Positions 1-64,000 of a DNA stretch of 64,000 bases are shown here, piece after piece. The notes under the pieces are model-generated. The model did no database searches and had not been told where the DNA came from. It saw only the letters and a program-made list of their open reading frames with translations. This stretch comes from Paraglaciecola psychrophila 170 (GTDB lineage: Bacteria; Pseudomonadota; Gammaproteobacteria; Enterobacterales; Alteromonadaceae), in assembly GCF_000347635.1 (NCBI RefSeq), contig NC_020514.1, positions 2,914,001 to 2,978,000 of the forward strand. Reading direction: 5' to 3'. Within the stretch, counting starts at the first letter, position 1. Each line of letters begins with the position of its first letter. Both the position numbers and the translations under genes were made by a program.

Positions 1-182
1 TCAAACCTATCATTATCAGACTGCCAACCGGAAGGTTGATATTCTTGATCTTTTTTATTTTTGCTAGCGTTTGCTTTCTTATCAGTATTTTTTCGAGAGA
101 GCCAAATACCGTGAACGGCAAGACCCACAATCACCAAACTGCCTATTATTAACAACGACCAACGTAAACCATCTGCTTCCAT
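1..182 (-). CDS. zipA: Cell division protein ZipA, N-terminal part
   Basis: The window edge cuts the gene, leaving about 60 codons. They encode a short periplasmic start, one hydrophobic segment (about residues 8-25, ending in HGIW), then a basic SRKN stretch and the beginning of the charged linker. ZipA is the inner-membrane protein that tethers FtsZ to the membrane in gammaproteobacteria; the FtsZ-binding domain would lie outside the window. The start is the ATG at 180-182, 53 bases after the smc stop on the same strand, so smc and zipA probably form one transcript, as in related genomes. The identification rests on the N-terminal anchor pattern plus synteny with smc. Confidence 0.85.
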   Translation of the reverse strand, partial: MEADGLRWSLLIIGSLVIVGLAVHGIWLSRKNTDKKANASKNKKDQEYQPSGWQSDNDRF

Positions 183-235
183 TAACTTACTCGTACTTCT
201 TTATTCTTCATTAAAAGGGGTAATGTATTTTGTGT

Positions 236-3200
236 TTAGGCTTGGGCAATTGCCACAGCTTCATCAACATCTACTGCAACCATTCGTGACACACCAGGCT
301 CAGACATTGTAACACCGGTTAAATGTGTTGCCATTTCCATGGCTATTTTATTATGGGTAATAAAAATAAACTGTACAGTTTTTGACATTTCAGACACCAG
401 TTTACAAAATCTAACCACATTAGCATCATCCAGAGGCGCATCCACTTCATCTAACAAACAAAATGGTGCTGGATTCAATCTAAAAATTGCGAACACCAAT
501 GATAAAGCGGTCAGCGCTTTTTCACCACCAGAAAGTAAATGAATTGTGCTGTTTTTCTTACCTGGGGGTCTGGCCATGATCGTCACACCTGTTTCGAGTA
601 AGTCATCGTCAGTCAGTTCAAGATAAGCCGTGCCGCCGCCAAATACTTTAGGAAACAACAGTTTTAGGTCTTCATTTACTTGATCAAATGTTTCTTTAAA
701 ACGTGAGCGGGTTTCTTTATCAATCTTACGAATAGCTTGTTCTAAAATATCTAAAGCAGACACTAAGTCATCATTTTGGTCATCAAGATGTTGTTTTCGC
801 TCAGCCTGCACATCATACTCTTCAACAGCTGCAAGGTTAACAGCACCTAGCCTAGCCACAGACGCGATAGTTTCATCTAATAGCGTTTGCCAGCTTTTTT
901 CATCTGCGTTTTCGGGTAACGTGTCTAACACCGTTTTAAGACTTTGCTGCATTTCTTGTAGTTGTTCTAATACACCGTTAGCTCTGACGCGATAACCTTC
1001 ACATTCAAGTTTAATGCTTTGCAATTCACTGAGCATTACCTGAATTTTATCAGTGACACCTTTTTGACCTTTTTCAGCTACGGTTAACTTTTCGTCTACA
1101 ACGGCGAGTATTTCATTATCCGTTTGTTGCTGAATATCCAAAGTGTTTTTTTGCTGTAACAACTGTTGTAACGACTCTTGTTGGTTTTCTAGGGGCATAG
1201 CCAGTTCAGCAAATTCAGCCTTTAAGAAACTCAACTTTTGCTGCATGTTATTCAGCAGCTGTGCTTCACGCTGCTGATTGGCGGTTAACCCTTGATACTG
1301 GCTTTGTAAACTTTGTAAATGCAAAGCTAATTGGTGTAACTTATTTTTAGACACTTCTAGCTGGGTACGATTATCGGAGACTTTTTGCTGGTGCTGTTCG
1401 CGGATTAGCTCACATTCACGTTGCTGCTCTTGAAGAATTTCTACTGATTGTTCGAGCTCTTCTGCTTGCATCGATAACTCTTCAAGCTGTTGTTGTTCTT
1501 CTTCAGTAGTATTCTGTTGGCGCAGTAATTCTTGTGATAGGCGGGTGTTGCGCCCCATATTTTGTTGTTGCTGTTGTGCCAGTAATTGCCCTTGATTCTT
1601 TGCTTGCTGCAAATTGAGTTTCAGATGTTCAAATTGCTGTTTTCCTGTTTCTGCATTTTGATTAGCAACAACCAGTTTATCTTCAGCGTCACTAACCGCT
1701 AAATCTGCAGATAAAACTTTGAGTTGCACTAGTGCAAGTTGACCTTCAAGTTGATTAATCTGATTAGCGCGTTTTAATAAACCAGTTTGTTGATCAGCAC
1801 TTCCTACGATCATCCAGCCCTTTCCTAACCAATACCCCTGTGGAGTGACAACACTTTGATAATTCTCTAATTCGGCTAACATCCCAAGTCCTTCTTCAAG
1901 ACTGTTGGCACACATAATATGAGTTAACCAGCTTGGCACACCGCTGTTGTTAAGTTTATTGGCGATACTTTTATCAGAAATTGTGAGGCTGTGATTCTCA
2001 ATGTAACTATCTTGAAACAACCAAGCAGAACCAGACAACTCGACTAATCTGCCCTGTTCAGTATTTTTTGGCAACACAATGGCACGCTGCCATTGCTGAG
2101 TAATAGTGTCGAATGCCTCCTCCCAGCCATGTTGAATATCTAAGGTTTGCCACCAGGGTTGGGTACTGAGTTGATGATTTTGAATAAATTTTTGTGAGGT
2201 TGTATCCAGATCACTGGTTTGTTGTAATGCATTTAATGCGGCTAACTGAGCTTCGATGCCTTGTAACTCACCTCTTATCTGCATTTGGCTTTGGGCAGCT
2301 TGTTTTAAACTGAGTTGTGCATCGTCCTGAATAGACAAAGTTTGCGGTGCATTTTCAGTACTTTGTTGTAACTGGTCTTCGATCATCAGCATTTCTTGCT
2401 GGCACGCTTCTATTTGTGTCACTAACTCATCGTCTATGACTTCGCCTAGCTCATCTTTAAGCTCACCAATACGCTGCTGTGTGCGCATTTGCATCGACAT
2501 CAAAGACTGAATTTTACTATGACAACTTTGAGCTTGTTGTTTGCGCTGATTATATTCTAACTCTTGATTTCGCCATTGATGTTGTTGTTGGCTAAACTGC
2601 TCTTCCGCTTCAAACAAAATACTCTGTGATTGCTCTACCTGCTCTTCTGATAATTGTTTTTCTGGCTCTGCTAAAGCGAGTTGATCTGCTAATTCATCAA
2701 TTTTTTGAATATTCTGCTGATGGTGGGTTTCATTATCACTAACAGAAATCTGCAGGGCATTAGATTCTTGCTCAATTTGCTGACGTCTTTGTTTAGTATG
2801 AATTTGATTCTGTTCGATGCGGGTAATATCAGTGCTTACCCTAAACACTTGTTGCTGAGTATCATTGAGCTGCTGCTTTAAATCTTGTTGCTGTTGTTTG
2901 AATTCAACAATGTCTTTTTCTTCATTGCGTTGAGTGGCGATGTAAGCTTCGATATCAGCATTTTTCTGGGCGATACTTATTTCTAAAGTATCGATTTTTT
3001 TACTCTGCTGTAACCAGCGCAAAGCGGCTAATTCAGCTTTGTAGCGACGCTCACTTTGTTTGAGTTCTTTGTAATGCTTTGCGGCAGTGGCTTGGCGTTG
3101 CAATTTTTCTAATTGTTGGCCTAATTCACTACGCACATCTTCTAGGCGTTCTAAGTTTTCTTTGGTGTGTCGAATGCGGGTTTCGGTTTCACGGCGTCGC

Positions 3201-3724
3201 TCTTTGTATTTTGATACTCCAGCCGCCTCTTCAATAAAAACTCTTAATTCTTGAGGTTTAGACTCAACTAAACGAGAAATCATGCCCTGTTCGATAATTG
3301 CGTAGCTGCGCGGACCTAAACCAGTCCCTAAAAATAAATCAGTCACGTCACGGCGACGACATTTAGTGTTGTTAAGTAAATAACTGGATTGCGCATCTTT
3401 GGTCACAATACGTTTAACCGACAACTCGTTGTAACCTGCATATTCACCTTGAATACGCCCGGATGAATTATCAAACACCAATTCAACGCTACACTGCGAA
3501 ACCGGTTTACGTGCGGTTGAACCGTTAAAAATAACATCTGTCATGGAAGCGCCACGCAGATTTTTAGCTGAACTTTCACCCAACACCCAGCGCACAGCAT
3601 CAATCACGTTGGATTTGCCACAGCCATTAGGCCCGACAACCGCAGTCATATCATCTGGAAAAGGTATAGTGGTTGGGTCAACAAAAGACTTAAACCCAGC
3701 CAACTTAATTTTTTTTAGGCGCAT
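236..3724 (-). CDS. smc: Chromosome partition protein SMC
   Basis: This 1162-residue ATPase is the core of the bacterial condensin that compacts and segregates DNA. The Walker A motif GPNGCGKS is at residues 31-38. The ABC signature LLSGGEKAL lies near 1063 and Walker B FCLLDEVD near 1088. Between the head halves are two very glutamine-rich coiled coils flanking a hinge at roughly 500-660. The length is normal for the family. The start is the ATG at 3722-3724. zipA follows on the same strand and cysZ diverges upstream. SMC rather than MukB fits Alteromonadales that keep ScpAB. No lesion was seen. Confidence 0.97.
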   Translation of the reverse strand: MRLKKIKLAGFKSFVDPTTIPFPDDMTAVVGPNGCGKSNVIDAVRWVLGESSAKNLRGASMTDVIFNGSTARKPVSQCSVELVFDNSSGRIQGEYAGYNELSVKRIVTKDAQSSYLLNNTKCRRRDVTDLFLGTGLGPRSYAIIEQGMISRLVESKPQELRVFIEEAAGVSKYKERRRETETRIRHTKENLERLEDVRSELGQQLEKLQRQATAAKHYKELKQSERRYKAELAALRWLQQSKKIDTLEISIAQKNADIEAYIATQRNEEKDIVEFKQQQQDLKQQLNDTQQQVFRVSTDITRIEQNQIHTKQRRQQIEQESNALQISVSDNETHHQQNIQKIDELADQLALAEPEKQLSEEQVEQSQSILFEAEEQFSQQQHQWRNQELEYNQRKQQAQSCHSKIQSLMSMQMRTQQRIGELKDELGEVIDDELVTQIEACQQEMLMIEDQLQQSTENAPQTLSIQDDAQLSLKQAAQSQMQIRGELQGIEAQLAALNALQQTSDLDTTSQKFIQNHQLSTQPWWQTLDIQHGWEEAFDTITQQWQRAIVLPKNTEQGRLVELSGSAWLFQDSYIENHSLTISDKSIANKLNNSGVPSWLTHIMCANSLEEGLGMLAELENYQSVVTPQGYWLGKGWMIVGSADQQTGLLKRANQINQLEGQLALVQLKVLSADLAVSDAEDKLVVANQNAETGKQQFEHLKLNLQQAKNQGQLLAQQQQQNMGRNTRLSQELLRQQNTTEEEQQQLEELSMQAEELEQSVEILQEQQRECELIREQHQQKVSDNRTQLEVSKNKLHQLALHLQSLQSQYQGLTANQQREAQLLNNMQQKLSFLKAEFAELAMPLENQQESLQQLLQQKNTLDIQQQTDNEILAVVDEKLTVAEKGQKGVTDKIQVMLSELQSIKLECEGYRVRANGVLEQLQEMQQSLKTVLDTLPENADEKSWQTLLDETIASVARLGAVNLAAVEEYDVQAERKQHLDDQNDDLVSALDILEQAIRKIDKETRSRFKETFDQVNEDLKLLFPKVFGGGTAYLELTDDDLLETGVTIMARPPGKKNSTIHLLSGGEKALTALSLVFAIFRLNPAPFCLLDEVDAPLDDANVVRFCKLVSEMSKTVQFIFITHNKIAMEMATHLTGVTMSEPGVSRMVAVDVDEAVAIAQA

Positions 3725-3814
3725 ATAAAAATGGAGTTATTCCGAAAATTGTTATTATTTTTGTGTTTCAGAGATTGAATGTACCAAAAGTCACCAAGTG
3801 TAACAATTCTCGTT

Positions 3815-3842
3815 TTGACCCATCGTGCTAATTACGTATACT
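3815..3842 (+). promoter_or_regulatory. Candidate sigma-70 promoter for cysZ
   Basis: TTGACC (3815-3820) and TATACT (3837-3842) are separated by 16 bases and point toward cysZ, whose ATG is at 3921. The hexamers match the consensus TTGACA/TATAAT at five of six positions each. This is a pattern match only; a start-site map would confirm it. Confidence 0.5.
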
Positions 3843-3920
3843 GCGCAGCATCATTTTTAGAAAAACGGTTGTTTTTCATTCGCTTGAAACATAAATAACA
3901 ACCAGCTATACAGGTGTAAT

Positions 3921-4643
3921 ATGGATTATTTTTTTCAAGGTTTTAGATTAATTACAACCAAAGGTTTGAAACGCTTTGTGTTTTTCCCGTTGGCCATTAA
4001 TCTTATCTTGTTTACTGCAGGTTTTTATTACTTATTTGGTGAAATCAGTAGCAGTATTGTTTGGTTAACCGAACTCATTCCTGATTGGAAATGGCTGAGT
4101 TGGTTAAAAGATGGCTTGAGTTATATTATTTGGCCCATTGCTGTTATCACTATTTTATTAGTATTTGCACTAACATTTGGTACCTTAGCTAACTGGATTG
4201 CTGCACCCTTTAACGGATTGTTAGCCGAAAAAGTAGAACAACACCTAACAGGCCAACGCATGGACGACACTGGTTTAACTGATGTATTTAAAGATATTCC
4301 CCGCACGTTAGGGCGTGAACTATCAAAACTCACGTATTACATACCCAGAGCCATCGGCTTTTTATTGTTATTTTTTATATTGCCTGTGTTCGGACAAGTA
4401 TTATGGTTTTTATTCTCAGCTTGGATGATGGCCATTCAGTATTGTGACTATGCCTTTGATAATCACAAAGTGTCATTTAGAGAAATGAAACACGTATTGC
4501 AAGCCAACCGCTCACAAAGTTTTAGCTTTGGAATTACTGTTAGTGTGTTCTCGCTTATTCCTATTGTTAACTTTTTAGTTATGCCGGTAGCCGTGTGTGG
4601 TGCAACGGCTTTATGGGTCGATGAGTTAAAAGAGCAGGTTTAA
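3921..4643 (+). CDS. cysZ: Sulfate permease CysZ
   Basis: The 240-residue membrane protein matches the CysZ family, which imports sulfate for cysteine synthesis. It has four main hydrophobic segments (around 20-40, 68-95, 140-170 and 200-230). The opening FFQGFRLITTKGLKRFVFFPLAINL and the ending VAVCGATALWVDEL are typical of the family. The length is close to that of E. coli CysZ. It diverges from smc with about 200 bases between them, the order found in many Alteromonadales. Membrane topology and the absence of ABC motifs support a channel-like carrier rather than an ABC transporter part. Confidence 0.93.
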   Translation: MDYFFQGFRLITTKGLKRFVFFPLAINLILFTAGFYYLFGEISSSIVWLTELIPDWKWLSWLKDGLSYIIWPIAVITILLVFALTFGTLANWIAAPFNGLLAEKVEQHLTGQRMDDTGLTDVFKDIPRTLGRELSKLTYYIPRAIGFLLLFFILPVFGQVLWFLFSAWMMAIQYCDYAFDNHKVSFREMKHVLQANRSQSFSFGITVSVFSLIPIVNFLVMPVAVCGATALWVDELKEQV

Positions 4644-4749
4644 AATAACGTAGTTAGTTATTAAGATAACGAAGATTGATAACATCACTGGGGCTATGGG
4701 TGAAGGTTAACTTCTAATCCCAGTGAACATTACGTTTTAAATGGCAGTT

Positions 4750-5160
4750 TTACGCAAATCTTGTTTGCTTACTAGATGCAAACAACCAAGCAAAAAACAG
4801 CATAAACACAAAATCATTAGCACCATAGATACTATAAAAAATGCCTGCCAGAACATCAATGGAATAAAGCGAAGATAGACTGTTATCCATCATCCACCGA
4901 GTCCAAATAACAACATAGACAAGTTTCTCAATCGCAAACACAGCGGCAAGCCACTTTATACTAGACGTTATAGTGGCTGCGCCTATGTATGCTAAGCCCC
5001 ATACTACAATCATCAAAAGACCGAAGTTAGACATCACAATGGGGTCTGCATGATTAATGGCGGTATTAGTAAACCCTAGTGAAAACAAAAGTACACCGCC
5101 AATATTCAATAGACCTGCAGCAAGCAATCCGTTTTTAACTAATGTTTGGTTCATGAACAT
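4750..5160 (-). CDS. Small four-helix membrane protein of unknown function
   Basis: The 136-residue protein has four predicted transmembrane segments (about 10-30, 42-65, 68-88 and 105-128) and ends in a short polar tail. There is no signal peptide cleavage pattern and no catalytic motif. An ATGTTCATGAAC start gives an alternative start two codons in. The gene converges on cysZ with 106 bases between them and precedes an IS3 element on its upstream side. The IS may have separated it from its original upstream sequence. It looks like a real conserved membrane protein, but I do not recognise a family with an assigned role. Confidence 0.65.
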   Translation of the reverse strand: MFMNQTLVKNGLLAAGLLNIGGVLLFSLGFTNTAINHADPIVMSNFGLLMIVVWGLAYIGAATITSSIKWLAAVFAIEKLVYVVIWTRWMMDNSLSSLYSIDVLAGIFYSIYGANDFVFMLFFAWLFASSKQTRFA

Positions 5161-5302
5161 CCTAATGATTTTAAAATAAGTGACAGCTTTAGATAATAAT
5201 CTATGATTTTTTTATCTCCAATAATAATTGGCTTATGATACATATTGAATGATTTAATACATCAGAATGGCTTTAAGGATGAGGTGTTATTGATTGAAGT
5301 GA

Positions 5303-6501
<1,199 letters not shown>

Positions 6502-6566
6502 CTAATCTTGCTATGCTGATAGCATAACATCTCTTAATAGGTGGCCAAATTAACTATGCCACTTCA

Positions 6567-7091
6567 CCCAATGACTCTAAACTCAACTAGAGTCATACTC
6601 TTGATGGCTTAAAAGCATCTAAAGTTTGAATGGCATCTTATCTTTCTAAGGATTAATTTCAATTACTATCATCAAACCAAAGGCTATATGTTTTTAGGAG
6701 GTATATCCATAATAAGTATGGTCAACAAATCAACAATAACGCATCAAGCATTAGACATTAGACATTATCGTTTTGTTAGCCATTACAGTGAGACCCATAG
6801 TAGCCACTGGGGAATACATGCGATGGAAAATCTATAATGACTTCCACTCTTTTAGCTAAATATTCAACATTAGATCGACACATATCACGTCAGAAAAACT
6901 CAGAAAGCGGACAGTCGAGCGCTAAACCTGACGGAGATGCTTGTGCCATTAGCGGTTATTGCAGACTTTTAATAGACGTCTAAATTTTGCTATGTGATAT
7001 ATTTTAAAAAACTAATTGTTCGTTTTGATATTTCAGAGATATAAGAGTTCTATGTGCGAATTCTAATAATCGTGTTTGGGTAAAAGATAAT
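6567..7091. other. Gene-poor flank of the IS3 element
   Basis: About 525 bases hold no convincing gene. A perfect 9-bp hairpin (6571-6596) lies 5 bases from the IS end. A short tandem repeat of ATTAGACATT occurs near 6755-6765. Two tiny open frames (ATG near 6719, 38 codons, behind an AGGAGG; and ATG near 6838, 48 codons) have no recognisable similarity. The stretch reads as remnant DNA beside a mobile element. Confidence 0.5.
6571..6596. terminator. Terminator-like hairpin next to the IS3 end
   Basis: ATGACTCTA (6571-6579) pairs perfectly with TAGAGTCAT (6588-6596) around an 8-base loop. There is no clear U tract on either side, so it is only terminator-like. It may be a leftover from the transcription unit the IS interrupted. 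Confidence 0.35.
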
Positions 7092-7700
7092 GTGATTTAC
7101 TACGTTGGGCATCTCACTACGGTATTAAGTAATGAGGTGTTCCAGTTATATGAAGAGAATAAGGCTATCAATTTAATAGCTATTCAAAGTAAGGGGGGAG
7201 AAGTAAATAAAGGATTAGATTTGGGTTCATTTATATATTCAAATGTCCCACATGTGAGAGTTGACTCTTATTGTTTGTCTTCTTGTGCTAACTATGTGTT
7301 TACGGCAGGAAATGTTAAATATGTGAGTAGAAATTCGCTTATTGCGTTCCGCGGTGGTGCAACAAGCGAATCGACTGAGAATGATACATTTTTAGAACAA
7401 CGCCCTATTTTAAAAAGAAAAATATTGATCGATAAATATAAAAGCTACAGAAAAAAACTTATCATCAGAGAAAAAGAATTTTTTGATTTTATAGGTGTTC
7501 AGCAAAGAATTACGACCATTGGTGAGAGCAATAATTTTTTACCCTCGTGGGAAGCACAGTATGTTGGTTGGTATTATACAAAAGGCAGCCTTAGTAGGCT
7601 TGGAGTAAAAGAGATAGTTGTGAATGGAGGCAAATGGGAACCCATGGAATCTTTAAATGAACTGAAGTTTTTTAGGATAAGAGAAGAAGACGTTTTCTAA
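7092..7700 (+). CDS. ClpP/crotonase-fold periplasmic-type protein, probably lacking its N-terminus
   Basis: The 202-residue product carries a ClpP-like core: a SKGGEVNKGLDLGSFI segment where ClpP-type proteins have the oxyanion-hole NSPGG, then SYCLSSCANYVFTAG with the candidate nucleophilic serine. This resembles predicted periplasmic proteins of the COG3904 type. Family members normally have a signal peptide or membrane anchor before this core; here the only start is a GTG at 7092, inside the first strand. The frame is open upstream to 7029 and still reads like family sequence (NNRVWVKDNV) but offers no start codon. The gene is therefore probably 5'-truncated or frameshifted, close to an IS3 element. 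Expression is doubtful. Confidence 0.55.
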   Translation: MIYYVGHLTTVLSNEVFQLYEENKAINLIAIQSKGGEVNKGLDLGSFIYSNVPHVRVDSYCLSSCANYVFTAGNVKYVSRNSLIAFRGGATSESTENDTFLEQRPILKRKILIDKYKSYRKKLIIREKEFFDFIGVQQRITTIGESNNFLPSWEAQYVGWYYTKGSLSRLGVKEIVVNGGKWEPMESLNELKFFRIREEDVF

Positions 7701-7799
7701 ATATTCGATAAACGAAGTATTCCGAATTGATGTTATCTGGGTTGTTTTCAGTGCGATTTATGATTTTTTAAGATTATGGTTATCCCTGAGCTCCTTTCC

Positions 7800-8312
7800 C
7801 TATCGCTTAAACGACGATTGTTCCCTTAACAACTCTCCCAGCTTCTGAATAAACATTTTCACACCGTTGTCTTTTGTGCGGCCAATGGTGAGCTTAGCTT
7901 TGCTGTTAATCTCGATGCTTTTTCTAGTGACAATGCCATTTCAACTCACAACTAGATCGGCGGTGATTTTCATTGTTGAGCCTTGTGTGTCTTCGAACAT
8001 GGCAATCTGAGTAAAATCTATGTGTATTTTGGTTTGGGCTGATGGTAAAACCCGCACGTCTGACTTATTAAGGGATTGAATTAAAGATTCACTGAAATTA
8101 TCTTTATCGATGTCAGTAAATAAAGGTTTAGTTTGTGTGTGAGCTGTTGAGTCAGGATAATTTAAGGATGCTATTTCGATAATCATTAACCCCTTAAACT
8201 TGCCCATATCGATGGTTTGTATGCTGCTATTTGTGAAGCTGAGATTTTGCTTACTCAAGGAACAACCGCTAAAAAGTAAAACGAAAAACACAATCCAGAC
8301 CACATATTTCAT
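7800..8312 (-). pseudogene. Lipoprotein gene interrupted by an in-frame TGA
   Basis: The first 123 codons (7941-8312) encode a lipoprotein: an MKYVVWIVFFVLLFSG signal, a lipobox ending in Cys17, then a soluble domain of unknown function. The TGA at 7941-7943 is followed in the same frame by 46 sense codons (NGIVTRKSIEINSKAKLTIG to LLREQSSFKR) before a TAG at 7800-7802. The amphipathic, protein-like tail suggests the intact protein had about 170 residues. Its ATG overlaps the panE-like stop by 4 bases (ATGA), so the two are co-transcribed. A DUF for the domain could not be named. A truncated but functional lipoprotein cannot be excluded. Confidence 0.6.
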
Positions 8313-9373
8313 TTTCCTGATACCCAGTTTAAAAGTACTTCTGCCGAGATGGGCGGTTTTTGCTCTTGTGTTAAGCTTTTGATGTCACTTAGCTGTCTTA
8401 TTAAATCACTGATTTTTTCATTAGCAGGACAGGCAATATTTAAGCTTTTAGCATGTTTTAGAATTGCACCGTTTATATGCTCGATTTCTGTTGGTTTACC
8501 TTGTGACACATCCCAGCACATGGATGAAAGGACGTTAGGGTCAATTTCCAACATTTTGTTAGCCACAAGAGTGAAAATAAAATTAGGTAACCGTAATACC
8601 ATAGGTATTTTGTGAGCAGAAATGACGGTCACTTTGGGCAGTTTAATATCTAACGCATCAGCTACTTGCAAACACTCACCCATTAGCAAAGCGATGACTT
8701 TGCGATAACCCCGCTGCTCTAACATGGCTTTAACTGGAATGTCTGCTAATGCATTAACACTGTTGCCCAAATTCAATTGTAATTTTGCCCATAGCAGTGC
8801 ATCCATATTTGTGGTGCTGCTGATGGGTAACAATTCTGACTGTAATGCCATGACCAAGGTACTGATCCCGATTTGTGACTGGGGTGTCTGTTCAATGGTC
8901 AGCTTACCTTCTGAGCCACGATGATAATGCCCCGGCGATATTTCAACTACATTAAAAGGTATCATTACTCTGAGTACCATATTGTCAGGATAGGCTTGTT
9001 TGACAGCAGCTTCTGAACCCAATCCATTCTGGCAACATAGAATAATGGTTTGTATATCGACTAACGGGGCAATATCTAAGATAGCTTGTTTAATCCCAAT
9101 ACATTTAACTGTTAGCCATAAAAACCGTGCTTTTTTGACTGTTGAATCAGGTGAAGATAGTTGTTTATCATCCTGTACATCAATTTTTGGTAATACAGCT
9201 TGATGGTCTTGATAATCAGTGAGCTTAAAACCTAACGTGAGTTTGGACTTTGTGGTTACCCGGCAAATTAATGTTGTTTGAAATCCCTGAACACTGATTG
9301 CGCCGCCTAGATAGCAACCAATGAGTCCCGCGCCAAAGATTGTATGTTGCTCCCACGGGAAGAAATCTGTCAT
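8309..9373 (-). CDS. panE: 2-dehydropantoate 2-reductase (ketopantoate reductase) family protein
   Basis: The 354-residue protein opens with the NADP-binding Rossmann signature GAGLIG (residues 14-19). The C-terminal ApbA/PanE helical domain follows, including WAKLQLNLGNSVNAL, which holds the conserved lysine and asparagine region, and a late EIEHINGAI segment typical of the family. Ketopantoate reductase makes pantoate for coenzyme A in the cytoplasm. At 354 residues it is longer than E. coli PanE (about 300), and many paralogues in this family act on other 2-oxo acids, so the exact substrate is uncertain. It overlaps the downstream lipoprotein gene by 4 bases. Confidence 0.82.
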   Translation of the reverse strand: MTDFFPWEQHTIFGAGLIGCYLGGAISVQGFQTTLICRVTTKSKLTLGFKLTDYQDHQAVLPKIDVQDDKQLSSPDSTVKKARFLWLTVKCIGIKQAILDIAPLVDIQTIILCCQNGLGSEAAVKQAYPDNMVLRVMIPFNVVEISPGHYHRGSEGKLTIEQTPQSQIGISTLVMALQSELLPISSTTNMDALLWAKLQLNLGNSVNALADIPVKAMLEQRGYRKVIALLMGECLQVADALDIKLPKVTVISAHKIPMVLRLPNFIFTLVANKMLEIDPNVLSSMCWDVSQGKPTEIEHINGAILKHAKSLNIACPANEKISDLIRQLSDIKSLTQEQKPPISAEVLLNWVSGK

Positions 9374-9500
9374 TGATGCACTGCACTTAGTGATAAGTAT
9401 TTAATAGATTATCACAAACCGTTAGGCCTGTTGACCTTTTGCCGCTGTGTAAATTCACTTACAATAGCGGTGTGTGTTTATACATTTTTAATCGAAGTGA

Positions 9501-10751
9501 GTGTTGTCATTGACTACTAAATTGTCGCCCCTGTTGTCTCGATTGACTTATTTTTGTTGGTTGTTCTTCCCCCCGTTACTTTTTTTTAGTGCTTTATTTA
9601 GCGTTTATTTTTTCAATACTGAGTTGTTTAAAAACTGGCTAATTAACCTTTGGTGGATGAGTTATGTCAGTTTGGCTATTGCGGCGATTATTGCTTGGCA
9701 GTTTGGTCGAAGCAGACTGGTTTATGCCTGTTTACTACTTTTTCTTGTTGCCGCTAATAAAGAAATAACACTAACACCAGAATTATTAGAAGCGAGATAC
9801 AGCGGGATCTTGTTTAGCTTTGTATTTTTGCTGTATAGCAGAGATAAAGGATTTTCCACTCTAAACTTGTGTTTCAGTTTAGCTATTTTATTACTTTTAT
9901 TTGTGTTGAGTTGGTTAGCTGTTCCAGCTTTACAAGTCGCCAGTCAACCCTGGTTAACCCCTATAGACAGCCTACTATTTCAACTGTCACCGGAAATACT
10001 TAGCGTCATAACAACTTTTAATATGGCATTGCTAGTCGGAGCTTTATTACTAGGCTTGGTTAGGTTATTTCTAAAAACCGATAACACCCATAACGCTTTA
10101 TATTTTGCCTTGGGGTTAAGTGCTTTCATACATATTGATAGTGATCCCAAATTTGGGCTGCTCACCATAGTCAGTTTAGCGAGCTTGTTCTGTTACTCAG
10201 TACTCAAAGACAGCTTTACTATGGCTTTTAAAGATGAACTAACCGATATCCCCTCTAGACGCGCATTGATGCAATATGTGCAAACCCTTGGGCGTAAATA
10301 TACTGTGGTGATGTCTGATATCGACCATTTTAAAAAGTTTAACGACACCTACGGCCATGATGTTGGCGATGAAGTATTAAAACTAGTGGCCAGTAAATTA
10401 CACAAGATAACTGGCGGTGGTAAAACGTTTCGTTTTGGTGGCGAAGAATTTATAATCGTTTTCCCAAGAAAAACATCAGCAGAAGTGATGCCTTTTGTCG
10501 AAATGGTTCGCCTAAGTATTGCTGATTACGACATTGCCCTTAGAGCTAAACCGCGCCCTCCTAGACCTAAGAAGACGTTATCAAGAATAACACCCGCCAA
10601 AGAAAAAATAGTAAAAGTCACAACCAGTTTTGGTGTTGCTCATCGGACCAAACAACATCCAGACTTTGCCAGTATTATGAAACAAGCTGACATCGCCCTG
10701 TATGCGGCCAAAAAAGGCGGCAGAAACTGTGTCAAGTTAGCGAAACAATGA
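9501..10751 (+). CDS. Membrane-bound diguanylate cyclase (GGDEF)
   Basis: The first 215 residues form about six hydrophobic segments. A cytoplasmic GGDEF domain follows, with SDIDHFKKFNDTYGHDVGD and the active-site motif GGEEF at residues 313-317, so synthesis of cyclic di-GMP is expected. No RxxD inhibitory site precedes the motif. Between the catalytic core and the final TSFGVA strand there is an unusual proline- and lysine-rich insertion (RAKPRPPRPKKTLSR, about residues 350-372). The start is GTG at 9501. The glycosyltransferase gene follows after 10 bases, so the pair is probably an operon, which hints at c-di-GMP control of a surface polysaccharide. Confidence 0.9.
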   Translation: MLSLTTKLSPLLSRLTYFCWLFFPPLLFFSALFSVYFFNTELFKNWLINLWWMSYVSLAIAAIIAWQFGRSRLVYACLLLFLVAANKEITLTPELLEARYSGILFSFVFLLYSRDKGFSTLNLCFSLAILLLLFVLSWLAVPALQVASQPWLTPIDSLLFQLSPEILSVITTFNMALLVGALLLGLVRLFLKTDNTHNALYFALGLSAFIHIDSDPKFGLLTIVSLASLFCYSVLKDSFTMAFKDELTDIPSRRALMQYVQTLGRKYTVVMSDIDHFKKFNDTYGHDVGDEVLKLVASKLHKITGGGKTFRFGGEEFIIVFPRKTSAEVMPFVEMVRLSIADYDIALRAKPRPPRPKKTLSRITPAKEKIVKVTTSFGVAHRTKQHPDFASIMKQADIALYAAKKGGRNCVKLAKQ

Positions 10752-10761
10752 GTTTTAACCT

Positions 10762-12027
10762 ATGAGCATTGAGAATAGTAAAAAGTTACTGGTACTGGGT
10801 TACGTATGGCCAGAGCCCAATTCATCGGCTGCTGGTAGACATATGTTGAGTTTACTAACGTTGTTTGTGCAGCAAGGTTGGCAAGTCACTTTTGCTAGCC
10901 CTGCCTTGCAAGGCGAACATAAAGTAGATTTAACAGAGCTGGGTATCGACGAACAAGCAGTAACAATTAATTGCAGTAGTTTTGATGATTTCGTTAATGA
11001 ACTCAACCCCAGCATAGTGCTATTCGATCGCTTTATGCTTGAAGAACAGTTTGGATGGCGGGTAGCCAAACATTGCCCTGATGCATTGCGCATACTCGAT
11101 ACCGAAGATTTACATTCACTTCGACATGCAAGGCATCAAGCATTAAAACAAAATAGACCATTAACTCCAGCAGATTTGAGTAGTGATGTGGCTAAACGTG
11201 AAATTGCAGCTATTTTTCGCTGTGACTTAAGTTTGATCATTTCAGACTATGAATTTGAATTACTCAAAAACCATTACTCCGTGCCCGAACATATTTTACT
11301 ACACTGTCCCTTTATGCTGGATTTGCAAAACGTTACACCATCAGCAAACAGTTTCTTAGACAGACAACACTTCATCAGCATTGGTAACTTTCGCCACGAG
11401 CCTAATTGGGACGCGGTGCTTTTTTTAAAACAAACCATTTGGCCCTTGATACGCAAACAATTACCTCAAGCCGAGTTACATATTTACGGTGCATACCCGC
11501 CACCAAAAGCCACACAATTACACAATCCCAAACAAGGTTTTTTAGTTAAAGGCTGGGCAGAGGATGCCAAACAGGTCATGCAGCAAGCCAGAGTCTGTTT
11601 AGCCCCGTTACGTTTTGGTGCGGGTATAAAAGGCAAGTTAGCTGAAGCGATGTTTTGTGGCACTCCAAATGTTACCACCAACATTGGGAGTGAAGGCATG
11701 AATATGGGGCTTGACTGGTCTGGATTAACAACAGATCTAACTCAGTTCGATAACCAAGAAAACAGTGCCTCAGATTTTGCTAAACATGCGGTGCAACTCT
11801 ATCAAAACGAAGCCTTATGGCAGCAAAAACAACAACATGGTTACCAGATTATTAAAACCAATTTTAATAAAGAAGAAATCCAAACAACGTTACTGGCACG
11901 TATTGTAGATATTCAACACAACTTAAACAATCATCGTTCAAACAACTTTATTGGGCAAATGTTGCAACATCACCAACTTAAGAGCACCCAATACATGGCT
12001 CAATGGATTGAAGCTAAAAACCGTTGA
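10762..12027 (+). CDS. GT4-type glycosyltransferase
   Basis: The 421-residue protein has a GT-B layout. The N-terminal domain carries the opening WPEPNSSAAGRHMLSLL, a glycine/alanine loop typical of the acceptor side. The C-terminal domain carries ISIGNFRHEPNWDAV, LHIYGAYPP and the nucleotide-sugar site (VCLAPLRFGAGIKGKLAEAMFCGTP), in which the E of AEAM is the conserved family glutamate. It probably transfers a sugar from a nucleotide donor at the inner face of the membrane during polysaccharide synthesis. Donor and acceptor cannot be read from the sequence. It lies 10 bases after the diguanylate cyclase gene. Confidence 0.83.
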   Translation: MSIENSKKLLVLGYVWPEPNSSAAGRHMLSLLTLFVQQGWQVTFASPALQGEHKVDLTELGIDEQAVTINCSSFDDFVNELNPSIVLFDRFMLEEQFGWRVAKHCPDALRILDTEDLHSLRHARHQALKQNRPLTPADLSSDVAKREIAAIFRCDLSLIISDYEFELLKNHYSVPEHILLHCPFMLDLQNVTPSANSFLDRQHFISIGNFRHEPNWDAVLFLKQTIWPLIRKQLPQAELHIYGAYPPPKATQLHNPKQGFLVKGWAEDAKQVMQQARVCLAPLRFGAGIKGKLAEAMFCGTPNVTTNIGSEGMNMGLDWSGLTTDLTQFDNQENSASDFAKHAVQLYQNEALWQQKQQHGYQIIKTNFNKEEIQTTLLARIVDIQHNLNNHRSNNFIGQMLQHHQLKSTQYMAQWIEAKNR

Positions 12028-12589
12028 ATTGTATTTATCTATAATTTAGTTGCCCGATTTAAAATCCTAAGTGATATCAAATCGGGCTTAGTGCCGAGAG
12101 TGGATTGCGGTCGTAGGATAAATTAAAAGTGACTGATGGCAGTTATTATAAACAGCCATTTAGTTGATATGTTTATTATAGGCTTTTGATATTAATGGTT
12201 GATATCCTAATAGCGGAAGGGCCGGCAAAACGGTCATTTAAGAGTTTAGCTACACACTTCAAATACAGACTTACTAAGATGTATTTGAAATAACATTAAC
12301 CTCCTACTTCCAGATATCAGACATTTCAAATCTAATTTTAGTTATGATTAAGATTACTTAATTTAACAAACAGTACCGCAGAATTATTTCCCCAATTTGT
12401 TTTTCATCAAACTAAGAAAACTTTAAAATCAAATGATTACAGTAATTTTTTATGATTATTAACATGTCGCTGCACCTTCATCCTTGGTATCTAAACTTCT
12501 AGACTTATTTCAGCCAGTCTTCAATTGAGCTTCCATTTAAGTGATGCTAATTATTGAGTTAATTAAGTAAAATACCTGATGTAAATATG
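12028..12589. other. Intergenic stretch without a recognised gene
   Basis: The 562 bases separate the converging glycosyltransferase and nucleoside permease genes. One terminator-like stem (12052-12087) is present; otherwise the stretch is AT-rich with no supported open frame or RNA gene. Confidence 0.5.
12052..12087 (+). terminator. Terminator-like stem after the glycosyltransferase gene
   Basis: GCCCGATTT (12052-12060) pairs with AAATCGGGC (12079-12087) across an 18-base loop, 25 bases after the stop. The U run is absent and the loop is long, so the call is weak. Confidence 0.35.
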
Positions 12590-13603
12590 TTATGGATTAG
12601 TGGGTACGCTTTCTTTCCAAACAACCCAATTTTTAAGAATATGGTCTGTCACGATACTTCCTACTAATACAATATTTTCAACTGTTTCGGCAAAACCACC
12701 AGCTGTTTCTCCGGGTGCGGGGTCAAGGTGTTCTAGAGTAGTTTCGTTTGGGTTACCTTGATCAAAATTGACGGAACCTCGCAAACTTAAAATTCTTTGG
12801 GTACCGTAAATTCGGCTAATGACCTGTGTTATCGCCGCGGCTTCCATTTCAGTTGCGATATAATCATCTGCCTCATATAACTCAGATATATATTGCGCTT
12901 GTTTTGACAACCCCGGTCCATGAAAAAACGTATCACCTGTCATATGCGTTCCCTTTTGTACTTTAGGTAATTGCCCTGCTGCATTCTGGGGGTAACGTTT
13001 TCGATAGGCTTTTGCGCCCGGTGAGTCTTTTAGTGTTATATCTTTAGTTAAGGCCATGCTCCATGAAACCAATAAGGGGTTAAGTTGATAACGGCGAATA
13101 CTTTCGTATCCTGTACGAGGCATAAAAGTCGGTTCCCCTGCCTTACCTTCTTCTGGTGCCCAACGATGACCTAAGTCATAATCAATTAGCCAACTGCCCC
13201 ATGTCACATCACCTATGGTGCCTTTTGATGGTGGTGTGCCCCCCACTCCACTTAGAATGAAATAACTGCTCGAAAAATCAAATTTTTCGTTTAGTAAAAT
13301 CGCTTGCATTGAAGCAGATGACGCCACCTTGCCCATCCCTAACACACCGCCACATATACCATCGTTATTACAATAAACAGGCTTGAGTGCACCTTTCACA
13401 TCAAAAGGGTGACTATTGCTAAAATAACGTTCATACCAGAGCTGAAATTCACCGGCTTTATCGCCTGAATTCGCGCCGATTTCAAACATAGTAGCAATAA
13501 ATACTTTTACCTGGATAGGTTTGGTACTGGCAGCAACGTGGCTACAAAATAAAAATGAAGAGAGTAAAATCAAAGATAATAATTTGTGGATATTCACAAG
13601 CAT
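12590..13603 (-). CDS. Secreted purine nucleoside permease (NUP) family protein
   Basis: The 337-residue protein starts with a signal peptide (hydrophobic stretch about 8-24, ending HVAAS). The NUP family core follows: KVFIATMFEIGAN, YFILSGVGGTPPSKGTIGDVTWG, and EMEAAAITQV near the C-terminus. These resemble the phosphorylase fold of nucleoside phosphorylases. Bacterial members were named after a yeast nucleoside permease but look like periplasmic nucleoside-binding or -cleaving enzymes. The thioredoxin-like and sufS genes lie just upstream on the same strand (33-base gap), so co-transcription is likely. The actual activity is uncertain. Confidence 0.78.
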   Translation of the reverse strand: MLVNIHKLLSLILLSSFLFCSHVAASTKPIQVKVFIATMFEIGANSGDKAGEFQLWYERYFSNSHPFDVKGALKPVYCNNDGICGGVLGMGKVASSASMQAILLNEKFDFSSSYFILSGVGGTPPSKGTIGDVTWGSWLIDYDLGHRWAPEEGKAGEPTFMPRTGYESIRRYQLNPLLVSWSMALTKDITLKDSPGAKAYRKRYPQNAAGQLPKVQKGTHMTGDTFFHGPGLSKQAQYISELYEADDYIATEMEAAAITQVISRIYGTQRILSLRGSVNFDQGNPNETTLEHLDPAPGETAGGFAETVENIVLVGSIVTDHILKNWVVWKESVPTNP

Positions 13604-13636
13604 TCCCCAGTCGTTAGACAGTGTTAATAGTTCGGG

Positions 13637-14155
13637 TTAAGGATTAATAGCTTTAAAATGGTGGATCGTCTCAAGCACTTGCTCAAGTGTTTTTAAAAAG
13701 GCTAAGGGCTCATAATTGATTGGTAACTGGACTAATTTTTCACCACTGGCATTGAGTATCAACAACGTCGGAAAACCAGTGACTTGGTAGTTTTGCATAA
13801 AAGTTTTACCTTCTGGTGACTCGTACTCTATTCGAGCATAAACAAACTCTTGATCAAGCTGTGTTTTGACTTGTTCATCAGAGAACACTTGTTGGTCTAG
13901 TTTACGACAGGATGGGCACCAAATAGCTGACATATCTACTAAGACTAATTTATTGGAGCTTTTGGCTACCTCTAACGCTTGAACTAAGCTACGGATCTCT
14001 AAACCAGTTTGATCTATGGCTTGTTGCCCAAGATAACTCTGAATCGTTCTATTCCCGTAATACCCTAAAACAGATATCAATATAATAATCCCGCACACAT
14101 CTAATACTTTTCTAATGGGAGAGCGCGTCTGGTCTTCCTTATTGTTTGTTGACAT
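13637..14155 (-). CDS. Membrane-anchored thioredoxin-fold protein
   Basis: The 172-residue protein has one transmembrane segment (about residues 20-38) followed by a thioredoxin domain with the redox motif CPSC (AIWCPSCRKLDQQVF) and the cis-proline in VTGFPTLLIL. The topology puts the domain in the periplasm, like the C-terminal domain of DsbD, so it probably reduces or exchanges disulfides there. Its ATG follows the TAG of the sufS-sufE gene directly, with no spacer. The two are therefore translated from one message. Confidence 0.82.
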   Translation of the reverse strand: MSTNNKEDQTRSPIRKVLDVCGIIILISVLGYYGNRTIQSYLGQQAIDQTGLEIRSLVQALEVAKSSNKLVLVDMSAIWCPSCRKLDQQVFSDEQVKTQLDQEFVYARIEYESPEGKTFMQNYQVTGFPTLLILNASGEKLVQLPINYEPLAFLKTLEQVLETIHHFKAINP

Positions 14156-15828
14156 CTAGACCTCTCTATCTGACGATTGAAATTGACAGTATTCAGTAAT
14201 TTTATCTACTACAGCAGATAATCCATTACCTCTAGATTGACTGAGATGTTGACCTAAACGTAATGTTTTTAAATAATCAGCTAAGTTAAAATCTAATACT
14301 TGGTTGGCTGTTTTGCCTGACAAAGCTTCGAACACTATGGCTAACAAACCACGAACAATTTTGCTTGGCGAATCACCCTCCAATACTAATGCGCCTTCTT
14401 CTATAAAACACCTAATCCATACTTGGCTTTCACACCCAGACACTGCTGAAGCATCTGTTTTATATTGGTCTTGCAATCGAACTAACCCTTTACCTGCTAA
14501 CATCAGCTGTCTGTAGCTTTGATCCCAGCTTTTGGCCTGTTTAATAGACTCTGCAATCGGCGCAAGCTTTGTTGGTTTATGTTCGACCGATGAGTCAACA
14601 ATCGCCAAATGATTGGCAGGCTCAGTTAACAAACTAATACATTCGGTAAGTGCAGCACCAAAGGCGTGAATATCAGCACTGGTATTGTAAGCCGCCATAG
14701 ACACTCGAATGGTACCATCGATACCCAGCGCCTCCATCAAAGGCATGGCGCAGTGATGCCCTACCCTAACGGCAATATTGCGTTTATCTAACAGCACCGC
14801 TAAATCGTAATGACTGACGCCTTGCACGGTAAAAGACTGCACACAAATACTATTGACAATGTCACCCCATAACCTAACTTGTGGGATAATTGACAACGTA
14901 TCGAGTAACTGTTGATACAAGTTGTGCTCAAGTCCTAACAGCGTAGTTCTATGCTGTTGAATAAACTCACTAGCAACACTGATACCTAACACCCCAGCAA
15001 TATTAGGTGTGCCTGCTTCAAACTTTAATGGTGGGGGTTGAAAAGTAGTGTGTTCGAAACTGACTTTTTGAATCATCTCACCGCCAAGTTGATAGGGTGG
15101 TAATTGCTCCAGCAAAGCATACTTGCCATATAAAACCCCGATGCCAGTAGGACCAAACATTTTATGCCCGCTAAACACATAGAAATCGCAATCCAACCGT
15201 TGCACATCCACCGCTAAATGACTGACAGCTTGCGTACCGTCTATGAGCGTTAGGGCCCCGAATTCTTTGGCTTTTGCAATAATAACTTCAATGGGATTGA
15301 TGTTGCCCAGAGCGTTAGATACATGGCCTAAAGCAACCAAAACGGTACTAGAATTAATCAATTGCAATGATTCTTTAAGCTTTAACACACCATGATTGTC
15401 CACAGGCATGACTTGAAGTTTTAGATTTAATTCTTGTGCTATTTGCTGCCAAGGCACGATATTAGCGTGATGCTCTAGGGCTGATATTAGAATACTGTCA
15501 CCTGCTTTAAAGACACTTTTAGACAACCCACTGGCTATAAGGTTAATACTTTCCGTCGCCCCTTTAGTCCACACAATTTCTTTGTGACTCTTTGCGCCAA
15601 TAAAGTGTTGGATATGCTTACGGGATTGTTCAAATTGTTCGGTGACACTCGCCGCCAACTGATGACTAGACCGATGCACATTGACCGTGCGCTCTTGATA
15701 GTAATGTTGAGTCACATCGATAACCGACTGCAACTTTTGACTAGTAGCAGCGCTATCCAGATATACCCAGTCTTGTGAGCGAGGATTTGAAAAAAGGGAA
15801 AGTATTTACGTAAAATATTGGATGACAT
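14156..15828 (-). pseudogene. sufS: SufS-type cysteine desulfurase fused to a SufE domain; frameshift near the N-terminus
   Basis: The long open frame (14156-15733) lacks the first strand of SufS. The missing start is found upstream: an ATG at 15826-15828 encodes MSSNILRKYFPFF, and a shift at a run of six A on the plus strand (15790-15795) leads into SNPRSQDWVYLDSAATSQK, the classic SufS opening. One extra T in the coding strand would restore one frame of about 557 residues. In that numbering the PLP lysine is K223 (SGHKMFGPTG), the persulfide cysteine C360 (RVGHHCAMPL) and the SufE cysteine C466 (VSGCESQVW). All catalytic residues are present. The enzyme would mobilise sulfur from cysteine for Fe-S clusters. 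It is called a pseudogene only because of the one-base lesion; sequencing error or slippage on the homopolymer would make it functional. Confidence 0.75.
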
Positions 15829-15954
15829 CGATTATAATAAGACAAATAAATTTTAGCTTATGATTGTTGTCAATCAAAAGCAGATTAGCAAGACATTTAA
15901 ACTGTATTCAAGCACACAATTAAAACAAGTGACGTTAAGTAACATGACATACTA

Positions 15955-17400
15955 TCAAACGTTAAAATCCGTCATCAACAAATGATGTTTAATACTCGGG
16001 ATCACATCCTCTTGATGATGATTCACGTATAGCAATGTAGTACGCCCTTCTCTTGCGAGTAAATCAATTAAAGCCAATACTTTTAGACGATTTATATCGT
16101 CTAAACCATTACTGGCTTCATCTAAAATTAACAAAGCGGGATGTTTAACCATTGCACGGGCAATCAATGCTAAACGTTGATCACCAAAGGACAACTCCTG
16201 AAATGGTGTAGCAGTTTGTTTGTCTAGTCCCATAAGCACTAACCATTGTTGAGCTAATGTTATTTGATTTTTGGTAGCTTGCTGATACAAACCAATACTG
16301 TCGAAAAAGCCCGATAACACTACATGTAACAATGAACAATTCACTCGATAATCTAAATGAAAAGCGTTAGACAAATATCCTATATACTGTTTGATTTGCC
16401 AAATGCTTTCACCACTGCCTCGTTGATAACCAAACACGTAAATATCGTTTACATAACACTGCGGATGATCGCCGGTGATCAAATTCAATAAGCACGTTTT
16501 ACCAGAGCCATTTGGACCGGTGACCTGCCAATGTTGCTGGGGTTGAATGATCCAATTCAAATGACTAAAAACAGTATTCTCAGCGTAGTTCACCTTCGCA
16601 TTGGTTAACTTCACCAATGGCGCATCAACATTTAAAGGATGGGGTGCAAAGCTATCGCTATCTTTTTCTGGCAATACTAGGTCTGGCTGCTGCATATGAC
16701 ACAGCTGACTAATATGGGTGAGTTGTTCAGCCAAATCATTATTAACGGGTGTCTGCCACTGAATACTTCCTGACTTCATCAGAACTAACTGCTGACAAAA
16801 GCTCGGTACTTCGCTAAAACGATTGAGCACAAATATGAAAGTAGTCTGAGTAGATATTTCCAATAGTAACGCATCAAAGTCAGCGCAGGCTTGTTGGTCT
16901 AATCCATCCCATGGTTCGTCAAGGATCAATAATTCAGGTTGACTCAATATTGCCTTTGCCAAAAGTAGTTTACGGGTTTCTCCAGTAGACAAAGCACGAA
17001 ATGCTCGCTGTAACATGTCTTTAAGCGCAAAAACACTGATTACTCGTGTCAATAATGTTTTCTCAATATCATCAGAGCGCAAACCTTCCAGTAGTATTTC
17101 TTCAACTGTGGTGGCTATGGGAATGATATCTAAAATATCAGCACAATCTTTTTGCTTCTCTGATTCTATTAAAATTTGCTGTTGCTCAACCGATACCCAA
17201 GCAACATTAGAAGCGACTTGTCGCTGCCCATTTAATAACTCTCCATGACCAGCTATCATCGCCGCTAGTGCAGATTTACCCGTCCCGTTTGGACCCAGTA
17301 CAACAGTGTGTTGCAATGGTTTTATTATTAAGGAATCGATATTTAAATGGAAATGTTCAGCAAACAGAGCATGACAGTTTTTTAGTGATACTAACGACAT
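15955..17400 (-). CDS. modF: ModF-like tandem ABC ATPase
   Basis: The 481-residue protein consists of two ABC ATPase domains and no membrane part. Walker A motifs are GPNGTGKS (residues 36-43) and GPNGSGKT (near 300). Signatures are LSTGETRKLLLAKA and LSFGDQRLALIARA, and the Walker B motifs are LLILDEPWDGLD and LLILDEASNGLD. The STGETRK variant and the domain arrangement match E. coli ModF, once called photorepair protein PhrA. Its role is poorly defined and may concern molybdate or another cytoplasmic process. It stands alone, 127 bases before the restored sufS start on the same strand. Confidence 0.83.
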   Translation of the reverse strand: MSLVSLKNCHALFAEHFHLNIDSLIIKPLQHTVVLGPNGTGKSALAAMIAGHGELLNGQRQVASNVAWVSVEQQQILIESEKQKDCADILDIIPIATTVEEILLEGLRSDDIEKTLLTRVISVFALKDMLQRAFRALSTGETRKLLLAKAILSQPELLILDEPWDGLDQQACADFDALLLEISTQTTFIFVLNRFSEVPSFCQQLVLMKSGSIQWQTPVNNDLAEQLTHISQLCHMQQPDLVLPEKDSDSFAPHPLNVDAPLVKLTNAKVNYAENTVFSHLNWIIQPQQHWQVTGPNGSGKTCLLNLITGDHPQCYVNDIYVFGYQRGSGESIWQIKQYIGYLSNAFHLDYRVNCSLLHVVLSGFFDSIGLYQQATKNQITLAQQWLVLMGLDKQTATPFQELSFGDQRLALIARAMVKHPALLILDEASNGLDDINRLKVLALIDLLAREGRTTLLYVNHHQEDVIPSIKHHLLMTDFNV

Positions 17401-18228
17401 AAATCTAAACGTTAAAAAATTTGTCGTATCCTACCAGAAAATTTTACTCGTTCATCATTAAGACGGAATTTATGCATTTATTGTAACAACAACGTGTAGA
17501 GTTAATTTAGCCTTCACAGCGGCTTACTTTTGCTGTTTGATACTATGCAAGCATGCATAGTATCAAACGCCGATGAAATACAGATCACTATGTCATCTCG
17601 AGGTCAAAATAATCAAGTTAGGTATGCAACAGGTTTGTGAGAATACCTATGATGTTATTTCACTCCATCTAAGCCTTTCAGATGAATGTGTGCAGCTTTC
17701 AAAAATCTGGTCGAAATGGTTACTGCTACATTAATCGTAAGATATTGTTTGCCTTCAAACTAACAAGGATTAACCTGAGTACAGGTGTTAAGCTAGGTAA
17801 GCCCTTTAATTTCGTAAGGTGGCATTGCGTTTCCAAGCATTAGTAACAACTAAGTTAATGCAAAAACATGTTGCAGTACCGAACAAAATTAACAAACAAC
17901 TGTTAAGATTCCTGAATTAGAACTAGGCTTTACTCCATGTAGAAAAGTTATCCCGCCTATCGGATAAAAGTATGAAATAATATACAAAGTTCAACAATCT
18001 CAACTCCCAACAATACCTATTTATCAAAATAAAGATTGAGGTAATTTACCTGTTGTTACATTTATAGCAGATATAGCAAAAATTTGAGATTTTGGTCGTT
18101 CCAAAATTAAACTAGGTGTTTTTACTAATTGTATTTGGTTCTTAATATCAATAAAGATCGACAATTCATTTAATATTTTTGATCTATAGTAATTATTAAT
18201 AAATATAGCTAAGCATGTTGTAAGTTCA
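17401..18228. other. Long intergenic region with one perfect palindrome
   Basis: The 828 bases between modF and the GAF-GGDEF gene hold no supported coding frame. The outstanding item is a 34-base perfect inverted repeat at 17535-17568. An open frame over 18024-18473 on the minus strand is an antisense shadow of the GGDEF gene and its upstream region. No tRNA or riboswitch was recognised. Confidence 0.5.
17535..17568. repeat. Perfect 14-bp inverted repeat (hairpin or operator)
   Basis: GTTTGATACTATGC (17535-17548) is followed by a 6-base loop and its exact complement (17555-17568). No T run follows in either direction, so an intrinsic terminator is unlikely. A long dimer operator or a structured RNA element are the alternatives. 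Confidence 0.6.
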
Positions 18229-19185
18229 ATGATAAAACCCAAAATTCCAGAGAATGAAACAAAACGATTACATGCATTAAGAACATTAAAAATTCTTGAT
18301 TCTTCTAATGATGAACGATTTGATCGTGTGACTCGTATGGCTAAACGAATTTTTGGTGTATCTATTTCGCTCGTTAGCCTGATTGACAAAGATCGGCAAT
18401 GGTTTAAGTCTAAGCAAGGTATTGAAGCGACTGAAACCCCAAGAGATATCTCCTTCTGTGCCCATGCCATCAATCAAAGTGGGTTATTTATCATTCCAAA
18501 CGCTAGTGAAGATGAACGATTTTTTGATAATCCACTAGTCACTTCTGAGCCTAACATTCGCTTCTATGCAGGCTGTCCGTTGAAAATTAGGAATGGATTA
18601 AACATAGGAACGTTGTGTCTTATGGATAAAATACCACGAGTTATGGATGATGAAGACCAACAATTTCTAAAAGATCTAGGCGCTATGATCGAGCAAGAAA
18701 TTGCATCGATACAGCTAGCCACACTAGACGAGCTGACCATGATTTCTAATAGGCGCGGCTTTTTAACACTTGTCGAACATAGCTTAAAAATGTGCCGACG
18801 AAAGCAATTATCGATGTCGTTTTTACTGTTTGTTCTAAATAAATTTAATAATATAAACGATGATTTTGGGCACCATGAAGGTGATTTTGTATTAACCAAA
18901 TTTGCTCAAATAATGCTTGATACATTTCGGGATTGCGACGTTGTCGGTCGGCTCGGCGGAGATGAATTTGTTGCTATGCTAACCGATTTTGATAACCACA
19001 ACGCTGATGAGATTTTAGCTAGATTTGCCGCCGCTGTTGCAGAAGCAAATGCAACCATGAATAAGCCTTACAAAATTGAATATAGCGTGGGTTTCGAAAA
19101 TTTTCAGCATGATACTAAAAAAACATCAGAAGAAATGATTCAAAAAGCTGATGCGGCTATGTACAAACATAAAAAAAGGCAATGA
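18229..19185 (+). CDS. GAF-GGDEF protein, possibly catalytically impaired
   Basis: The 318-residue soluble protein has an N-terminal GAF sensor domain (about 12-155, with KILDSSNDERFDRVTRMAKRIF and SFCAHAI) and a C-terminal GGDEF domain with an intact GGDEF motif (VGRLGGDEFVAML). In the first metal-binding segment, where active cyclases read DxDxFKxIND, this protein has FVLNKFNNIND. The first aspartate is valine and the lysine is asparagine. The second half (GHHEGD) is normal. The substitution may abolish cyclic di-GMP synthesis and leave a GTP- or effector-binding role. The start is the ATG at 18229. Confidence 0.87.
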   Translation: MIKPKIPENETKRLHALRTLKILDSSNDERFDRVTRMAKRIFGVSISLVSLIDKDRQWFKSKQGIEATETPRDISFCAHAINQSGLFIIPNASEDERFFDNPLVTSEPNIRFYAGCPLKIRNGLNIGTLCLMDKIPRVMDDEDQQFLKDLGAMIEQEIASIQLATLDELTMISNRRGFLTLVEHSLKMCRRKQLSMSFLLFVLNKFNNINDDFGHHEGDFVLTKFAQIMLDTFRDCDVVGRLGGDEFVAMLTDFDNHNADEILARFAAAVAEANATMNKPYKIEYSVGFENFQHDTKKTSEEMIQKADAAMYKHKKRQ

Positions 19186-19256
19186 GTATTGGATAATGAC
19201 TGAAACAGAAATCAATACCTATAAGCATCAATTACTCAGCTTAAAGGGTAACCATT

Positions 19257-19700
19257 ATGTTTAAAGTTCACGGTGATTGGAAAATTGAAGTATGTGGTCA
19301 CGTTGTTGTGCAGTGTTTTTCTGATGGATGGAATGAAGAAGCCATTATAGCTTATATCAAAGATTTTCGAACTCAAGCCACTCCATTTATAGGTAAAGAG
19401 TAGGCTATTCTATCTATATTTGAAGACTGGGAATTAGGGGTTCCAGAAATAGCCAAACATGTAGAAGAGCATTGTGGATGGTTTCGAATTAATGGCTGTA
19501 TCAAGGATTCTCATGTTTACACAACAAATGCGACCAAAGAAATGCATTTAGAAAGACTGATCCCATATATTGATGAGTTTTATGAACGGCAAGTATTTAC
19601 TAAGTCTCAAATGGCCGTTAAATGGCTAGCCAGTTGTGGTTTTGTTATAAAAAGTTCAAATATTATTAGTAATATAGAGATGAAGCTTAATAAAGACTAA
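19257..19700 (+). pseudogene. STAS-like small protein gene with an in-frame TAG
   Basis: The frame from the ATG at 19257 reads 48 codons (MFKVHGDWKIEV to ATPFIGKE), meets TAG at 19401-19403, and then stays open in the same frame for 98 codons (AILSIFEDWELGVPEIAKHV onward) to the TAA at 19698. The joined 147-residue product looks like one continuous domain resembling SpoIIAA/STAS-like proteins of marine gammaproteobacteria. The interrupted position is best explained as a tryptophan (TGG to TAG), giving GKEWAILSIFEDWE. The gene lies 71 bases after the GAF-GGDEF gene. The family assignment is tentative; the interruption is directly visible. Confidence 0.6.
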
Positions 19701-19797
19701 TAGTGACACGCTATAAACACCTAATTACCAATCAAATTACAGAGTTATTGGGGCACTCATGCCCATATTCTCGAATATTAAAATTCTGCATGGTAAA

Positions 19798-19980
19798 TCA
19801 TTGTTGAATGCATGCGAGTGCTATTCTGCCATTTTCAATTCGTACAATTGCATCACAATTAGCCGCTACTTTATTGTCATGTGTTGATATTAAAAAGGTT
19901 GTATTGTCGGTTTGATTAATTTCACGAAGCCAAGTCATACTTTGATCGAGATTACCCTTTGTCTGAATAATGCCTATCCT
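19798..19980 (-). pseudogene. C-terminal remnant of a LolD/MacB-type ABC ATPase
   Basis: Reading the minus strand gives KGNLDQSMTWLREINQ, then TTFLISTHDNKVAANCD and AIVRIENGRI, ending at a TGA (19798-19800). These match the end of Walker B/D-loop (GNLD), the H-loop histidine (STHD) and the final strand of LolD/MacB-class ATPases. Nothing upstream encodes Walker A or the signature. Only the last ~55 codons survive. Confidence 0.6.
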
Positions 19981-20116
19981 CGTTCGGCGGCGATAGGCTG
20001 GTAATATCCGTTATCTAGAAATAGAAATAATATTGACGAGTAATGCAAACGCCTGAATGAATTTTCCGTTTCTGCCTTGGACATCGATCGCATCCAGCTG
20101 ACTCTTATTGTTCTTG

Positions 20117-20162
20117 CCTAGCGGTATGCCTTTAGCCGTATCGTTGCTAAAGGCATACTAGG
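20117..20162. repeat. Long imperfect hairpin
   Basis: CCTAG-CGG-TATGCCTTTAGC (20117-20136) faces GCTAAAGGCATA-CTAGG (20146-20162) across a 9-base loop, with a three-base bulge on one side. It lies about 180 bases beyond the DUF4389 stop in that gene's direction. No U tract follows, so its role is open. Confidence 0.5.
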
Positions 20163-20344
20163 ATTATTGAACTTTAAGCACAACAAAGTTATCCCGTCTG
20201 GTAAGTCAAATAACGGCTTCACCAGCAAGATTATCCCCAATACATCCAGGCATATTATTTAAGCTAAAATTTCTGTCCATATGCAGGATAAATGCTGAAT
20301 AAACCTTAACTGTAATTAGGGGAACCCAGGTCGTTTAGTATCGC

Positions 20345-20788
20345 CTAACTGTTAGATGGATCATTCTTTGTACCTTTTTCCGTTTCAATCTCATTCTTAA
20401 ACTCCGCATCAGCCACATCAACAATTCCTTCATCATCTTTTGTGGTGGCCTCAGTAGTGGCGACATTTTCTTTATTATCCTCATTGTCACCCTCATCTAA
20501 ATCAGAACTCGGTGTTCCATCTGGAAAAGGCACAAAAGGAAATGGCATTGCGTCGGTTTTAAAGGTTAGAAACAAGGTAATTTGATACAGGTAAGTACTC
20601 AGATTCTGACCGAGAGGAATCACGACTTGATTCGTCTGGCCTTTAAACAGAAGTGTGACAAATTGAAAAACAGCCACCAAGGTTACGATTAATTTTGCTG
20701 CTCCCGAAATTATGGAAAAAACAACCATAAATAAACCTCGCTTCCAAGTATCCAGATTAGTCAGTGTTGCTTTCGTTTTTTCGTTCAT
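20345..20788 (-). CDS. DUF4389 membrane protein
   Basis: The 147-residue protein has a long hydrophobic region (about 18-45) and the family hallmark LYQITLFLTFKTDAMPFPFVPFPDG near residues 67-92. The last 55 residues form an acidic, threonine- and aspartate-rich tail. DUF4389 proteins are small inner-membrane proteins of unknown function common in marine gammaproteobacteria. The start ATG has an upstream GGAGAATC. The gene stands alone in its orientation. Confidence 0.8.
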   Translation of the reverse strand: MNEKTKATLTNLDTWKRGLFMVVFSIISGAAKLIVTLVAVFQFVTLLFKGQTNQVVIPLGQNLSTYLYQITLFLTFKTDAMPFPFVPFPDGTPSSDLDEGDNEDNKENVATTEATTKDDEGIVDVADAEFKNEIETEKGTKNDPSNS

Positions 20789-20945
20789 TTGATTCTCCTA
20801 ATGACATTGTTATGAGTTTTACACTTTACGTAGGTACAGCAAATATGAAGCCAACAATATCTACAATAAAATCAATAAGTTAAAGAAACCGTTGTTCTGT
20901 GAAATATATATAACACGAGTTATTACGTTTTATCGCCAGATTGTG

Positions 20946-21125
20946 ATGAAAATCACCAAACTCACCTTGAGTACTTCAAACTTCAATTTATGTAGAATAC
21001 TGATTGACGGTAATTTCCATTTAGCGGTTCTTAACGCCAGAGTTGGCGGACATTCAAGGCTATTTTCACGCAATGAAATGAGAGTCTGGATCAATCATTT
21101 AAAGTTAATGTCTCATCCATTGTGA
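20946..21125 (+). CDS. Small hypothetical protein (59 residues)
   Basis: An ATG at 20946 opens a frame MKITKLTLSTSNFNLCRILI that continues as DGNFHLAVLNARVGG and ends FSRNEMRVWINHLKLMSHPL. The pattern of a short strand-rich start followed by a helix vaguely recalls small DUF6482-like proteins. No clear ribosome site precedes it; an upstream TTG/ATG at 20892 extends the frame by 18 residues without family-like content. It lies between oppositely oriented genes. It may be real but could be chance. Confidence 0.35.
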   Translation: MKITKLTLSTSNFNLCRILIDGNFHLAVLNARVGGHSRLFSRNEMRVWINHLKLMSHPL

Positions 21126-21154
21126 TCTCAATATCAAATAGCGAACATGAACCA

Positions 21155-22180
21155 CTAATTGGCTAAACAAATAATTATCAATAAGTTAAAAACGTTTACG
21201 CGGTATGCAAAGAGTCCTTGACTGCCTCCAGTGTGTAAAAATAGCTGATGGCTATTCTGTTCAATCACACCTTTGGCACATAAATCCATAAAACCTGCCA
21301 TCGCTTTTCCCGTATAAACAGGGTCTAACAAGAGTCCTTCAAGTTGTGCGCAGCGCTTAACCGCGGCGATCATTGATGGTGTTGTTATACCGTATCCTTG
21401 GCCGTAGTAACTTCCATTGGTGACGACTCTCCCTTCAGCTTCGTTGGAATTGATACCAAGTTGCGTTAATATTTCTCTAAGTAATGCATAGACTAACTGC
21501 TGCTGATCTTCAGTTGCACGACTCACCGTAATGCCAAGTACCGGTATATCTACTTTTGCAGCAATAAGCCCAGCTAATAAACCAGCTTGTGTACCCGCAC
21601 TGCCAGTCGCTAACACAATTTGATCTATCTGAATATTTTCAGAGACTATCTGCTGCAAAATTTCATTCGCACAGCGTACGTAACCTAAACTGCCAATCAC
21701 ATTCGAGCCACCCATTGGAATAAAATAAGGTTTTCGCCCCTCACTTTTTAATGTATTGATTAAAGCTTCAGCGTAGTCATTACAGTCTTCACCTAGGCTT
21801 AATCTATGGATTTTAGCGCCAAATAAACTATCGAGTAACATATTGCCATTGTTGTAATAATCCGTTTTTGGCGTGCCAGTGACATCTTCTAAGACCAATT
21901 CACAATCAAACCCAAATTTAGCGGCCGCTGCTGCAGTCTGTCTTGCATGATTTGACTGAAAGCCACCAACAGTGAGTAATATATCGGCTCCTTGCTGTTG
22001 GGCATCTGCTATCAAATATTCAAGTTTACGCGCTTTATTCCCACCTCCAGCTAGACCCGTGCAATCATCCCGTTTTACAAACAGATTGCATCCTAATTCA
22101 TTAGATAATCTTGGTAACCGTTCTAGCAATGTAGGTGTATGTGTAATGCTTACTCGGGGGATAAGGTTAAAATCTTGCAT
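21155..22180 (-). CDS. dcyD: D-cysteine desulfhydrase / ACC deaminase family PLP enzyme
   Basis: The protein of 341 residues from the ATG at 22178-22180 matches the fold-type II PLP family that includes E. coli DcyD. It has TLLERLPRLSNELGCNLFVKRDDCTGLAGGGNKARKLEYL with the PLP lysine in GGGNK, then GGFQSNHARQTAAAAAKFG, and LATGSAGTQAG for phosphate binding. The expected reaction is D-cysteine to pyruvate, H2S and ammonia in the cytoplasm. An in-frame GTG at 22231 would add 17 residues, but the ATG aligns with the family start and has an AAGAAGTGG upstream. Some relatives act on other beta-substituted D-amino acids, so the substrate is not certain. Confidence 0.85.
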   Translation of the reverse strand: MQDFNLIPRVSITHTPTLLERLPRLSNELGCNLFVKRDDCTGLAGGGNKARKLEYLIADAQQQGADILLTVGGFQSNHARQTAAAAAKFGFDCELVLEDVTGTPKTDYYNNGNMLLDSLFGAKIHRLSLGEDCNDYAEALINTLKSEGRKPYFIPMGGSNVIGSLGYVRCANEILQQIVSENIQIDQIVLATGSAGTQAGLLAGLIAAKVDIPVLGITVSRATEDQQQLVYALLREILTQLGINSNEAEGRVVTNGSYYGQGYGITTPSMIAAVKRCAQLEGLLLDPVYTGKAMAGFMDLCAKGVIEQNSHQLFLHTGGSQGLFAYRVNVFNLLIIICLAN

Positions 22181-22441
22181 CTTGACCACTTCTTTTAATG
22201 TTGATGATTTAACTTCTAACACCCCACTCACAATCTTGCTAGTGAAGCGTTAGTTTGCGGCTCTATCATCCGAGCAATTTGGGACCAACACCCAATAATA
22301 ACTCGTCAATTGTAGCTAGGTGTTTAAACGTTGATTACTTAACGATGAATTAACAGCCAGGTTCGTTTTATGATTACGATCAATGTTTGAAATTGAATTA
22401 GTCACTAGTATAAATTCAATAACAACAAGGGTTACGCCATT

Positions 22442-22789
22442 ATGGTTAATACAGAACTCACAGAATTACTTGATTATCTGAAGATATATCAGCCCTTAAG
22501 CGCTTTATCACACAATACACATAGTCAGTGTGCAGCTATATTATCATTAAGCTATCGTAAAAAAGGAGCAAAAATTCTCACCATAGGCTCTTCTAATAAC
22601 AAACTTTATATGACCAGGTCGGGAGCGATCGCTTTATATAACACCGAAAATAATCTTATTAGAACCTTGGCAGAAGGCGCGTTCTTTGGATATGTATCTA
22701 TGTTGAAAGATAAGCCAGTACATTATCAAGCGGTCTGTGAAGATGATTGTTTATTATTAGAGTGCAGTAAACAGAATTTTATTTACTAG
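22442..22789 (+). pseudogene. Truncated cyclic-nucleotide-binding domain (N-terminus of a DUF294-type protein)
   Basis: The 115 residues cover most of a cNMP-binding fold: helix ELLDYLKIYQPLSALS, strands up to LYMTRSGAIALYN, the EGAFFGYVSML phosphate-cassette region, and ending CLLLECSKQNFIY. In the usual architecture, CBS domains and a DUF294 nucleotidyltransferase-like domain follow, giving about 600 residues. Here a stop comes right after the domain's penultimate strand. A perfect palindrome and a MITE-like repeat follow immediately. The rest has evidently been lost. Confidence 0.6.
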
Positions 22790-22790
22790 G

Positions 22791-22814
22791 TCAATTTACA
22801 TGGATGTAAATTGA
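22791..22814. repeat. Perfect palindrome at the truncation point
   Basis: TCAATTTACAT and its exact complement are separated by GG. The arms are 11 bp each, and the element starts 2 bases after the stop of the truncated cNMP gene. It may mark a deletion or insertion breakpoint or act as a terminator stem without a U run. Confidence 0.55.
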
Positions 22815-22890
22815 GTCGTAGAGTGGCAGGAGCACATTGTGACGACCTGCTAAATTTCGTAAATAATTGGATGAAGAACATAGCTCTGCG

Positions 22891-23150
22891 ATTTGCGAGC
22901 AGTACTTTTTTGATTACTTTTTTTTGGCTGTAGCAAAAAAGTAGGTCGCACAGAAGGGATTCTGAGAGAAACCTGCCACGCGGACGTCGCGCGGGAAGGC
23001 AGTAAGCGAAGCGTATGCTTTAACTCTATATATAAGACTAAAAGCACGCTCCGCGCCATCATCCTGATGGTTTTGTCTTGAATCCCTTCAAACCAGTTAC
23101 TTCTTTTCAACAGCCAAAAGAAGTAACCAAGAAAGCCCGCTCGCTACAAA
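22891..23150. repeat. MITE-like element with ~70-bp terminal inverted repeats
   Basis: The left arm (22891-22962) and the right arm (23080-23150) are imperfect inverted copies. Both contain GCGAGC, a TTACTT-GGCTGT-AAGTA hairpin and AGAAGGGATTC. The right arm alone folds into a perfect 12-bp stem (23096-23107 with 23116-23127). The ~117-base core includes GCGGACGTCGCGCGGGA (22980-22996), which recurs with one change at 36085-36101. No transposase is encoded; an open frame across it is incidental. Confidence 0.65.
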
Positions 23151-23560
23151 AGTTCTTAACCGCAAAAATGGCTTATTCTTGGGGTGAAACTGGGATTTTA
23201 GAAGCACACCTTTGCCCAGTTGATGATCTAGTTTAAGAAAACTCTATAGGAAAGTTAAGATAAATGATGGGATTGAGTGGGATTATGTGAACCAAGATAT
23301 GAAACCCCATTGCATAATACGTAACGTGGTCCAAGTTGCGAAAATTAATGGTGTTTCTTGCTTTCTATTTGAGTTCAACAGCATTTATTGCACACTACCG
23401 CCCATGATCGATAAAGAGACGGTCTCTAATGTATAGTGAAAGGACTGGTGAACGCCCAAAGCGGACTAAACGACTTATCTGGTTGAACGGCAAAAATGAG
23501 CGTGGAACAGTCTTACAATTAAGAGCTGCCGACCGTCTCAAAAAATGAGTTGCCGAATAT
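23151..23560. other. Non-coding stretch between the repeat and the serine hydrolase gene
   Basis: About 410 bases. The first part (GTTCTTAACCGCAAAAATG, near 23152) still resembles the repeat family flank seen around 36170-36190 on the other strand. The rest shows no gene, RNA or terminator that I can support. Confidence 0.45.
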
Positions 23561-25024
23561 TTACTCGTCAACCTTAGTAGCAACAATCCCACCCCAGAAA
23601 GAAATTTGATTAACTTCCCCTAACTTATTTTGGTGCAGTTCTAAAGTCATGTCTGTCATTGAAAATAGCTTTTGGCTACTTTCTGGAAAGAATAATTCGT
23701 CCACAATAAACTCTTCATTGTTAACAATAAAGTTCCCTCCCTTTTCCGCAATAACAAAGGTGCTTTCAAATGGCTCGGTGATTTTGTATCTACCTAAAAT
23801 CGAATTGAAAAGCTTAGGGTCTAACCTAGTTATTGTTTTTTCGGTCGGCTTAAATTCATCCCAGTGATAAATTTCACTGATTCTATTCAAAATCTCACTA
23901 ATCAAAGCAGATCCATTGTCGCTATTAGTCATAATCGCAATACCGTCACCCGTCTGAGTGTGTGCAAATAATTGCGCTTTATAGCCTTCGTTAGAGCCAC
24001 CGTGACTAAAGGAGGTTACTTTTTCCTTGCCACCTAAAAAGAAACCTATCCCCATTGGCTCTATTTGTGGTGAGAGTATTTCTTCAACAGTTTTTTTAGT
24101 GAAAAAAGACTCGTCTTTACCCAAACCTGCTAACTGTATTTTTGACACTAAACGCAATAAATCAGATGGCGTCGTCCATAAACCCGCAGCAGCTAAGGCG
24201 GCATAAGTATGTGCGCCACCTGCAATAGGAACACCATTGGTATTGTGTGCTACTGCCGCATTATTTTTCAAACTGCCTTCTAATGGTTGGCTATAAACAC
24301 TATGCCCCATCAACAAAGGGTCAAAAAGTGTCGCTTTTGCTAATTCTGGTAGAAGTGTTTTAGATTGATCTTGCAAAACCAATTGCGCCAAAATAGTCCC
24401 ACCACCTGAATATCTGAACTGGGTTCCAGGCTCTATATCGACAATAACGGGGGCAGAATTAGCAGGGGTGACACCTTTGAGTAATGAAATAATGGACGGA
24501 ACGTCAGTACCTTCTGCATAGCCAGCAAAACCATGTATTGTGGTGCCAGCAGAATGGCTGAGTAATCGACGTAATGTGACATCGCTTTTATGTGACCATT
24601 GATGAGCAGGTACCTGCCAACTTTTAAGTAAACGGTTTACATCAACCTCTAAATTCAAATTATTATCTTGGCGATACTTCATTAATACGCTGGCAAATAC
24701 AGGTTTGGATATACTTGCCGCTTGAAAGACAGTATTGGCATCAATGGGACGATTATTAATTTGATCAATTACGCCTACAGTATGTGTCCAACTAATCTTA
24801 TTATCTTTTAAAAATGCGATAGAAACAGCAGGTACTTTATAATATTCCATCCTTTCTTTTAGGCTACTAACCTTAGAAGGCTTGCCAATTATTCGAACTG
24901 TGGGCTGTAAACCTTCGCTAATCAATTGGTTTTCAGTGATTATCTGGTCACTATTACCCAAAGCGCTTAGGCTATATATAGAGGCGCTTGCTAAAACGAT
25001 TAAAGTGTTGGCATTGAAGTTCAA
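23561..25024 (-). CDS. Secreted serine hydrolase of the class C beta-lactamase family
   Basis: The 487-residue protein has a signal peptide (about residues 1-23, ending SALG). The beta-lactamase family nucleophile motif SISK is at 104-107 and the second motif YSG near 211 (FRYSGGGTILAQL). A late HGGSNEGYKAQLF segment sits where class C enzymes have KTG-like residues. A C-terminal lipocalin-like extension follows (about 380-487). Such proteins are usually periplasmic esterases or D-amino peptidases rather than true beta-lactamases. The gene stands alone in a region full of remnants but is itself intact. It should not be read as antibiotic resistance from sequence alone. Confidence 0.85.
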   Translation of the reverse strand: MNFNANTLIVLASASIYSLSALGNSDQIITENQLISEGLQPTVRIIGKPSKVSSLKERMEYYKVPAVSIAFLKDNKISWTHTVGVIDQINNRPIDANTVFQAASISKPVFASVLMKYRQDNNLNLEVDVNRLLKSWQVPAHQWSHKSDVTLRRLLSHSAGTTIHGFAGYAEGTDVPSIISLLKGVTPANSAPVIVDIEPGTQFRYSGGGTILAQLVLQDQSKTLLPELAKATLFDPLLMGHSVYSQPLEGSLKNNAAVAHNTNGVPIAGGAHTYAALAAAGLWTTPSDLLRLVSKIQLAGLGKDESFFTKKTVEEILSPQIEPMGIGFFLGGKEKVTSFSHGGSNEGYKAQLFAHTQTGDGIAIMTNSDNGSALISEILNRISEIYHWDEFKPTEKTITRLDPKLFNSILGRYKITEPFESTFVIAEKGGNFIVNNEEFIVDELFFPESSQKLFSMTDMTLELHQNKLGEVNQISFWGGIVATKVDE

Positions 25025-25306
25025 AATATATCCTTATACATAGGAGCTTAATTTGTTGTATGGCATATATGTAACATACATAAAATACGAAATAATAGGT
25101 ATAAAATTCAAGTTTCTAAATTTTATCGATAGTACAGTTCCATCCCTGCCCGAAGCGTTAGTTCAGTGTGTGAACCACGACTGACGGCAATTGGCACAAA
25201 CTTGACCATCAACTTACGCCTAGCTTCGGCCATAAGCGGACATTAAGAATTAAACGTGACAGCCCTTACAGATCGTCAGGGTATATATTTTAAGTTTACA
25301 CTGACC
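25025..25306. other. Non-coding flank of the IS4 element
   Basis: About 280 bases upstream of the serine hydrolase gene, reaching the IS4 left end. It contains CTTCGGCCATAAGCGGACATT, a short motif of the kind scattered in intergenic DNA of these bacteria. No gene was seen. Confidence 0.4.
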
Positions 25307-26625
25307 CTGAGGGATCCCCACGAATATTCAACCATTAAAGTTGTCTGCAATAATAGTTCTGAGATTTAATACTGCTGCTTCATATTGCTCACAGAGCAGC
25401 GTGAAACGCTTATCTACGAAGCCTCGTAAGCCCAAATAATGAAACGATAATACTCGCCTTGTTTTAACTGTATTCGCTTGATAACGACGGTGTAAACCAG
25501 CCATTAATATAGCTAAACCTATAATGTTAGCCAGAATGCTGGCGAGTGTGGCGATGAGAATAAGTATTGCAATACGTTGTACGCTTCGGCTTTTATGATG
25601 TTCAAAACCCAGTCCGAATAAGCTACTTTTGATATCCCTAAACTCTTCTTCAATTTGCATACGCAGTCGATAAATAGCCACTATCTTTTTACCTAAAGAC
25701 TTGCTCCGAGGAAGTGACGTTGCAATTAACCAGGGGTTTGTAGCGCCTCTTGCATGGACCTTTGAACACTTAGATTGCCTAGGAATGTTATGTCGCGTTA
25801 AGCTATGCCGTCCTTTGTTTTTGCCTTTAAATAGCACCAAGGTACATGCTAAAGGTTGGTTGCGACAAATATGGCTAGCGAACCCTATGGGTTGACTGGT
25901 AGCTCGCTTATACAACTCAGAAGTATGCTCCCAATCATCTTTCTGATTAACATACATCATAGGTTTGCGGACTCTTCCTGCAAAATCCCACCCCAATGCG
26001 ATAATATATTTAAATCAGGTTGTTTTATAGCCAGCATCGGTGACAATAATGGGTTGAGCATTCTCATCTATAATACTGTTCAATTTAGCCAGAAATGCCT
26101 TATGTGTGCAGCGTTTTTCTTTCGTACTCATATCATGGACTTCTTGATATATAGCGACCCTCGGCCCTTAAAAGCGACGGATGCTCGTAGCAAAAAGCAG
26201 CCTTTGTGCGTATCCAAATCAGACCAATCAATCAGAATAATGGGGCGTAACGAAGCGCTTGCAAACTGCTTATATATGGTGCGATAAATAGAGAGTGTTT
26301 CATTGAGAATATGTTTGTTAGACAATAAGCGGTCAGCTTGTTTGATGCGATGCTTTTCATATGCTGAAGATGAAATTCCACGTACCATGCCGGTTACACT
26401 GGCTTTAGCCCCGTTTAGCAAACTGCTAACGCTGCTCGCTAATGCTGCTCGTCTAACTTTATGCATTTTAGGCGTGACAGCTGAAAGGAACTTCTTCAAA
26501 ATAACAACTTCATTCATGGTATTGGTCTTTAGTGATGTTTGGCGATTGAACTGATCACCAAGTACCATGAATGTTCCAAATTATTTTAAAATTACTTACC
26601 TGTTTATTTCGTGGGGATACCTCAG
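25307..26625. mobile_element. Defective IS4-family insertion sequence
   Basis: The ends are inverted repeats CTGAGGGATCCCCACGAA (25307 onward) and CTGAGGTATCCCCACGAA on the complement (ending at 26625), differing at one position. The element is 1319 bp and contains one transposase gene on the minus strand that is broken by a frameshift and a nonsense codon. Target duplications are not clear. It should be unable to transpose by itself. Confidence 0.85.
25328..26568 (-). pseudogene. IS4-family transposase, broken by a frameshift and a TGA
   Basis: The N-terminal part (26128-26568) has the first aspartate in ILIDWSDLD. Near 26145-26155 the frame shifts; in the new frame YQEVHDMSTKEKRCTHKAFL continues to PIIVTDAGYKTT with the second aspartate. 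A TGA at 26015-26017 then stands where IS4 enzymes have tryptophan (GYKTT-W-FKYIIALGWDF). The same frame runs on to the end with the IS4 signature YRLRMQIEEEFRDIK, which contains the catalytic glutamate and the Y-2-R-3-E-6-K spacing. Two lesions therefore inactivate an otherwise complete DDE transposase. Confidence 0.85.
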
Positions 26626-26806
26626 ACCCTGACCCCAGATTTAAGGGGATTTCAAATTATTACAACTATTTATTAGTAAGAACTCGCAAGGCTAGACTTA
26701 AGTTTGACGATGGAAAAAGTTTACAACCTTAGCCTGCTAGTTAAAATGTCAGTATATTGTAATATTTGTACTATTATTTATCATATTGACATAGCGAGAT
26801 AGCAAA

Positions 26807-27270
26807 ATGACAGAATTGACTTCTAGGACCAAACAAACAAAAGCCCCTATCTATACGACGAATTAGACAGGGAGTTGGTTAGCATATTGCGCAAAGACGG
26901 CAGGGCATCAATTTCAAAACTGTCTGAGATTTTACATGTCTCCCGAGACACCATTCAAAATAGACTAGATCGGCTGCTTTCAAGCGGAGCAATTTTGGGC
27001 TTTACCATTCGCGCCCATGAAAATGTGGAGGAAGGCGCAATAAGGGCAATCATGATGATTGAGGTAGTGGGTAAATCCACTTCGCAAATTATTGAAAAAT
27101 TACGAGGTATTCCTGAGTTGTTTAAACTGCACACTACTAATGGTGCGTGGGATCTCATTGCAGAGATACAAACATTAAGCCTGAGTGAGTTTGATCAAGT
27201 TTTGAGGGTAGTAAGAATGATCTCTGGGGTACTTAACAGCGAAACCAGCATTTTACTTAGCTCGACTTAA
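26807..27270 (+). pseudogene. Lrp/AsnC-family regulator with an N-terminal frameshift
   Basis: An ATG at 26807 starts MTELTSRTKQTKAPIY; the frame then runs into a stop. The rest of the regulator (YDELDRELVSILRKDGRAS, the helix-turn-helix through RDTIQNRLDRL, then the RAM effector domain) is in another frame. The join lies near 26851-26857, where removing AC from TATACGACG restores one continuous Lrp protein of about 153 residues. The only in-frame start downstream is a TTG at 26875, which would lose the first helix of the HTH domain. The gene converges on an intact Lrp gene (20-base gap). Confidence 0.7.
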
Positions 27271-27290
27271 TCAAAATCTTCCATTTGCCC

Positions 27291-27791
27291 TCACTCCAGC
27301 CATTCCAGTTTCTGTAGCGGATAACCCAGATACCACTTAGAACGTTCTAATATGATGCGCGTTTTAAGTTTTTGTATGCCCAATTTAGGATTTCCATTTA
27401 CAGTGTCACAAAGTTCATTCAGGGCTTGTGTGTCAGAGCAACAAGTAAAACAAATATAATCAATATCACCGGTAATACGTAAGCAATCCATAAACTCTGG
27501 GATGGCTTTTATGGCATCCTCAAAGGTTTTTCTTGCCACTGGATTATTGGCTTCAAGAGTAAATTCAACATAAGCCAAGACATTTTTTACAATTCTATTT
27601 AAATCAAGATCGGTATTAAAACCAACAAAATAGCCTGCCTCTTTGAGCGCTTTAGTACGCTGAAAACAGGCACTGTTTGATAAACCCACTCGCTCGCTTA
27701 GTTCTTGATTGGAGATATCTGCCTGCGTATGCACTATCGAAATTATTTTCTTATTGATCTGATCAAGTTTGATATTTTTTTTAATGCTCAT
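27291..27791 (-). CDS. Lrp/AsnC-family transcription regulator
   Basis: The 166-residue protein has the Lrp helix-turn-helix at the start (KLDQINKKIISIVHTQADISNQELSERVGLSNSACFQRTKAL) and the RAM/AsnC ligand domain behind it (FTLEANNPVARKTFEDAI, ITGDIDYICFTCC). Lrp-type regulators respond to amino acids or related small molecules. It diverges from the TonB receptor gene with a 174-base gap, so it is the obvious candidate regulator of the receptor-permease-HyuA-DUF917 group. The ligand may be the ring-opened product of that pathway, which is inference. Confidence 0.88.
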   Translation of the reverse strand: MSIKKNIKLDQINKKIISIVHTQADISNQELSERVGLSNSACFQRTKALKEAGYFVGFNTDLDLNRIVKNVLAYVEFTLEANNPVARKTFEDAIKAIPEFMDCLRITGDIDYICFTCCSDTQALNELCDTVNGNPKLGIQKLKTRIILERSKWYLGYPLQKLEWLE

Positions 27792-27965
27792 TTAATGGCC
27801 ATTTAAGTTAAAAAACGATTCTTTTGTGAGGGCAGTTCGGAAGTAAAGAATATCCGTTTTCAAGATGTATCTTCAACAGAATGTTTTTATTCGTTAGTAA
27901 TATACTACAGCAACGAACTAAAACTAAAATTGCAAATTCAACATATAAATATGGGAATCAACACA

Positions 27966-30092
27966 ATGTCTATGCTTCTAAATAACATCACGACAGCCTT
28001 GATTGTGCCAAGCACTTTACTGTTTGTTGCTAATTCACAGCTTGTTGCCGCACAAGAATCACTCGATAAATCCTTTGAAAAAATAGTCGTCACCGCTCGT
28101 GGACGTTCTGAGAGTATTCAAGAGATACCAGAGTCTATCACCTCGTTTAATGCCGAGCAAATTGAGCGTGCAGGCATTAAGAGTTTTCGTGATGTGGCTG
28201 ATCTGACTCCCAATTTAAGCCAATTAGACAATTTTCGCCCGGGATTATCTCGCATTCAAATTCGTGGTTTGATTACGCCTCAGGTAGGTGATGCGCCATT
28301 AGCCTTTGTAGTTGATGGTATTACCGCCTCTGATTTGGAGTTTATGAATCAACAGTTATTCGATATTGAAAGGATCGAAATACTGCGCGGTGCTCAGGGT
28401 GCGCTTTATGGACGTGGTGCGATTGGTGGAGCGGTTAATATTACCACTCGCAGACCTACTAACGACTTTGAAGCTCGCGTCAGCACGTCTTTTGCCAGTG
28501 GTAGCGATTTGCGTTTATCTGGTGTCGCGTCTGGCGCTTTGGTTGAAGACCAAGCCTACTTTAGAGTTGGGGCCTACAAACGTGATTATGATGGACAACT
28601 TGATAATACATTTTTAAATCAAACTGTTGATTTTCATGAAGAAAATTCGGTTTTTGGCAAACTGAGCATTGATATTTCAGATGAATCCATCTTGGATTTA
28701 AATGCACGTTTGACCAATACAGAATCAGGTATTGGATATTACCAAGCTGTCGATTTTGATACCGTTGAAGATTTTTCACTACAAGTTGAACATAACGTGC
28801 CTGGTCTCGACACTCGCGATCTTAGTGAATTTAGCGCACGATTCTCACACGATTTTGAAACCTCTACCCTTGAGTTAGTTGCAGGATATAGCGAATCAGA
28901 TCAAAGCGGTTTTTCTGATGCCGATTATTCCAACAAAGAAAGTGACTTTGACGGTTTCTATTTCGCTGGCGCGCAGGAAAACATTTTAAAGGTGGAATCA
29001 AGTACCTTCGAAGTCCGCTTAAAGTCTGACGACGATACACGACTGCGCTGGGCAGTAGCAGCCTTTGCACAAGAACGCTCGCGCGACAGCGAATACCACA
29101 ACTATGACGACTTGGTTGGCAATCAGCCGATGAATCGATCTGACTTTGATGAGAGCTTAATTGTCTTTAGTATATTGGATGAAAACAGCAGCAGTGCATG
29201 GGCTTTATCAACACAACTAAACTATGATTTTACCGAGCAAATCGAAGTAACTGCGGCACTTCGTTATGATACCGACGATAGAGAATCTTTTGACTCACGC
29301 TTTGTTGAAGATACTTTTGAGCAAAAAACATTTTCTGAACTACAGCCCAAATTTTCAGTCGCCTATCAAATGAATCCAAACACACTTGTCTATGGTGGTT
29401 ATTCACGTGGTTTCCGTAGTGGAGGTTTTAACGAACCTCACCCTAATATTAGCCGCACCTTTGATAAAGAAATATCTGATAGCTTTGAATTAGGCTTCAA
29501 AACTAGCTTGTTAGATGACAGCGGGACATTTAATTTTGCCTTGTTTAGAATTGATCAGGAAAATGCCCAGGTTACCCGCTTTAATGGCGATACCTTTACC
29601 TTAGAAAACATATCTGTCGATGATGTCAGCACTCAAGGTATTGAGTTTGAGCTTTCTGTTCAGGCAAGTGACAATTTAACTCTGATGGCGAATGGCGGGA
29701 TAATTGACTCAGACATTCAAGCATTTTCTGAACGCCCTGATTTAATTGGCTATTCGTTACCTCACGTTGCTGATTACAACCTCAATTTGGTTGCAGAATA
29801 TGAATATGCCATGTCATCAGAATTAAATTTAATCCTTCGCGCCGATTTGAACCACACAGGCCCTAGAATATTCAGCTTTGATATTGCCGATATTCAATCT
29901 TCCAAACAAAGCATTATTAATCTAAGAGCAACCATCGAGGCCGAAGCATGGTCGGTAACTGCCTTTGCAGACAACCTAACAGATGAACGTCAAATTGAAG
30001 ATTTAATACTGCTAGGTAATAGCGTGGTTTCTCTTGGGCGTTTCCCGAATATCGGCTCTAGCTTTGGTGTTCAATTTAATTATGACTTTTAA
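27966..30092 (+). CDS. TonB-dependent outer-membrane receptor (hydantoin-locus)
   Basis: From the ATG at 27966 a signal peptide of about 30 residues (to LVAAQ) leads into a TonB-box-like segment (FEKIVVTARGR), a plug domain with IQIRGLITPQVGD and RIEILRGAQGALYGRGAIGGAVNI, and a C-terminal beta-barrel ending in FNYDF with the terminal aromatic residue. The upstream TTG at 27930 is less likely as start. Such receptors import scarce solutes across the outer membrane using TonB energy. The barrel is of the general FecA/CirA-like class. The permease gene follows 75 bases later on the same strand, so the substrate is probably the one handled by the NCS1 permease and the two enzymes downstream. Confidence 0.9.
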   Translation: MSMLLNNITTALIVPSTLLFVANSQLVAAQESLDKSFEKIVVTARGRSESIQEIPESITSFNAEQIERAGIKSFRDVADLTPNLSQLDNFRPGLSRIQIRGLITPQVGDAPLAFVVDGITASDLEFMNQQLFDIERIEILRGAQGALYGRGAIGGAVNITTRRPTNDFEARVSTSFASGSDLRLSGVASGALVEDQAYFRVGAYKRDYDGQLDNTFLNQTVDFHEENSVFGKLSIDISDESILDLNARLTNTESGIGYYQAVDFDTVEDFSLQVEHNVPGLDTRDLSEFSARFSHDFETSTLELVAGYSESDQSGFSDADYSNKESDFDGFYFAGAQENILKVESSTFEVRLKSDDDTRLRWAVAAFAQERSRDSEYHNYDDLVGNQPMNRSDFDESLIVFSILDENSSSAWALSTQLNYDFTEQIEVTAALRYDTDDRESFDSRFVEDTFEQKTFSELQPKFSVAYQMNPNTLVYGGYSRGFRSGGFNEPHPNISRTFDKEISDSFELGFKTSLLDDSGTFNFALFRIDQENAQVTRFNGDTFTLENISVDDVSTQGIEFELSVQASDNLTLMANGGIIDSDIQAFSERPDLIGYSLPHVADYNLNLVAEYEYAMSSELNLILRADLNHTGPRIFSFDIADIQSSKQSIINLRATIEAEAWSVTAFADNLTDERQIEDLILLGNSVVSLGRFPNIGSSFGVQFNYDF

Positions 30093-30167
30093 TTGGTTGG
30101 GCCGGTATCGGTCCTCATTGCTCAATAGCCTGTTAATTAGCAGGCTGCTGTTTGTTGAGTTAGGTCT

Positions 30168-31454
30168 ATGAAACAGGAACTAAATGAGTTTTCTGCAGTA
30201 AAGATCACCGACGCCCAATTAGTACCTTGGCCAAGAGTAGCAGCCGTTGGGGCTATGGTGGCTTTTTCATTACCCACATTTATTACGGGTCTTGAAGTGC
30301 ATCAGGCCCTCGAACCCATACAGGCTCTTTTGGCCTTGATCATTGGTTCACTTATTATTTTTGCTATCGGTGGCGTGATGGGGGTGATAGGTGCAAAAAC
30401 TCGCATGAGTTCCTATTTGCTAGTGCGAATAGCTTTTGGCGACAAAGGCGCGAGCATAGTTAATATCGCCTTTGCTATTTCATTACTTGGCTGGTTTGGG
30501 GTCAATATAAACTTGTTTGGTGATGCGGTTTCGCGCCTAGCCCTAGATGTTTTTGACGTCAGTATAGCCCCCTTAACCTTGGCCATTATTGCCAGTTTTT
30601 GTATGACACTCACTACGGTTATCGGTTTTAAAGCGATTAATTGGCTGGCAACAATAATGGTACCCATACTCGCGGGGGTAACGTTTATATTGGCTTATTC
30701 TGCCCTCAGCGAAAATTCATTTTCACAAATAATGGCGACTGAAAAAGTCGCAACTCTGTCCCTTGGTCAGGGCATTTCAGCGGTAGTAGGCGCGATCATT
30801 ATTGGCGCGATCATTTTGCCAGACATCACACGTTTTGTTAAACACTGGTCCAGTGCTATCTACATCGCGTTTATCGCTTATGTTGTTGTACAACTTTTAG
30901 TCATGGGCGCTGCGGGCCTTGCAGGGGCAGCATCAGGTAAAACCGACATTTTAGATATCATGATTGATCTTGGCCTAGGTATTAGTGCGTCTATCATTGT
31001 TATTGCTGGTAGTTGGGTACTCAATTCCTTAAATCTATACAGCGCTGTGCTGAGCACAACCGCTACCTTCCCAAAATTAAACGCGACTTTAGTGACCATT
31101 TCTTTAGGTTTAGTGGGTGTTTTTGTGGCCTTATTAAATCTGCTCGACAACTTCATAACCTTTATTTTTTATCTGTCGATTATTTTTGTTCCGGTTGCCG
31201 GGATCATCATCAGCGATTATCTGTTTATCCGTCCTCACGCCTATAACATCGAATCACTTAGCGATAATCGCACTTTTGCACCTAAAGGATTTATTGCTTG
31301 GCTGTTGAGTGCGATTTTCGCCGTTTTAAGCACTGAAAGTGTGATTTCCTCGCCATCGGGAATTGCAGCTATCGATGCTATTTTTCTTGCTGGCATTATC
31401 TACACAATCCTATCTTGGAATGAACGTCGTTCCAGTCACAGCGCAAAGAGCTAA
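30168..31454 (+). CDS. NCS1-family permease (CodB-like)
   Basis: The 428-residue protein has about twelve transmembrane segments and the features of cytosine permease-like NCS1 carriers: VGAMVAFSLPTFITGLEV at the first helix, FAISLLGWFGVNINLFG, and a conserved SGIAAIDAIFLAGI region near the C-terminus. NCS1 members carry cytosine, hydantoins, allantoin and similar small rings with sodium or protons. It lies between the TonB receptor and hyuA-type genes (11-base gap to the latter), so a hydantoin-like ring is a likelier substrate than cytosine. No deaminase gene is nearby. Confidence 0.87.
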   Translation: MKQELNEFSAVKITDAQLVPWPRVAAVGAMVAFSLPTFITGLEVHQALEPIQALLALIIGSLIIFAIGGVMGVIGAKTRMSSYLLVRIAFGDKGASIVNIAFAISLLGWFGVNINLFGDAVSRLALDVFDVSIAPLTLAIIASFCMTLTTVIGFKAINWLATIMVPILAGVTFILAYSALSENSFSQIMATEKVATLSLGQGISAVVGAIIIGAIILPDITRFVKHWSSAIYIAFIAYVVVQLLVMGAAGLAGAASGKTDILDIMIDLGLGISASIIVIAGSWVLNSLNLYSAVLSTTATFPKLNATLVTISLGLVGVFVALLNLLDNFITFIFYLSIIFVPVAGIIISDYLFIRPHAYNIESLSDNRTFAPKGFIAWLLSAIFAVLSTESVISSPSGIAAIDAIFLAGIIYTILSWNERRSSHSAKS

Positions 31455-31465
31455 AGGTAAAACAC

Positions 31466-33046
31466 ATGAGAATTGGAATAGATGTAGGCGGCACGCATAC
31501 AGATGCAGTGATTATGCAAGGTGATAAAGTATTGGCATCAACCAAAGCCCTTACCACTGCTGATGTTATTTCGGGGATCACCAATGCGCTGGACGTTATT
31601 TTAGGCGATAGCGGCATTTCACAAGATAAAATCGAAACTGTGATGATAGGCACCACTCAGTTTACCAATGCCATTATTGAGCGACGTGAACTGGCCCAAG
31701 TGGCAGCGGTGCGCATTGGTTTACCCTCAGGTAATGGCATGCCCCCCATGTTGGATTGGCCACAAGATCTCAAAGATGCTCTTGATAGTGAATACTTTAT
31801 GTTACATGGCGGCTATTTATATGACGGTTGGTCGTTAGCTGATATAGACGAAGTTGAAATCACTAATATGATTAATAGCATGCTTAAAAGCGGCGTTAAA
31901 AATATTGCCATTGCGTCAGCATTTTCACCGATAAATTCAACACCAGAAGAACAAGTCGCGGCCAAAATACGTCAAGCCATTCCAGATGCCAAAATTACCC
32001 TATCCCATAGTTTTGGTCGTTTAGGTCTAATGGAACGTGAAAATGCGGCCATTCTTAATACCACTTTGCTACCTTTTGCCGACAAAGTAGTCAGCTCGTT
32101 TTTAGGTGCATTAAAAAAACGCAACTTAAACTGCCCTGTATATATCAGCCAAAATGATGGCACCTTGATGAGTGCTGATTTTGTTCGCTCCTATCCGGCC
32201 CTGACCTTTGCCTCTGGCCCCACCAACTCCTTACGTGGCGCCTATAAATTAACTGGCTTGAAGGATGCCATAGTCGTTGATATTGGTGGCACTACATCAG
32301 ACATCGGTGTATTGCAAAATGGCTTCCCGCGAGAATCAAATGTGATTATTAAAGTAGGCGGCGTGCGCACTAACTTTAGAATGCCCGACATCTTAGCGAT
32401 TGGCTTGGGCGGTGGCAGTATCGTTTCAGCCGATGGCAGTTCAATTGGGCCGCGTTCGGTAGGTCATAGGCTAGTAACAGAAGGTTTGGTTTTTGGTGGC
32501 GACACCCTCACCACTACCGACATTTTAGTGGCCAGTGGTGCTGAAAACATTGGTGATAAATCAAAAGTCGCACATATCTCGGCTGAAACCATTCGCAAGG
32601 CAAAACAAACTCTACATGCTATGCTTAATAACAATATCGATATGATGAAGCCAGGTGGAAAATCCATGCCGGTAATACTGGTTGGTGGCGGTGCAATTCT
32701 GATAACTGATGGATTAGACGCAGCTTCAGATATCCATCGACCAGAACATGCTGATGTTGCCAACGCCATAGGCGCTGCCATTGCACAAATCGGCGGTGAA
32801 GCTGAGCAGATGGTGTCTTATCGCACCTTACCCCGCGAAGAGGCCATAAAGCAGGTGACTAAAGACGCAATGCAACGTGCCATTGATGCAGGTGCAGCAG
32901 CAGAAACTTTGCGCACCGTTGATATCGAAGAAACCCCGGTACCTTATATGGATGAATCTAGCACATGTATACGCGTCAAAGTGATTGGTGAATTAGCCAG
33001 CTCGCCGGCTAATTCATCTGACAATACACAGGAGTCGACATTATGA
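31466..33046 (+). CDS. Hydantoinase/oxoprolinase-family protein (HyuA-type)
   Basis: The 526-residue protein has the N-terminal signature MRIGIDVGGTHTDAVIM, a phosphate-binding loop of the actin-like ATPase fold. The central IVVDIGGTTSDIGVLQNGFPRES and ILAIGLGGGSIV are the hallmark of the hydantoinase/oxoprolinase family. These enzymes cleave five-membered cyclic amides, some using ATP. At 526 residues it is the short form that pairs with DUF917 proteins rather than the roughly 700-residue HyuA that pairs with HyuB; no hyuB is present. Its end overlaps the DUF917 gene start by 4 bases (ATGA), so the two are translationally coupled. Confidence 0.87.
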   Translation: MRIGIDVGGTHTDAVIMQGDKVLASTKALTTADVISGITNALDVILGDSGISQDKIETVMIGTTQFTNAIIERRELAQVAAVRIGLPSGNGMPPMLDWPQDLKDALDSEYFMLHGGYLYDGWSLADIDEVEITNMINSMLKSGVKNIAIASAFSPINSTPEEQVAAKIRQAIPDAKITLSHSFGRLGLMERENAAILNTTLLPFADKVVSSFLGALKKRNLNCPVYISQNDGTLMSADFVRSYPALTFASGPTNSLRGAYKLTGLKDAIVVDIGGTTSDIGVLQNGFPRESNVIIKVGGVRTNFRMPDILAIGLGGGSIVSADGSSIGPRSVGHRLVTEGLVFGGDTLTTTDILVASGAENIGDKSKVAHISAETIRKAKQTLHAMLNNNIDMMKPGGKSMPVILVGGGAILITDGLDAASDIHRPEHADVANAIGAAIAQIGGEAEQMVSYRTLPREEAIKQVTKDAMQRAIDAGAAAETLRTVDIEETPVPYMDESSTCIRVKVIGELASSPANSSDNTQESTL

Positions 33047-34128
33047 AAATTGAACTTAAACATTTAGAAGATTTAGCATTGGGTTCGGTTTTTTTGGCAA
33101 CTGGTGGTGGCGGTGACCCATATGTTCCGCGCCTTATAGCAGAACAAGCGATAAAACAATTTGGGCCAGTCGAGGTAATCGACCCTTCTGAATTAAGTGA
33201 TGATGCATACGTGGTTGCCATTGGTTCGGTAGGCGCGCCAACGGTGAGCCTAGAATTGTTGCCTTCGGTAGAAGACGCCGCGAATACCTTAGCGGCATTT
33301 GAAAAACACGTTGGAAAAACAGTCGATGCTGTGGCGTCTTTTGAAATTGGTGGCGGAAATTCGTTAATTCCTATTGTGGCCGCAGCCGGAAAAGGCCTTG
33401 CAGTTATTGATGGTGATGGCATGGGCCGAGCTTTACCCGAAGCTCAAATGATGAGCTATGCCATTGCTGGAGTTAAACCTACGCCAGCGCTTGCATATGA
33501 TTATGCCGGTAATGTTTCTACTTTCTCGACTAACAGCACCGAAGTTTATGAGCGACACATACGCAGCCTTGCGATGGCGGCAGGTGGCATGATCACCACA
33601 GCCGAGCATCCTATGACCGGGCGTGAACTGAAAGACTCTATTATTCCAGGCACGTTGTCGTTCTCTATTAAACTGGGGCAAACCCTGCGTGAAAATCGTG
33701 GCTTAGCAACAGATATGCTGGCGCCATTACAGGCACTATTTAAAGACTCAATTTATGGTGAATGTCGCTTGGTTTATACCGGCAAGGTGATTGACAAGGC
33801 CACCCGAATTGTTGGCGGTTATGACATTGGTGAAGCCACAATTGAATCTTTTGACAGCAGTGATTCGCCATTAACAGTGAGCATAAAAAATGAATATCTG
33901 CTTGCTCGCAAAGGAGACAAGGTAGTCACCAGTGTGCCTGATTTAATTGTTATCGTTGACTACGAAACATCAACACCAATCAACGCTGAACGACTTCGCT
34001 ATGGCCAGCGAGTTGCAGTATTTGCAGTTGGCTGCCCACAGTTTTATCGAAGTGACCGAGCCCTAAAAGTTGTCTCTCCACGCTGTTTTGGATTTGATCT
34101 AGACTATGTAGCGCTTGAGGATCTTTAA
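33043..34128 (+). CDS. DUF917 (S-methyl-thiohydantoin desulfurase-like) protein
   Basis: The 361-residue protein matches DUF917: an early ATGGGGDPYVPRLIAEQA glycine loop, then FEIGGGNSLIPIVAAAGKGLAVIDGDGMGRALPEAQMM in the middle, and VIVDYETSTPINAERLRYGQRVAVFAVGCP near the end. Pfam links part of this family to S-methyl-thiohydantoin desulfurase. The gene commonly sits beside short hydantoinase/oxoprolinase genes. Here it is the last gene of the group. A desulfurising or ring-processing step upstream or downstream of the HyuA-type enzyme is plausible; the reaction is not proven by the sequence. Confidence 0.85.
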   Translation: MKIELKHLEDLALGSVFLATGGGGDPYVPRLIAEQAIKQFGPVEVIDPSELSDDAYVVAIGSVGAPTVSLELLPSVEDAANTLAAFEKHVGKTVDAVASFEIGGGNSLIPIVAAAGKGLAVIDGDGMGRALPEAQMMSYAIAGVKPTPALAYDYAGNVSTFSTNSTEVYERHIRSLAMAAGGMITTAEHPMTGRELKDSIIPGTLSFSIKLGQTLRENRGLATDMLAPLQALFKDSIYGECRLVYTGKVIDKATRIVGGYDIGEATIESFDSSDSPLTVSIKNEYLLARKGDKVVTSVPDLIVIVDYETSTPINAERLRYGQRVAVFAVGCPQFYRSDRALKVVSPRCFGFDLDYVALEDL

Positions 34129-34437
34129 TGTCAACATTACCAAATGTGAAAAATAGGATGAAGTCTGCGGAGGTAGAGCCGTTGATTTTACTTTCCACGA
34201 TAAAAGTTAGGTTTTCTACTTCCGTCTTTGGACATGGGGCTAACTCTAAGTTCAAACTTCTAATACAAATTTGAATGACCTACGGCCGCTTTTGAGTAAA
34301 CCAGCAATTGCCGTGACAGTTTTAAACAGTCTGCAATTCGCTCATTGCCGTCAGTCAAGTTTAGTTAATCGTATGATGATTTTTCGCTCAATATAGTCTG
34401 ATAGTTTGAATTCTCTTAAGGAATTATGAGGACATAT
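34129..34437. other. Non-coding stretch before the IS1111-type element
   Basis: About 309 bases. An ATG overlapping the DUF917 stop (TAATG, 34126-34130) opens a frame of 48 codons (MSTLPNVKNRMKSAEVEPLI onward) with no recognisable family. It could be the stump of a further operon gene removed when the mobile element arrived. Nothing else is supported. Confidence 0.4.
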
Positions 34438-34449
34438 ATGGACGCTCCC

Positions 34450-34856
34450 GTGATGTCAACATAGTACTGTACCTTCGTGCTGATTTTCAGCACAAATACC
34501 GTTTTAATCTTCTTTTACCGTTAGTCTGTTGTGTTGAAGGCAGTCTTAAAAATGGCTTAGTTCTGACATATATTCAGGCTCTTTATTGAAATGGTTTTAT
34601 CATTTCAGGCCTCTGATGAACTCCGTTCCGGGTACCGGGTACCACATCGCCTTTAAAATACCCACACGGATTAATAATCCTTGTCATAGCCTGGCTTTGA
34701 TGTGGTAGGGCATAACGTTTCCTCATCATATACTGACTAAGCGGGTTGGTAAAAAGGTGTTATCCCGAGTCTTGCCTTCCACAACACCCACACAGGCTTG
34801 GTGCCTTTGTCCACAACGGAATTAAGCAAAACTGGGATAACGTAAACTGTTTCATA
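34450..34856 (-). ncRNA. Candidate bridge-RNA region of the IS1111-type element
   Basis: This 407-base segment has no open frame and lies between the transposase stop and the element end. IS110-family recombinases use a structured bridge RNA encoded in a non-coding end of the element; in the IS1111 subgroup it is expected downstream of the recombinase gene, which is this place. Duplicated GGGTACC (near 34631-34645) and several GC-rich short stems are visible. The loops that would match target and donor were not assigned. The call rests on position, not on a solved fold. Confidence 0.4.
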
Positions 34857-35882
34857 TTATGCGCTCAGGTTGGCTGCTGTAACGCGATAGTGCTCTTGGC
34901 GAGAAAGTAATATCCAGATTAAACGAGCCAAACGGTGAGCCATGGCGACTGCCACTTTATTAAACGGTTTGGTTGCACGAAATTTCAACGCCCACAAAGC
35001 TAATGGGCCTGTGCTTTTTGCTGCTCGGCTGACAAAGGCTCTCGCACCGTGTATCAATTGTTTACGTAAGTAACGGTCTCCACGCTTAGTAATGCCGCCC
35101 ATTTTACTGATATTACCCGATGCATGTGGTTTGGGCGTCAGCCCTAACCACACTGCAAACTCTTTAGGATTGTTAAACGCCTGGCCTTTGTCGATGGCGG
35201 CTAACAACGCAGAAGCATTAATCACACCGATACTAGGAATACTGCGTAGGATTTTTCCGCTTTCACTTGCATCGACAAATTAATCTAACTGTTTTTCAAT
35301 ACTTTTGAGACGGTTAAGTGTGATGTCATATTCGCTCAACATGTCTATCACCATATCTTGTAGTCGATGACTGTATTGAGGGTTATCTATCACACTGGTT
35401 AACCCATTTAGCAGGGCTTTGTGACCACAAGGAAACACTACCCCAAACTCACTCAATAGCCCTTTAGCTTGATTACTCATCGCTGTTTTGTTTTTGATAA
35501 GTCGCTCACGGATACGATGTAAGCAGGATATTTCCTGTTGGTGCTCAGACTACACCAGCACAAAGCGGATATGAGCTCGTTGGCTGGCCTCTGCTATGGC
35601 AAAAGCATCGTTGTGGTCATTCTTGTTACCTCGCACAAAGGGCGTGACATGTTGGGCAGGGATAAGCTTGGTATCATGGCCTAATTTCGCTATTTCTCGC
35701 CCTCAGTAATGAGATGAGTAACAAGCCTCCATGACCACCACAGTCGGTGACTGCTGGCGCATAAAGTCGAGTAACTCATTGCGCTTTAACATCTTATTAA
35801 ACTGAGGTTTTATATGCTCATTCACCCCGCATACTTGAAATACATTCTTTGCTAAATCGATAGTAATTGTTTTAAGCTTCAT
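34857..35882 (-). pseudogene. IS110/IS1111 transposase with three in-frame stops
   Basis: A single reading frame of 342 codons runs from the ATG at 35880-35882 to the TAA at 34857-34859. It holds the DEDD RuvC-like half (TIDLAKNVFQVCG, VMEACYSSHY, GNKNDHNDAFAIAEAS) and the Transposase_20 half (ILRSIPSIGVINASALLAAI, HASGNISKMGGITKRGD with the candidate catalytic serine). It is cut by TGA at 35703-35705 (tryptophan expected in SSHY-W-GREIAKLGH), TAG at 35550-35552 and TAA at 35280-35282. No frameshift was found. All catalytic segments otherwise read normally. Confidence 0.88.
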
Positions 35883-36029
35883 CTTGGACGTTCCCTATGT
35901 AAATAGTCTTGTTGGAAATACTATTTTGGCGCATTGACGCCGTATTAGGGAGCGTCCATCTCATCATCCATCGTAAGAGAATAGAAAATTGGCTTTGCCG
36001 ATACCCTCTCTGGTGGCTTTGCCACTGCT

Positions 36030-36300
36030 TTCCCCGCATTTAAAGTTTCAGCACAAAAAGGCTTGTTTTAGGGGCAAATGACAAGCGGACGCCGCGCGGG
36101 ACGTCATTTGAGTGGAGCTTGAAGGGATACATTCGCAACGACAAAGCGGTTGGCGCCCATAAAATAAGTCTTTTTGTGCGGTTAAAAACTTTAGTCGCGG
36201 CGGCTTCTTTTTGGTTACTTTTTCTTAGCTTTAGAAGAAAAAGTAACTGATTCGAAGGGATTCGAGGCAAAAACGTCATGGATAACGGTAAGCGTTAGCG
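36030..36300. repeat. Second copy of the MITE-like repeat family, rearranged
   Basis: GCGGACGCCGCGCGGGA (36085-36101) matches the core of the 22.9-kb element at 16 of 17 bases. A hairpin arm follows: a perfect 13-bp stem GTTACTTTTTCTT (36214-36226 with 36235-36247), then ACTGATTCGAAGGGATTC, matching the terminal arm of the first copy. The order of parts differs, so this may be two partial copies. It abuts the 3' end of the GST gene. Confidence 0.6.
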
Positions 36301-36321
36301 CATAAAAAAAGACCACAGCCC

Positions 36322-36984
36322 TTACTCCCCACCACCAACCCAAAACTCATGTTTAGCCATCACCCTAGTAAACATCCCACTCTGCAAATAAAAATTAAGC
36401 CACTGCCTAACCCGCGGATAAGGCGCCTGCAGATACCATTGACGTTCAACCTTAGCAAACTGCCGAATAAACGGCACCAATGCAATATCTGCCAAGCTCT
36501 CTTGTGCTGACATTAAAAAAGAACTTTCAATTAAGCGATTTTCAAGCTCCTGAATAAACACCTCGCAGGCCTGCCTACACTCGATAACGTTATCTTCACG
36601 ATACCGTTTAGAAGCCTTATAAGCGTTCAAACAGGTTTTAAATTCATTATCAAATTGTGCAATCAACTTCAGCATGCTTGGTAACGCGCTTTTATCATGG
36701 GAGTGCAACAAATTATCAGGGTCGTTATTTGTTAGCGCCCACAACATAACATCTAGACTTTCGTCAATTACAGTCGGTGGCCGTTGTTCATTATCTAACA
36801 CTAAAATAGGTACGGTGCCTTTGGCCGAAGCCGCGAGCATTTCAACAGGTTTTTGCTTGAGATTAACCTCTCTTAAATCAATCTGAAGCTGGGCTTTATG
36901 TATGCCTATTCTCGCTCGCATCGCATACGGGCAGTTTCGTAATGAGTACAGTATCGGGACTGGCATGTTTATAGGCAGTGGCAT
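36322..36984 (-). CDS. Glutathione S-transferase family protein
   Basis: The 220-residue protein begins with a thioredoxin-like GST domain: VPILYSLRNCPYAMRARIGI with a CPYA motif (C18), then KGTVPILVLDNEQRP with the cis-proline and VIDESLDVMLW where the glutathione gamma-glutamyl site ESxxI lies. An all-helical C-terminal domain follows (about 95-215). The CPYA motif places it near cysteine-type (beta/omega) GSTs or glutaredoxin-like reductases. An internal Met7 is an alternative start. It probably carries out glutathione-dependent thiol exchange in the cytoplasm; the substrate is unknown. The 3' end abuts a repeat element. Confidence 0.82.
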   Translation of the reverse strand: MPLPINMPVPILYSLRNCPYAMRARIGIHKAQLQIDLREVNLKQKPVEMLAASAKGTVPILVLDNEQRPPTVIDESLDVMLWALTNNDPDNLLHSHDKSALPSMLKLIAQFDNEFKTCLNAYKASKRYREDNVIECRQACEVFIQELENRLIESSFLMSAQESLADIALVPFIRQFAKVERQWYLQAPYPRVRQWLNFYLQSGMFTRVMAKHEFWVGGGE

Positions 36985-37135
36985 ATTGGGTATTTATCGC
37001 TGTTTTGTACTTACTAACTCACTAAACCGAGCACTTTGCCGTGTTTACCTAGAATAATCTACTGTAGCGATATTCATTGGCCAAATATACGGGTAATATC
37101 CGCGCTTTAAAATTAACCGACTATATATTATCTAC

Positions 37136-39472
37136 ATGAAGCATAAAATTGAATTGTTAGCCCCAGGCGGTGATGTTGATGCCATTAAAGCGGCCATTAT
37201 TGCCGGTGCTGATGCCGTCTATTGCGGTCTTGATACCTTTAATGCCCGTAATCGTGCGTCTAATATTTCTTTTGATGAACTTGTAGGAGTCATTCGGCTC
37301 GCGCATCAGTATCAATGCGAAATCTTTCTGACCTTAAATATTGTGATTTTGGAACGGGAATTTACCACCCTAGCTAAGTTGTTAAGTAAGCTGGTGAATA
37401 CCACGCTAGATGGGGTGATTGTTCAAGATATAGGGATGTTTAACCTGATTAAAAAACATTTTCCTAGCCTTGATATCCATGCATCAACACAGCTCACTAC
37501 CCACAATGCCGGGCAGATTGGTTTTCTCAAAAAACTGGGCGCATCGAGAGTTAATTTATCCAGAGAGCTAAACCTCAGGGAAATAACTGAGTTAACCGCG
37601 GTGAGCCGCGAACACGATATCTTAACTGAAGTGTTTGTGCATGGTTCACTTTGTGTGGCCTTCTCGGGTTTATGTTATTCCACTTCAGCAAGCGTGGGTA
37701 ATTCGGGTAACCGTGGTCGTTGTAGTCAGGCGTGCCGTGAAGAATATGAAACCACAGCAACAGGTCATAATTTCCCGCTCAATATAAAAGATAACTCTGC
37801 ATTTTTTGATTTACCTGCGTTAATAGAGGCTGGCGTGACCTCTTTTAAAATAGAGGGGCGAATAAAAGGCGCAAGTTATGTGCATACAGTGGTGGATAGT
37901 TTTCGTAAGCAAATAGATGGCTTTATTAAAACAGGTCAATTGCTTGAAGACGGCGAACGCCTTTATAAAGTATTTAATCGGGACTTTTCAAATGCGTTTT
38001 TGCGTGGTGATTTAAACCAGTCGATGTTTATTGATAATCCACGAGATAATTCAAAAAACCATGCCATCGCTAAAATCAGCAGTACTAACGACAAAAATCT
38101 AATTTCCGTAGTGCAAATTCAAGAAGTCGAACACACACTTTACCAAGAAAAAAACGAAATTAATGATGCGGTAAAAGACAAAATTCAATATTTAAGTATC
38201 GATAAAGTGCCTTTAACTCTCAGCTTTTCGGGTCAATCAGGCAGTCCATTAAGTCTAACTGTTAGCATAGAAAATAACACACAAGAACTATCGACCCAAC
38301 AGACTCCATTAGTTAATATCTCCAAAACGGCAGCGAAAAGTTTTGTACTTCAATCCACAAGTCTATTAACTAAGAGTGAGCACAATGGGATTGATCACAT
38401 CACTCTTGATAAACGTTTCAGAAGCTTAGGCAATGCTGAATACGTACTTAAGGAAATCGAGTTACGCGACTTATCAGCCAAGCTTAGTGTTCCCTTTAGT
38501 GAGCTGACATCTCTCAAAAACGAAGCCGCCCGTGTATTGAATCATTCCAAGGCGTTATTACCTGCAGTCACATTACCTGAACTAGAAAGACATACTAAGA
38601 ACGCCGATAGCCTTGCAGATACACAGCCCCAACTTTCTATATTAATCAGTGACGAGTCAGATATTCATTTAACCACAGTCACCTCTGCTGATATTTATTT
38701 TAAATTACCCGACGCCTACAAACGCGATTGCACTAAATATATCGATTTCTTATCAGCAAACCCACGCCTCATCCCTTGGTTTCCTGCTGTATTGATTGGT
38801 AAGGATTATGATGTGGCGATTAATATTTTAGAGCAAGTGGCACCGCCTTTAATTGTCACTAACAACACGGGTATCGCGTACAGAGCAAATCAACTAGGGA
38901 TAGAATGGATAGCGGGCCCCTTTTTAAATACCACCAATTCTTATGCCTTAATGGCCATGAAAGAAGAATTTGATTGCAGCGGCGCGTTTATTTCTAACGA
39001 GCTTAATCAACAACAAATGAAAAACATTGCACGGCCTGCAAACTTTAAATTGTTTTACAGTATCTATCATCCCATCTTGTTAATGACCAGCAGACAGTGT
39101 TTCTTCCAACAAAGTGTGGGTTGTGATAAACCAAGAATAGATAATGGTTGTATGCTGTCGTGTGATAAATCAACCAGCATTACCAACCTTAAAGGTGTGT
39201 CGTTTGCGATTGATAAACAAAAGGCAGGTTACCCAAGTATTTATAATCAAGATCAGTTTTTAAATATGCAGGTCATCAATGACTTGGCTGATTTATTTGA
39301 CGGTTTTTTAATTGATTTAACCAATATTGGAGCCGGTGATAAAGCCTCACCTGACAAAGTCGCATTGATTAGCCAGTTCGAACAATTATTGGCGGGTGAT
39401 GCAAAGGTAGAAATGACCTTAAACTCGATGGTAATAGAGTCAACAGTCAGTCAATACCATACTGGTTTGTGA
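37136..39472 (+). CDS. rlhA: U32-family 23S rRNA C2501 hydroxylase-like protein
   Basis: The 778-residue protein opens with IELLAPGGDVDAIKAAIIAGADAVYCGLDTFNARNRASN, the U32 family barrel start. The signature segment CVAFSGLCYSTSASVGNSGNRGRCSQACREEY near residues 180-205 holds the cysteines thought to bind an Fe-S cluster. It matches E. coli RlhA (YdcP), which hydroxylates C2501 of 23S rRNA, but is about 125 residues longer owing to a C-terminal domain with a further cysteine cluster (RQCFFQQSVGCDK, NGCMLSCDK). The start is the ATG at 37136. It is followed by a bidirectional terminator. Other U32 members (TrhP, UbiU/V) are shorter, which favours RlhA. Confidence 0.82.
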   Translation: MKHKIELLAPGGDVDAIKAAIIAGADAVYCGLDTFNARNRASNISFDELVGVIRLAHQYQCEIFLTLNIVILEREFTTLAKLLSKLVNTTLDGVIVQDIGMFNLIKKHFPSLDIHASTQLTTHNAGQIGFLKKLGASRVNLSRELNLREITELTAVSREHDILTEVFVHGSLCVAFSGLCYSTSASVGNSGNRGRCSQACREEYETTATGHNFPLNIKDNSAFFDLPALIEAGVTSFKIEGRIKGASYVHTVVDSFRKQIDGFIKTGQLLEDGERLYKVFNRDFSNAFLRGDLNQSMFIDNPRDNSKNHAIAKISSTNDKNLISVVQIQEVEHTLYQEKNEINDAVKDKIQYLSIDKVPLTLSFSGQSGSPLSLTVSIENNTQELSTQQTPLVNISKTAAKSFVLQSTSLLTKSEHNGIDHITLDKRFRSLGNAEYVLKEIELRDLSAKLSVPFSELTSLKNEAARVLNHSKALLPAVTLPELERHTKNADSLADTQPQLSILISDESDIHLTTVTSADIYFKLPDAYKRDCTKYIDFLSANPRLIPWFPAVLIGKDYDVAINILEQVAPPLIVTNNTGIAYRANQLGIEWIAGPFLNTTNSYALMAMKEEFDCSGAFISNELNQQQMKNIARPANFKLFYSIYHPILLMTSRQCFFQQSVGCDKPRIDNGCMLSCDKSTSITNLKGVSFAIDKQKAGYPSIYNQDQFLNMQVINDLADLFDGFLIDLTNIGAGDKASPDKVALISQFEQLLAGDAKVEMTLNSMVIESTVSQYHTGL

Positions 39473-39545
39473 ATAAGGCGAAGACGCATCATTGCTGAGA
39501 CTGCTGCACGCTATTGTTTTTCGTAAAAATGTCTTTTGTGTAAAT

Positions 39546-39580
39546 AACAATAAGGCTGATTTTTAAGCAGCCTTATTGTT
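39546..39580. terminator. Bidirectional terminator between rlhA and the HiPIP gene
   Basis: AACAATAAGGCTG (39546-39558) pairs perfectly with CAGCCTTATTGTT (39568-39580) around a 9-base loop. A/T-rich ends on both sides suit the two converging genes. Confidence 0.75.
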
Positions 39581-39622
39581 TATGAAATGCTTAAATTAAC
39601 GGTGTTAATCTACTCAAGTAAT

Positions 39623-39916
39623 TTATCCCGCTTTCTTCATCCAAGCTGAACACCAACCTTTAGCGTTCACTACTTTACCAGGGAAAATTCCGCATGGGCG
39701 CCACTCTTTACCGTCCTCACCTTGAATATATTGGCAATTTGAGCAATGTGCGCCTTCAATCTTTGATTCATGCACATACTTAAGGGCAATGGCAGTTGGA
39801 TCATCAAGCGCCACTTGCTCTTGTGCGTTAGCGCGTAATGCCACCCCACCTAGGGTCAATCCGATAATAGATGAACCTGATATTTTTAAAAAGTCACGGC
39901 GGTTAACGTTGTTCAT
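39623..39916 (-). CDS. High-potential iron-sulfur protein, Tat-exported
   Basis: From the ATG at 39914-39916 (preceded by AGGAT at good spacing) the 97-residue product starts with a twin-arginine signal (NRRDFLKISGSSIIGLTLGG), cleaved after NAQ. The mature part carries the four HiPIP cysteines in CSNC, RPCGIFPG and KGWCSAW, which bind a 4Fe-4S cluster. HiPIPs shuttle single electrons in the periplasm between redox complexes. A longer frame to 39982 has no family-like sequence. A minus-oriented terminator-like stem lies upstream at 39981-40008. Confidence 0.9.
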   Translation of the reverse strand: MNNVNRRDFLKISGSSIIGLTLGGVALRANAQEQVALDDPTAIALKYVHESKIEGAHCSNCQYIQGEDGKEWRPCGIFPGKVVNAKGWCSAWMKKAG

Positions 39917-39980
39917 AATTGATATCCTAATTGGTAGACGAAAATAGTAATGATTCTCTTTTACGTTACCCCTAAAATGC

Positions 39981-40008
39981 AAAAAACCCGCTTTTAGGGC
40001 GAGTTTTT
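39981..40008 (-). terminator. Intrinsic-terminator-like stem upstream of the HiPIP gene
   Basis: AAAAACCCGC and GCGAGTTTTT form a 10-bp stem with one mismatch. On the minus strand the stem ends in a run of T, so it would stop RNA heading into the HiPIP gene. An overlapping CCCTAAAA/TTTTAGGG pairing is mutually exclusive with it, as in an attenuator. Confidence 0.45.
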
Positions 40009-40219
40009 AGGGCTAACATTTTTTAAATTCAACTCTTTATACTTATGTACAAAGAAATTAGATCCATTAAAAGTGTGTAAAATATGTAATTGTTTTGGTT
40101 CTTAAAATATTGGGGACAATTTACCTGTAGTGTGTTGCCATTTGTCCGGCTGTTTTGATGCCAAAATTTGTAAGTCTATTTTCGGGGATACTTGTAAAAA
40201 TTGCAATATTTAAATAAGC

Positions 40220-40272
40220 AACATTCATTGATAGTTACAGATCCACTATATCAGTAACTATCGATGAATGTT
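40220..40272. repeat. 19-bp inverted repeat upstream of umuD
   Basis: AACATTCATTGATAGTTAC (40220-40238) and GTAACTATCGATGAATGTT (40254-40272) are complementary apart from one pair, with a 15-base spacer. It sits just upstream of the LexA site. A large hairpin or a second regulator site are possible. Confidence 0.6.
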
Positions 40273-40303
40273 CTTGCTATCTAGTATATAGTTCGCGCTA
40301 TAA

Positions 40304-40323
40304 TACTGTACACCCATACAGTA
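40304..40323 (+). promoter_or_regulatory. LexA-binding SOS box of umuDC
   Basis: The 20-base palindromic site reads TACTGTACACCCATACAGTA, with the CTGT-N8-ACAG core and both consensus flanks of the gammaproteobacterial LexA operator. It ends 10 bases before the umuD ATG, so LexA would block initiation until DNA damage triggers its cleavage. Confidence 0.92.
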
Positions 40324-40333
40324 TTGAGACGTA

Positions 40334-40747
40334 ATGAATATTATACCGATCAAGGCTCAGGCTGGCATAACCGGTTTCGAGTCACCCGCGTCAGAGTACC
40401 AGACTCTACCCATGTCTCTTGATGAAATACTCATTGATCACCCCACTGCCACGTTTGTAGGGCTTGCTGTAGGAGATAGCATGACAGGCCACGGCATATT
40501 TGATGGCGATGTATTAATTGTTGACCGGGCAGCCAGGCAAGCCAATATGGATATCATAGTGGCTACGTTAAATGGTGTATTCATGTGTAAGCTCTATGAC
40601 CGTAAAAAGCAGTGCTTATTGTCAGGGCTCGATATTTACAAGGCCTACCAACTAACCGATGGCGATGAATTCTTAGAAGAAGGCATTGTTATTCGCTCGA
40701 TTAGAAATCACCGCCAATCAACAAAGCTGGCAAGATGTTTGCGTTAG
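40334..40747 (+). CDS. umuD: DNA polymerase V subunit UmuD
   Basis: The 137-residue protein is a LexA-like S24 peptidase. Ser49 (VGDSMTG) and Lys86 (FMCKLYD) form the self-cleavage dyad. The stretch GFESPASEY aligns with the E. coli sequence just after the cleavage bond, which puts cleavage near residues 13-14. The N-terminal arm is thus shorter than in E. coli. RecA-stimulated cleavage makes UmuD', which joins UmuC in error-prone lesion bypass. The stop overlaps the umuC start by 13 bases, and a LexA box lies directly upstream. Confidence 0.95.
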   Translation: MNIIPIKAQAGITGFESPASEYQTLPMSLDEILIDHPTATFVGLAVGDSMTGHGIFDGDVLIVDRAARQANMDIIVATLNGVFMCKLYDRKKQCLLSGLDIYKAYQLTDGDEFLEEGIVIRSIRNHRQSTKLARCLR

Positions 40748-42006
40748 TCGATGTTAATAGCATGTATGCCTCATGCGAGAAAATTTTCGATCCACTTGCC
40801 CGGCGAACTGGCGTCATTGTGTTAAGTAACAACGATGGCTGTGTAGTGGCCATGTGTAAGTTAGCTAAAGCCAAACTAGGTAATGTAAAGTTTCAACCGT
40901 ACTTCAAAATTAGCAAACAAGTTGCAGCATCTGGCGTAATAGTGCGCAGCTCTAACTATGAATTATATTCAGACTTGTCTGCATCGATAATGGATATCCT
41001 CAGCCGATACTCGCCCGAGCAACATATTTACTCAATTGATGAATCGTTTCTTCGTTTTCAAACCCAACCCAAAGACAGTTGGTGGCATCTGGGAAAGGAA
41101 ATAAGGCGGGTAATATGGCAAGAGGTCAGGCTACCAGTCTGTGTGGGTATGGGGCCGACTGCGACATTAGCTAAAGCGGCTAACCATTACGCAAAGAAGA
41201 ACAAAAATACAGGTGGCGTCAGCATTATTGATAAACAAAACATCATGACGGTGCTGCAAGGAATGGCTATTGAAGATGTGTGGGGGATCGGGGGGCGCTT
41301 AGGTAAAAAGCTAAGGGTTATGGCGATTGATAATGCGTGGAAGCTTTCGCAACAACCCGCCAAACTAATGCGTCAGCAGTTTTCTGTAAATATCGAGCGC
41401 ACAGTAAGGGAATTACAAGGTGAGTCATGCTTAACATGGGATGAAGTAAGAAGCCCTAAACAACAAATATTCTCTACTCGAGCATTTGGTGAAAAAGTCA
41501 CTGATTATGCATCATTAGAACAAAGCTTAGTGATGCATGGTGAAAAAGTCGCCAAAAAAGCCCGTAAGCAAGGTAGCTTAATAAAGATGATGGTAGCATT
41601 TGCTCATTCCAGTCCGTTCTCAGATGGGCAGATTTACCGGCGCAACATACATCATGGTTTTTTTGATGCTACCGCTGATAGCCGCGACCTAGCCATTGCG
41701 GCTAGCGAAGCGGCAAAGCAAATATATCGTCCCGGTGTGTTATTCCATAAATCAGGTGTAGGCGCTATTGAGTTGGTAGATGACGCAATGTATCAGCGAG
41801 ATATGTTTTCAGTACAAGGCCGTGATCCTCGGGTTATGGCCGCACTAGATACCATTAATCAACGTTTTGGTCCCGACTCTTTATCATTAGCGGCAAAAGG
41901 TATTCAAGGAAAGTGGCAAATGCGCAGAGAGATGAAGTCTCCTAATTACACCTCATCATGGTTAGATATGGTGAGGATAAATTGTAGTCATATCATCAAA
42001 AAATAA
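40735..42006 (+). CDS. umuC: Y-family DNA polymerase V catalytic subunit UmuC
   Basis: The 423-residue protein opens with the first metal-binding motif FALVDVNSMYASCEKIFDP and has the second (YSIDESFL, near residue 101). The steric-gate-region tyrosine (SMYASC), helix-hairpin-helix (VWGIGGRLGKKL) and little-finger domains follow, and a DUF4113-like end (GPDSLSLAAKGIQGKWQMRREMKSP NYTSSW) completes it. The length is the same as E. coli UmuC. It is co-transcribed with umuD under LexA control and carries out translesion synthesis. Confidence 0.95.
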   Translation: MFALVDVNSMYASCEKIFDPLARRTGVIVLSNNDGCVVAMCKLAKAKLGNVKFQPYFKISKQVAASGVIVRSSNYELYSDLSASIMDILSRYSPEQHIYSIDESFLRFQTQPKDSWWHLGKEIRRVIWQEVRLPVCVGMGPTATLAKAANHYAKKNKNTGGVSIIDKQNIMTVLQGMAIEDVWGIGGRLGKKLRVMAIDNAWKLSQQPAKLMRQQFSVNIERTVRELQGESCLTWDEVRSPKQQIFSTRAFGEKVTDYASLEQSLVMHGEKVAKKARKQGSLIKMMVAFAHSSPFSDGQIYRRNIHHGFFDATADSRDLAIAASEAAKQIYRPGVLFHKSGVGAIELVDDAMYQRDMFSVQGRDPRVMAALDTINQRFGPDSLSLAAKGIQGKWQMRREMKSPNYTSSWLDMVRINCSHIIKK

Positions 42007-42238
42007 TATCGACAGCCCATAAGAATTAAAGAAATAAAGAAATAAACACCAATTTATTAAGCTTCTGAGTGATACAAATAAACTCAAAAGTTGAGTCACT
42101 CTGTTGCGAAATTATATCGTATCCATGTTGATTGAAAGCAAGTTCGACTAAAAAAAATATGCCAACAGCCCGCTGCGAGTGAAGATTGACAGTTGGATAA
42201 ATGACAAAATGAATGTGCATACATAAAACATCAATGAC

Positions 42239-42685
42239 TTATCTAAAAGTGACTTCACGCATTAGTGCATTACCGCTTAAGTGACGCATAACAACACGTT
42301 CTCCACTGCTTTCTTCTAATTTAGCAATAGTGCTCTTAGACCATTGCATATAGGCTTTGTATCGCTCATCATCTTGCGCTTTGGTGGCCATGGTTTCAAA
42401 CATGGTAATTAAATACATGTCTGGCTCCCCGTCTCTAGGATACTGGTTGATAATGACTTTGTAGCCATTAATCCAGCCTTTAGACTTAGCAAACTCCTGT
42501 GAATCACGCCATTTGGTCGATAGATGTTTGGCATAATTTAACCATTGACCATCAACAACTGTGATTGAGGATACCTCCCAATAATCTCCATTTTTAAACA
42601 CACGCTCGTCGGCAGCTAATGTGTTAAAAGACAGCAAGCTTAACAAACAAATTAACACACTAGGTTTTGTTATAAATGTTTTCAC
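42239..42685 (-). CDS. Secreted protein of unknown function
   Basis: A GTG at 42683-42685, with AAGGGAGA 7-8 bases upstream, starts a 148-residue protein with a signal peptide (TFITKPSVLICLLSLLSFNTLAA) ending before DERVF. The mature part (KNGDYWEVSSITVVDGQWLNYAKHL, YKVIINQYPRDGEPDMYLITMFE) looks like a small alpha+beta domain of the dimeric barrel type, but no named family is certain. A longer frame to 42745 adds non-signal residues before the true start. It is a likely periplasmic protein in a single-gene unit. Confidence 0.65.
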   Translation of the reverse strand: MKTFITKPSVLICLLSLLSFNTLAADERVFKNGDYWEVSSITVVDGQWLNYAKHLSTKWRDSQEFAKSKGWINGYKVIINQYPRDGEPDMYLITMFETMATKAQDDERYKAYMQWSKSTIAKLEESSGERVVMRHLSGNALMREVTFR

Positions 42686-43070
42686 TGAACAATCTCCCTT
42701 CCGTTTTACTTTGCTTAGCGCTCCAATAGTGCCATTTTTAGACAAAGCAATATTACATTAGCAGCTGTTTAATAAATGAGCAAAAATTAAGAAAGCCGAC
42801 AGAGCCATAACACATTAAATCATGAATATTTTATTGCCATGTTAATGTTTGAGCACTTACAAACTCACTTTTTGTGTTGTAAAGTACATGACCGCCACTA
42901 AGAGACTTTGAGCCAATGAACAAATAACGTCTGACATTAATTCAGTATTTAATTTGAATTATCAGGGTTATTGGCTTCTTCAATTGGTGTCTGTCTCGAA
43001 AATCATCTTACGTTTTCGGTATGCCATACTGATTAAATTTAGCGCCCTGAATTATCAGGAGACGTTTATT
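42686..43070. other. Divergent leader region before the ABC-F gene
   Basis: The 385 bases contain a 12-base direct repeat TGAATTATCAGG (42955-42966 and 43048-43059). The second copy includes the start of the AGGAG ribosome site of the ABC-F gene. A CGAAAA/TTTTCG stem lies between them (around 43000-43020). This could be a regulatory leader; nothing else is supported. Confidence 0.4.
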
Positions 43071-44699
43071 TTGACACGCTTAACACTTAGCAATATTTCA
43101 TTACAGCATAGCAATGGTGGTATGCTGTTTTGCCACATCAACTTCAATTTACCCGAAGGACTAACCGCACTTGTAGGTGAAAATGGTGTTGGTAAATCCT
43201 TACTGGCAGACATTATTAGAGGAAAAGTTAAGGCAACCACAGGAACCGTTGAAGTTATCGGGCCACTTTTCTTTCTAGGGCAAAATACACACGTTGCTTT
43301 TACTCGTAATGAAACAGTGGCAGAGTATCTTGGGGCTGCATCTAAACTTGATGCACTTAAAAATATTGATGGTGGCAGTATTGCACCACAAGACTATCAA
43401 ACAGTCGGTGACGATTGGCTATTTGCTGCTACCTTTAAAGTACAATTGGCAAAACTATCCAAACACATAACCGCATATTCAAAATTATCTGAATTAAGTG
43501 GTGGCGAATTAATAAAAGTGATGTTGTGGAGCCTTTTTTTTAAGGCTGAGTTGCAAGATGGCATACTGATACTCGACGAACCCAGTAATCATTTAGATAG
43601 TGAAACCAAACAGTGGTTAACAGAGAAATTATTATCTTTCACAGGTAGGTGTTTGCTGATTAGCCATGACCGCATGTTACTTAACCTTTGTCGACATATA
43701 GCAAAACTAACCCCCGGGGGTATAGAGTTAGTTGAATCAAATTATGATGCGTTTGAACTACAGAACTTGCAACACGAGAAAGCGACAGCCAAAAAGCTGA
43801 ATCAATTACAGGTACTGCAAAACAAAGCAATCCTCAGCGCGCAGCGTGATACAGAAAAAGCACAAAAACGTGCTAGCCAAGGAGCGAATAAAGGTAAAAA
43901 AGGAGGAATGCCTAAAGTGTTACTGGGTGCTAAACAACATAAAGCCGAGTCATCATTAAGCGCAAAAATAACACAGCATCAATCCAAAATAACGAATATC
44001 GAGCAACAAATACAAGCAGCGAAAACTGACAATACACTTAAACCGATACAATTTGGGTTTAGGACCAATCTACAAAAAATGAAAAGACTGATTAATCTGC
44101 AAGAGATCACCCTGCCACACACGAATAACACAATATCGATGGAAGTTAAGCAAGGCGAAAAATGCTATTTGAATGGTATCAATGGATCGGGGAAATCGAC
44201 ACTCTTACACCTATTAAAGAATCTTTCAGGTGCCCAGGATAGGCGACAAGAAATCGGGTATAAAGATATATTAGAAACACTGAGTGTTAGTGGTTCAGCC
44301 CACATAAACACCCAAATTTGTTTGTTAGACCAGCATTGTTCATTGATACAGAGCCAAAATAACATGTTAGAAAATTTGTCTTACTTTTGTTCACATCTAA
44401 GTCACTCAGAACTACGTACTTTATTGGCAACTAACGGATTTAGAAAAGATAAAGTATTTCAAAAGGCAGGGTTACTCAGTGGAGGAGAGAAAATGCGACT
44501 GGCGATGCTAATTGCTAGTCAACACCAGAATAGCTTATTACTACTTGATGAGCCTGACAATCATCTTGATATTAGAAGTAAGCATATATTGTCGGATGCT
44601 TTACTCCGCTATAACAGTGGCTTCATTTTAGTGAGTCATGATCAAGAGTTTGTTTCAAAATGTGGGATAACCCATACGTATTCGTTAACTATTGACTAA
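43071..44699 (+). CDS. ABC-F family ATPase
   Basis: The start chosen is TTG at 43071, with AGGAG at 43057-43061; a longer frame from 42954 has no domain content. The 542-residue protein has two ABC domains without membrane segments: GENGVGKS, LSGGELIKVML and ILILDEPSNHLD in the first, GINGSGKS, LSGGEKMRLAML and LLLLDEPDNHLD in the second. A charged linker lies between (HEKATAKKLNQLQVL to QASQGANKGKKGG). ABC-F proteins act on the ribosome, either in translation control or by rescuing antibiotic-stalled ribosomes. The sequence diverges from EttA/Uup/YheS, so the subgroup is unclear. Confidence 0.85.
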   Translation: MTRLTLSNISLQHSNGGMLFCHINFNLPEGLTALVGENGVGKSLLADIIRGKVKATTGTVEVIGPLFFLGQNTHVAFTRNETVAEYLGAASKLDALKNIDGGSIAPQDYQTVGDDWLFAATFKVQLAKLSKHITAYSKLSELSGGELIKVMLWSLFFKAELQDGILILDEPSNHLDSETKQWLTEKLLSFTGRCLLISHDRMLLNLCRHIAKLTPGGIELVESNYDAFELQNLQHEKATAKKLNQLQVLQNKAILSAQRDTEKAQKRASQGANKGKKGGMPKVLLGAKQHKAESSLSAKITQHQSKITNIEQQIQAAKTDNTLKPIQFGFRTNLQKMKRLINLQEITLPHTNNTISMEVKQGEKCYLNGINGSGKSTLLHLLKNLSGAQDRRQEIGYKDILETLSVSGSAHINTQICLLDQHCSLIQSQNNMLENLSYFCSHLSHSELRTLLATNGFRKDKVFQKAGLLSGGEKMRLAMLIASQHQNSLLLLDEPDNHLDIRSKHILSDALLRYNSGFILVSHDQEFVSKCGITHTYSLTID

Positions 44700-44736
44700 A
44701 GCCAGCGTTTACATAATTCAGTTGTGTTGTATCAGT

Positions 44737-44757
44737 CAAGGATAATGTTTATCCTTG
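44737..44757. repeat. Small perfect hairpin after the ABC-F gene
   Basis: CAAGGATAA and TTATCCTTG pair over 9 bp around a 3-base loop, 38 bases after the ABC-F stop. No T tract follows, so it is only a weak terminator candidate. Confidence 0.35.
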
Positions 44758-44906
44758 CTAAGCGTCATAGAATAAGGCCATGAAAATTGCTTATTTTATG
44801 GCAACTATTCGGATTTACATGCCAATATGCGGTATATCTACTAATTAAACAACAATAACGACGGATGGTTTTTGTCGTTTATTTTTAATGTTCACTAAGA
44901 AGTATT

Positions 44907-45587
44907 ATGACTGAAATAATATATCCAGTATGGCGTCAGCGATTAGCGAGGAGTTTGCATGTCAATCGCAGTCAAGTGCAATCAAAGTATTATCAAGTGG
45001 CAAGTGTGTGCTCAAATGGAGCGCCTAAAAACAGAACCATGGTATTTAGGGGGTTCTTACCAGACACCCAGAGTCTGTTGTCTGTGACTGACATAAGAAG
45101 CGATAAGATTGAAGAGTGGCAAGGTGAAAATCAGTCGCGATTTGAAATTTGTTGGTATTTTTCTGACTCTAGAGAACAATACCGTTTAGCAGGAGAAGTA
45201 GCATTGATATCTGACTCGTTAGAACCGAGCTATGAAAGTTCAGTCTTAGGAAATCAGAGGAAGAATAGTCTTTTAAAACAACAATGGTCAAACTTGTCAA
45301 TAAACGCTAAACAACCTTTTTACTCAAGCAGCCCTAAAGCACCATTTGATGAAGATTCAATACTGCCTATTCCAGAAGATAGACTAGGTAACCAAGTCAA
45401 CAATGAGGTTAATCGCAACATTACGCAAAGCAATGTTGCTGACCATGACAACGATATTAGTAACAATTTTTGTGTTTTGGTTTTTATTCCATACACCGTC
45501 GACTATTTGGACCTAAAATCTAAACCGCAGCAAAGATGTCTTTACGATATCCAAGATGACTGGAAAGAACGAGTCGTCAATCCTTAA
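44907..45587 (+). CDS. PPOX-class FMN-binding protein (pyridoxamine-phosphate-oxidase-like)
   Basis: The 226-residue protein has the split-barrel start of the Alr4036-type pyridoxamine 5'-phosphate oxidase group: YYQVASVCSNGAPKNRTMVFRGF, a DIRSDKIEEWQ segment and FEICWYFSDSREQYRLAGEV. The C-terminal part (FCVLVFIPYTVDYLDLKSKPQQR, DDWKERVVNP) matches the dimer and flavin-contact region of such proteins. It may oxidise or bind flavin cofactors, but true PdxH residues are not all evident. It stands alone between the ABC-F gene and a converging MmcQ gene. Confidence 0.75.
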   Translation: MTEIIYPVWRQRLARSLHVNRSQVQSKYYQVASVCSNGAPKNRTMVFRGFLPDTQSLLSVTDIRSDKIEEWQGENQSRFEICWYFSDSREQYRLAGEVALISDSLEPSYESSVLGNQRKNSLLKQQWSNLSINAKQPFYSSSPKAPFDEDSILPIPEDRLGNQVNNEVNRNITQSNVADHDNDISNNFCVLVFIPYTVDYLDLKSKPQQRCLYDIQDDWKERVVNP

Positions 45588-45655
45588 CAGTAATTAACTT
45601 TGCCTAAGATTATAAACCGAATACTAACAAGTTTAGTTTTGCTAAATATTATGTA

Positions 45656-46042
45656 TTAAAGATGTAGCAAAATCGATTCTTGGTCTTTTGTAATCATATT
45701 ACTTACTACCAAATTGAAAGAGTTATCCATCATCCGCTGTATTTCCCCTTCAGGGACTGAGCCATCTAGCTTGACTGTATTCCAATGTACTTTACTCATA
45801 TGATAACCGGGAATAACGGATGGGAAGATGTCTCGCAGCATAATGGCTTCTTGAGGATCACATTTAAGGTTCATCCAACAAATACCATTATCGGTATCAT
45901 CTGACTCATTGTCTTTGCCTAAGGCCAAAGTCGCAAACATTTTATGTTTGACTTTGAACACAGATACGCCATCACCAAAAGGAAATGTTTCAACTGTAAA
46001 AGGTTTGTTTAATAGGTATTCTCTGGCTTGTTTTTGATCCAT
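45656..46042 (-). CDS. MmcQ/YjbR family protein
   Basis: The 128-residue protein matches MmcQ/YjbR: AREYLLNKPFTVETFPFGDGVSVFKVKHKMFATLAL at the start, the central CWMNLKCDPQEAIMLRDIFPSVIPGYHMSKVHWNTVKLDG, and a closing helix. These are small cytoplasmic proteins with a double-wing DNA-binding-like fold and unknown function. A phosphoribosyltransferase gene lies upstream on the same strand (67-base gap). Confidence 0.87.
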   Translation of the reverse strand: MDQKQAREYLLNKPFTVETFPFGDGVSVFKVKHKMFATLALGKDNESDDTDNGICWMNLKCDPQEAIMLRDIFPSVIPGYHMSKVHWNTVKLDGSVPEGEIQRMMDNSFNLVVSNMITKDQESILLHL

Positions 46043-46109
46043 CTACTTTTCCTTAAATAATAAAAAGGGTAGTCACCCGCCCTAACTTATAAACTGAGGT
46101 TTGCTGAAA

Positions 46110-46673
46110 TTAATCTTGCTTCAACAGATGCATTACGTTTTTTAAATCTGTTTTGCCTTTAATAATTTCATCTGGTGTGAGTCCAGATATTTCATGGGGA
46201 AAGACTAACCATTCGTCACTTTCGTGCACATAATAATCAGGCACGATGTCAGTTTTGTTATTTTGAGGTTTATAATACGGACAAGCTATACGCACATCTT
46301 TTGGCATATTTGCCCGAGATAAATTTTTAATTTGTTTCATCAAAGCTTCAACACTGCGGCCTGAATCAAATACGTCATCAACAATTAATAGGCTGTCTTC
46401 GGCATTGGCGTTTTCAATCAAGTAATGTAAACCGTGCACTTTGATGGTTTTAGATTGTTGACCAATTCCATAATATGAAGAAGTACGCACGGCTATATGA
46501 TCAGTTTCAACTTTCTTAAAATCAAAATACTCTTGCACTGCGATACCAATGGGTGCACCGCCACGCCAAATACCGATTATAAAATGTGGGCGAAAGCCAC
46601 TTTCATAAACTTGAGCGGCTACTCGAAATGAATCTTCAAGTAGCTGTTGTGCAGTGATAAACGTTTTTTCCAT
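46110..46673 (-). CDS. Type I phosphoribosyltransferase (purine PRT-like)
   Basis: The start is the ATG at 46671-46673, which follows an AAGG, giving 187 residues. A type I PRT fold is shown by FIIGIWRGGAPIG at the first strand and the PRPP-binding motif LLIVDDVFDSGRSVEAL. It resembles xanthine/hypoxanthine PRTs that salvage purine bases to nucleotides. The hood is unlike classical Hpt, so the base is not assignable. It lies just downstream of lolC (about 100 bases). Confidence 0.83.
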   Translation of the reverse strand: MEKTFITAQQLLEDSFRVAAQVYESGFRPHFIIGIWRGGAPIGIAVQEYFDFKKVETDHIAVRTSSYYGIGQQSKTIKVHGLHYLIENANAEDSLLIVDDVFDSGRSVEALMKQIKNLSRANMPKDVRIACPYYKPQNNKTDIVPDYYVHESDEWLVFPHEISGLTPDEIIKGKTDLKNVMHLLKQD

Positions 46674-46773
46674 TACATGAACCTTAAAATTTAGAGCGCA
46701 GTTGACAACGCGGCTGCACCCAAGGTGCAGCAAGATAAAACTTATAGCCTACTATTGTATACCGAAGCTCGAC

Positions 46774-47985
46774 TTATTCATATTTTAAAGCATCCGCCGG
46801 ATTAACTCTTACGGCGCGATACGCTGGATAAAGGCTAGCCAGAAAACATAAAATAAGTGACGTGACAATAAGAAATACCACTTGTTGCCATTGTAAATCG
46901 GTGGGAACACCCTGCCCCCCGGGGCTCAAAAATATGGGTAAATTAAATAACTTGATCACATTATTGATTTGAGTCACCAATAATACACCCGTCACCACAC
47001 CAATCGCAGTGCCTTTTATACCGTTGTAAATACCATTAAACAGAAAAATACCCATAATATTATTGCGGGTCATGCCCTGCGTTAAGAGTATAGCGATATC
47101 ACCTTGTTTCTCGGTCACCACCATGACCAGAGCCGATACTATGTTAAAAGCTGCGACCGAGATAATTAGCAACAACATCAGCGACATCATATTCTTTTCC
47201 ATCTTCACTGCGTCGAATAACACGCCCTGCTGGTCACGCCAGTTGGTTGAGCTATAGCCTTGGGCTTCTAATGCCTGCACCACACTTTTATAATTAAAGG
47301 CATCAGCTAAAAACAAACGTGTTTGGGCTAATTTCGATTTTTTACCTCTTAATAACCTAGCGGCATCATCAATGTGCATTAACACGGCTTTATCGTCCAA
47401 GGCAGAGCCCATATCAAATATGCCTACGACGCGGAACACTCTCTGGCTGTAGATACGCCCAAAGGGACCGAAGTAACTGTTTTCAGACGCGATCAGACGG
47501 GCTGGTTCGCCCATCCGTAAATTTAATTTAATAGACAGAGCGCGGCCAATGATAATTCCATATTCACCTTTAACTAAATCGGTCAGCCGGCCGGATAACA
47601 TATTTTCAGCAATAATTGAGGAGCGCTGCATCACATCGGGTTGAATGCCTTGAAACATGACCCCTTTGAGCCCTTGAGAGGATTGCACTATGCCTTCTGA
47701 ATCGATCTGTTGGGCGCTGGCAATCACACCTTCAATATGCTCGAACATATTAGGTGTAATATCAGTATCAATCTTTTTTTGTACCAACACATGAGGCGTG
47801 ATCCCTAAATTGCGTAATTTAAGTTCCCCTTCAAAACCATTCATCACAGATAAAACGGTGATCAAGGCCATCAAGCCAAGGGCGATGCCTGCAACAGAGA
47901 AAAAATTTATAAATGCAATAAAATGACTGCCTTTAGTAGCTTTGGCGTAACGTAAACCAATAAAGGCTGAAAGTGGGTAAAACAT
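46774..47985 (-). CDS. lolC: Lipoprotein-releasing permease LolC/LolE family
   Basis: The 403-residue protein has the LolC start FYPLSAFIGLRYAKATKGSHFIAFINFFSVAGIALGLMALITVLSVMNGFEGEL (first transmembrane segment about 24-48), a large periplasmic domain, then three C-terminal transmembrane segments (about 268-295, 315-340 and 365-390) and the ending YPAYRAVRVNPADALKYE. LolCDE extracts outer-membrane lipoproteins from the inner membrane. Here lolD and lolE are not adjacent: the next gene downstream is a phosphoribosyltransferase. They may lie elsewhere, or this may be a LolF-like single permease. Confidence 0.88.
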   Translation of the reverse strand: MFYPLSAFIGLRYAKATKGSHFIAFINFFSVAGIALGLMALITVLSVMNGFEGELKLRNLGITPHVLVQKKIDTDITPNMFEHIEGVIASAQQIDSEGIVQSSQGLKGVMFQGIQPDVMQRSSIIAENMLSGRLTDLVKGEYGIIIGRALSIKLNLRMGEPARLIASENSYFGPFGRIYSQRVFRVVGIFDMGSALDDKAVLMHIDDAARLLRGKKSKLAQTRLFLADAFNYKSVVQALEAQGYSSTNWRDQQGVLFDAVKMEKNMMSLMLLLIISVAAFNIVSALVMVVTEKQGDIAILLTQGMTRNNIMGIFLFNGIYNGIKGTAIGVVTGVLLVTQINNVIKLFNLPIFLSPGGQGVPTDLQWQQVVFLIVTSLILCFLASLYPAYRAVRVNPADALKYE

Positions 47986-48115
47986 AAAAAAGAAACTCTT
48001 ATAACAACAAAACAGTTAAAAAAATAAAGGTTTAACTGTTGGTATAGTGATGAATGATGTTGAATAATACGTGCCTGAAGTAAATCTAACAAGCAAAGCA
48101 AAGCTGGGAGAGAAT

Positions 48116-48709
48116 ATGCAGAACTTAACGCTTTATCAAAAACATCAACAATTCGATGAGTTTTTTATGATCAATCACAATATTCCAGTCAATATGCGTT
48201 TATTAGCAGACGATTTTGTATTGCCCGAAATTGATGATTTACATCAACATATGCCTTACGAGTTTCAAATAGCTAGCGAACTTTCTGCCATCGACACAAA
48301 AGCCTTGCGACCACTTCGGCGTTTAGGTGAACACGCCATTGAGCTAGCAGAATTTCTGAATCATCAATCGCGAAAAATTGATTTAATGATGTCTCTGATT
48401 TTGCAACAACATGCAAATCATAAACATACTTATGATTCGATACAATTTGGCGGCGGCGGCATAGTTCTTAGTTGTGAAAACGAATTATCAATAGGCGGTA
48501 CCATTGAACTCAAGCTATTTCTAAGAGAAGAGGCCTCAGCCATTTTTTGTTTTGCTGAAGTTATTGCTTGTAAGCCTGTCGATGACACGTACCATGTGTC
48601 CTTGATTTTTACTCGTATACGTGAAGAAGATCAAGACTTGTTAGTCACAGCCAGTTTACATTTACAAACGGCAAATTTACGTAAACGCAAGAACCAAGAA
48701 AAAACCTAA
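48116..48709 (+). CDS. PilZ-domain protein
   Basis: From the ATG at 48116 (GGGAGAG upstream) the 197-residue protein has a helical N-terminal part and a PilZ-like beta-barrel (YDSIQFGGGGIVLSCENEL, IGGTIELKLFL, YHVSLIFTRIREEDQDLLV). The canonical RxxxR and DxSxxG c-di-GMP residues are only partly recognisable (SIQFGGGG in place of DIS-GG), so ligand binding is uncertain. It lies 23 bases before mfd on the same strand, as in other Alteromonadales. It diverges from lolC. Confidence 0.78.
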   Translation: MQNLTLYQKHQQFDEFFMINHNIPVNMRLLADDFVLPEIDDLHQHMPYEFQIASELSAIDTKALRPLRRLGEHAIELAEFLNHQSRKIDLMMSLILQQHANHKHTYDSIQFGGGGIVLSCENELSIGGTIELKLFLREEASAIFCFAEVIACKPVDDTYHVSLIFTRIREEDQDLLVTASLHLQTANLRKRKNQEKT

Positions 48710-48732
48710 AAGAACTAAAACGAAAGCGATCA

Positions 48733-51700
48733 ATGACTCAGAGTATTTTTTCACCGCCTTTACCAAACAACACCCTTAAAACCAAAAATGATATTCGCCA
48801 TTGGGGTAATCTCCAAGGCAGCAGCACGGCTCTTGTCTTGGCCAATGCCACGAAGCTGGCGACTGGCCCAATATTATTGGTTACCGCAGATACACCCAGT
48901 GCTATTAAGCTTGAAAAAGAGCTGGATTATTTTTTGCAGGATCAATCTGTCGATGTGCAACTATTTCCTGATTGGGAAACCCTGCCCTATGACAACTTTT
49001 CACCTCATCAAGATATTGTTTCACAGCGTCTAGAAACCCTCTACCAACTCACACAAAACGAACGTAGAGTGTTTATTGTACCCATCAATACCCTAATGAT
49101 GCGAATGGCACCGGTAGATTATATTAGTAGATATTTGCTGATATTGAAGATAAATCAAAAGTTAGAGATTAATAGTTTTCGCTCAGGATTAGAGCGCGCC
49201 GGCTATTTACATGTTAACCAAGTGATGGGTCACAGCGAGTTTTCTATACGTGGCAGTATCATCGATTTATTTCCTATGGGCAGTCAGCACCCTTATCGCA
49301 TAGATTTATTTGATGATGAAGTGGATACCATTCGGCATTTTGATCCGGAAACTCAGCGCTCCGGTGATAAGGTTGATGAAATAAAACTGTTACCTGCCAG
49401 AGAGTTTCCCACTGATAAAGAAGCCAGTTTGTTGTTTAGGCAGCAGTATCTCGGCAAGTTTGATGCAAATAACAGCAAAGAATCTATTTATTACCAAGTA
49501 GGTAAAGGCCTAATGCCAGGTGGTATAGAATATTATTTGCCGTTGTTTTTTGAAGAAACAGCTACGTTATTTGACTACCTGAATCAAGACACCACCGTAA
49601 TAATGCATGGTGATTTACAAACCGCACATGAAAATCATTGGAAAGATGTCAACCACAGATACGAACAACTGCGCTATAACCTCGCTAGGCCCTTATTGCC
49701 TCCTTCTGATATTTTTATGCGTTATGAAGAGCTATTTGGTGCCTTAAAAGAATGGCCAAGGGTTCAAATTCAAAACCAAGCCGCAGATGAGAAAAATGGT
49801 AGTGTTAACTTTGCCACTTCGCCGGTGGGTGACGTCGCTCTAAAACCACAAAATAAGGTACCCTGGACATCACTTAAACAACAAGTAGACCTGTGGCAAA
49901 AACAAAAAGTTAAAGTGTTGTTTAGCGCTGAATCTGCCGGGCGCCGTGAAGGTCTTTTAGAGATACTCGTAAAAGCAGAAATTAAACCCAAGGTTTTTGA
50001 AAGTTTTGATGACTTTATTAAAAGCGCCGAACCTGTTGGTATTTCTGTAGGTGCTGCCGAGTTTAGTTTTTTATTAAATGAACCAAAATGCGCGATTGCG
50101 TTTATCACCGAGACAGAATTACTCGGGCATAAAATCAGCCATCGTCGCAAGCGTGACAAACGCCAAGGCACCGATGAACATGCCATAATTCGAAACTTGG
50201 CAGAAATGCAGGTAGGCCAGCCAGTGGTGCATTTTGAACACGGAGTAGGTCGTTATTTAGGTTTGCAAACCCTAGATGCAGGCGGTATTACCACAGAATA
50301 CCTAACCATCGAATATGCCAAACAATCAAAGTTATATGTACCTGTTGCATCTCTGCACTTAATTAGCCGTTATAGCGGCGGTGATATTGACCATGCACCT
50401 CTGCATCATTTAGGCACCGACACCTGGTCTAAAGCCAAGAAAAAAGCTGCGGAAAAAGTCCGTGATGTAGCCGCTCAATTATTAGATGTGTACGCTAGAC
50501 GAGCTGCCAAACCTGGTTATGCGTTCAAAATTGCGTGGGACGAATATCAATCGTTCAGTGACAGCTTCCCCTTTGAAGAAACCATAGATCAGCAAAAAGC
50601 CATTAATGCCGTGATCCAAGATATGGGCTCGGCCAATGCCATGGACAGATTAGTTTGTGGTGATGTTGGTTTTGGTAAAACTGAAGTCGCAATGCGCGCA
50701 GCTTTTATTGCTGCCAATCAGGGTAAACAAGTTGCGATATTGGTCCCTACCACGTTACTTGCCAGTCAACATTTTGAAAATTTTAAAGATCGGTTTGTGA
50801 ATTGCCCTTTCAGAATTGAAGTATTGTCTCGATTTGTAAGTGCCAAAGATGCGAAAGAAACCATTAAGGCTATCGGTGAAGGTAAAGTTGATATAGTAGT
50901 GGGCACACATACGTTGTTACAAGACAGCCTTAAATTTAGTGACTTAGGTTTGGTCATCATCGACGAAGAACACAGGTTTGGGGTGCGCCAGAAAGAAAAA
51001 TTCAAAGCGCTGCGTTCAGATGTAGACATTCTAACGTTAACCGCTACCCCGATCCCAAGAACCCTGAATATGGCGTTAAGTGGGATGCGCGACTTGTCTA
51101 TTATCGCCACCCCTCCGGCTAAACGTCTGCCAATCAAAACCTTTGTACAGCAACGTAACAAAGGGTTAATTCGCGAAGCTATCATGCGTGAAATCTTGCG
51201 TGGTGGTCAGGTTTATTTCTTGCATAACGAAGTAGATACCATCGAGAGCACAGCACAAGAAATTGCAGAAATAGTCCCCGAAGCACGAATCGCTATTGGC
51301 CATGGCCAAATGCGTGAGCGTGAACTCGAAAAAGTCATGGCCGATTTTTATCACCAACGTTTTAATGTGTTGTTGTGTACCACTATTATTGAAACAGGTA
51401 TCGATGTGCCATCAGCTAATACAATAGTAATGGACCGGGCTGATCACCTTGGCCTGGCCCAATTACATCAATTGCGTGGTCGTGTTGGTCGCTCGCATCA
51501 TCAGGCCTATGCCTATTTGCTTACACCGCATCCAAGGCGATTAAGTAAAGATGCTGCGAAACGCCTAGATGCTATTTCATCGCTAGAAGAATTAGGCGCA
51601 GGTTTTGCCCTTGCCACTCATGATTTAGAAATTCGTGGCGCGGGGGAATTATTAGGCGATGGACAATCAGGGCAGATTTCCAGTATTGGTTTTACCTTAT

Positions 51701-52227
51701 ATATGGATATGCTGGACCAAGCAGTTGAAGCACTTAAAGAAGGCAAAGAGCCCTCTTTGGAAGCCGCTCTGGCTGAACAAACGGATATTGATTTACGTTT
51801 GCCGGCTCTGTTCCCGGATGATTATATTCCTGATGTGAATATGCGTTTATCTTTGTATAAAAAGTTGGCTAGTTGCAAAGATGAAAGAGCCGTCAATGAA
51901 TTACAAATAGAACTGATAGACAGATTTGGTTTATTACCTCAAAGTGCTAAAAACCTGTTAGATATGGCTATGCTTAAATTAAAAGCCAAACTAATTGGTA
52001 TTTCTAAAATAGAAGGTACTAATAAAGGTGGATTTGTAGAGTTCTCACAGAAAACCCAGATTGACCCAAGCTTTATTATCAAGCTAATTCAGTCGCAACC
52101 TAGAATTTACAAATTAGATGGGCCGCAAAAACTTAAATTTAACGTGCCTACTGAATCCGCCAAAGATAGACTTGAACTGTTCAATAATATGCTAACCGAG
52201 TTTAGCCAACAATTACGGGCTGCTTAA
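48733..52227 (+). CDS. mfd: Transcription-repair coupling factor Mfd
   Basis: The 1164-residue protein carries a UvrB-homology module at the start (LVTADTPSAIKLEKELDYFL), the RNA-polymerase-interaction domain (about 490-560, VGQPVVHFEHGVGRYLGL) and RecG-type helicase motifs: GDVGFGKTEVAMRAAF, VIIDEEHRFGVRQKEK and LLCTTIIETGIDVPSANTI. TRCF domain sequences follow at the C-terminus. It removes stalled RNA polymerase at lesions and recruits UvrA. The length equals that of typical Mfd proteins. The csiV gene overlaps its stop (TAATG). Confidence 0.97.
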   Translation: MTQSIFSPPLPNNTLKTKNDIRHWGNLQGSSTALVLANATKLATGPILLVTADTPSAIKLEKELDYFLQDQSVDVQLFPDWETLPYDNFSPHQDIVSQRLETLYQLTQNERRVFIVPINTLMMRMAPVDYISRYLLILKINQKLEINSFRSGLERAGYLHVNQVMGHSEFSIRGSIIDLFPMGSQHPYRIDLFDDEVDTIRHFDPETQRSGDKVDEIKLLPAREFPTDKEASLLFRQQYLGKFDANNSKESIYYQVGKGLMPGGIEYYLPLFFEETATLFDYLNQDTTVIMHGDLQTAHENHWKDVNHRYEQLRYNLARPLLPPSDIFMRYEELFGALKEWPRVQIQNQAADEKNGSVNFATSPVGDVALKPQNKVPWTSLKQQVDLWQKQKVKVLFSAESAGRREGLLEILVKAEIKPKVFESFDDFIKSAEPVGISVGAAEFSFLLNEPKCAIAFITETELLGHKISHRRKRDKRQGTDEHAIIRNLAEMQVGQPVVHFEHGVGRYLGLQTLDAGGITTEYLTIEYAKQSKLYVPVASLHLISRYSGGDIDHAPLHHLGTDTWSKAKKKAAEKVRDVAAQLLDVYARRAAKPGYAFKIAWDEYQSFSDSFPFEETIDQQKAINAVIQDMGSANAMDRLVCGDVGFGKTEVAMRAAFIAANQGKQVAILVPTTLLASQHFENFKDRFVNCPFRIEVLSRFVSAKDAKETIKAIGEGKVDIVVGTHTLLQDSLKFSDLGLVIIDEEHRFGVRQKEKFKALRSDVDILTLTATPIPRTLNMALSGMRDLSIIATPPAKRLPIKTFVQQRNKGLIREAIMREILRGGQVYFLHNEVDTIESTAQEIAEIVPEARIAIGHGQMRERELEKVMADFYHQRFNVLLCTTIIETGIDVPSANTIVMDRADHLGLAQLHQLRGRVGRSHHQAYAYLLTPHPRRLSKDAAKRLDAISSLEELGAGFALATHDLEIRGAGELLGDGQSGQISSIGFTLYMDMLDQAVEALKEGKEPSLEAALAEQTDIDLRLPALFPDDYIPDVNMRLSLYKKLASCKDERAVNELQIELIDRFGLLPQSAKNLLDMAMLKLKAKLIGISKIEGTNKGGFVEFSQKTQIDPSFIIKLIQSQPRIYKLDGPQKLKFNVPTESAKDRLELFNNMLTEFSQQLRAA

Positions 52228-53891
52228 TGACAGATAAAATGACTGTTCATACTCTAAAACAAATAATCATGGGTGCTTTTTCTTCAAGAGGTGCCATTGC
52301 AATTCTGCTTACTGCCAGCGTTTTAACTCAATCTGCGAATGCTGTTGAAAATGAGTGGTGGTTTGATGTAGAAGTGATTTTATTTGAACGCAATTTAGAG
52401 ACGGTCAATATCTCTGAAAAATTCAAACAATCACGGCTTGAAAAACCATCTAGCGACATTCTGGATTTACTTACGCCTTATTTGAAACCTGATTTAAGCT
52501 ATTTACGGGCTGGTTTGCCGTATTGCCGGGCTTCAAAGCAACTAGCAGTAAAAACACAATATGAACAAGATTTTGCCTTTGCCATGCCAGTGCTCAAAAC
52601 CAATGCGTCATCTTTTGCGCAGAAAGATGAAGAACAAAAACAAAAAAGCCAAATCTTAGCCGTTGACGCTGATGAAAACTTTCAATATCAAGTCGCTTCT
52701 ACAGATATATTTGCAAATACCGATAACAGTAAACCTTCAGCTAAGACCGCTGACGCCGGAAATGTTAGTTTTTATAACTCAGAACAAAACCTTAATAATG
52801 ACGAAGATCATCAAGCCAACACAGCTCAAACTCCAGAGACAAATTTAGCTCGCCCCCCTATTGAGGTGAAATTCGTCGAATGGCAACTTCCTAGTAATTT
52901 ACTGTGTGCCTATGCCGAACAAATTGATCCATCTTTTGATTCGATTATAGCATTACAAAGTGACAGTACTAGCGGTCAGCATAGTGATCTAATAAAGCGC
53001 GTTCCCGACATCATAGACGGAACTGAATGGCAAACAAAACGCGGTGCCTTTTTGTTACCCACAGCAACCATGTATATGAATGAGTTGTATGAGAAAATTA
53101 AAAAGCAGCGAGATATCACACCAATCCTACATGTAAATTGGCGTCAAGAAGTTAAATTTGGACGAGAAGATGCACACACATTTAGATTGTTTGCAGGTGA
53201 AAACTTTGCAGAGCAATTTGATGCCAATGGTATACCTGTAGTTGACGATACAGATAGTTTGTTTGATAGTTTGAATCAACCTACAGACGAGTATTACCTA
53301 CCTGACCAAGAACTAGTCGGGTTAACTCCAGAACAACAACAAGCGCTCATAAAACATATTAATGGCATAGGAGCAGAAGCAGTAACTGAAGACTTATTTG
53401 CAAGAATTGCTGCTGCGTTGGCAGATGAATCGCCCATCAATATTGAACAAGACGACACCCAAAATACGCAGCAAACACCTATGGAAAATACTGCAATTCT
53501 CAAAGAACTATGGAGATTAGACGGTGGTATAACCGTCTACCTGCGTAACGTTGGGCGCATACCCTATTTGCACATCGATAGTAATTTGGATTTTAGACAA
53601 CCAATATTCGATCTAAAGAAAGCTTTGCGAGTACCAGGTTTATCGACTAATTACTCTGGCCAAGATGCAATAGCAGTCAACCCGTTGCTGCAACCGGGCT
53701 CTTTACAAACGATCTCGCAACAACCGAATTTTTTACGGAGTGTTAATTTTAATCAGCTGAGGCGTGTGATCAGCAAACAAGTCCATTATTTTGACCATCC
53801 ATTATTTGGTATGATAGTACGCATTAATCGTTATCGTTGGCCAGAAACTGAACAAGAAACCGACATAAATAACTCTGAATCACATCATTGA
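52227..53891 (+). CDS. csiV: CsiV-family peptidoglycan-binding protein, expanded form
   Basis: The 554-residue protein has a signal peptide (about residues 15-37, ending SANA), then the CsiV opening ENEWWFDVEVILFERN. The closing LDGGITVYLRNVGRIPYLHIDSNLDFRQ and HYFDHPLFGMIVRINRYRW are also family features. CsiV localises to the septum and supports LpoA/PBP1a activity in Vibrio. This version is about twice the Vibrio length because of long, acidic, glutamine-rich inserts (about 130-230 and 360-430). The start codon overlaps the mfd stop, so it is coupled to mfd. Confidence 0.85.
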   Translation: MTDKMTVHTLKQIIMGAFSSRGAIAILLTASVLTQSANAVENEWWFDVEVILFERNLETVNISEKFKQSRLEKPSSDILDLLTPYLKPDLSYLRAGLPYCRASKQLAVKTQYEQDFAFAMPVLKTNASSFAQKDEEQKQKSQILAVDADENFQYQVASTDIFANTDNSKPSAKTADAGNVSFYNSEQNLNNDEDHQANTAQTPETNLARPPIEVKFVEWQLPSNLLCAYAEQIDPSFDSIIALQSDSTSGQHSDLIKRVPDIIDGTEWQTKRGAFLLPTATMYMNELYEKIKKQRDITPILHVNWRQEVKFGREDAHTFRLFAGENFAEQFDANGIPVVDDTDSLFDSLNQPTDEYYLPDQELVGLTPEQQQALIKHINGIGAEAVTEDLFARIAAALADESPINIEQDDTQNTQQTPMENTAILKELWRLDGGITVYLRNVGRIPYLHIDSNLDFRQPIFDLKKALRVPGLSTNYSGQDAIAVNPLLQPGSLQTISQQPNFLRSVNFNQLRRVISKQVHYFDHPLFGMIVRINRYRWPETEQETDINNSESHH

Positions 53892-53989
53892 TTTTTATTT
53901 AGCGCCCTAGTAAACCTGGTGCTAATGATAAACGACTTTCATAAGCCCCAGCTTTGACAAAGCAGTATTATATTAATGACCGAGCACAA

Positions 53990-54015
53990 AAAAGCCGTCA
54001 TATATGACGGCTTTT
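53990..54015. terminator. Bidirectional terminator between csiV and the TonB receptor gene
   Basis: AAAAGCCGTCATA and its exact complement form a 26-base palindrome with A tracts on one side and T tracts on the other. It is suited to stop both converging transcripts. Confidence 0.9.
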
Positions 54016-54037
54016 GAATTTAACAACAGTTTAAATA

Positions 54038-56674
54038 TTAAAAGATATAGTTCAAACGTGCGTAGTAGTAACCACCTTGCCAATCAACGTTATTGCCTGA
54101 CCAGTATACGGCCCCACAACAATCGTCACTTGAACCGTTAACACCATCCTTTTCGGGGTAAGTATCAAAGATATTTCGAGCACCTGCTGCTAGAGATAAA
54201 CCATCATTAATTTGATAATTCAATTCTAAATCGAACATCACACCTGCATCATACTCCTGTACGACCGTTGCAGAAGAGTTAATAGCATTTTCATATGTGC
54301 CGTAAAAATTAGCACGTATCAGTACACTTAACATATCAAAACTATGCTTAGCAGATAATACGCCACGCCATTTAGGAAGTGCATTTTCTAAATCATACTC
54401 ATCTTCACTGTTCAGGTACAAAGATGCATCTGAATCAATTTCAGTTGAGTTATAGTTTAATGACCCAGTTAAAACGGTGTCATCCATAGTATAAGTAGCA
54501 ACAATATCCATACCATTAGTGACAGTATCAAAAGCATTTTGGAAGTAATTTACGCCACCAATAGTATTTGCCCCGTCAACATCTGCCGCAACCAATGCCA
54601 AATATTTATCATAGGCATCACCAGAATCTGGATCCGTTGATACATCAATTGTAGATACCGCATAAAAACGGTCTTCTAGCTCAATGCGATAAAAGTCGAC
54701 AGTAAGGCTTAATGCATCAAAACTACCCGCCATACCTAAACTATAGTTCAAAGATGTTTCAGGTTTTAATGCATCTGCACCAAGAGCCTGACCAACAGAG
54801 CTTAATGCAGGGAAAAGACCGGTAGCCACTGGAAGGCCATCTGGCAATCGAGTAGAAACGTTTGTAGTACCTTGTTGTCCTGGTGTAGGCGCTCTAAAGC
54901 CTGTTCCTACAGAGCCACGTAAATTAACATCATCAGTTAAACTGTATTTGAAGGCGACTTTACCTACTAATTCAGAACCAAAATCAGAGTAATCTTCATA
55001 TCGTAAGGCGCCTTGCAGGAATAACGCATCAGTAACATCGGTACTTAGATCTACATATATTCCTGCCATATCACGGTCGTAAGTCTCTGAATATATGTCA
55101 GAGTATCCAGGGAAGCCGTTAGAGCCTACACCTACTGCGGTATATACGGCATCATCAGAATCAGTACAATCTAAAGTAGAACCTACTGAAATCACTGCTA
55201 AACCGTCAGTGCTAGCTGAACCATCATCATTACAAAAACCATGAGGATCAGGACTTGAATACGCGCCGACATTATAAGAATCTGGGTCACCTTCCACTAG
55301 CTCATAACTTTCTTCCATATAAGTTAAACCAAAGGCTAGTACAACTTCGGTAGAAAATCCCATATCAAAAAACTGAGTAAAGTCAGCTGACAATTGCAAT
55401 TCTTCGTTAATCAAGTCACCAGGGTGAAATTTAGTTGGAGAATCGGGACCCATAGAAGGGTTAATAGTATTTTCCAATGTGTATTCAATTTTATTTGACC
55501 CATAACGCGCACTGAAGTCATACTTCATTTCGTTGGCAAACTCACCTTCCAAGCCACTGACTAATGAGAAATCAGTAATTTCACCAGTAAATCTAGGCGT
55601 AAAACCACCCGGGAATTTTTCAAGAGGTGAATATAGTGAACCGTTTTCTAAGCGAATATCTTCAATGGTACCGTTACCTGGGTAACGATAATAAAAACTA
55701 CCATCACCTTCACTGGCAGAATAGTTACCAAATGCATATAACTTCATGGTATCGCTAAATTCATAGCCTGAGTTGAAGAACAACCGAGTAGCTGAATTAT
55801 TGGGTTGTCCCCAAGGTTGTACTACATCTTCACCACCTAAATTAGCATCAGCTAAACCAGCGATAAATGCTTCCTCAGAATAACCAGATAATGAGGTATC
55901 CAGACCGGTTAAGAAATCGGCACTATTCACATCTACACATGCCCAACTTTCACAGTATTGTTCTCCGCGATTTGTTGAGCTGGTATCAGATATTTCTCCT
56001 GACAGACTAAAGAAACCTTTATCGCCAAGTGCAAAACCAATGTTACCGGTAACAGTGAATTGCTCTCCATCACCTTCATAATATTGCCCCATATCGACTG
56101 ATAATGAACCACCTTCACTGTTGTCTTTCAACTGAAAGTTTATTACCCCAGCGATAGCATCTGAACCATATTGCGCTGCAGCTCCATCACGAAGTACTTC
56201 AACTCCCTTAAGTGCAGAAGAAGGAATAGTCGCAATATCTGCTCCTTGAGTACCTGAACCGCCTATTTGCACTAAAGCGGAACGATGACGTCTTTTTGAG
56301 TTAATCAAAACCAACGTTTTATCGGTTGGCATACCACGTAAGCTAGCTGGTCGTATAAAAGATCCCCCATCCGAAATAGGCTGGCGACCCAAAGAATAAG
56401 ACGGAACCAAGGTTTTTAATATGTCATTAGTATCAGTAAAAGGAACAGCTACTAAGTCATCTTCACTAAATACATCGACAGGTACAGCTGAATCTGCAAT
56501 TGATCTAGGTGCCCCACGAGAGCCTGTAATAATGACTTTTTCAACATTATCTGAGGCGGCATTGTCAGGCGCTGACGATTCTTGTGCCATAACCGACGAC
56601 AAACCAACAGTGCTGATTGCGCAAGACATTAGACCCATTTTAATGGCTTTGCTGAGCTTATTTTGTTTTAACAT
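54038..56674 (-). CDS. TonB-dependent receptor of the amine-oxidation locus
   Basis: The 878-residue protein has a signal peptide (to VMAQ), a TonB box (DNVEKVIITGSR), a plug domain (VLINSKRRHRSALVQIGGSG, VEVLRDGAAAQYGSDAIAGVINFQL) and a long beta-barrel ending YYYARLNYIF with the terminal phenylalanine. The plug signature RDGAAAQYGSDAIAGVINFQL is typical of large TonB receptors of marine bacteria with organic substrates. It lies downstream of the ridA-type gene on the same strand with a 108-base gap, so it may have its own promoter. It probably imports the substrate or a product of the oxidase. Confidence 0.9.
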   Translation of the reverse strand: MLKQNKLSKAIKMGLMSCAISTVGLSSVMAQESSAPDNAASDNVEKVIITGSRGAPRSIADSAVPVDVFSEDDLVAVPFTDTNDILKTLVPSYSLGRQPISDGGSFIRPASLRGMPTDKTLVLINSKRRHRSALVQIGGSGTQGADIATIPSSALKGVEVLRDGAAAQYGSDAIAGVINFQLKDNSEGGSLSVDMGQYYEGDGEQFTVTGNIGFALGDKGFFSLSGEISDTSSTNRGEQYCESWACVDVNSADFLTGLDTSLSGYSEEAFIAGLADANLGGEDVVQPWGQPNNSATRLFFNSGYEFSDTMKLYAFGNYSASEGDGSFYYRYPGNGTIEDIRLENGSLYSPLEKFPGGFTPRFTGEITDFSLVSGLEGEFANEMKYDFSARYGSNKIEYTLENTINPSMGPDSPTKFHPGDLINEELQLSADFTQFFDMGFSTEVVLAFGLTYMEESYELVEGDPDSYNVGAYSSPDPHGFCNDDGSASTDGLAVISVGSTLDCTDSDDAVYTAVGVGSNGFPGYSDIYSETYDRDMAGIYVDLSTDVTDALFLQGALRYEDYSDFGSELVGKVAFKYSLTDDVNLRGSVGTGFRAPTPGQQGTTNVSTRLPDGLPVATGLFPALSSVGQALGADALKPETSLNYSLGMAGSFDALSLTVDFYRIELEDRFYAVSTIDVSTDPDSGDAYDKYLALVAADVDGANTIGGVNYFQNAFDTVTNGMDIVATYTMDDTVLTGSLNYNSTEIDSDASLYLNSEDEYDLENALPKWRGVLSAKHSFDMLSVLIRANFYGTYENAINSSATVVQEYDAGVMFDLELNYQINDGLSLAAGARNIFDTYPEKDGVNGSSDDCCGAVYWSGNNVDWQGGYYYARLNYIF

Positions 56675-56782
56675 GGTTTTCCCCAGTTTTATTATGTGTG
56701 TTCAAATTGATATGACTAGATTTTTTATTGTTTATTATTTTTCCCTACCTAGTTGATAGAGAAAAATGTTTATTTCGAATCG

Positions 56783-57277
56783 TTATTCTGGTTTAGCTAT
56801 GACCATTTCGATTTCGATCAACATATTCGGCCCACCGGCTAAACCCGCGATTTGAAACGCTGAACGTGCAGGTTTATTAGGCTGTTCCTTGGTACCAAAA
56901 TATTTGGTGTAGGCTTTCATAAAACCACCAAAGTCCATTTTTCCATCCATTGCAGGGTCGCCGACTAAGAAGACTTGCATTTTGATTACATCACCAAAAT
57001 CCACGCCCAACTCTTTGAACGAGCCCTCAAAACGTTTAAATACATTTAATGCTTGAGTTTCAGTATCACCGTAGTATTCGCGGCTACCTTTTGTGGCTTC
57101 AGCGTTAACTGGCCCAGGCACCATGCCACTATGAAAAATGAGAGTAGTATCAGGTGTTACTTCAACAGCCCGAGAAATTGGGAACGTACTGTTATTGGGT
57201 AATGCATGGCGAGTAACGTCAGCTAATGCACTAGTGGCAAACATAGCTGTCGCTGCAAATAACATGTGTTTTTTCAT
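56783..57277 (-). CDS. RidA-family protein with a signal peptide (exported)
   Basis: The 164-residue protein starts with MKKHMLFAATAMFATSALA, a cleavable signal, followed by a RidA/YjgF domain. Key segments are AVEVTPDTTLIFHSGMVPGP, TETQALNVFKRFEGSFKELGVDFGDVIKMQVFL and NKPARSAFQIAGL, whose arginine is the conserved catalytic residue. RidA proteins hydrolyse reactive enamines and imines to ketones and ammonia. Most are cytoplasmic; this one is directed to the periplasm, where the neighbouring flavin amine oxidase would release imines. AGGAG precedes the start. It follows the cytochrome gene by 17 bases. Confidence 0.87.
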   Translation of the reverse strand: MKKHMLFAATAMFATSALADVTRHALPNNSTFPISRAVEVTPDTTLIFHSGMVPGPVNAEATKGSREYYGDTETQALNVFKRFEGSFKELGVDFGDVIKMQVFLVGDPAMDGKMDFGGFMKAYTKYFGTKEQPNKPARSAFQIAGLAGGPNMLIEIEMVIAKPE

Positions 57278-57294
57278 AAAAATACTCCTAAAAA

Positions 57295-57906
57295 TTACTT
57301 TAATTGTTGAATATAAGCGGCAACGTTAGCTGCATCTTGTTCCGATGTAACAACAGCACTTGCTGCCTTCATCTGCTGTCCATACGTGTCACTCACCTCT
57401 GCACCACGAAGACCCAGACGAAAATGATTAAGTTGGGTTACTATGTACCAATCGTTTAAACTGCTTAATTTTGGCGCGCCGAGAGTTTCATTACCTACGG
57501 CTTGAGGGCCGTGACAAGCTGCACACGTTTGATAAAGTGCCTTTCCAGCTTGCGCATCGGCATGAATGCTAGAAGTAGGCTTAGCTGAATTTGTTTTAGT
57601 GACCCATTTGGCAATATCGGTAAGTTGTTGGTCAGACAGATTGCTCACCATCTTCATCATTTCACCTCCGGTGGCATCATCAGGATGGGCCCCTCTCATG
57701 CCACTTTTAAATTTTTTCAACTGACGTTCGATATACCATTGAGATAAGCCCGTTAGCCTTGGCGCACCAATATTGACATTGCCTTTTAATTGACTACCGT
57801 GGCAAACGGTACAATATACAAGGCTTTCAGGCGTTATGGCCTCCTCTGCGATAACGCTATAGGAAAGACTAAAAAGTAAGGTGAAAACTGCTGATTTAAC
57901 TAACAT
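57295..57906 (-). CDS. Periplasmic di-haem cytochrome c (c4-type)
   Basis: The ATG at 57904-57906 has a strong GGGGAGG ribosome site six bases upstream. The 203-residue product has a signal peptide (to SVIA) and two haem-binding motifs, CTVCH (32-36) and CAACH (128-132), each followed by a methionine-bearing segment (GGEMMKMVSNL and YGQQMKAASAV). Two repeated class I domains are the layout of cytochrome c4. Its start overlaps the end of the amine oxidase gene by 11 bases, so coupled translation is likely. It is the probable electron acceptor of that enzyme. Confidence 0.92.
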   Translation of the reverse strand: MLVKSAVFTLLFSLSYSVIAEEAITPESLVYCTVCHGSQLKGNVNIGAPRLTGLSQWYIERQLKKFKSGMRGAHPDDATGGEMMKMVSNLSDQQLTDIAKWVTKTNSAKPTSSIHADAQAGKALYQTCAACHGPQAVGNETLGAPKLSSLNDWYIVTQLNHFRLGLRGAEVSDTYGQQMKAASAVVTSEQDAANVAAYIQQLK

Positions 57907-59485
57907 GGCTGGCCTCCCCATGATTGATATTGGCACCTAATAGTTTATTGAGTTGTTGCAGCGCCTGTTCACTTGAGGCTAAAGCACCTTCTTGCCAACC
58001 ACTGTGATGACTGATTTGATCGCCAATCATAAAGTGACGACCTTCTGGCTCTTGTAACAAATGATAATATTTTTCAAAGTCGCCCTCACTCATTTGCATG
58101 CCGCAGCCCATTTGGTGATTCATGCGAGCCCACGGAATGGTGATACCATTTTCAATATATTTGCTATAACCGGGATGGATTTTTTCACCTGAAATCGCAC
58201 CTGCTTTTAAGCGTTCTTGTTGCGACATGGCTTCAAATTTAGCGCTCACTTTCGGATCCCATGTGTAGGCTCCCAAAAGTATTCCTTTTTGTGCATGTAT
58301 ATCGTGTGACGGATACCACAGCTGGTTAATTGGATCAGAGGTATAACTGATACCGCCGAAGATACCGTCTCGTTCCCAAAAGCGTTCTTTCATTTGATAA
58401 GCAATTTTGAACAAATGTCCGCGCTTAATACTGTCCAGTCCTGATTGATACATTGCTGAGAAGTTGTTCTCAATACCAGCCATAAAATATGCAGGAATGT
58501 TATTGAAGCAATAATCGGCTTGCACTGTATGGAACTTGCCTCCCTGCTCATAAGTCACTTCAACGCCTTTGTCTCGATTATAAATCTTCTTAACTTGAGC
58601 ATTTAATACCGGGGGAGTTTTCAAATATTTCAAAAAGCCCTTAACAACAGCATCCATACCACCTATGGGCTCCATTAAAGGTTCACACCAGTCATACAGT
58701 TCAGCGCCTAACAGACCGCCGTACCAGAAACTGCTATCAAGCATCTCTTTTAATTCGATGGGTGCATGGGGTTTGGGGAAATCCAACATGCGATCAGTAG
58801 TTGAACCAGCTCTGTTGCTACCGATGTATTTTCCATTTTCTGTCAAGTCACCAAAGGTCTGAGAAAATTTCATTAACTTACTAACATCTTCTTCACTAAG
58901 AAGTTGATCAAACTGGTTTGAATCAGCAGACTTCCACAACAATTCAGACATCAATCCACGAACATCGGTATGGTATTCAATAATGCGTTTAGGTTTACCG
59001 CCTAATGACTTGTCATCATGGAAATATGCCATCTTGCTACTATTTGCTTTGATCTGTAATGGCACATTGAGTGCTCTGCAATAGTGCAATAAACGTCTAT
59101 GATGTCCTGGAATACGTGCTGGACCGCAGTTAAAAAATAAATTGTCTTGTTGATCAAAGTTGCAAATTTGTGGGTTACCCATCTCATCGATTTTATCACC
59201 GTTGCGAACAGTTAGATTACGTCCTCCCGGTCGAAAAGAGGCTTCTAAAATGGTGCAGTCAAAGCCTGCTCGTTCGAGCTCTAATGCAGTGGATAATCCA
59301 GCGATACCAGCACCCAAAATTAGGGCCGTTGGTTTATTACCTTTTGACGCAGGTTTAACCTTAACTGGGCCAGAGTAACGATCATCGGGCATCAACCCCA
59401 TAGCTAGACTGGTTTTGAGTAACGCTGAGGAACCACCTGCGGCTCCAACATAAGATAAAAACTGTCTTCTTGTAATATTCAACAT
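57896..59485 (-). CDS. Tat-exported flavin monoamine oxidase family enzyme
   Basis: The 529-residue protein starts with a twin-arginine signal (NITRRQFLSYVGAAGGSSAL). The FAD-binding GAGIAG is at residues 58-63 with the ribose-binding glutamate at 81 (ILEASFRPGGRN). The substrate domain follows (FWYGGLLGAELYDWCEPLMEPIGGMDAVV), and the C-terminal FAD segment reads FMIGDQISHHSGWQEGALASSEQAL. It is an amine oxidase or dehydrogenase acting in the periplasm. The nearest analogue in organisation is a flavin amine oxidase that uses cytochrome c instead of O2, such as nicotine oxidoreductase NicA2 with its cytochrome. The substrate is unknown. It is the first gene of the locus. Confidence 0.9.
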   Translation of the reverse strand: MLNITRRQFLSYVGAAGGSSALLKTSLAMGLMPDDRYSGPVKVKPASKGNKPTALILGAGIAGLSTALELERAGFDCTILEASFRPGGRNLTVRNGDKIDEMGNPQICNFDQQDNLFFNCGPARIPGHHRRLLHYCRALNVPLQIKANSSKMAYFHDDKSLGGKPKRIIEYHTDVRGLMSELLWKSADSNQFDQLLSEEDVSKLMKFSQTFGDLTENGKYIGSNRAGSTTDRMLDFPKPHAPIELKEMLDSSFWYGGLLGAELYDWCEPLMEPIGGMDAVVKGFLKYLKTPPVLNAQVKKIYNRDKGVEVTYEQGGKFHTVQADYCFNNIPAYFMAGIENNFSAMYQSGLDSIKRGHLFKIAYQMKERFWERDGIFGGISYTSDPINQLWYPSHDIHAQKGILLGAYTWDPKVSAKFEAMSQQERLKAGAISGEKIHPGYSKYIENGITIPWARMNHQMGCGMQMSEGDFEKYYHLLQEPEGRHFMIGDQISHHSGWQEGALASSEQALQQLNKLLGANINHGEASHVS

Positions 59486-59825
59486 AATTATTCTAACTAC
59501 ACCCCCGAATTAAATCGGTACGACACGTGAAAAATCAGAATTTCATGCTAGCGATTCTTAGGCTTAGGTAGAACGCAATATAATATTGTGCACCCCCCTA
59601 CTTTTTATATACCCCCCGATTTTCATTGGCCAAGGAGTCATAACATTTATCAAAAATAAACTTTTATTTGGGTTTTGAGTAAAATCTAGCAAAACAATTA
59701 AATTCCCTCGAAAATACAAATGGCATTAAATTTGCTACGTTCAGGTATACAAAATTATGACCAACAAAATTCTTAGGTTTAACAAAGAAATTAGAGACGT
59801 TTTTCCATTTTATTTAGGGTAATTG
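59486..59825. promoter_or_regulatory. Divergent control region of the amine-oxidation locus
   Basis: The 340 bases between the amine oxidase and LysR-type genes must carry both promoters. Two runs of C (near 59586-59592 and 59613-59619) flank a TTTTTATATA stretch. A specific T-N11-A operator could not be chosen with confidence. Confidence 0.45.
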
Positions 59826-60824
59826 ATGAATTCGAAACAGTTACAGTATTTTTTAGCTACTGCAGAGCAAGGTAGTATTGCAGCCGCGGCTAAACATTTA
59901 GACGTCGCGCAACCGGCTATAAGTTTGCAACTCACTAATTTAGAGCATGAGCTGAAAATAAAACTGCTAGAGAGAGATTTTCGTGGGGTTAAATTAACTG
60001 ATGCTGGTAATCGTTTTGAACAGCATGCTCGTATTATTATGGAGAAAATACAAGCAGCCAAAACAGACTTAATTGGTGAACAAGCAGAATGTAAAGGCAA
60101 AGTAGTTGTTGGCCTTAACCAATCAAGTTGTAACGTGTTATCAGTTGCCTTACTAAATGAGTTAGAGCATAGATTTACTGACATCGAATTAAGCTTTAAA
60201 ATAGGCCCATTTGATATGATTGAAAACTGGTTAGCTGAAGACCAAATAGATATTGCAGTGTGTCACAAACCCATCACGAAAAATGGTATTTCAGACGCGC
60301 TCCCACTTATTCGTGAAGATATAAATTTATATATCTCTCCTCATCCACAAAACCCTTCTTACAGCGAACTTGCAATGCACTCTTCGATTCCATTTGTAGA
60401 GTTACAATATTACGATATTTTTCTGCCAGATAAACAAGATACGTTAACTATTATGTTAACAAAACAAGCAAACAAGTCTGGTATCACCCTTAAATCCAAG
60501 GCCGCTTTTGGTCAATTAATGACAACCTTACATTATGTTACGCAAGGCTTAGGCTTGGTGATTTGCCCTTCATCAGCAGTGTTTCATTTAGAATCATGTA
60601 AACAATTGAGGGTGATTAACATCATCCAACCTAGTTTACAGCGTGATGTTTTTTTACAGCTCGCTCACAAAAAACAACATGAGCCAGCTGCAATGGCTGT
60701 TTTTGAACTGCTTCGAGAAATCACCGCCCTCTCACATGATAATAAAAATTGGCGCGGCACATTACTAGATAGAAAATATGCCATTCCGTCAGTCAACAAT
60801 ATTGAGACATTGGTTACCGGTTAA
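59826..60824 (+). CDS. LysR-family transcription regulator
   Basis: The start is the ATG at 59826, preceded by AGGG. The helix-turn-helix is at residues 3-60 (LQYFLATAEQGSIAAAAKHLDVAQPAISLQLTNLEHEL), followed by the two-lobed co-inducer domain (KVVVGLNQSSCNVLSVALL, DIAVCHKPIT). The gene diverges from the amine oxidase operon, the usual arrangement for a LysR activator of its neighbour. The co-inducer may be the amine substrate or its oxidised product. It is 332 residues, normal for the family. Confidence 0.9.
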   Translation: MNSKQLQYFLATAEQGSIAAAAKHLDVAQPAISLQLTNLEHELKIKLLERDFRGVKLTDAGNRFEQHARIIMEKIQAAKTDLIGEQAECKGKVVVGLNQSSCNVLSVALLNELEHRFTDIELSFKIGPFDMIENWLAEDQIDIAVCHKPITKNGISDALPLIREDINLYISPHPQNPSYSELAMHSSIPFVELQYYDIFLPDKQDTLTIMLTKQANKSGITLKSKAAFGQLMTTLHYVTQGLGLVICPSSAVFHLESCKQLRVINIIQPSLQRDVFLQLAHKKQHEPAAMAVFELLREITALSHDNKNWRGTLLDRKYAIPSVNNIETLVTG

Positions 60825-60837
60825 TCCCTGTGCTCTC

Positions 60838-61164
60838 TTAACGCAGTAGTTCCAGAGCATCGGCACCTGGCATGCCTATTTGTATGCCAAGTTTGATTGC
60901 TTCTTCAGACACGGCCAATACAGGCTTATATAACATATCGTCATATTGATTGACGCCAGAAACAATGGCACACGCTTCTCCAGTTTTGTCACAAGTGGTC
61001 ACATTAAGGTAGCCACAAGCTAACAATCCCTTTTCACCCTGAATTGTCAACAAAGGCAGTTTTAATTCTATTCTGTCTTTTTTTAAGTTGCCCCAATTAA
61101 ACGTGTCTGCATATAAGTTAGGTACAAATAACCAAAATAAAACCAACCAATTAAAATTTTTCAT
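60838..61164 (-). CDS. Secreted YunC-like (DUF1805) protein
   Basis: The 108-residue protein matches B. subtilis YunC/DUF1805: IELKLPLLTIQGEKGLLACGYLNVTTC and the ending PVLAVSEEAIKLGIQIGMPGADALELL. Unlike YunC, it starts with a signal peptide (NWLVLFWLFVPNLYA) and so should act in the periplasm. It has three cysteines that could form disulfides after export. The gene converges on the LysR gene, 14 bases from its stop. The function of the family is unknown. Confidence 0.7.
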   Translation of the reverse strand: MKNFNWLVLFWLFVPNLYADTFNWGNLKKDRIELKLPLLTIQGEKGLLACGYLNVTTCDKTGEACAIVSGVNQYDDMLYKPVLAVSEEAIKLGIQIGMPGADALELLR

Positions 61165-61390
61165 CTACTAATTCTCTCAACATGGATAAGACACACGCAC
61201 TATTGAATGCGCACATGAGTAACTTTCTAAGTTTAAGGCAGATTTTGTGCCAATATATTTTTAGGGCTAATTTATTGGGGTGACGAGCAACAGCTAAGTT
61301 AGTGCTGCACTAGGTTGGACTCTTATAGTTATATTTTCGGGCACCCTCCTTAATCTTGCGACTATAAATCACTATCAATGAAAGTGTACT

Positions 61391-62814
61391 TTACAACGTA
61401 AAGTAACTTACACCAGTAATAACGAACGCTAAGAATATGTTCAGTGCAAAGCCTTCCCTAGCCATAGTTTGAATACTAAATTTGTCCATCCCATATACGA
61501 TGGCATTAGGTGCTGTTGCTACAGGCAACATAAAAGCACAGCTTGCACTAATGGCGGCTGGCATCATCATCAATGCGGGATCAATCCCAGCTGCAACACC
61601 TGCAGCGGCGAGAATTGGCATCAATAAGGTGGCAGTAGCCGTATTTGAAGTAATTTCAGTTAAAAAAGTCACAAACAAACAAATACACAGGATTAACAAA
61701 GGTACAGGTAAGTCAGATAACCCCGTCAAGCCATCCCCCATTAAGGCACTTAACCCTGAAGCAGAAAACGCTTTTGCAATACAAATACCCCCTGCAAATA
61801 ACAACAACATGCCCCATGGAATCGACACTGCAGTATCCCAATCAAGTAATTTGTCTGACTTTGGTTTATTGATAACTTCACCAAATTTTGTGTCTTTTGG
61901 GCAGGCCTCTAATGCTTTCTCTTTGTTACCGCTGGGGATAAGAAACATTAATACCACGCCTGCCAAAGCAATACTGCTGTCGCCAATACTTGGCATATTT
62001 AACCATACTGTCCAATAAGGTCGAAACATCCAAGCTAACGCTACCAACACAAATGTTATCAACACCCGCTTTTCAGCAGGTTGCCAAGCCCCAGATTTAG
62101 GTAAAATATACTCTTGAGTACTTTCTAGATTACGGGTTAACCACCAAGCAATCACCGGAATGCCAATCACCACTATAGGTACACCAGTTTTCATCCACTC
62201 GAGGAAACTGATTTCTTTGCCTTGTGTTTCAAGGTAAACACTCATAAAAATAATGTTCGGAGGGGTGCCTACAGGCGTACCCACTCCGCCTAAACTAGCT
62301 GCGTAAGCAATGCCCAGTAACATAGCAATAGTCAGCTTAGGATCTTTTACATGTTGTAATACTGCCAGCGTGATGGGCAATAACATCAAGGTAGTGGCTG
62401 AATTAGAAATCCACATACTTAGAATAGCGGCAGTCAACATAAAGCCAAACACCAACCGTTTAGCACTTTTACCGCCAGTGAGATTAACCAAGTAAAAAGC
62501 CAATCGACTATGCACATTAGACTTTTCCAATGCCTTTGAAAGCATAAACGCGCCCATCAACAATAAAATAACGTGGCTGCCCAGCGCCGAGGCAGACTCT
62601 TTATGGGTTAATACCCCCGCCATAGGAAAACCGAAAAAGGAATAAGCGAGGTAACAGGAATAGGCAGTGCTTCAGTTACCCATAACATGGCAGTAAATAG
62701 CGTAATAGAGGCTGTAGAGGCAATCAAATGTGGCTGACCAACAGCTACTAGCCCAAAATACAGCACAGTTGCACTCATAGCCGAGATTAAAATTAGTTTG
62801 TTGTTAGTTTGCAT
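61391..62814 (-). pseudogene. DASS-family sodium/dicarboxylate permease with a one-base frameshift
   Basis: The N-terminal 68 codons (62608-62814; ATVLYFGLVAVG to VTSLIPFSVF) and the main part (61391-62623; FPMAGVLTHKESASALGSHVI onward) are in different frames. One extra C beside the GG at 62625-62626 (plus strand) would give TSLIPFSVFPMAGV and one protein of about 475 residues. It has the SLC13 family signatures SNSATTLMLLPITLAVL and TEITSNTATATLLMPIL, plus about twelve transmembrane segments. Such carriers import C4-dicarboxylates or sulfate with sodium. It overlaps nagZ by 11 bases at its start. Confidence 0.8.
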
Positions 62815-63829
62815 AGAATTGGTCTAATACTTTGCTAGCGATTTGATGCTCAGTGGTCTTTTTCAGAGTAGAAAAATCGACACTAGTCGTTTTCCTGAGA
62901 CGTGTAATTCTTTCTAAGCTATTTTTATGCAGACTCATACCTGAGGGTAACTCATCAATCACCTTAACTGCCCCTTTTGGATCATTGCATACCAACACCA
63001 TGTCACAACCAGCTTCTATGGCCAACTCGGCACGATCAACAATATTGCCCATTTGTACTGCACCTTGCATCGACAAATCATCAGAAAATACTACACCATT
63101 AAAATCCAGTTCTTGGCGCAAAATCTGTTTGATCCACTGTTGGGAAAAACCTGCAGGTAAATCATCTACATCTGGATAAATAACATGGGCTGGCATCACC
63201 GCATCCAATAACCCTTGCTGATGAATAGATTTAAAAATTGCCATATCGAGAGCGAAAATTTCTTCACGACTGCGTTTATCTACAGGCATAGCAATATGGG
63301 AATCCTCGAGTATATTGCCATGTCCGGGGAAATGTTTACCGGTGGCAGACATGCCAGCCCGATGCATACCTTTGATAAATTTGCTGGCTAATTGAACAAT
63401 GATGTCCGGTTGCTGATGAAAACTACGATCTCCAATCACTGCGGATACACCATGAATATCGAGCACTGGAGCAAAACTAATGTCGATATCGAAAGTTAAT
63501 AGTTCTGCTGCCATTAACCACCCAAATTGTTCACATAAATAACCTGAAAGTTGAATATCTCCATCTGTTTGAAGATGAATACGGCCCATTGCAGGAATGT
63601 CGCTGAATCCTTGACGAAAGCGCTGCACTCTTCCCCCTTCATGGTCTGTCGCAATCAAAACATCGTTACGCGTAACAGATCTTATGTGCCGTACTAAGTC
63701 AGAAAGCTGTTTTTGATCGTGATAGTTACGGCTGAATAAAATAAGCCCACCAACTAAGGGGTGATCGAGTATATCTATCTCTTCGTGTGTCAGTTCAAAA
63801 CCTGAAACATCTAACATTAATGGCCCCAT
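62804..63829 (-). CDS. nagZ: Beta-N-acetylglucosaminidase NagZ
   Basis: The 341-residue protein is a GH3 hydrolase of peptidoglycan recycling in the cytoplasm. It has ATDHEGGRVQRF (60-71), the catalytic loop KHFPGHG (165-171) with D176 and H178, and the nucleophile D250 in FSDDLSM. It releases GlcNAc from GlcNAc-anhydromuramyl peptides. The length matches E. coli NagZ. The downstream DASS permease gene overlaps it by 11 bases, so the two share a transcript. The upstream end (63830-64000) leads off the window with no recognised start. Confidence 0.95.
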   Translation of the reverse strand: MGPLMLDVSGFELTHEEIDILDHPLVGGLILFSRNYHDQKQLSDLVRHIRSVTRNDVLIATDHEGGRVQRFRQGFSDIPAMGRIHLQTDGDIQLSGYLCEQFGWLMAAELLTFDIDISFAPVLDIHGVSAVIGDRSFHQQPDIIVQLASKFIKGMHRAGMSATGKHFPGHGNILEDSHIAMPVDKRSREEIFALDMAIFKSIHQQGLLDAVMPAHVIYPDVDDLPAGFSQQWIKQILRQELDFNGVVFSDDLSMQGAVQMGNIVDRAELAIEAGCDMVLVCNDPKGAVKVIDELPSGMSLHKNSLERITRLRKTTSVDFSTLKKTTEHQIASKVLDQFYAN

Positions 63830-64000
63830 TAATTAGTGCTCTTCTTTTATTAGTATACAAATTTAATGAACATACTATAGGGATGATCAAATCCTGTCGT
63901 CAATCAATTAATCGAAACGAAAAATATGACTTTCAAACGCTCTCGTGGTTATACTTTGGCAAATAGTTATTTATGTTGTTTTCAATGAAGTTTAAAACCG

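Follow-up and report, generated by a model that had tools for sequence, protein, structure and literature searches.

A probable periplasmic respiratory L-amino-acid deaminase operon with an exported Rid3-type protein in Paraglaciecola psychrophila 170

The window analysed here, a stretch of 64,000 nucleotides of Paraglaciecola psychrophila 170, contains an operon that we think is probably a periplasmic respiratory L-amino-acid deaminase. Genes for an enzyme of the L-amino-acid oxidase (LAAO) type, a cytochrome c and a Rid protein adjoin on one strand; observed directly were these genes with the export motifs that they carry, the way they are linked, and the fact that cytochrome type varies with the enzyme. 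In this marine bacterium the conserved exported set probably deaminates L-amino acids on the outer side of the inner membrane. The core gene set is already published, as lao-cccA-ridA of Gluconacetobacter diazotrophicus.

The proposed pathway starts with an L-amino acid in the periplasm, which the TonB-dependent receptor may have let in. The Tat-exported flavoenzyme, judging from its fold and conserved residues, would remove a hydride from the alpha carbon to give an imino acid and FADH2, and the co-encoded c4-like di-haem cytochrome would reoxidise the FADH2 in one-electron steps. The cytochrome could then pass electrons to a cbb3 oxidase encoded by the genome, where CcoN scored above the cut-off, and little H2O2 would be formed. 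In the periplasm the exported Rid3 protein, if it acts as published Rid3 biochemistry suggests, would hydrolyse the imino acid, with release of a keto acid and ammonia, before that intermediate reacts with other molecules. The divergent LysR protein would govern the unit.

Organization of the locus

The features are as follows.
54038-56674, minus strand: TonB-dependent receptor of the outer membrane, 878 aa (PF07715 plug and PF00593 barrel)
56783-57277, minus strand: predicted exported Rid3-type imine deaminase, 164 aa (PF01042; signal from motif and hydropathy)
57295-57906, minus strand: di-haem c4-like cytochrome c with a Sec-type signal, predicted to take the enzyme's electrons (PF00034 in two stretches; two CxxCH)
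57896-59485, minus strand: FAD amine-oxidase-family enzyme, predicted L-amino-acid dehydrogenase (PF01593)
59823-60824, plus strand: divergent LysR-type regulator (PF00126, PF03466)
59532-59613, minus strand: conserved block 5' of the oxidase gene that may hold the promoter and a LysR site (10 aligned upstream regions)
53990-54015, no strand assigned: perfect inverted repeat of 13+13 bp that may serve as a shared terminator (read off the sequence)

The genes, domains and coordinates agree with the original prediction, which placed oxidase, cytochrome, Rid and receptor genes in a row with a LysR gene divergent, and the 11-bp overlap that it gave for the oxidase and cytochrome genes was found again at 57896-57906, given ATG as the cytochrome start. 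The frame is likewise open at an alternative cytochrome start, GTG at 57936. A Tat signal on the oxidase and a signal on Rid had also been predicted, and a twin-arginine start and a Sec-type Rid N-terminus are indeed seen in the translations, export being called by motif and hydropathy.

The flavoenzyme

The oxidase has the twin-arginine start TRRQFLSYVGAAGGSSALLK; in its TRRQFL segment R6-R7 are invariant in 19/19 enzyme rows, so that the enzyme is predicted, by motif alone, to be a Tat substrate. The R. opacus LAAO is its nearest relative by sequence and fold among the matches listed, with 30% identity in the structural alignment. Residues R124 and Y407 align with an Arg and a Tyr of 2jae and are invariant in 19/19 rows, and the Arg, Tyr, Lys and Trp aligning with 2jae are all invariant among the enzyme rows. 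We take the Arg and Tyr of 2jae to be the substrate carboxylate clamp, and the 2jae residues presumably correspond to Arg90, Tyr372 and Lys326 of snake LAAO. An "unknown amine" had been proposed as the substrate; the invariant clamp for an L-amino-acid carboxylate points elsewhere. The roles of the three snake residues are given in the available parts of PMC6149928 and PMC7052187, and a search for literature on the active-site residues of R. opacus LAAO found no paper. The N5-side lysine of the window enzyme is indecisive, because this lysine is near-universal among dehydrogenases and oxidases alike (PMC12224317, available part). R. opacus LAAO, the nearest relative of solved structure, has been described as an oxidase, which counts against the deaminase reading.

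The cytochrome and its link to the enzyme

The cytochrome has CxxCH motifs at residues 32 and 128 and, by reading, a Sec-type N-terminus; its best PDB matches are cytochromes c4 6q2u and 1etp. Cytochromes in the neighbourhoods of related enzymes were found through frame segments and a further look 3' of the enzyme. The ORF listings missed some, which lay beneath opposite ORFs or within long GC-rich frames, and the frame-segment counts are lower bounds. The enzyme tree held 121 rows, with 13 rows of identical core left out. In the 85-row block that includes the window, a di-haem cytochrome was present in 76 of the 80 scored rows (in six of the 76, in a divergent operon), a second block had a mono-haem cytochrome in 20/20 rows, and the remaining 16 rows had no cytochrome in 15/15 scored.

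Cytochrome type changed 5 times on this tree, versus 36.1 times in shuffles, with labels refined while the tree was in view and with every choice favouring the respiratory-dehydrogenase reading; with the labels before refinement there were 16 changes. Eight rows were moved from none to mono-haem, six from none to di-haem, and a further six likewise to di-haem because a divergent operon no more than 5.5 kb away held the cytochrome; two went from none to unclear (L088, with its cytochrome 3.8 kb off, and L112, which is incomplete), four being unclear already. Cytochrome type thus follows the enzyme tree, and enzyme and cytochrome co-vary.

Previous work on 25 tested enzymes showed that a Tat signal with an adjoining cytochrome marked those that use a cytochrome, and the available part of that paper regards a Tat flavoenzyme with an adjoining cytochrome c as a good predictor of cytochrome-using dehydrogenases (PMC12224317). 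The clade 1 enzymes described there, which have c4-type partners, are slow with O2, but modest with their own cytochrome in solution.

It is unlikely, in our judgement, that the window enzyme is instead a periplasmic O2-using L-amino-acid oxidase making H2O2, for example as an antibacterial comparable to LodA-type enzymes from marine Pseudoalteromonas, with the cytochrome serving, for example, in peroxide removal. Such a role would fit the LAAO kinship, the part of the enzyme tree without a nearby cytochrome, and the H2O2-producing amino-acid oxidases known from marine Pseudoalteromonas (PMC4699246, available part), but the cytochrome type tracks the enzyme tree, the cytochrome gene overlaps the enzyme gene, and the LodA-type enzymes are quinoproteins of a different family.

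The Rid protein and its export

The N-terminus of Rid, MKKHMLFAATAMFATSALA/DV, reads as a Sec-type signal. The best matches of the protein are PFL1385 (105.7 bits) and PSPTO3006 (104.5 bits), the next chain scoring 26.1, and both are classed as Rid3 in the available part of PMC5619798. The criterion for Rid3 is that the catalytic Arg is kept and the active-site Tyr is changed to Ile (PMC4433059). Like these closest solved sequences, the window Rid keeps the Arg and has the Ile in a PIS motif: R138 is invariant in 16/16 rows and aligns with the Arg of 1qah, and I34, also invariant in 16/16 rows, is placed at the Tyr site via the motif and not by an aligned column. By these residues the window Rid is Rid3-type, a predicted imine deaminase. 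With PFL_1385 and PSPTO_3006 less semicarbazone is formed from the imines of L-Leu, Gln, Phe, Met and His (PMC5619798, available part). Rid3 genes sometimes cluster with FAD amine oxidase genes, according to what is available of PMC4433059 and PMC5619798; the word "periplasm" is absent from both main texts, and "export" from that of PMC5619798.

At a signal-score threshold of 1.8, 63 of 98 Rid rows passed and 22 were without a landmark. That threshold failed the window's own Rid (score 1.52), and in a rerun at 1.5, 70 of 83 distinct linked Rids passed, all 70 resembling signals or anchors. Inspection of the other 13 by eye added nine with a signal (L076, L081, L097, L100, L117, L123, L134, L151 and L164) and gave two without (L165 and L166) and two with no call (L091 and L126). 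The four other Rids of the own genome fell below 1.5 in three cases and were unscorable in one. An exported RidA had been considered unusual; we reject such rarity because most linked Rids carry signals, a signal being the norm for a Rid that accompanies this enzyme, and lao-cccA-ridA was published in 2016 (PMC5053998, available part).

Conservation of the gene set

Among 118 genomes drawn from the family, with E-value ceilings of 1e-60 for the oxidase and 1e-20 for Rid, the oxidase was present in 20 and Rid in 18. Oxidase and Rid are linked beyond chance, because both occur in 18 of the 118 and neither in 98 (hypergeometric 2e-19, kinship ignored). The two genes are adjacent in 17 of the 18 genomes having both, the own genome counted. 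Cytochrome and Rid genes both lie beside the enzyme gene in 16 of 20 non-window family loci. Of 80 named contigs, nine have Rid without a cytochrome and nine a cytochrome without Rid, some of these exceptions being partial contigs or having cytochromes located in the later look. Distances correlate at r 0.94 for enzyme and cytochrome and 0.94 for enzyme and Rid over 17 loci, figures that carry little weight with species kinship uncorrected.

In the near kin L165 and L166 the enzyme Tat core has charged residues, Rid is without a signal and no cytochrome was found, an apparent joint loss of all three. L163, a member of their genus group, retains the Tat core and the Rid signal, and no cytochrome was found there. 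The enzyme-cytochrome-Rid unit tends towards joint inheritance, yet is divisible. A search for the gene order in relatives had been proposed with the original prediction; in the family, enzyme, cytochrome and Rid are kept together, but the receptor and LysR genes are often missing or moved.

Comparison with known systems

In lao-cccA-ridA (GDI2456-2454), as in the window, genes for a LAAO with a Tat signal, a cytochrome c and a Rid protein lie next to one another. GDI2456 is reported to be 34% identical to R. opacus LAAO and the window enzyme is 30% identical, each figure being a comparison with that protein, the second from the structural alignment. The available part of PMC5053998 mentions no TonB receptor or divergent LysR, both of which are present in the window, and it is for the Gluconacetobacter cluster that a role in IAA formation is demonstrated. 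Chlamydomonas LAO1 with LAO2/RIDA similarly joins a Rid protein to an extracellular L-amino-acid oxidase, but that system is eukaryotic, is described as H2O2-producing and has no cytochrome named in its cluster (PMC10805672, available part).

These systems raise a signalling role, in which L-tryptophan would be converted by the core to indole-3-pyruvate and on to auxin directed towards algae. Disruption of lao in Gluconacetobacter, which shares the three-gene core, loses IAA (PMC5053998), LAO1 with RIDA is linked to IAA in Chlamydomonas (PMC10805672), and an amidase at the related locus L098 has indoleacetamide hydrolase as its best NCBIfam match (372 bits versus a cut-off of 532). A gene for indole-pyruvate decarboxylation is absent from those of the window operon, and we consider this role improbable.

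NicA2, Pnao and the enzymes of clades 1-3 also have a Tat signal and an adjoining gene for a Sec-signal cytochrome c, and the partners of clade 1 are c4-type di-haem cytochromes, like that of the window enzyme (PMC12224317, available part). Those clades were gathered by similarity to NicA2, whereas the window enzyme is nearest to L-amino-acid oxidases, and neither "L-amino acid" nor "Rid" occurs in the main text of that paper. The original prediction likened the locus to NicA2-type enzymes; the likeness stands for a Tat flavoenzyme with an adjoining cytochrome c, as in nicA2-cycN-pnao, but kinship is not supported among the matches listed, and a NicA2-type dehydrogenase of a non-amino-acid amine is very improbable given that sequence and fold are nearest to LAAO among the matches listed and that the carboxylate clamp is invariant. 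LAAO was far ahead among those matches; no NicA2-named row occurred in the best 60 of 197 or the best 50 matches.

Extending the respiratory deaminase reading to the LAAO family at large is an even call: at least two large lineages, with di-haem and mono-haem partners, would be respiratory periplasmic L-amino-acid dehydrogenases and not O2-using oxidases, and Rid3, so far studied purified or in a cytosolic test, would be in essence their exported third partner, acting beyond the inner membrane to hydrolyse imino acids. If this holds, many members of a family known and employed as H2O2-producing oxidases would save electrons for respiration, a Rid subfamily would gain a location and a partner, and marine bacteria could draw ammonia and keto acids from amino acids that need not first enter the cytosol. 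Gene order would also offer a clear way to tell which of the LAAO-like enzymes act as dehydrogenases.

Receptor, regulator and control elements

Nine of 20 family loci have a receptor gene 3' of Rid. The window receptor is only a remote relative of solved siderophore and B12 receptors. That it imports the substrate stays a guess, because position and type vary among relatives and 6 of the 20 loci have no same-strand receptor nearby. LysR is divergent in 10/20 family loci and probably regulates the operon. The block at 59532-59613 has invariant and near-invariant columns across 10 upstream regions, some of them from near-identical kin. A sigma-70 promoter scan gave 9 sites versus 15.4 in shuffles, and a terminator scan 5 versus 4.4, the repeat at 53990-54015 not being among them. 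This repeat lies between the end of the operon and the convergent CsiV gene.

Locus and gene order

The P. psychrophila 170 genome is a single contig of 5.41 Mb, with the window at 2914001-2978000. The original prediction's placement of five genes, for a LysR-type regulator (LysR), a LAAO-like FAD enzyme (the oxidase), a c4-like di-haem cytochrome, a Rid protein and a TonB-dependent receptor, was confirmed, as was the 11-bp overlap of oxidase and cytochrome, counted from the cytochrome ATG. The N-termini are MLNITRRQFLSYVGAAGGSSALLK (oxidase), MLVKSAVFTLLFSLSYSVIA (cytochrome, with CxxCH motifs at residues 32 and 128) and MKKHMLFAATAMFATSALA (Rid). The oxidase's nearest named relatives, among the best 80 of 585 contigs, are from Paraglaciecola (86%).

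A small DUF1805 protein with a signal-like N-terminus (60838-61164) adjoins the LysR gene, as it does in L033, L034, L035 and L040. A DASS-family transporter frame (61391-62623) has 410 aa vs 458-475 aa in relatives, and its match to the family model begins at model position 50; perhaps the start was wrongly called, or the gene is interrupted.

Linkage in the family was studied in 118 genomes, with cut-offs of E up to 1e-60 for the enzyme and 1e-20 for Rid. The enzyme was found in 20 genomes and Rid in 18, all of which also have the enzyme; 98 have neither. The two genes adjoin in 17 of the 18, the exception being G015, where Rid lies away from the enzyme, at L044. Twenty family loci from 19 genomes, the window excluded, were compared. 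Rid stands beside the enzyme with a di-haem cytochrome in 15 and with a mono-haem cytochrome in one; one locus has a di-haem and one a mono-haem cytochrome without Rid, and two have neither partner. LysR, oxidase, cytochrome, Rid and receptor recur in that order in 9/20 family loci, and in 7/80 named contigs (best 80 of 585, overlapping the family loci). A same-strand receptor is nearby in 14/20 family loci and in 22 of these best 80 of 585 contigs. In four of the 14 it is upstream of the oxidase, and three of those four score low (639-669 vs 1559-1792).

In a class sample of 369 genomes (enzyme to 1e-40, Rid to 1e-15, at most 4 candidates scored per genome), the enzyme occurred in 6, Rid in 6 and both in 5, our own genome counted. 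G356 has the enzyme without Rid; in G259 Rid occurs without the enzyme, flanked by a primase gene on one side and peptidase genes on the other. The named contigs, as the best 80 of 585, are biased towards near kin; 45 have Rid plus di-haem cytochrome, 2 Rid plus mono-haem, 9 Rid without a cytochrome, 9 a di-haem cytochrome without Rid and 15 neither partner. Ten of the contigs stop within 1.3 kb downstream, 9 of these being scored as lacking one or both partners, and a later look found a di-haem frame in 6 scored earlier as without. Of 398 genomes sampled across the phylum, 27 gave 31 matches at 30 loci, our own and some of the loci above among them: Rid with di-haem in 4, Rid with mono-haem in 7, Rid only in 8, mono-haem only in 4 and neither in 7, with a mono-haem frame later seen in 8 of 15 loci scored earlier as without. 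On six contigs from Gammaproteobacteria the cytochrome gene belongs to a divergent operon, which in five cases includes Rid as well.

Cytochrome type and enzyme lineage

A quick-search enzyme tree of 121 rows resolved an 85-row block containing the window, a second block of 20 rows, and 16 more rows in two groups. With refined labels, the 85-row block is di-haem in 76 rows, mono-haem in 2, without cytochrome in 2 and unclear in 5; the 20-row block is mono-haem throughout (20/20); and the remaining 16 are without cytochrome (15) or unclear (1). Five changes of cytochrome state suffice, vs 36.1 in shuffles, with 0/200 shuffles as low; the figure is strong, though not a blind one, since near copies among the rows would by themselves give some clustering and the tree was in sight during label refinement. 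Unrefined labels gave 16 changes. Rid presence, in 64, 13 and 9 rows of the 85-row block, the 20-row block and the remainder, respectively, shows a looser fit to the tree, at 13 changes. A dependence of each enzyme lineage on its own acceptor type would produce such a cytochrome pattern.

Identity and predicted export of Rid

In a search of solved chains, the window Rid matched PFL1385 (105.7 bits) and PSPTO3006 (104.5), the next chain scoring 26.1; a profile search gave 153, 170 and 53, respectively. Both are Rid3 proteins according to PMC5619798. R138, aligned with the RidA-type Arg, is invariant (16/16 rows), and I34 is the Ile of the PIS motif (16/16), in agreement with the Rid3 description in PMC4433059. 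Our genome has four other PF01042 genes, whose proteins have no N-terminal signal by reading; three score below the hydropathy threshold and the fourth was not scorable. A signal-like N-terminus of the PFL1385 chain is visible in alignments with the window Rid; the words "signal", "periplasm" and "export" are absent from the main text of PMC5619798.

Among 83 distinct oxidase-linked Rids, 70 passed the hydropathy test, and a further 9 have a signal, lipobox or membrane anchor by reading. Most forms are Sec-type signals; others have lipobox-like N-termini (e.g., L050, L055, L152, L154) or are membrane-anchored (L094, L097, L100, L103). At L165 and L166 the linked Rid, close to PSPTO_3006 by reading, lacks a signal, the core of the enzyme's Tat stretch contains Glu, Lys and Asp, and no cytochrome was found, an apparent joint loss of export. 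L163, which belongs to that genus group too, retains the Tat and Rid signals, yet no cytochrome was found there. Although L165/L166 represent one event, the partners seem to switch compartment together.

Mechanism and earlier work

Fold and residues support a predicted reaction in which FAD accepts a hydride from an L-amino acid. The cytochrome would then accept electrons from the enzyme, a role we infer from gene order, the tree and PMC12224317. In that paper, a Tat signal and an adjacent cytochrome marked enzymes favouring cytochrome over O2; for the c4-type pairs (clade 1), reaction with O2 was slow, but that with their own cytochrome was also no more than modestly fast. Gluconacetobacter cytochrome-c maturation mutants made IAA at 5% of normal (Lee 2004, as reported in PMC5053998), which fits the cytochrome as electron taker. 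Our genome has genes for a cbb3 oxidase and 4-hydroxyphenylpyruvate dioxygenase, giving the organism a possible respiratory route for the electrons and a possible use for an aromatic keto acid; neither gene is specific.

The three-gene core, the idea that cytochrome and Rid aid the oxidase, and a similar gene order in Caulobacter and Xanthomonas are in PMC5053998 (2016), and Rid3 genes near amine oxidase genes were described in PMC4433059 (2015). In the open-licence literature we found no report of an LAAO-type family split by cytochrome type, of general export of the LAAO-linked Rid partner, or of the receptor and LysR additions to the core. The locus is therefore a variant of a known system.

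Variant layouts

At L098, L099, L111, L115, L119, L120 and L124-L129, a 459-471-aa frame lies between di-haem cytochrome and Rid, downstream of the oxidase, and at L098, L099, L115, L119, L120 and L124 a 620-646-aa frame comes next. At L098, the one locus where families were checked, these are a sodium:dicarboxylate-type symporter (PF00375) and an amidase (PF01425; best NCBIfam indoleacetamide hydrolase, under cut-off). Upstream of the oxidase, L069 has molybdoenzyme subunits resembling xanthine dehydrogenase or aldehyde oxidase, and a gene similar to cytochrome b561; L070-L072 and L077 have frames of similar size there. At L096, L104, L109, L121 and L130 a receptor-cytochrome-Rid operon, which at L096 begins with a Trans_reg_C-type regulator, is divergent from the oxidase, so the unit is retained, but as two transcripts. 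The cyanobacterial loci L137 and L139 are oxidase-Rid pairs in which no cytochrome was found; L137 has a sodium:solute symporter gene upstream and, by reading, a similar frame downstream.
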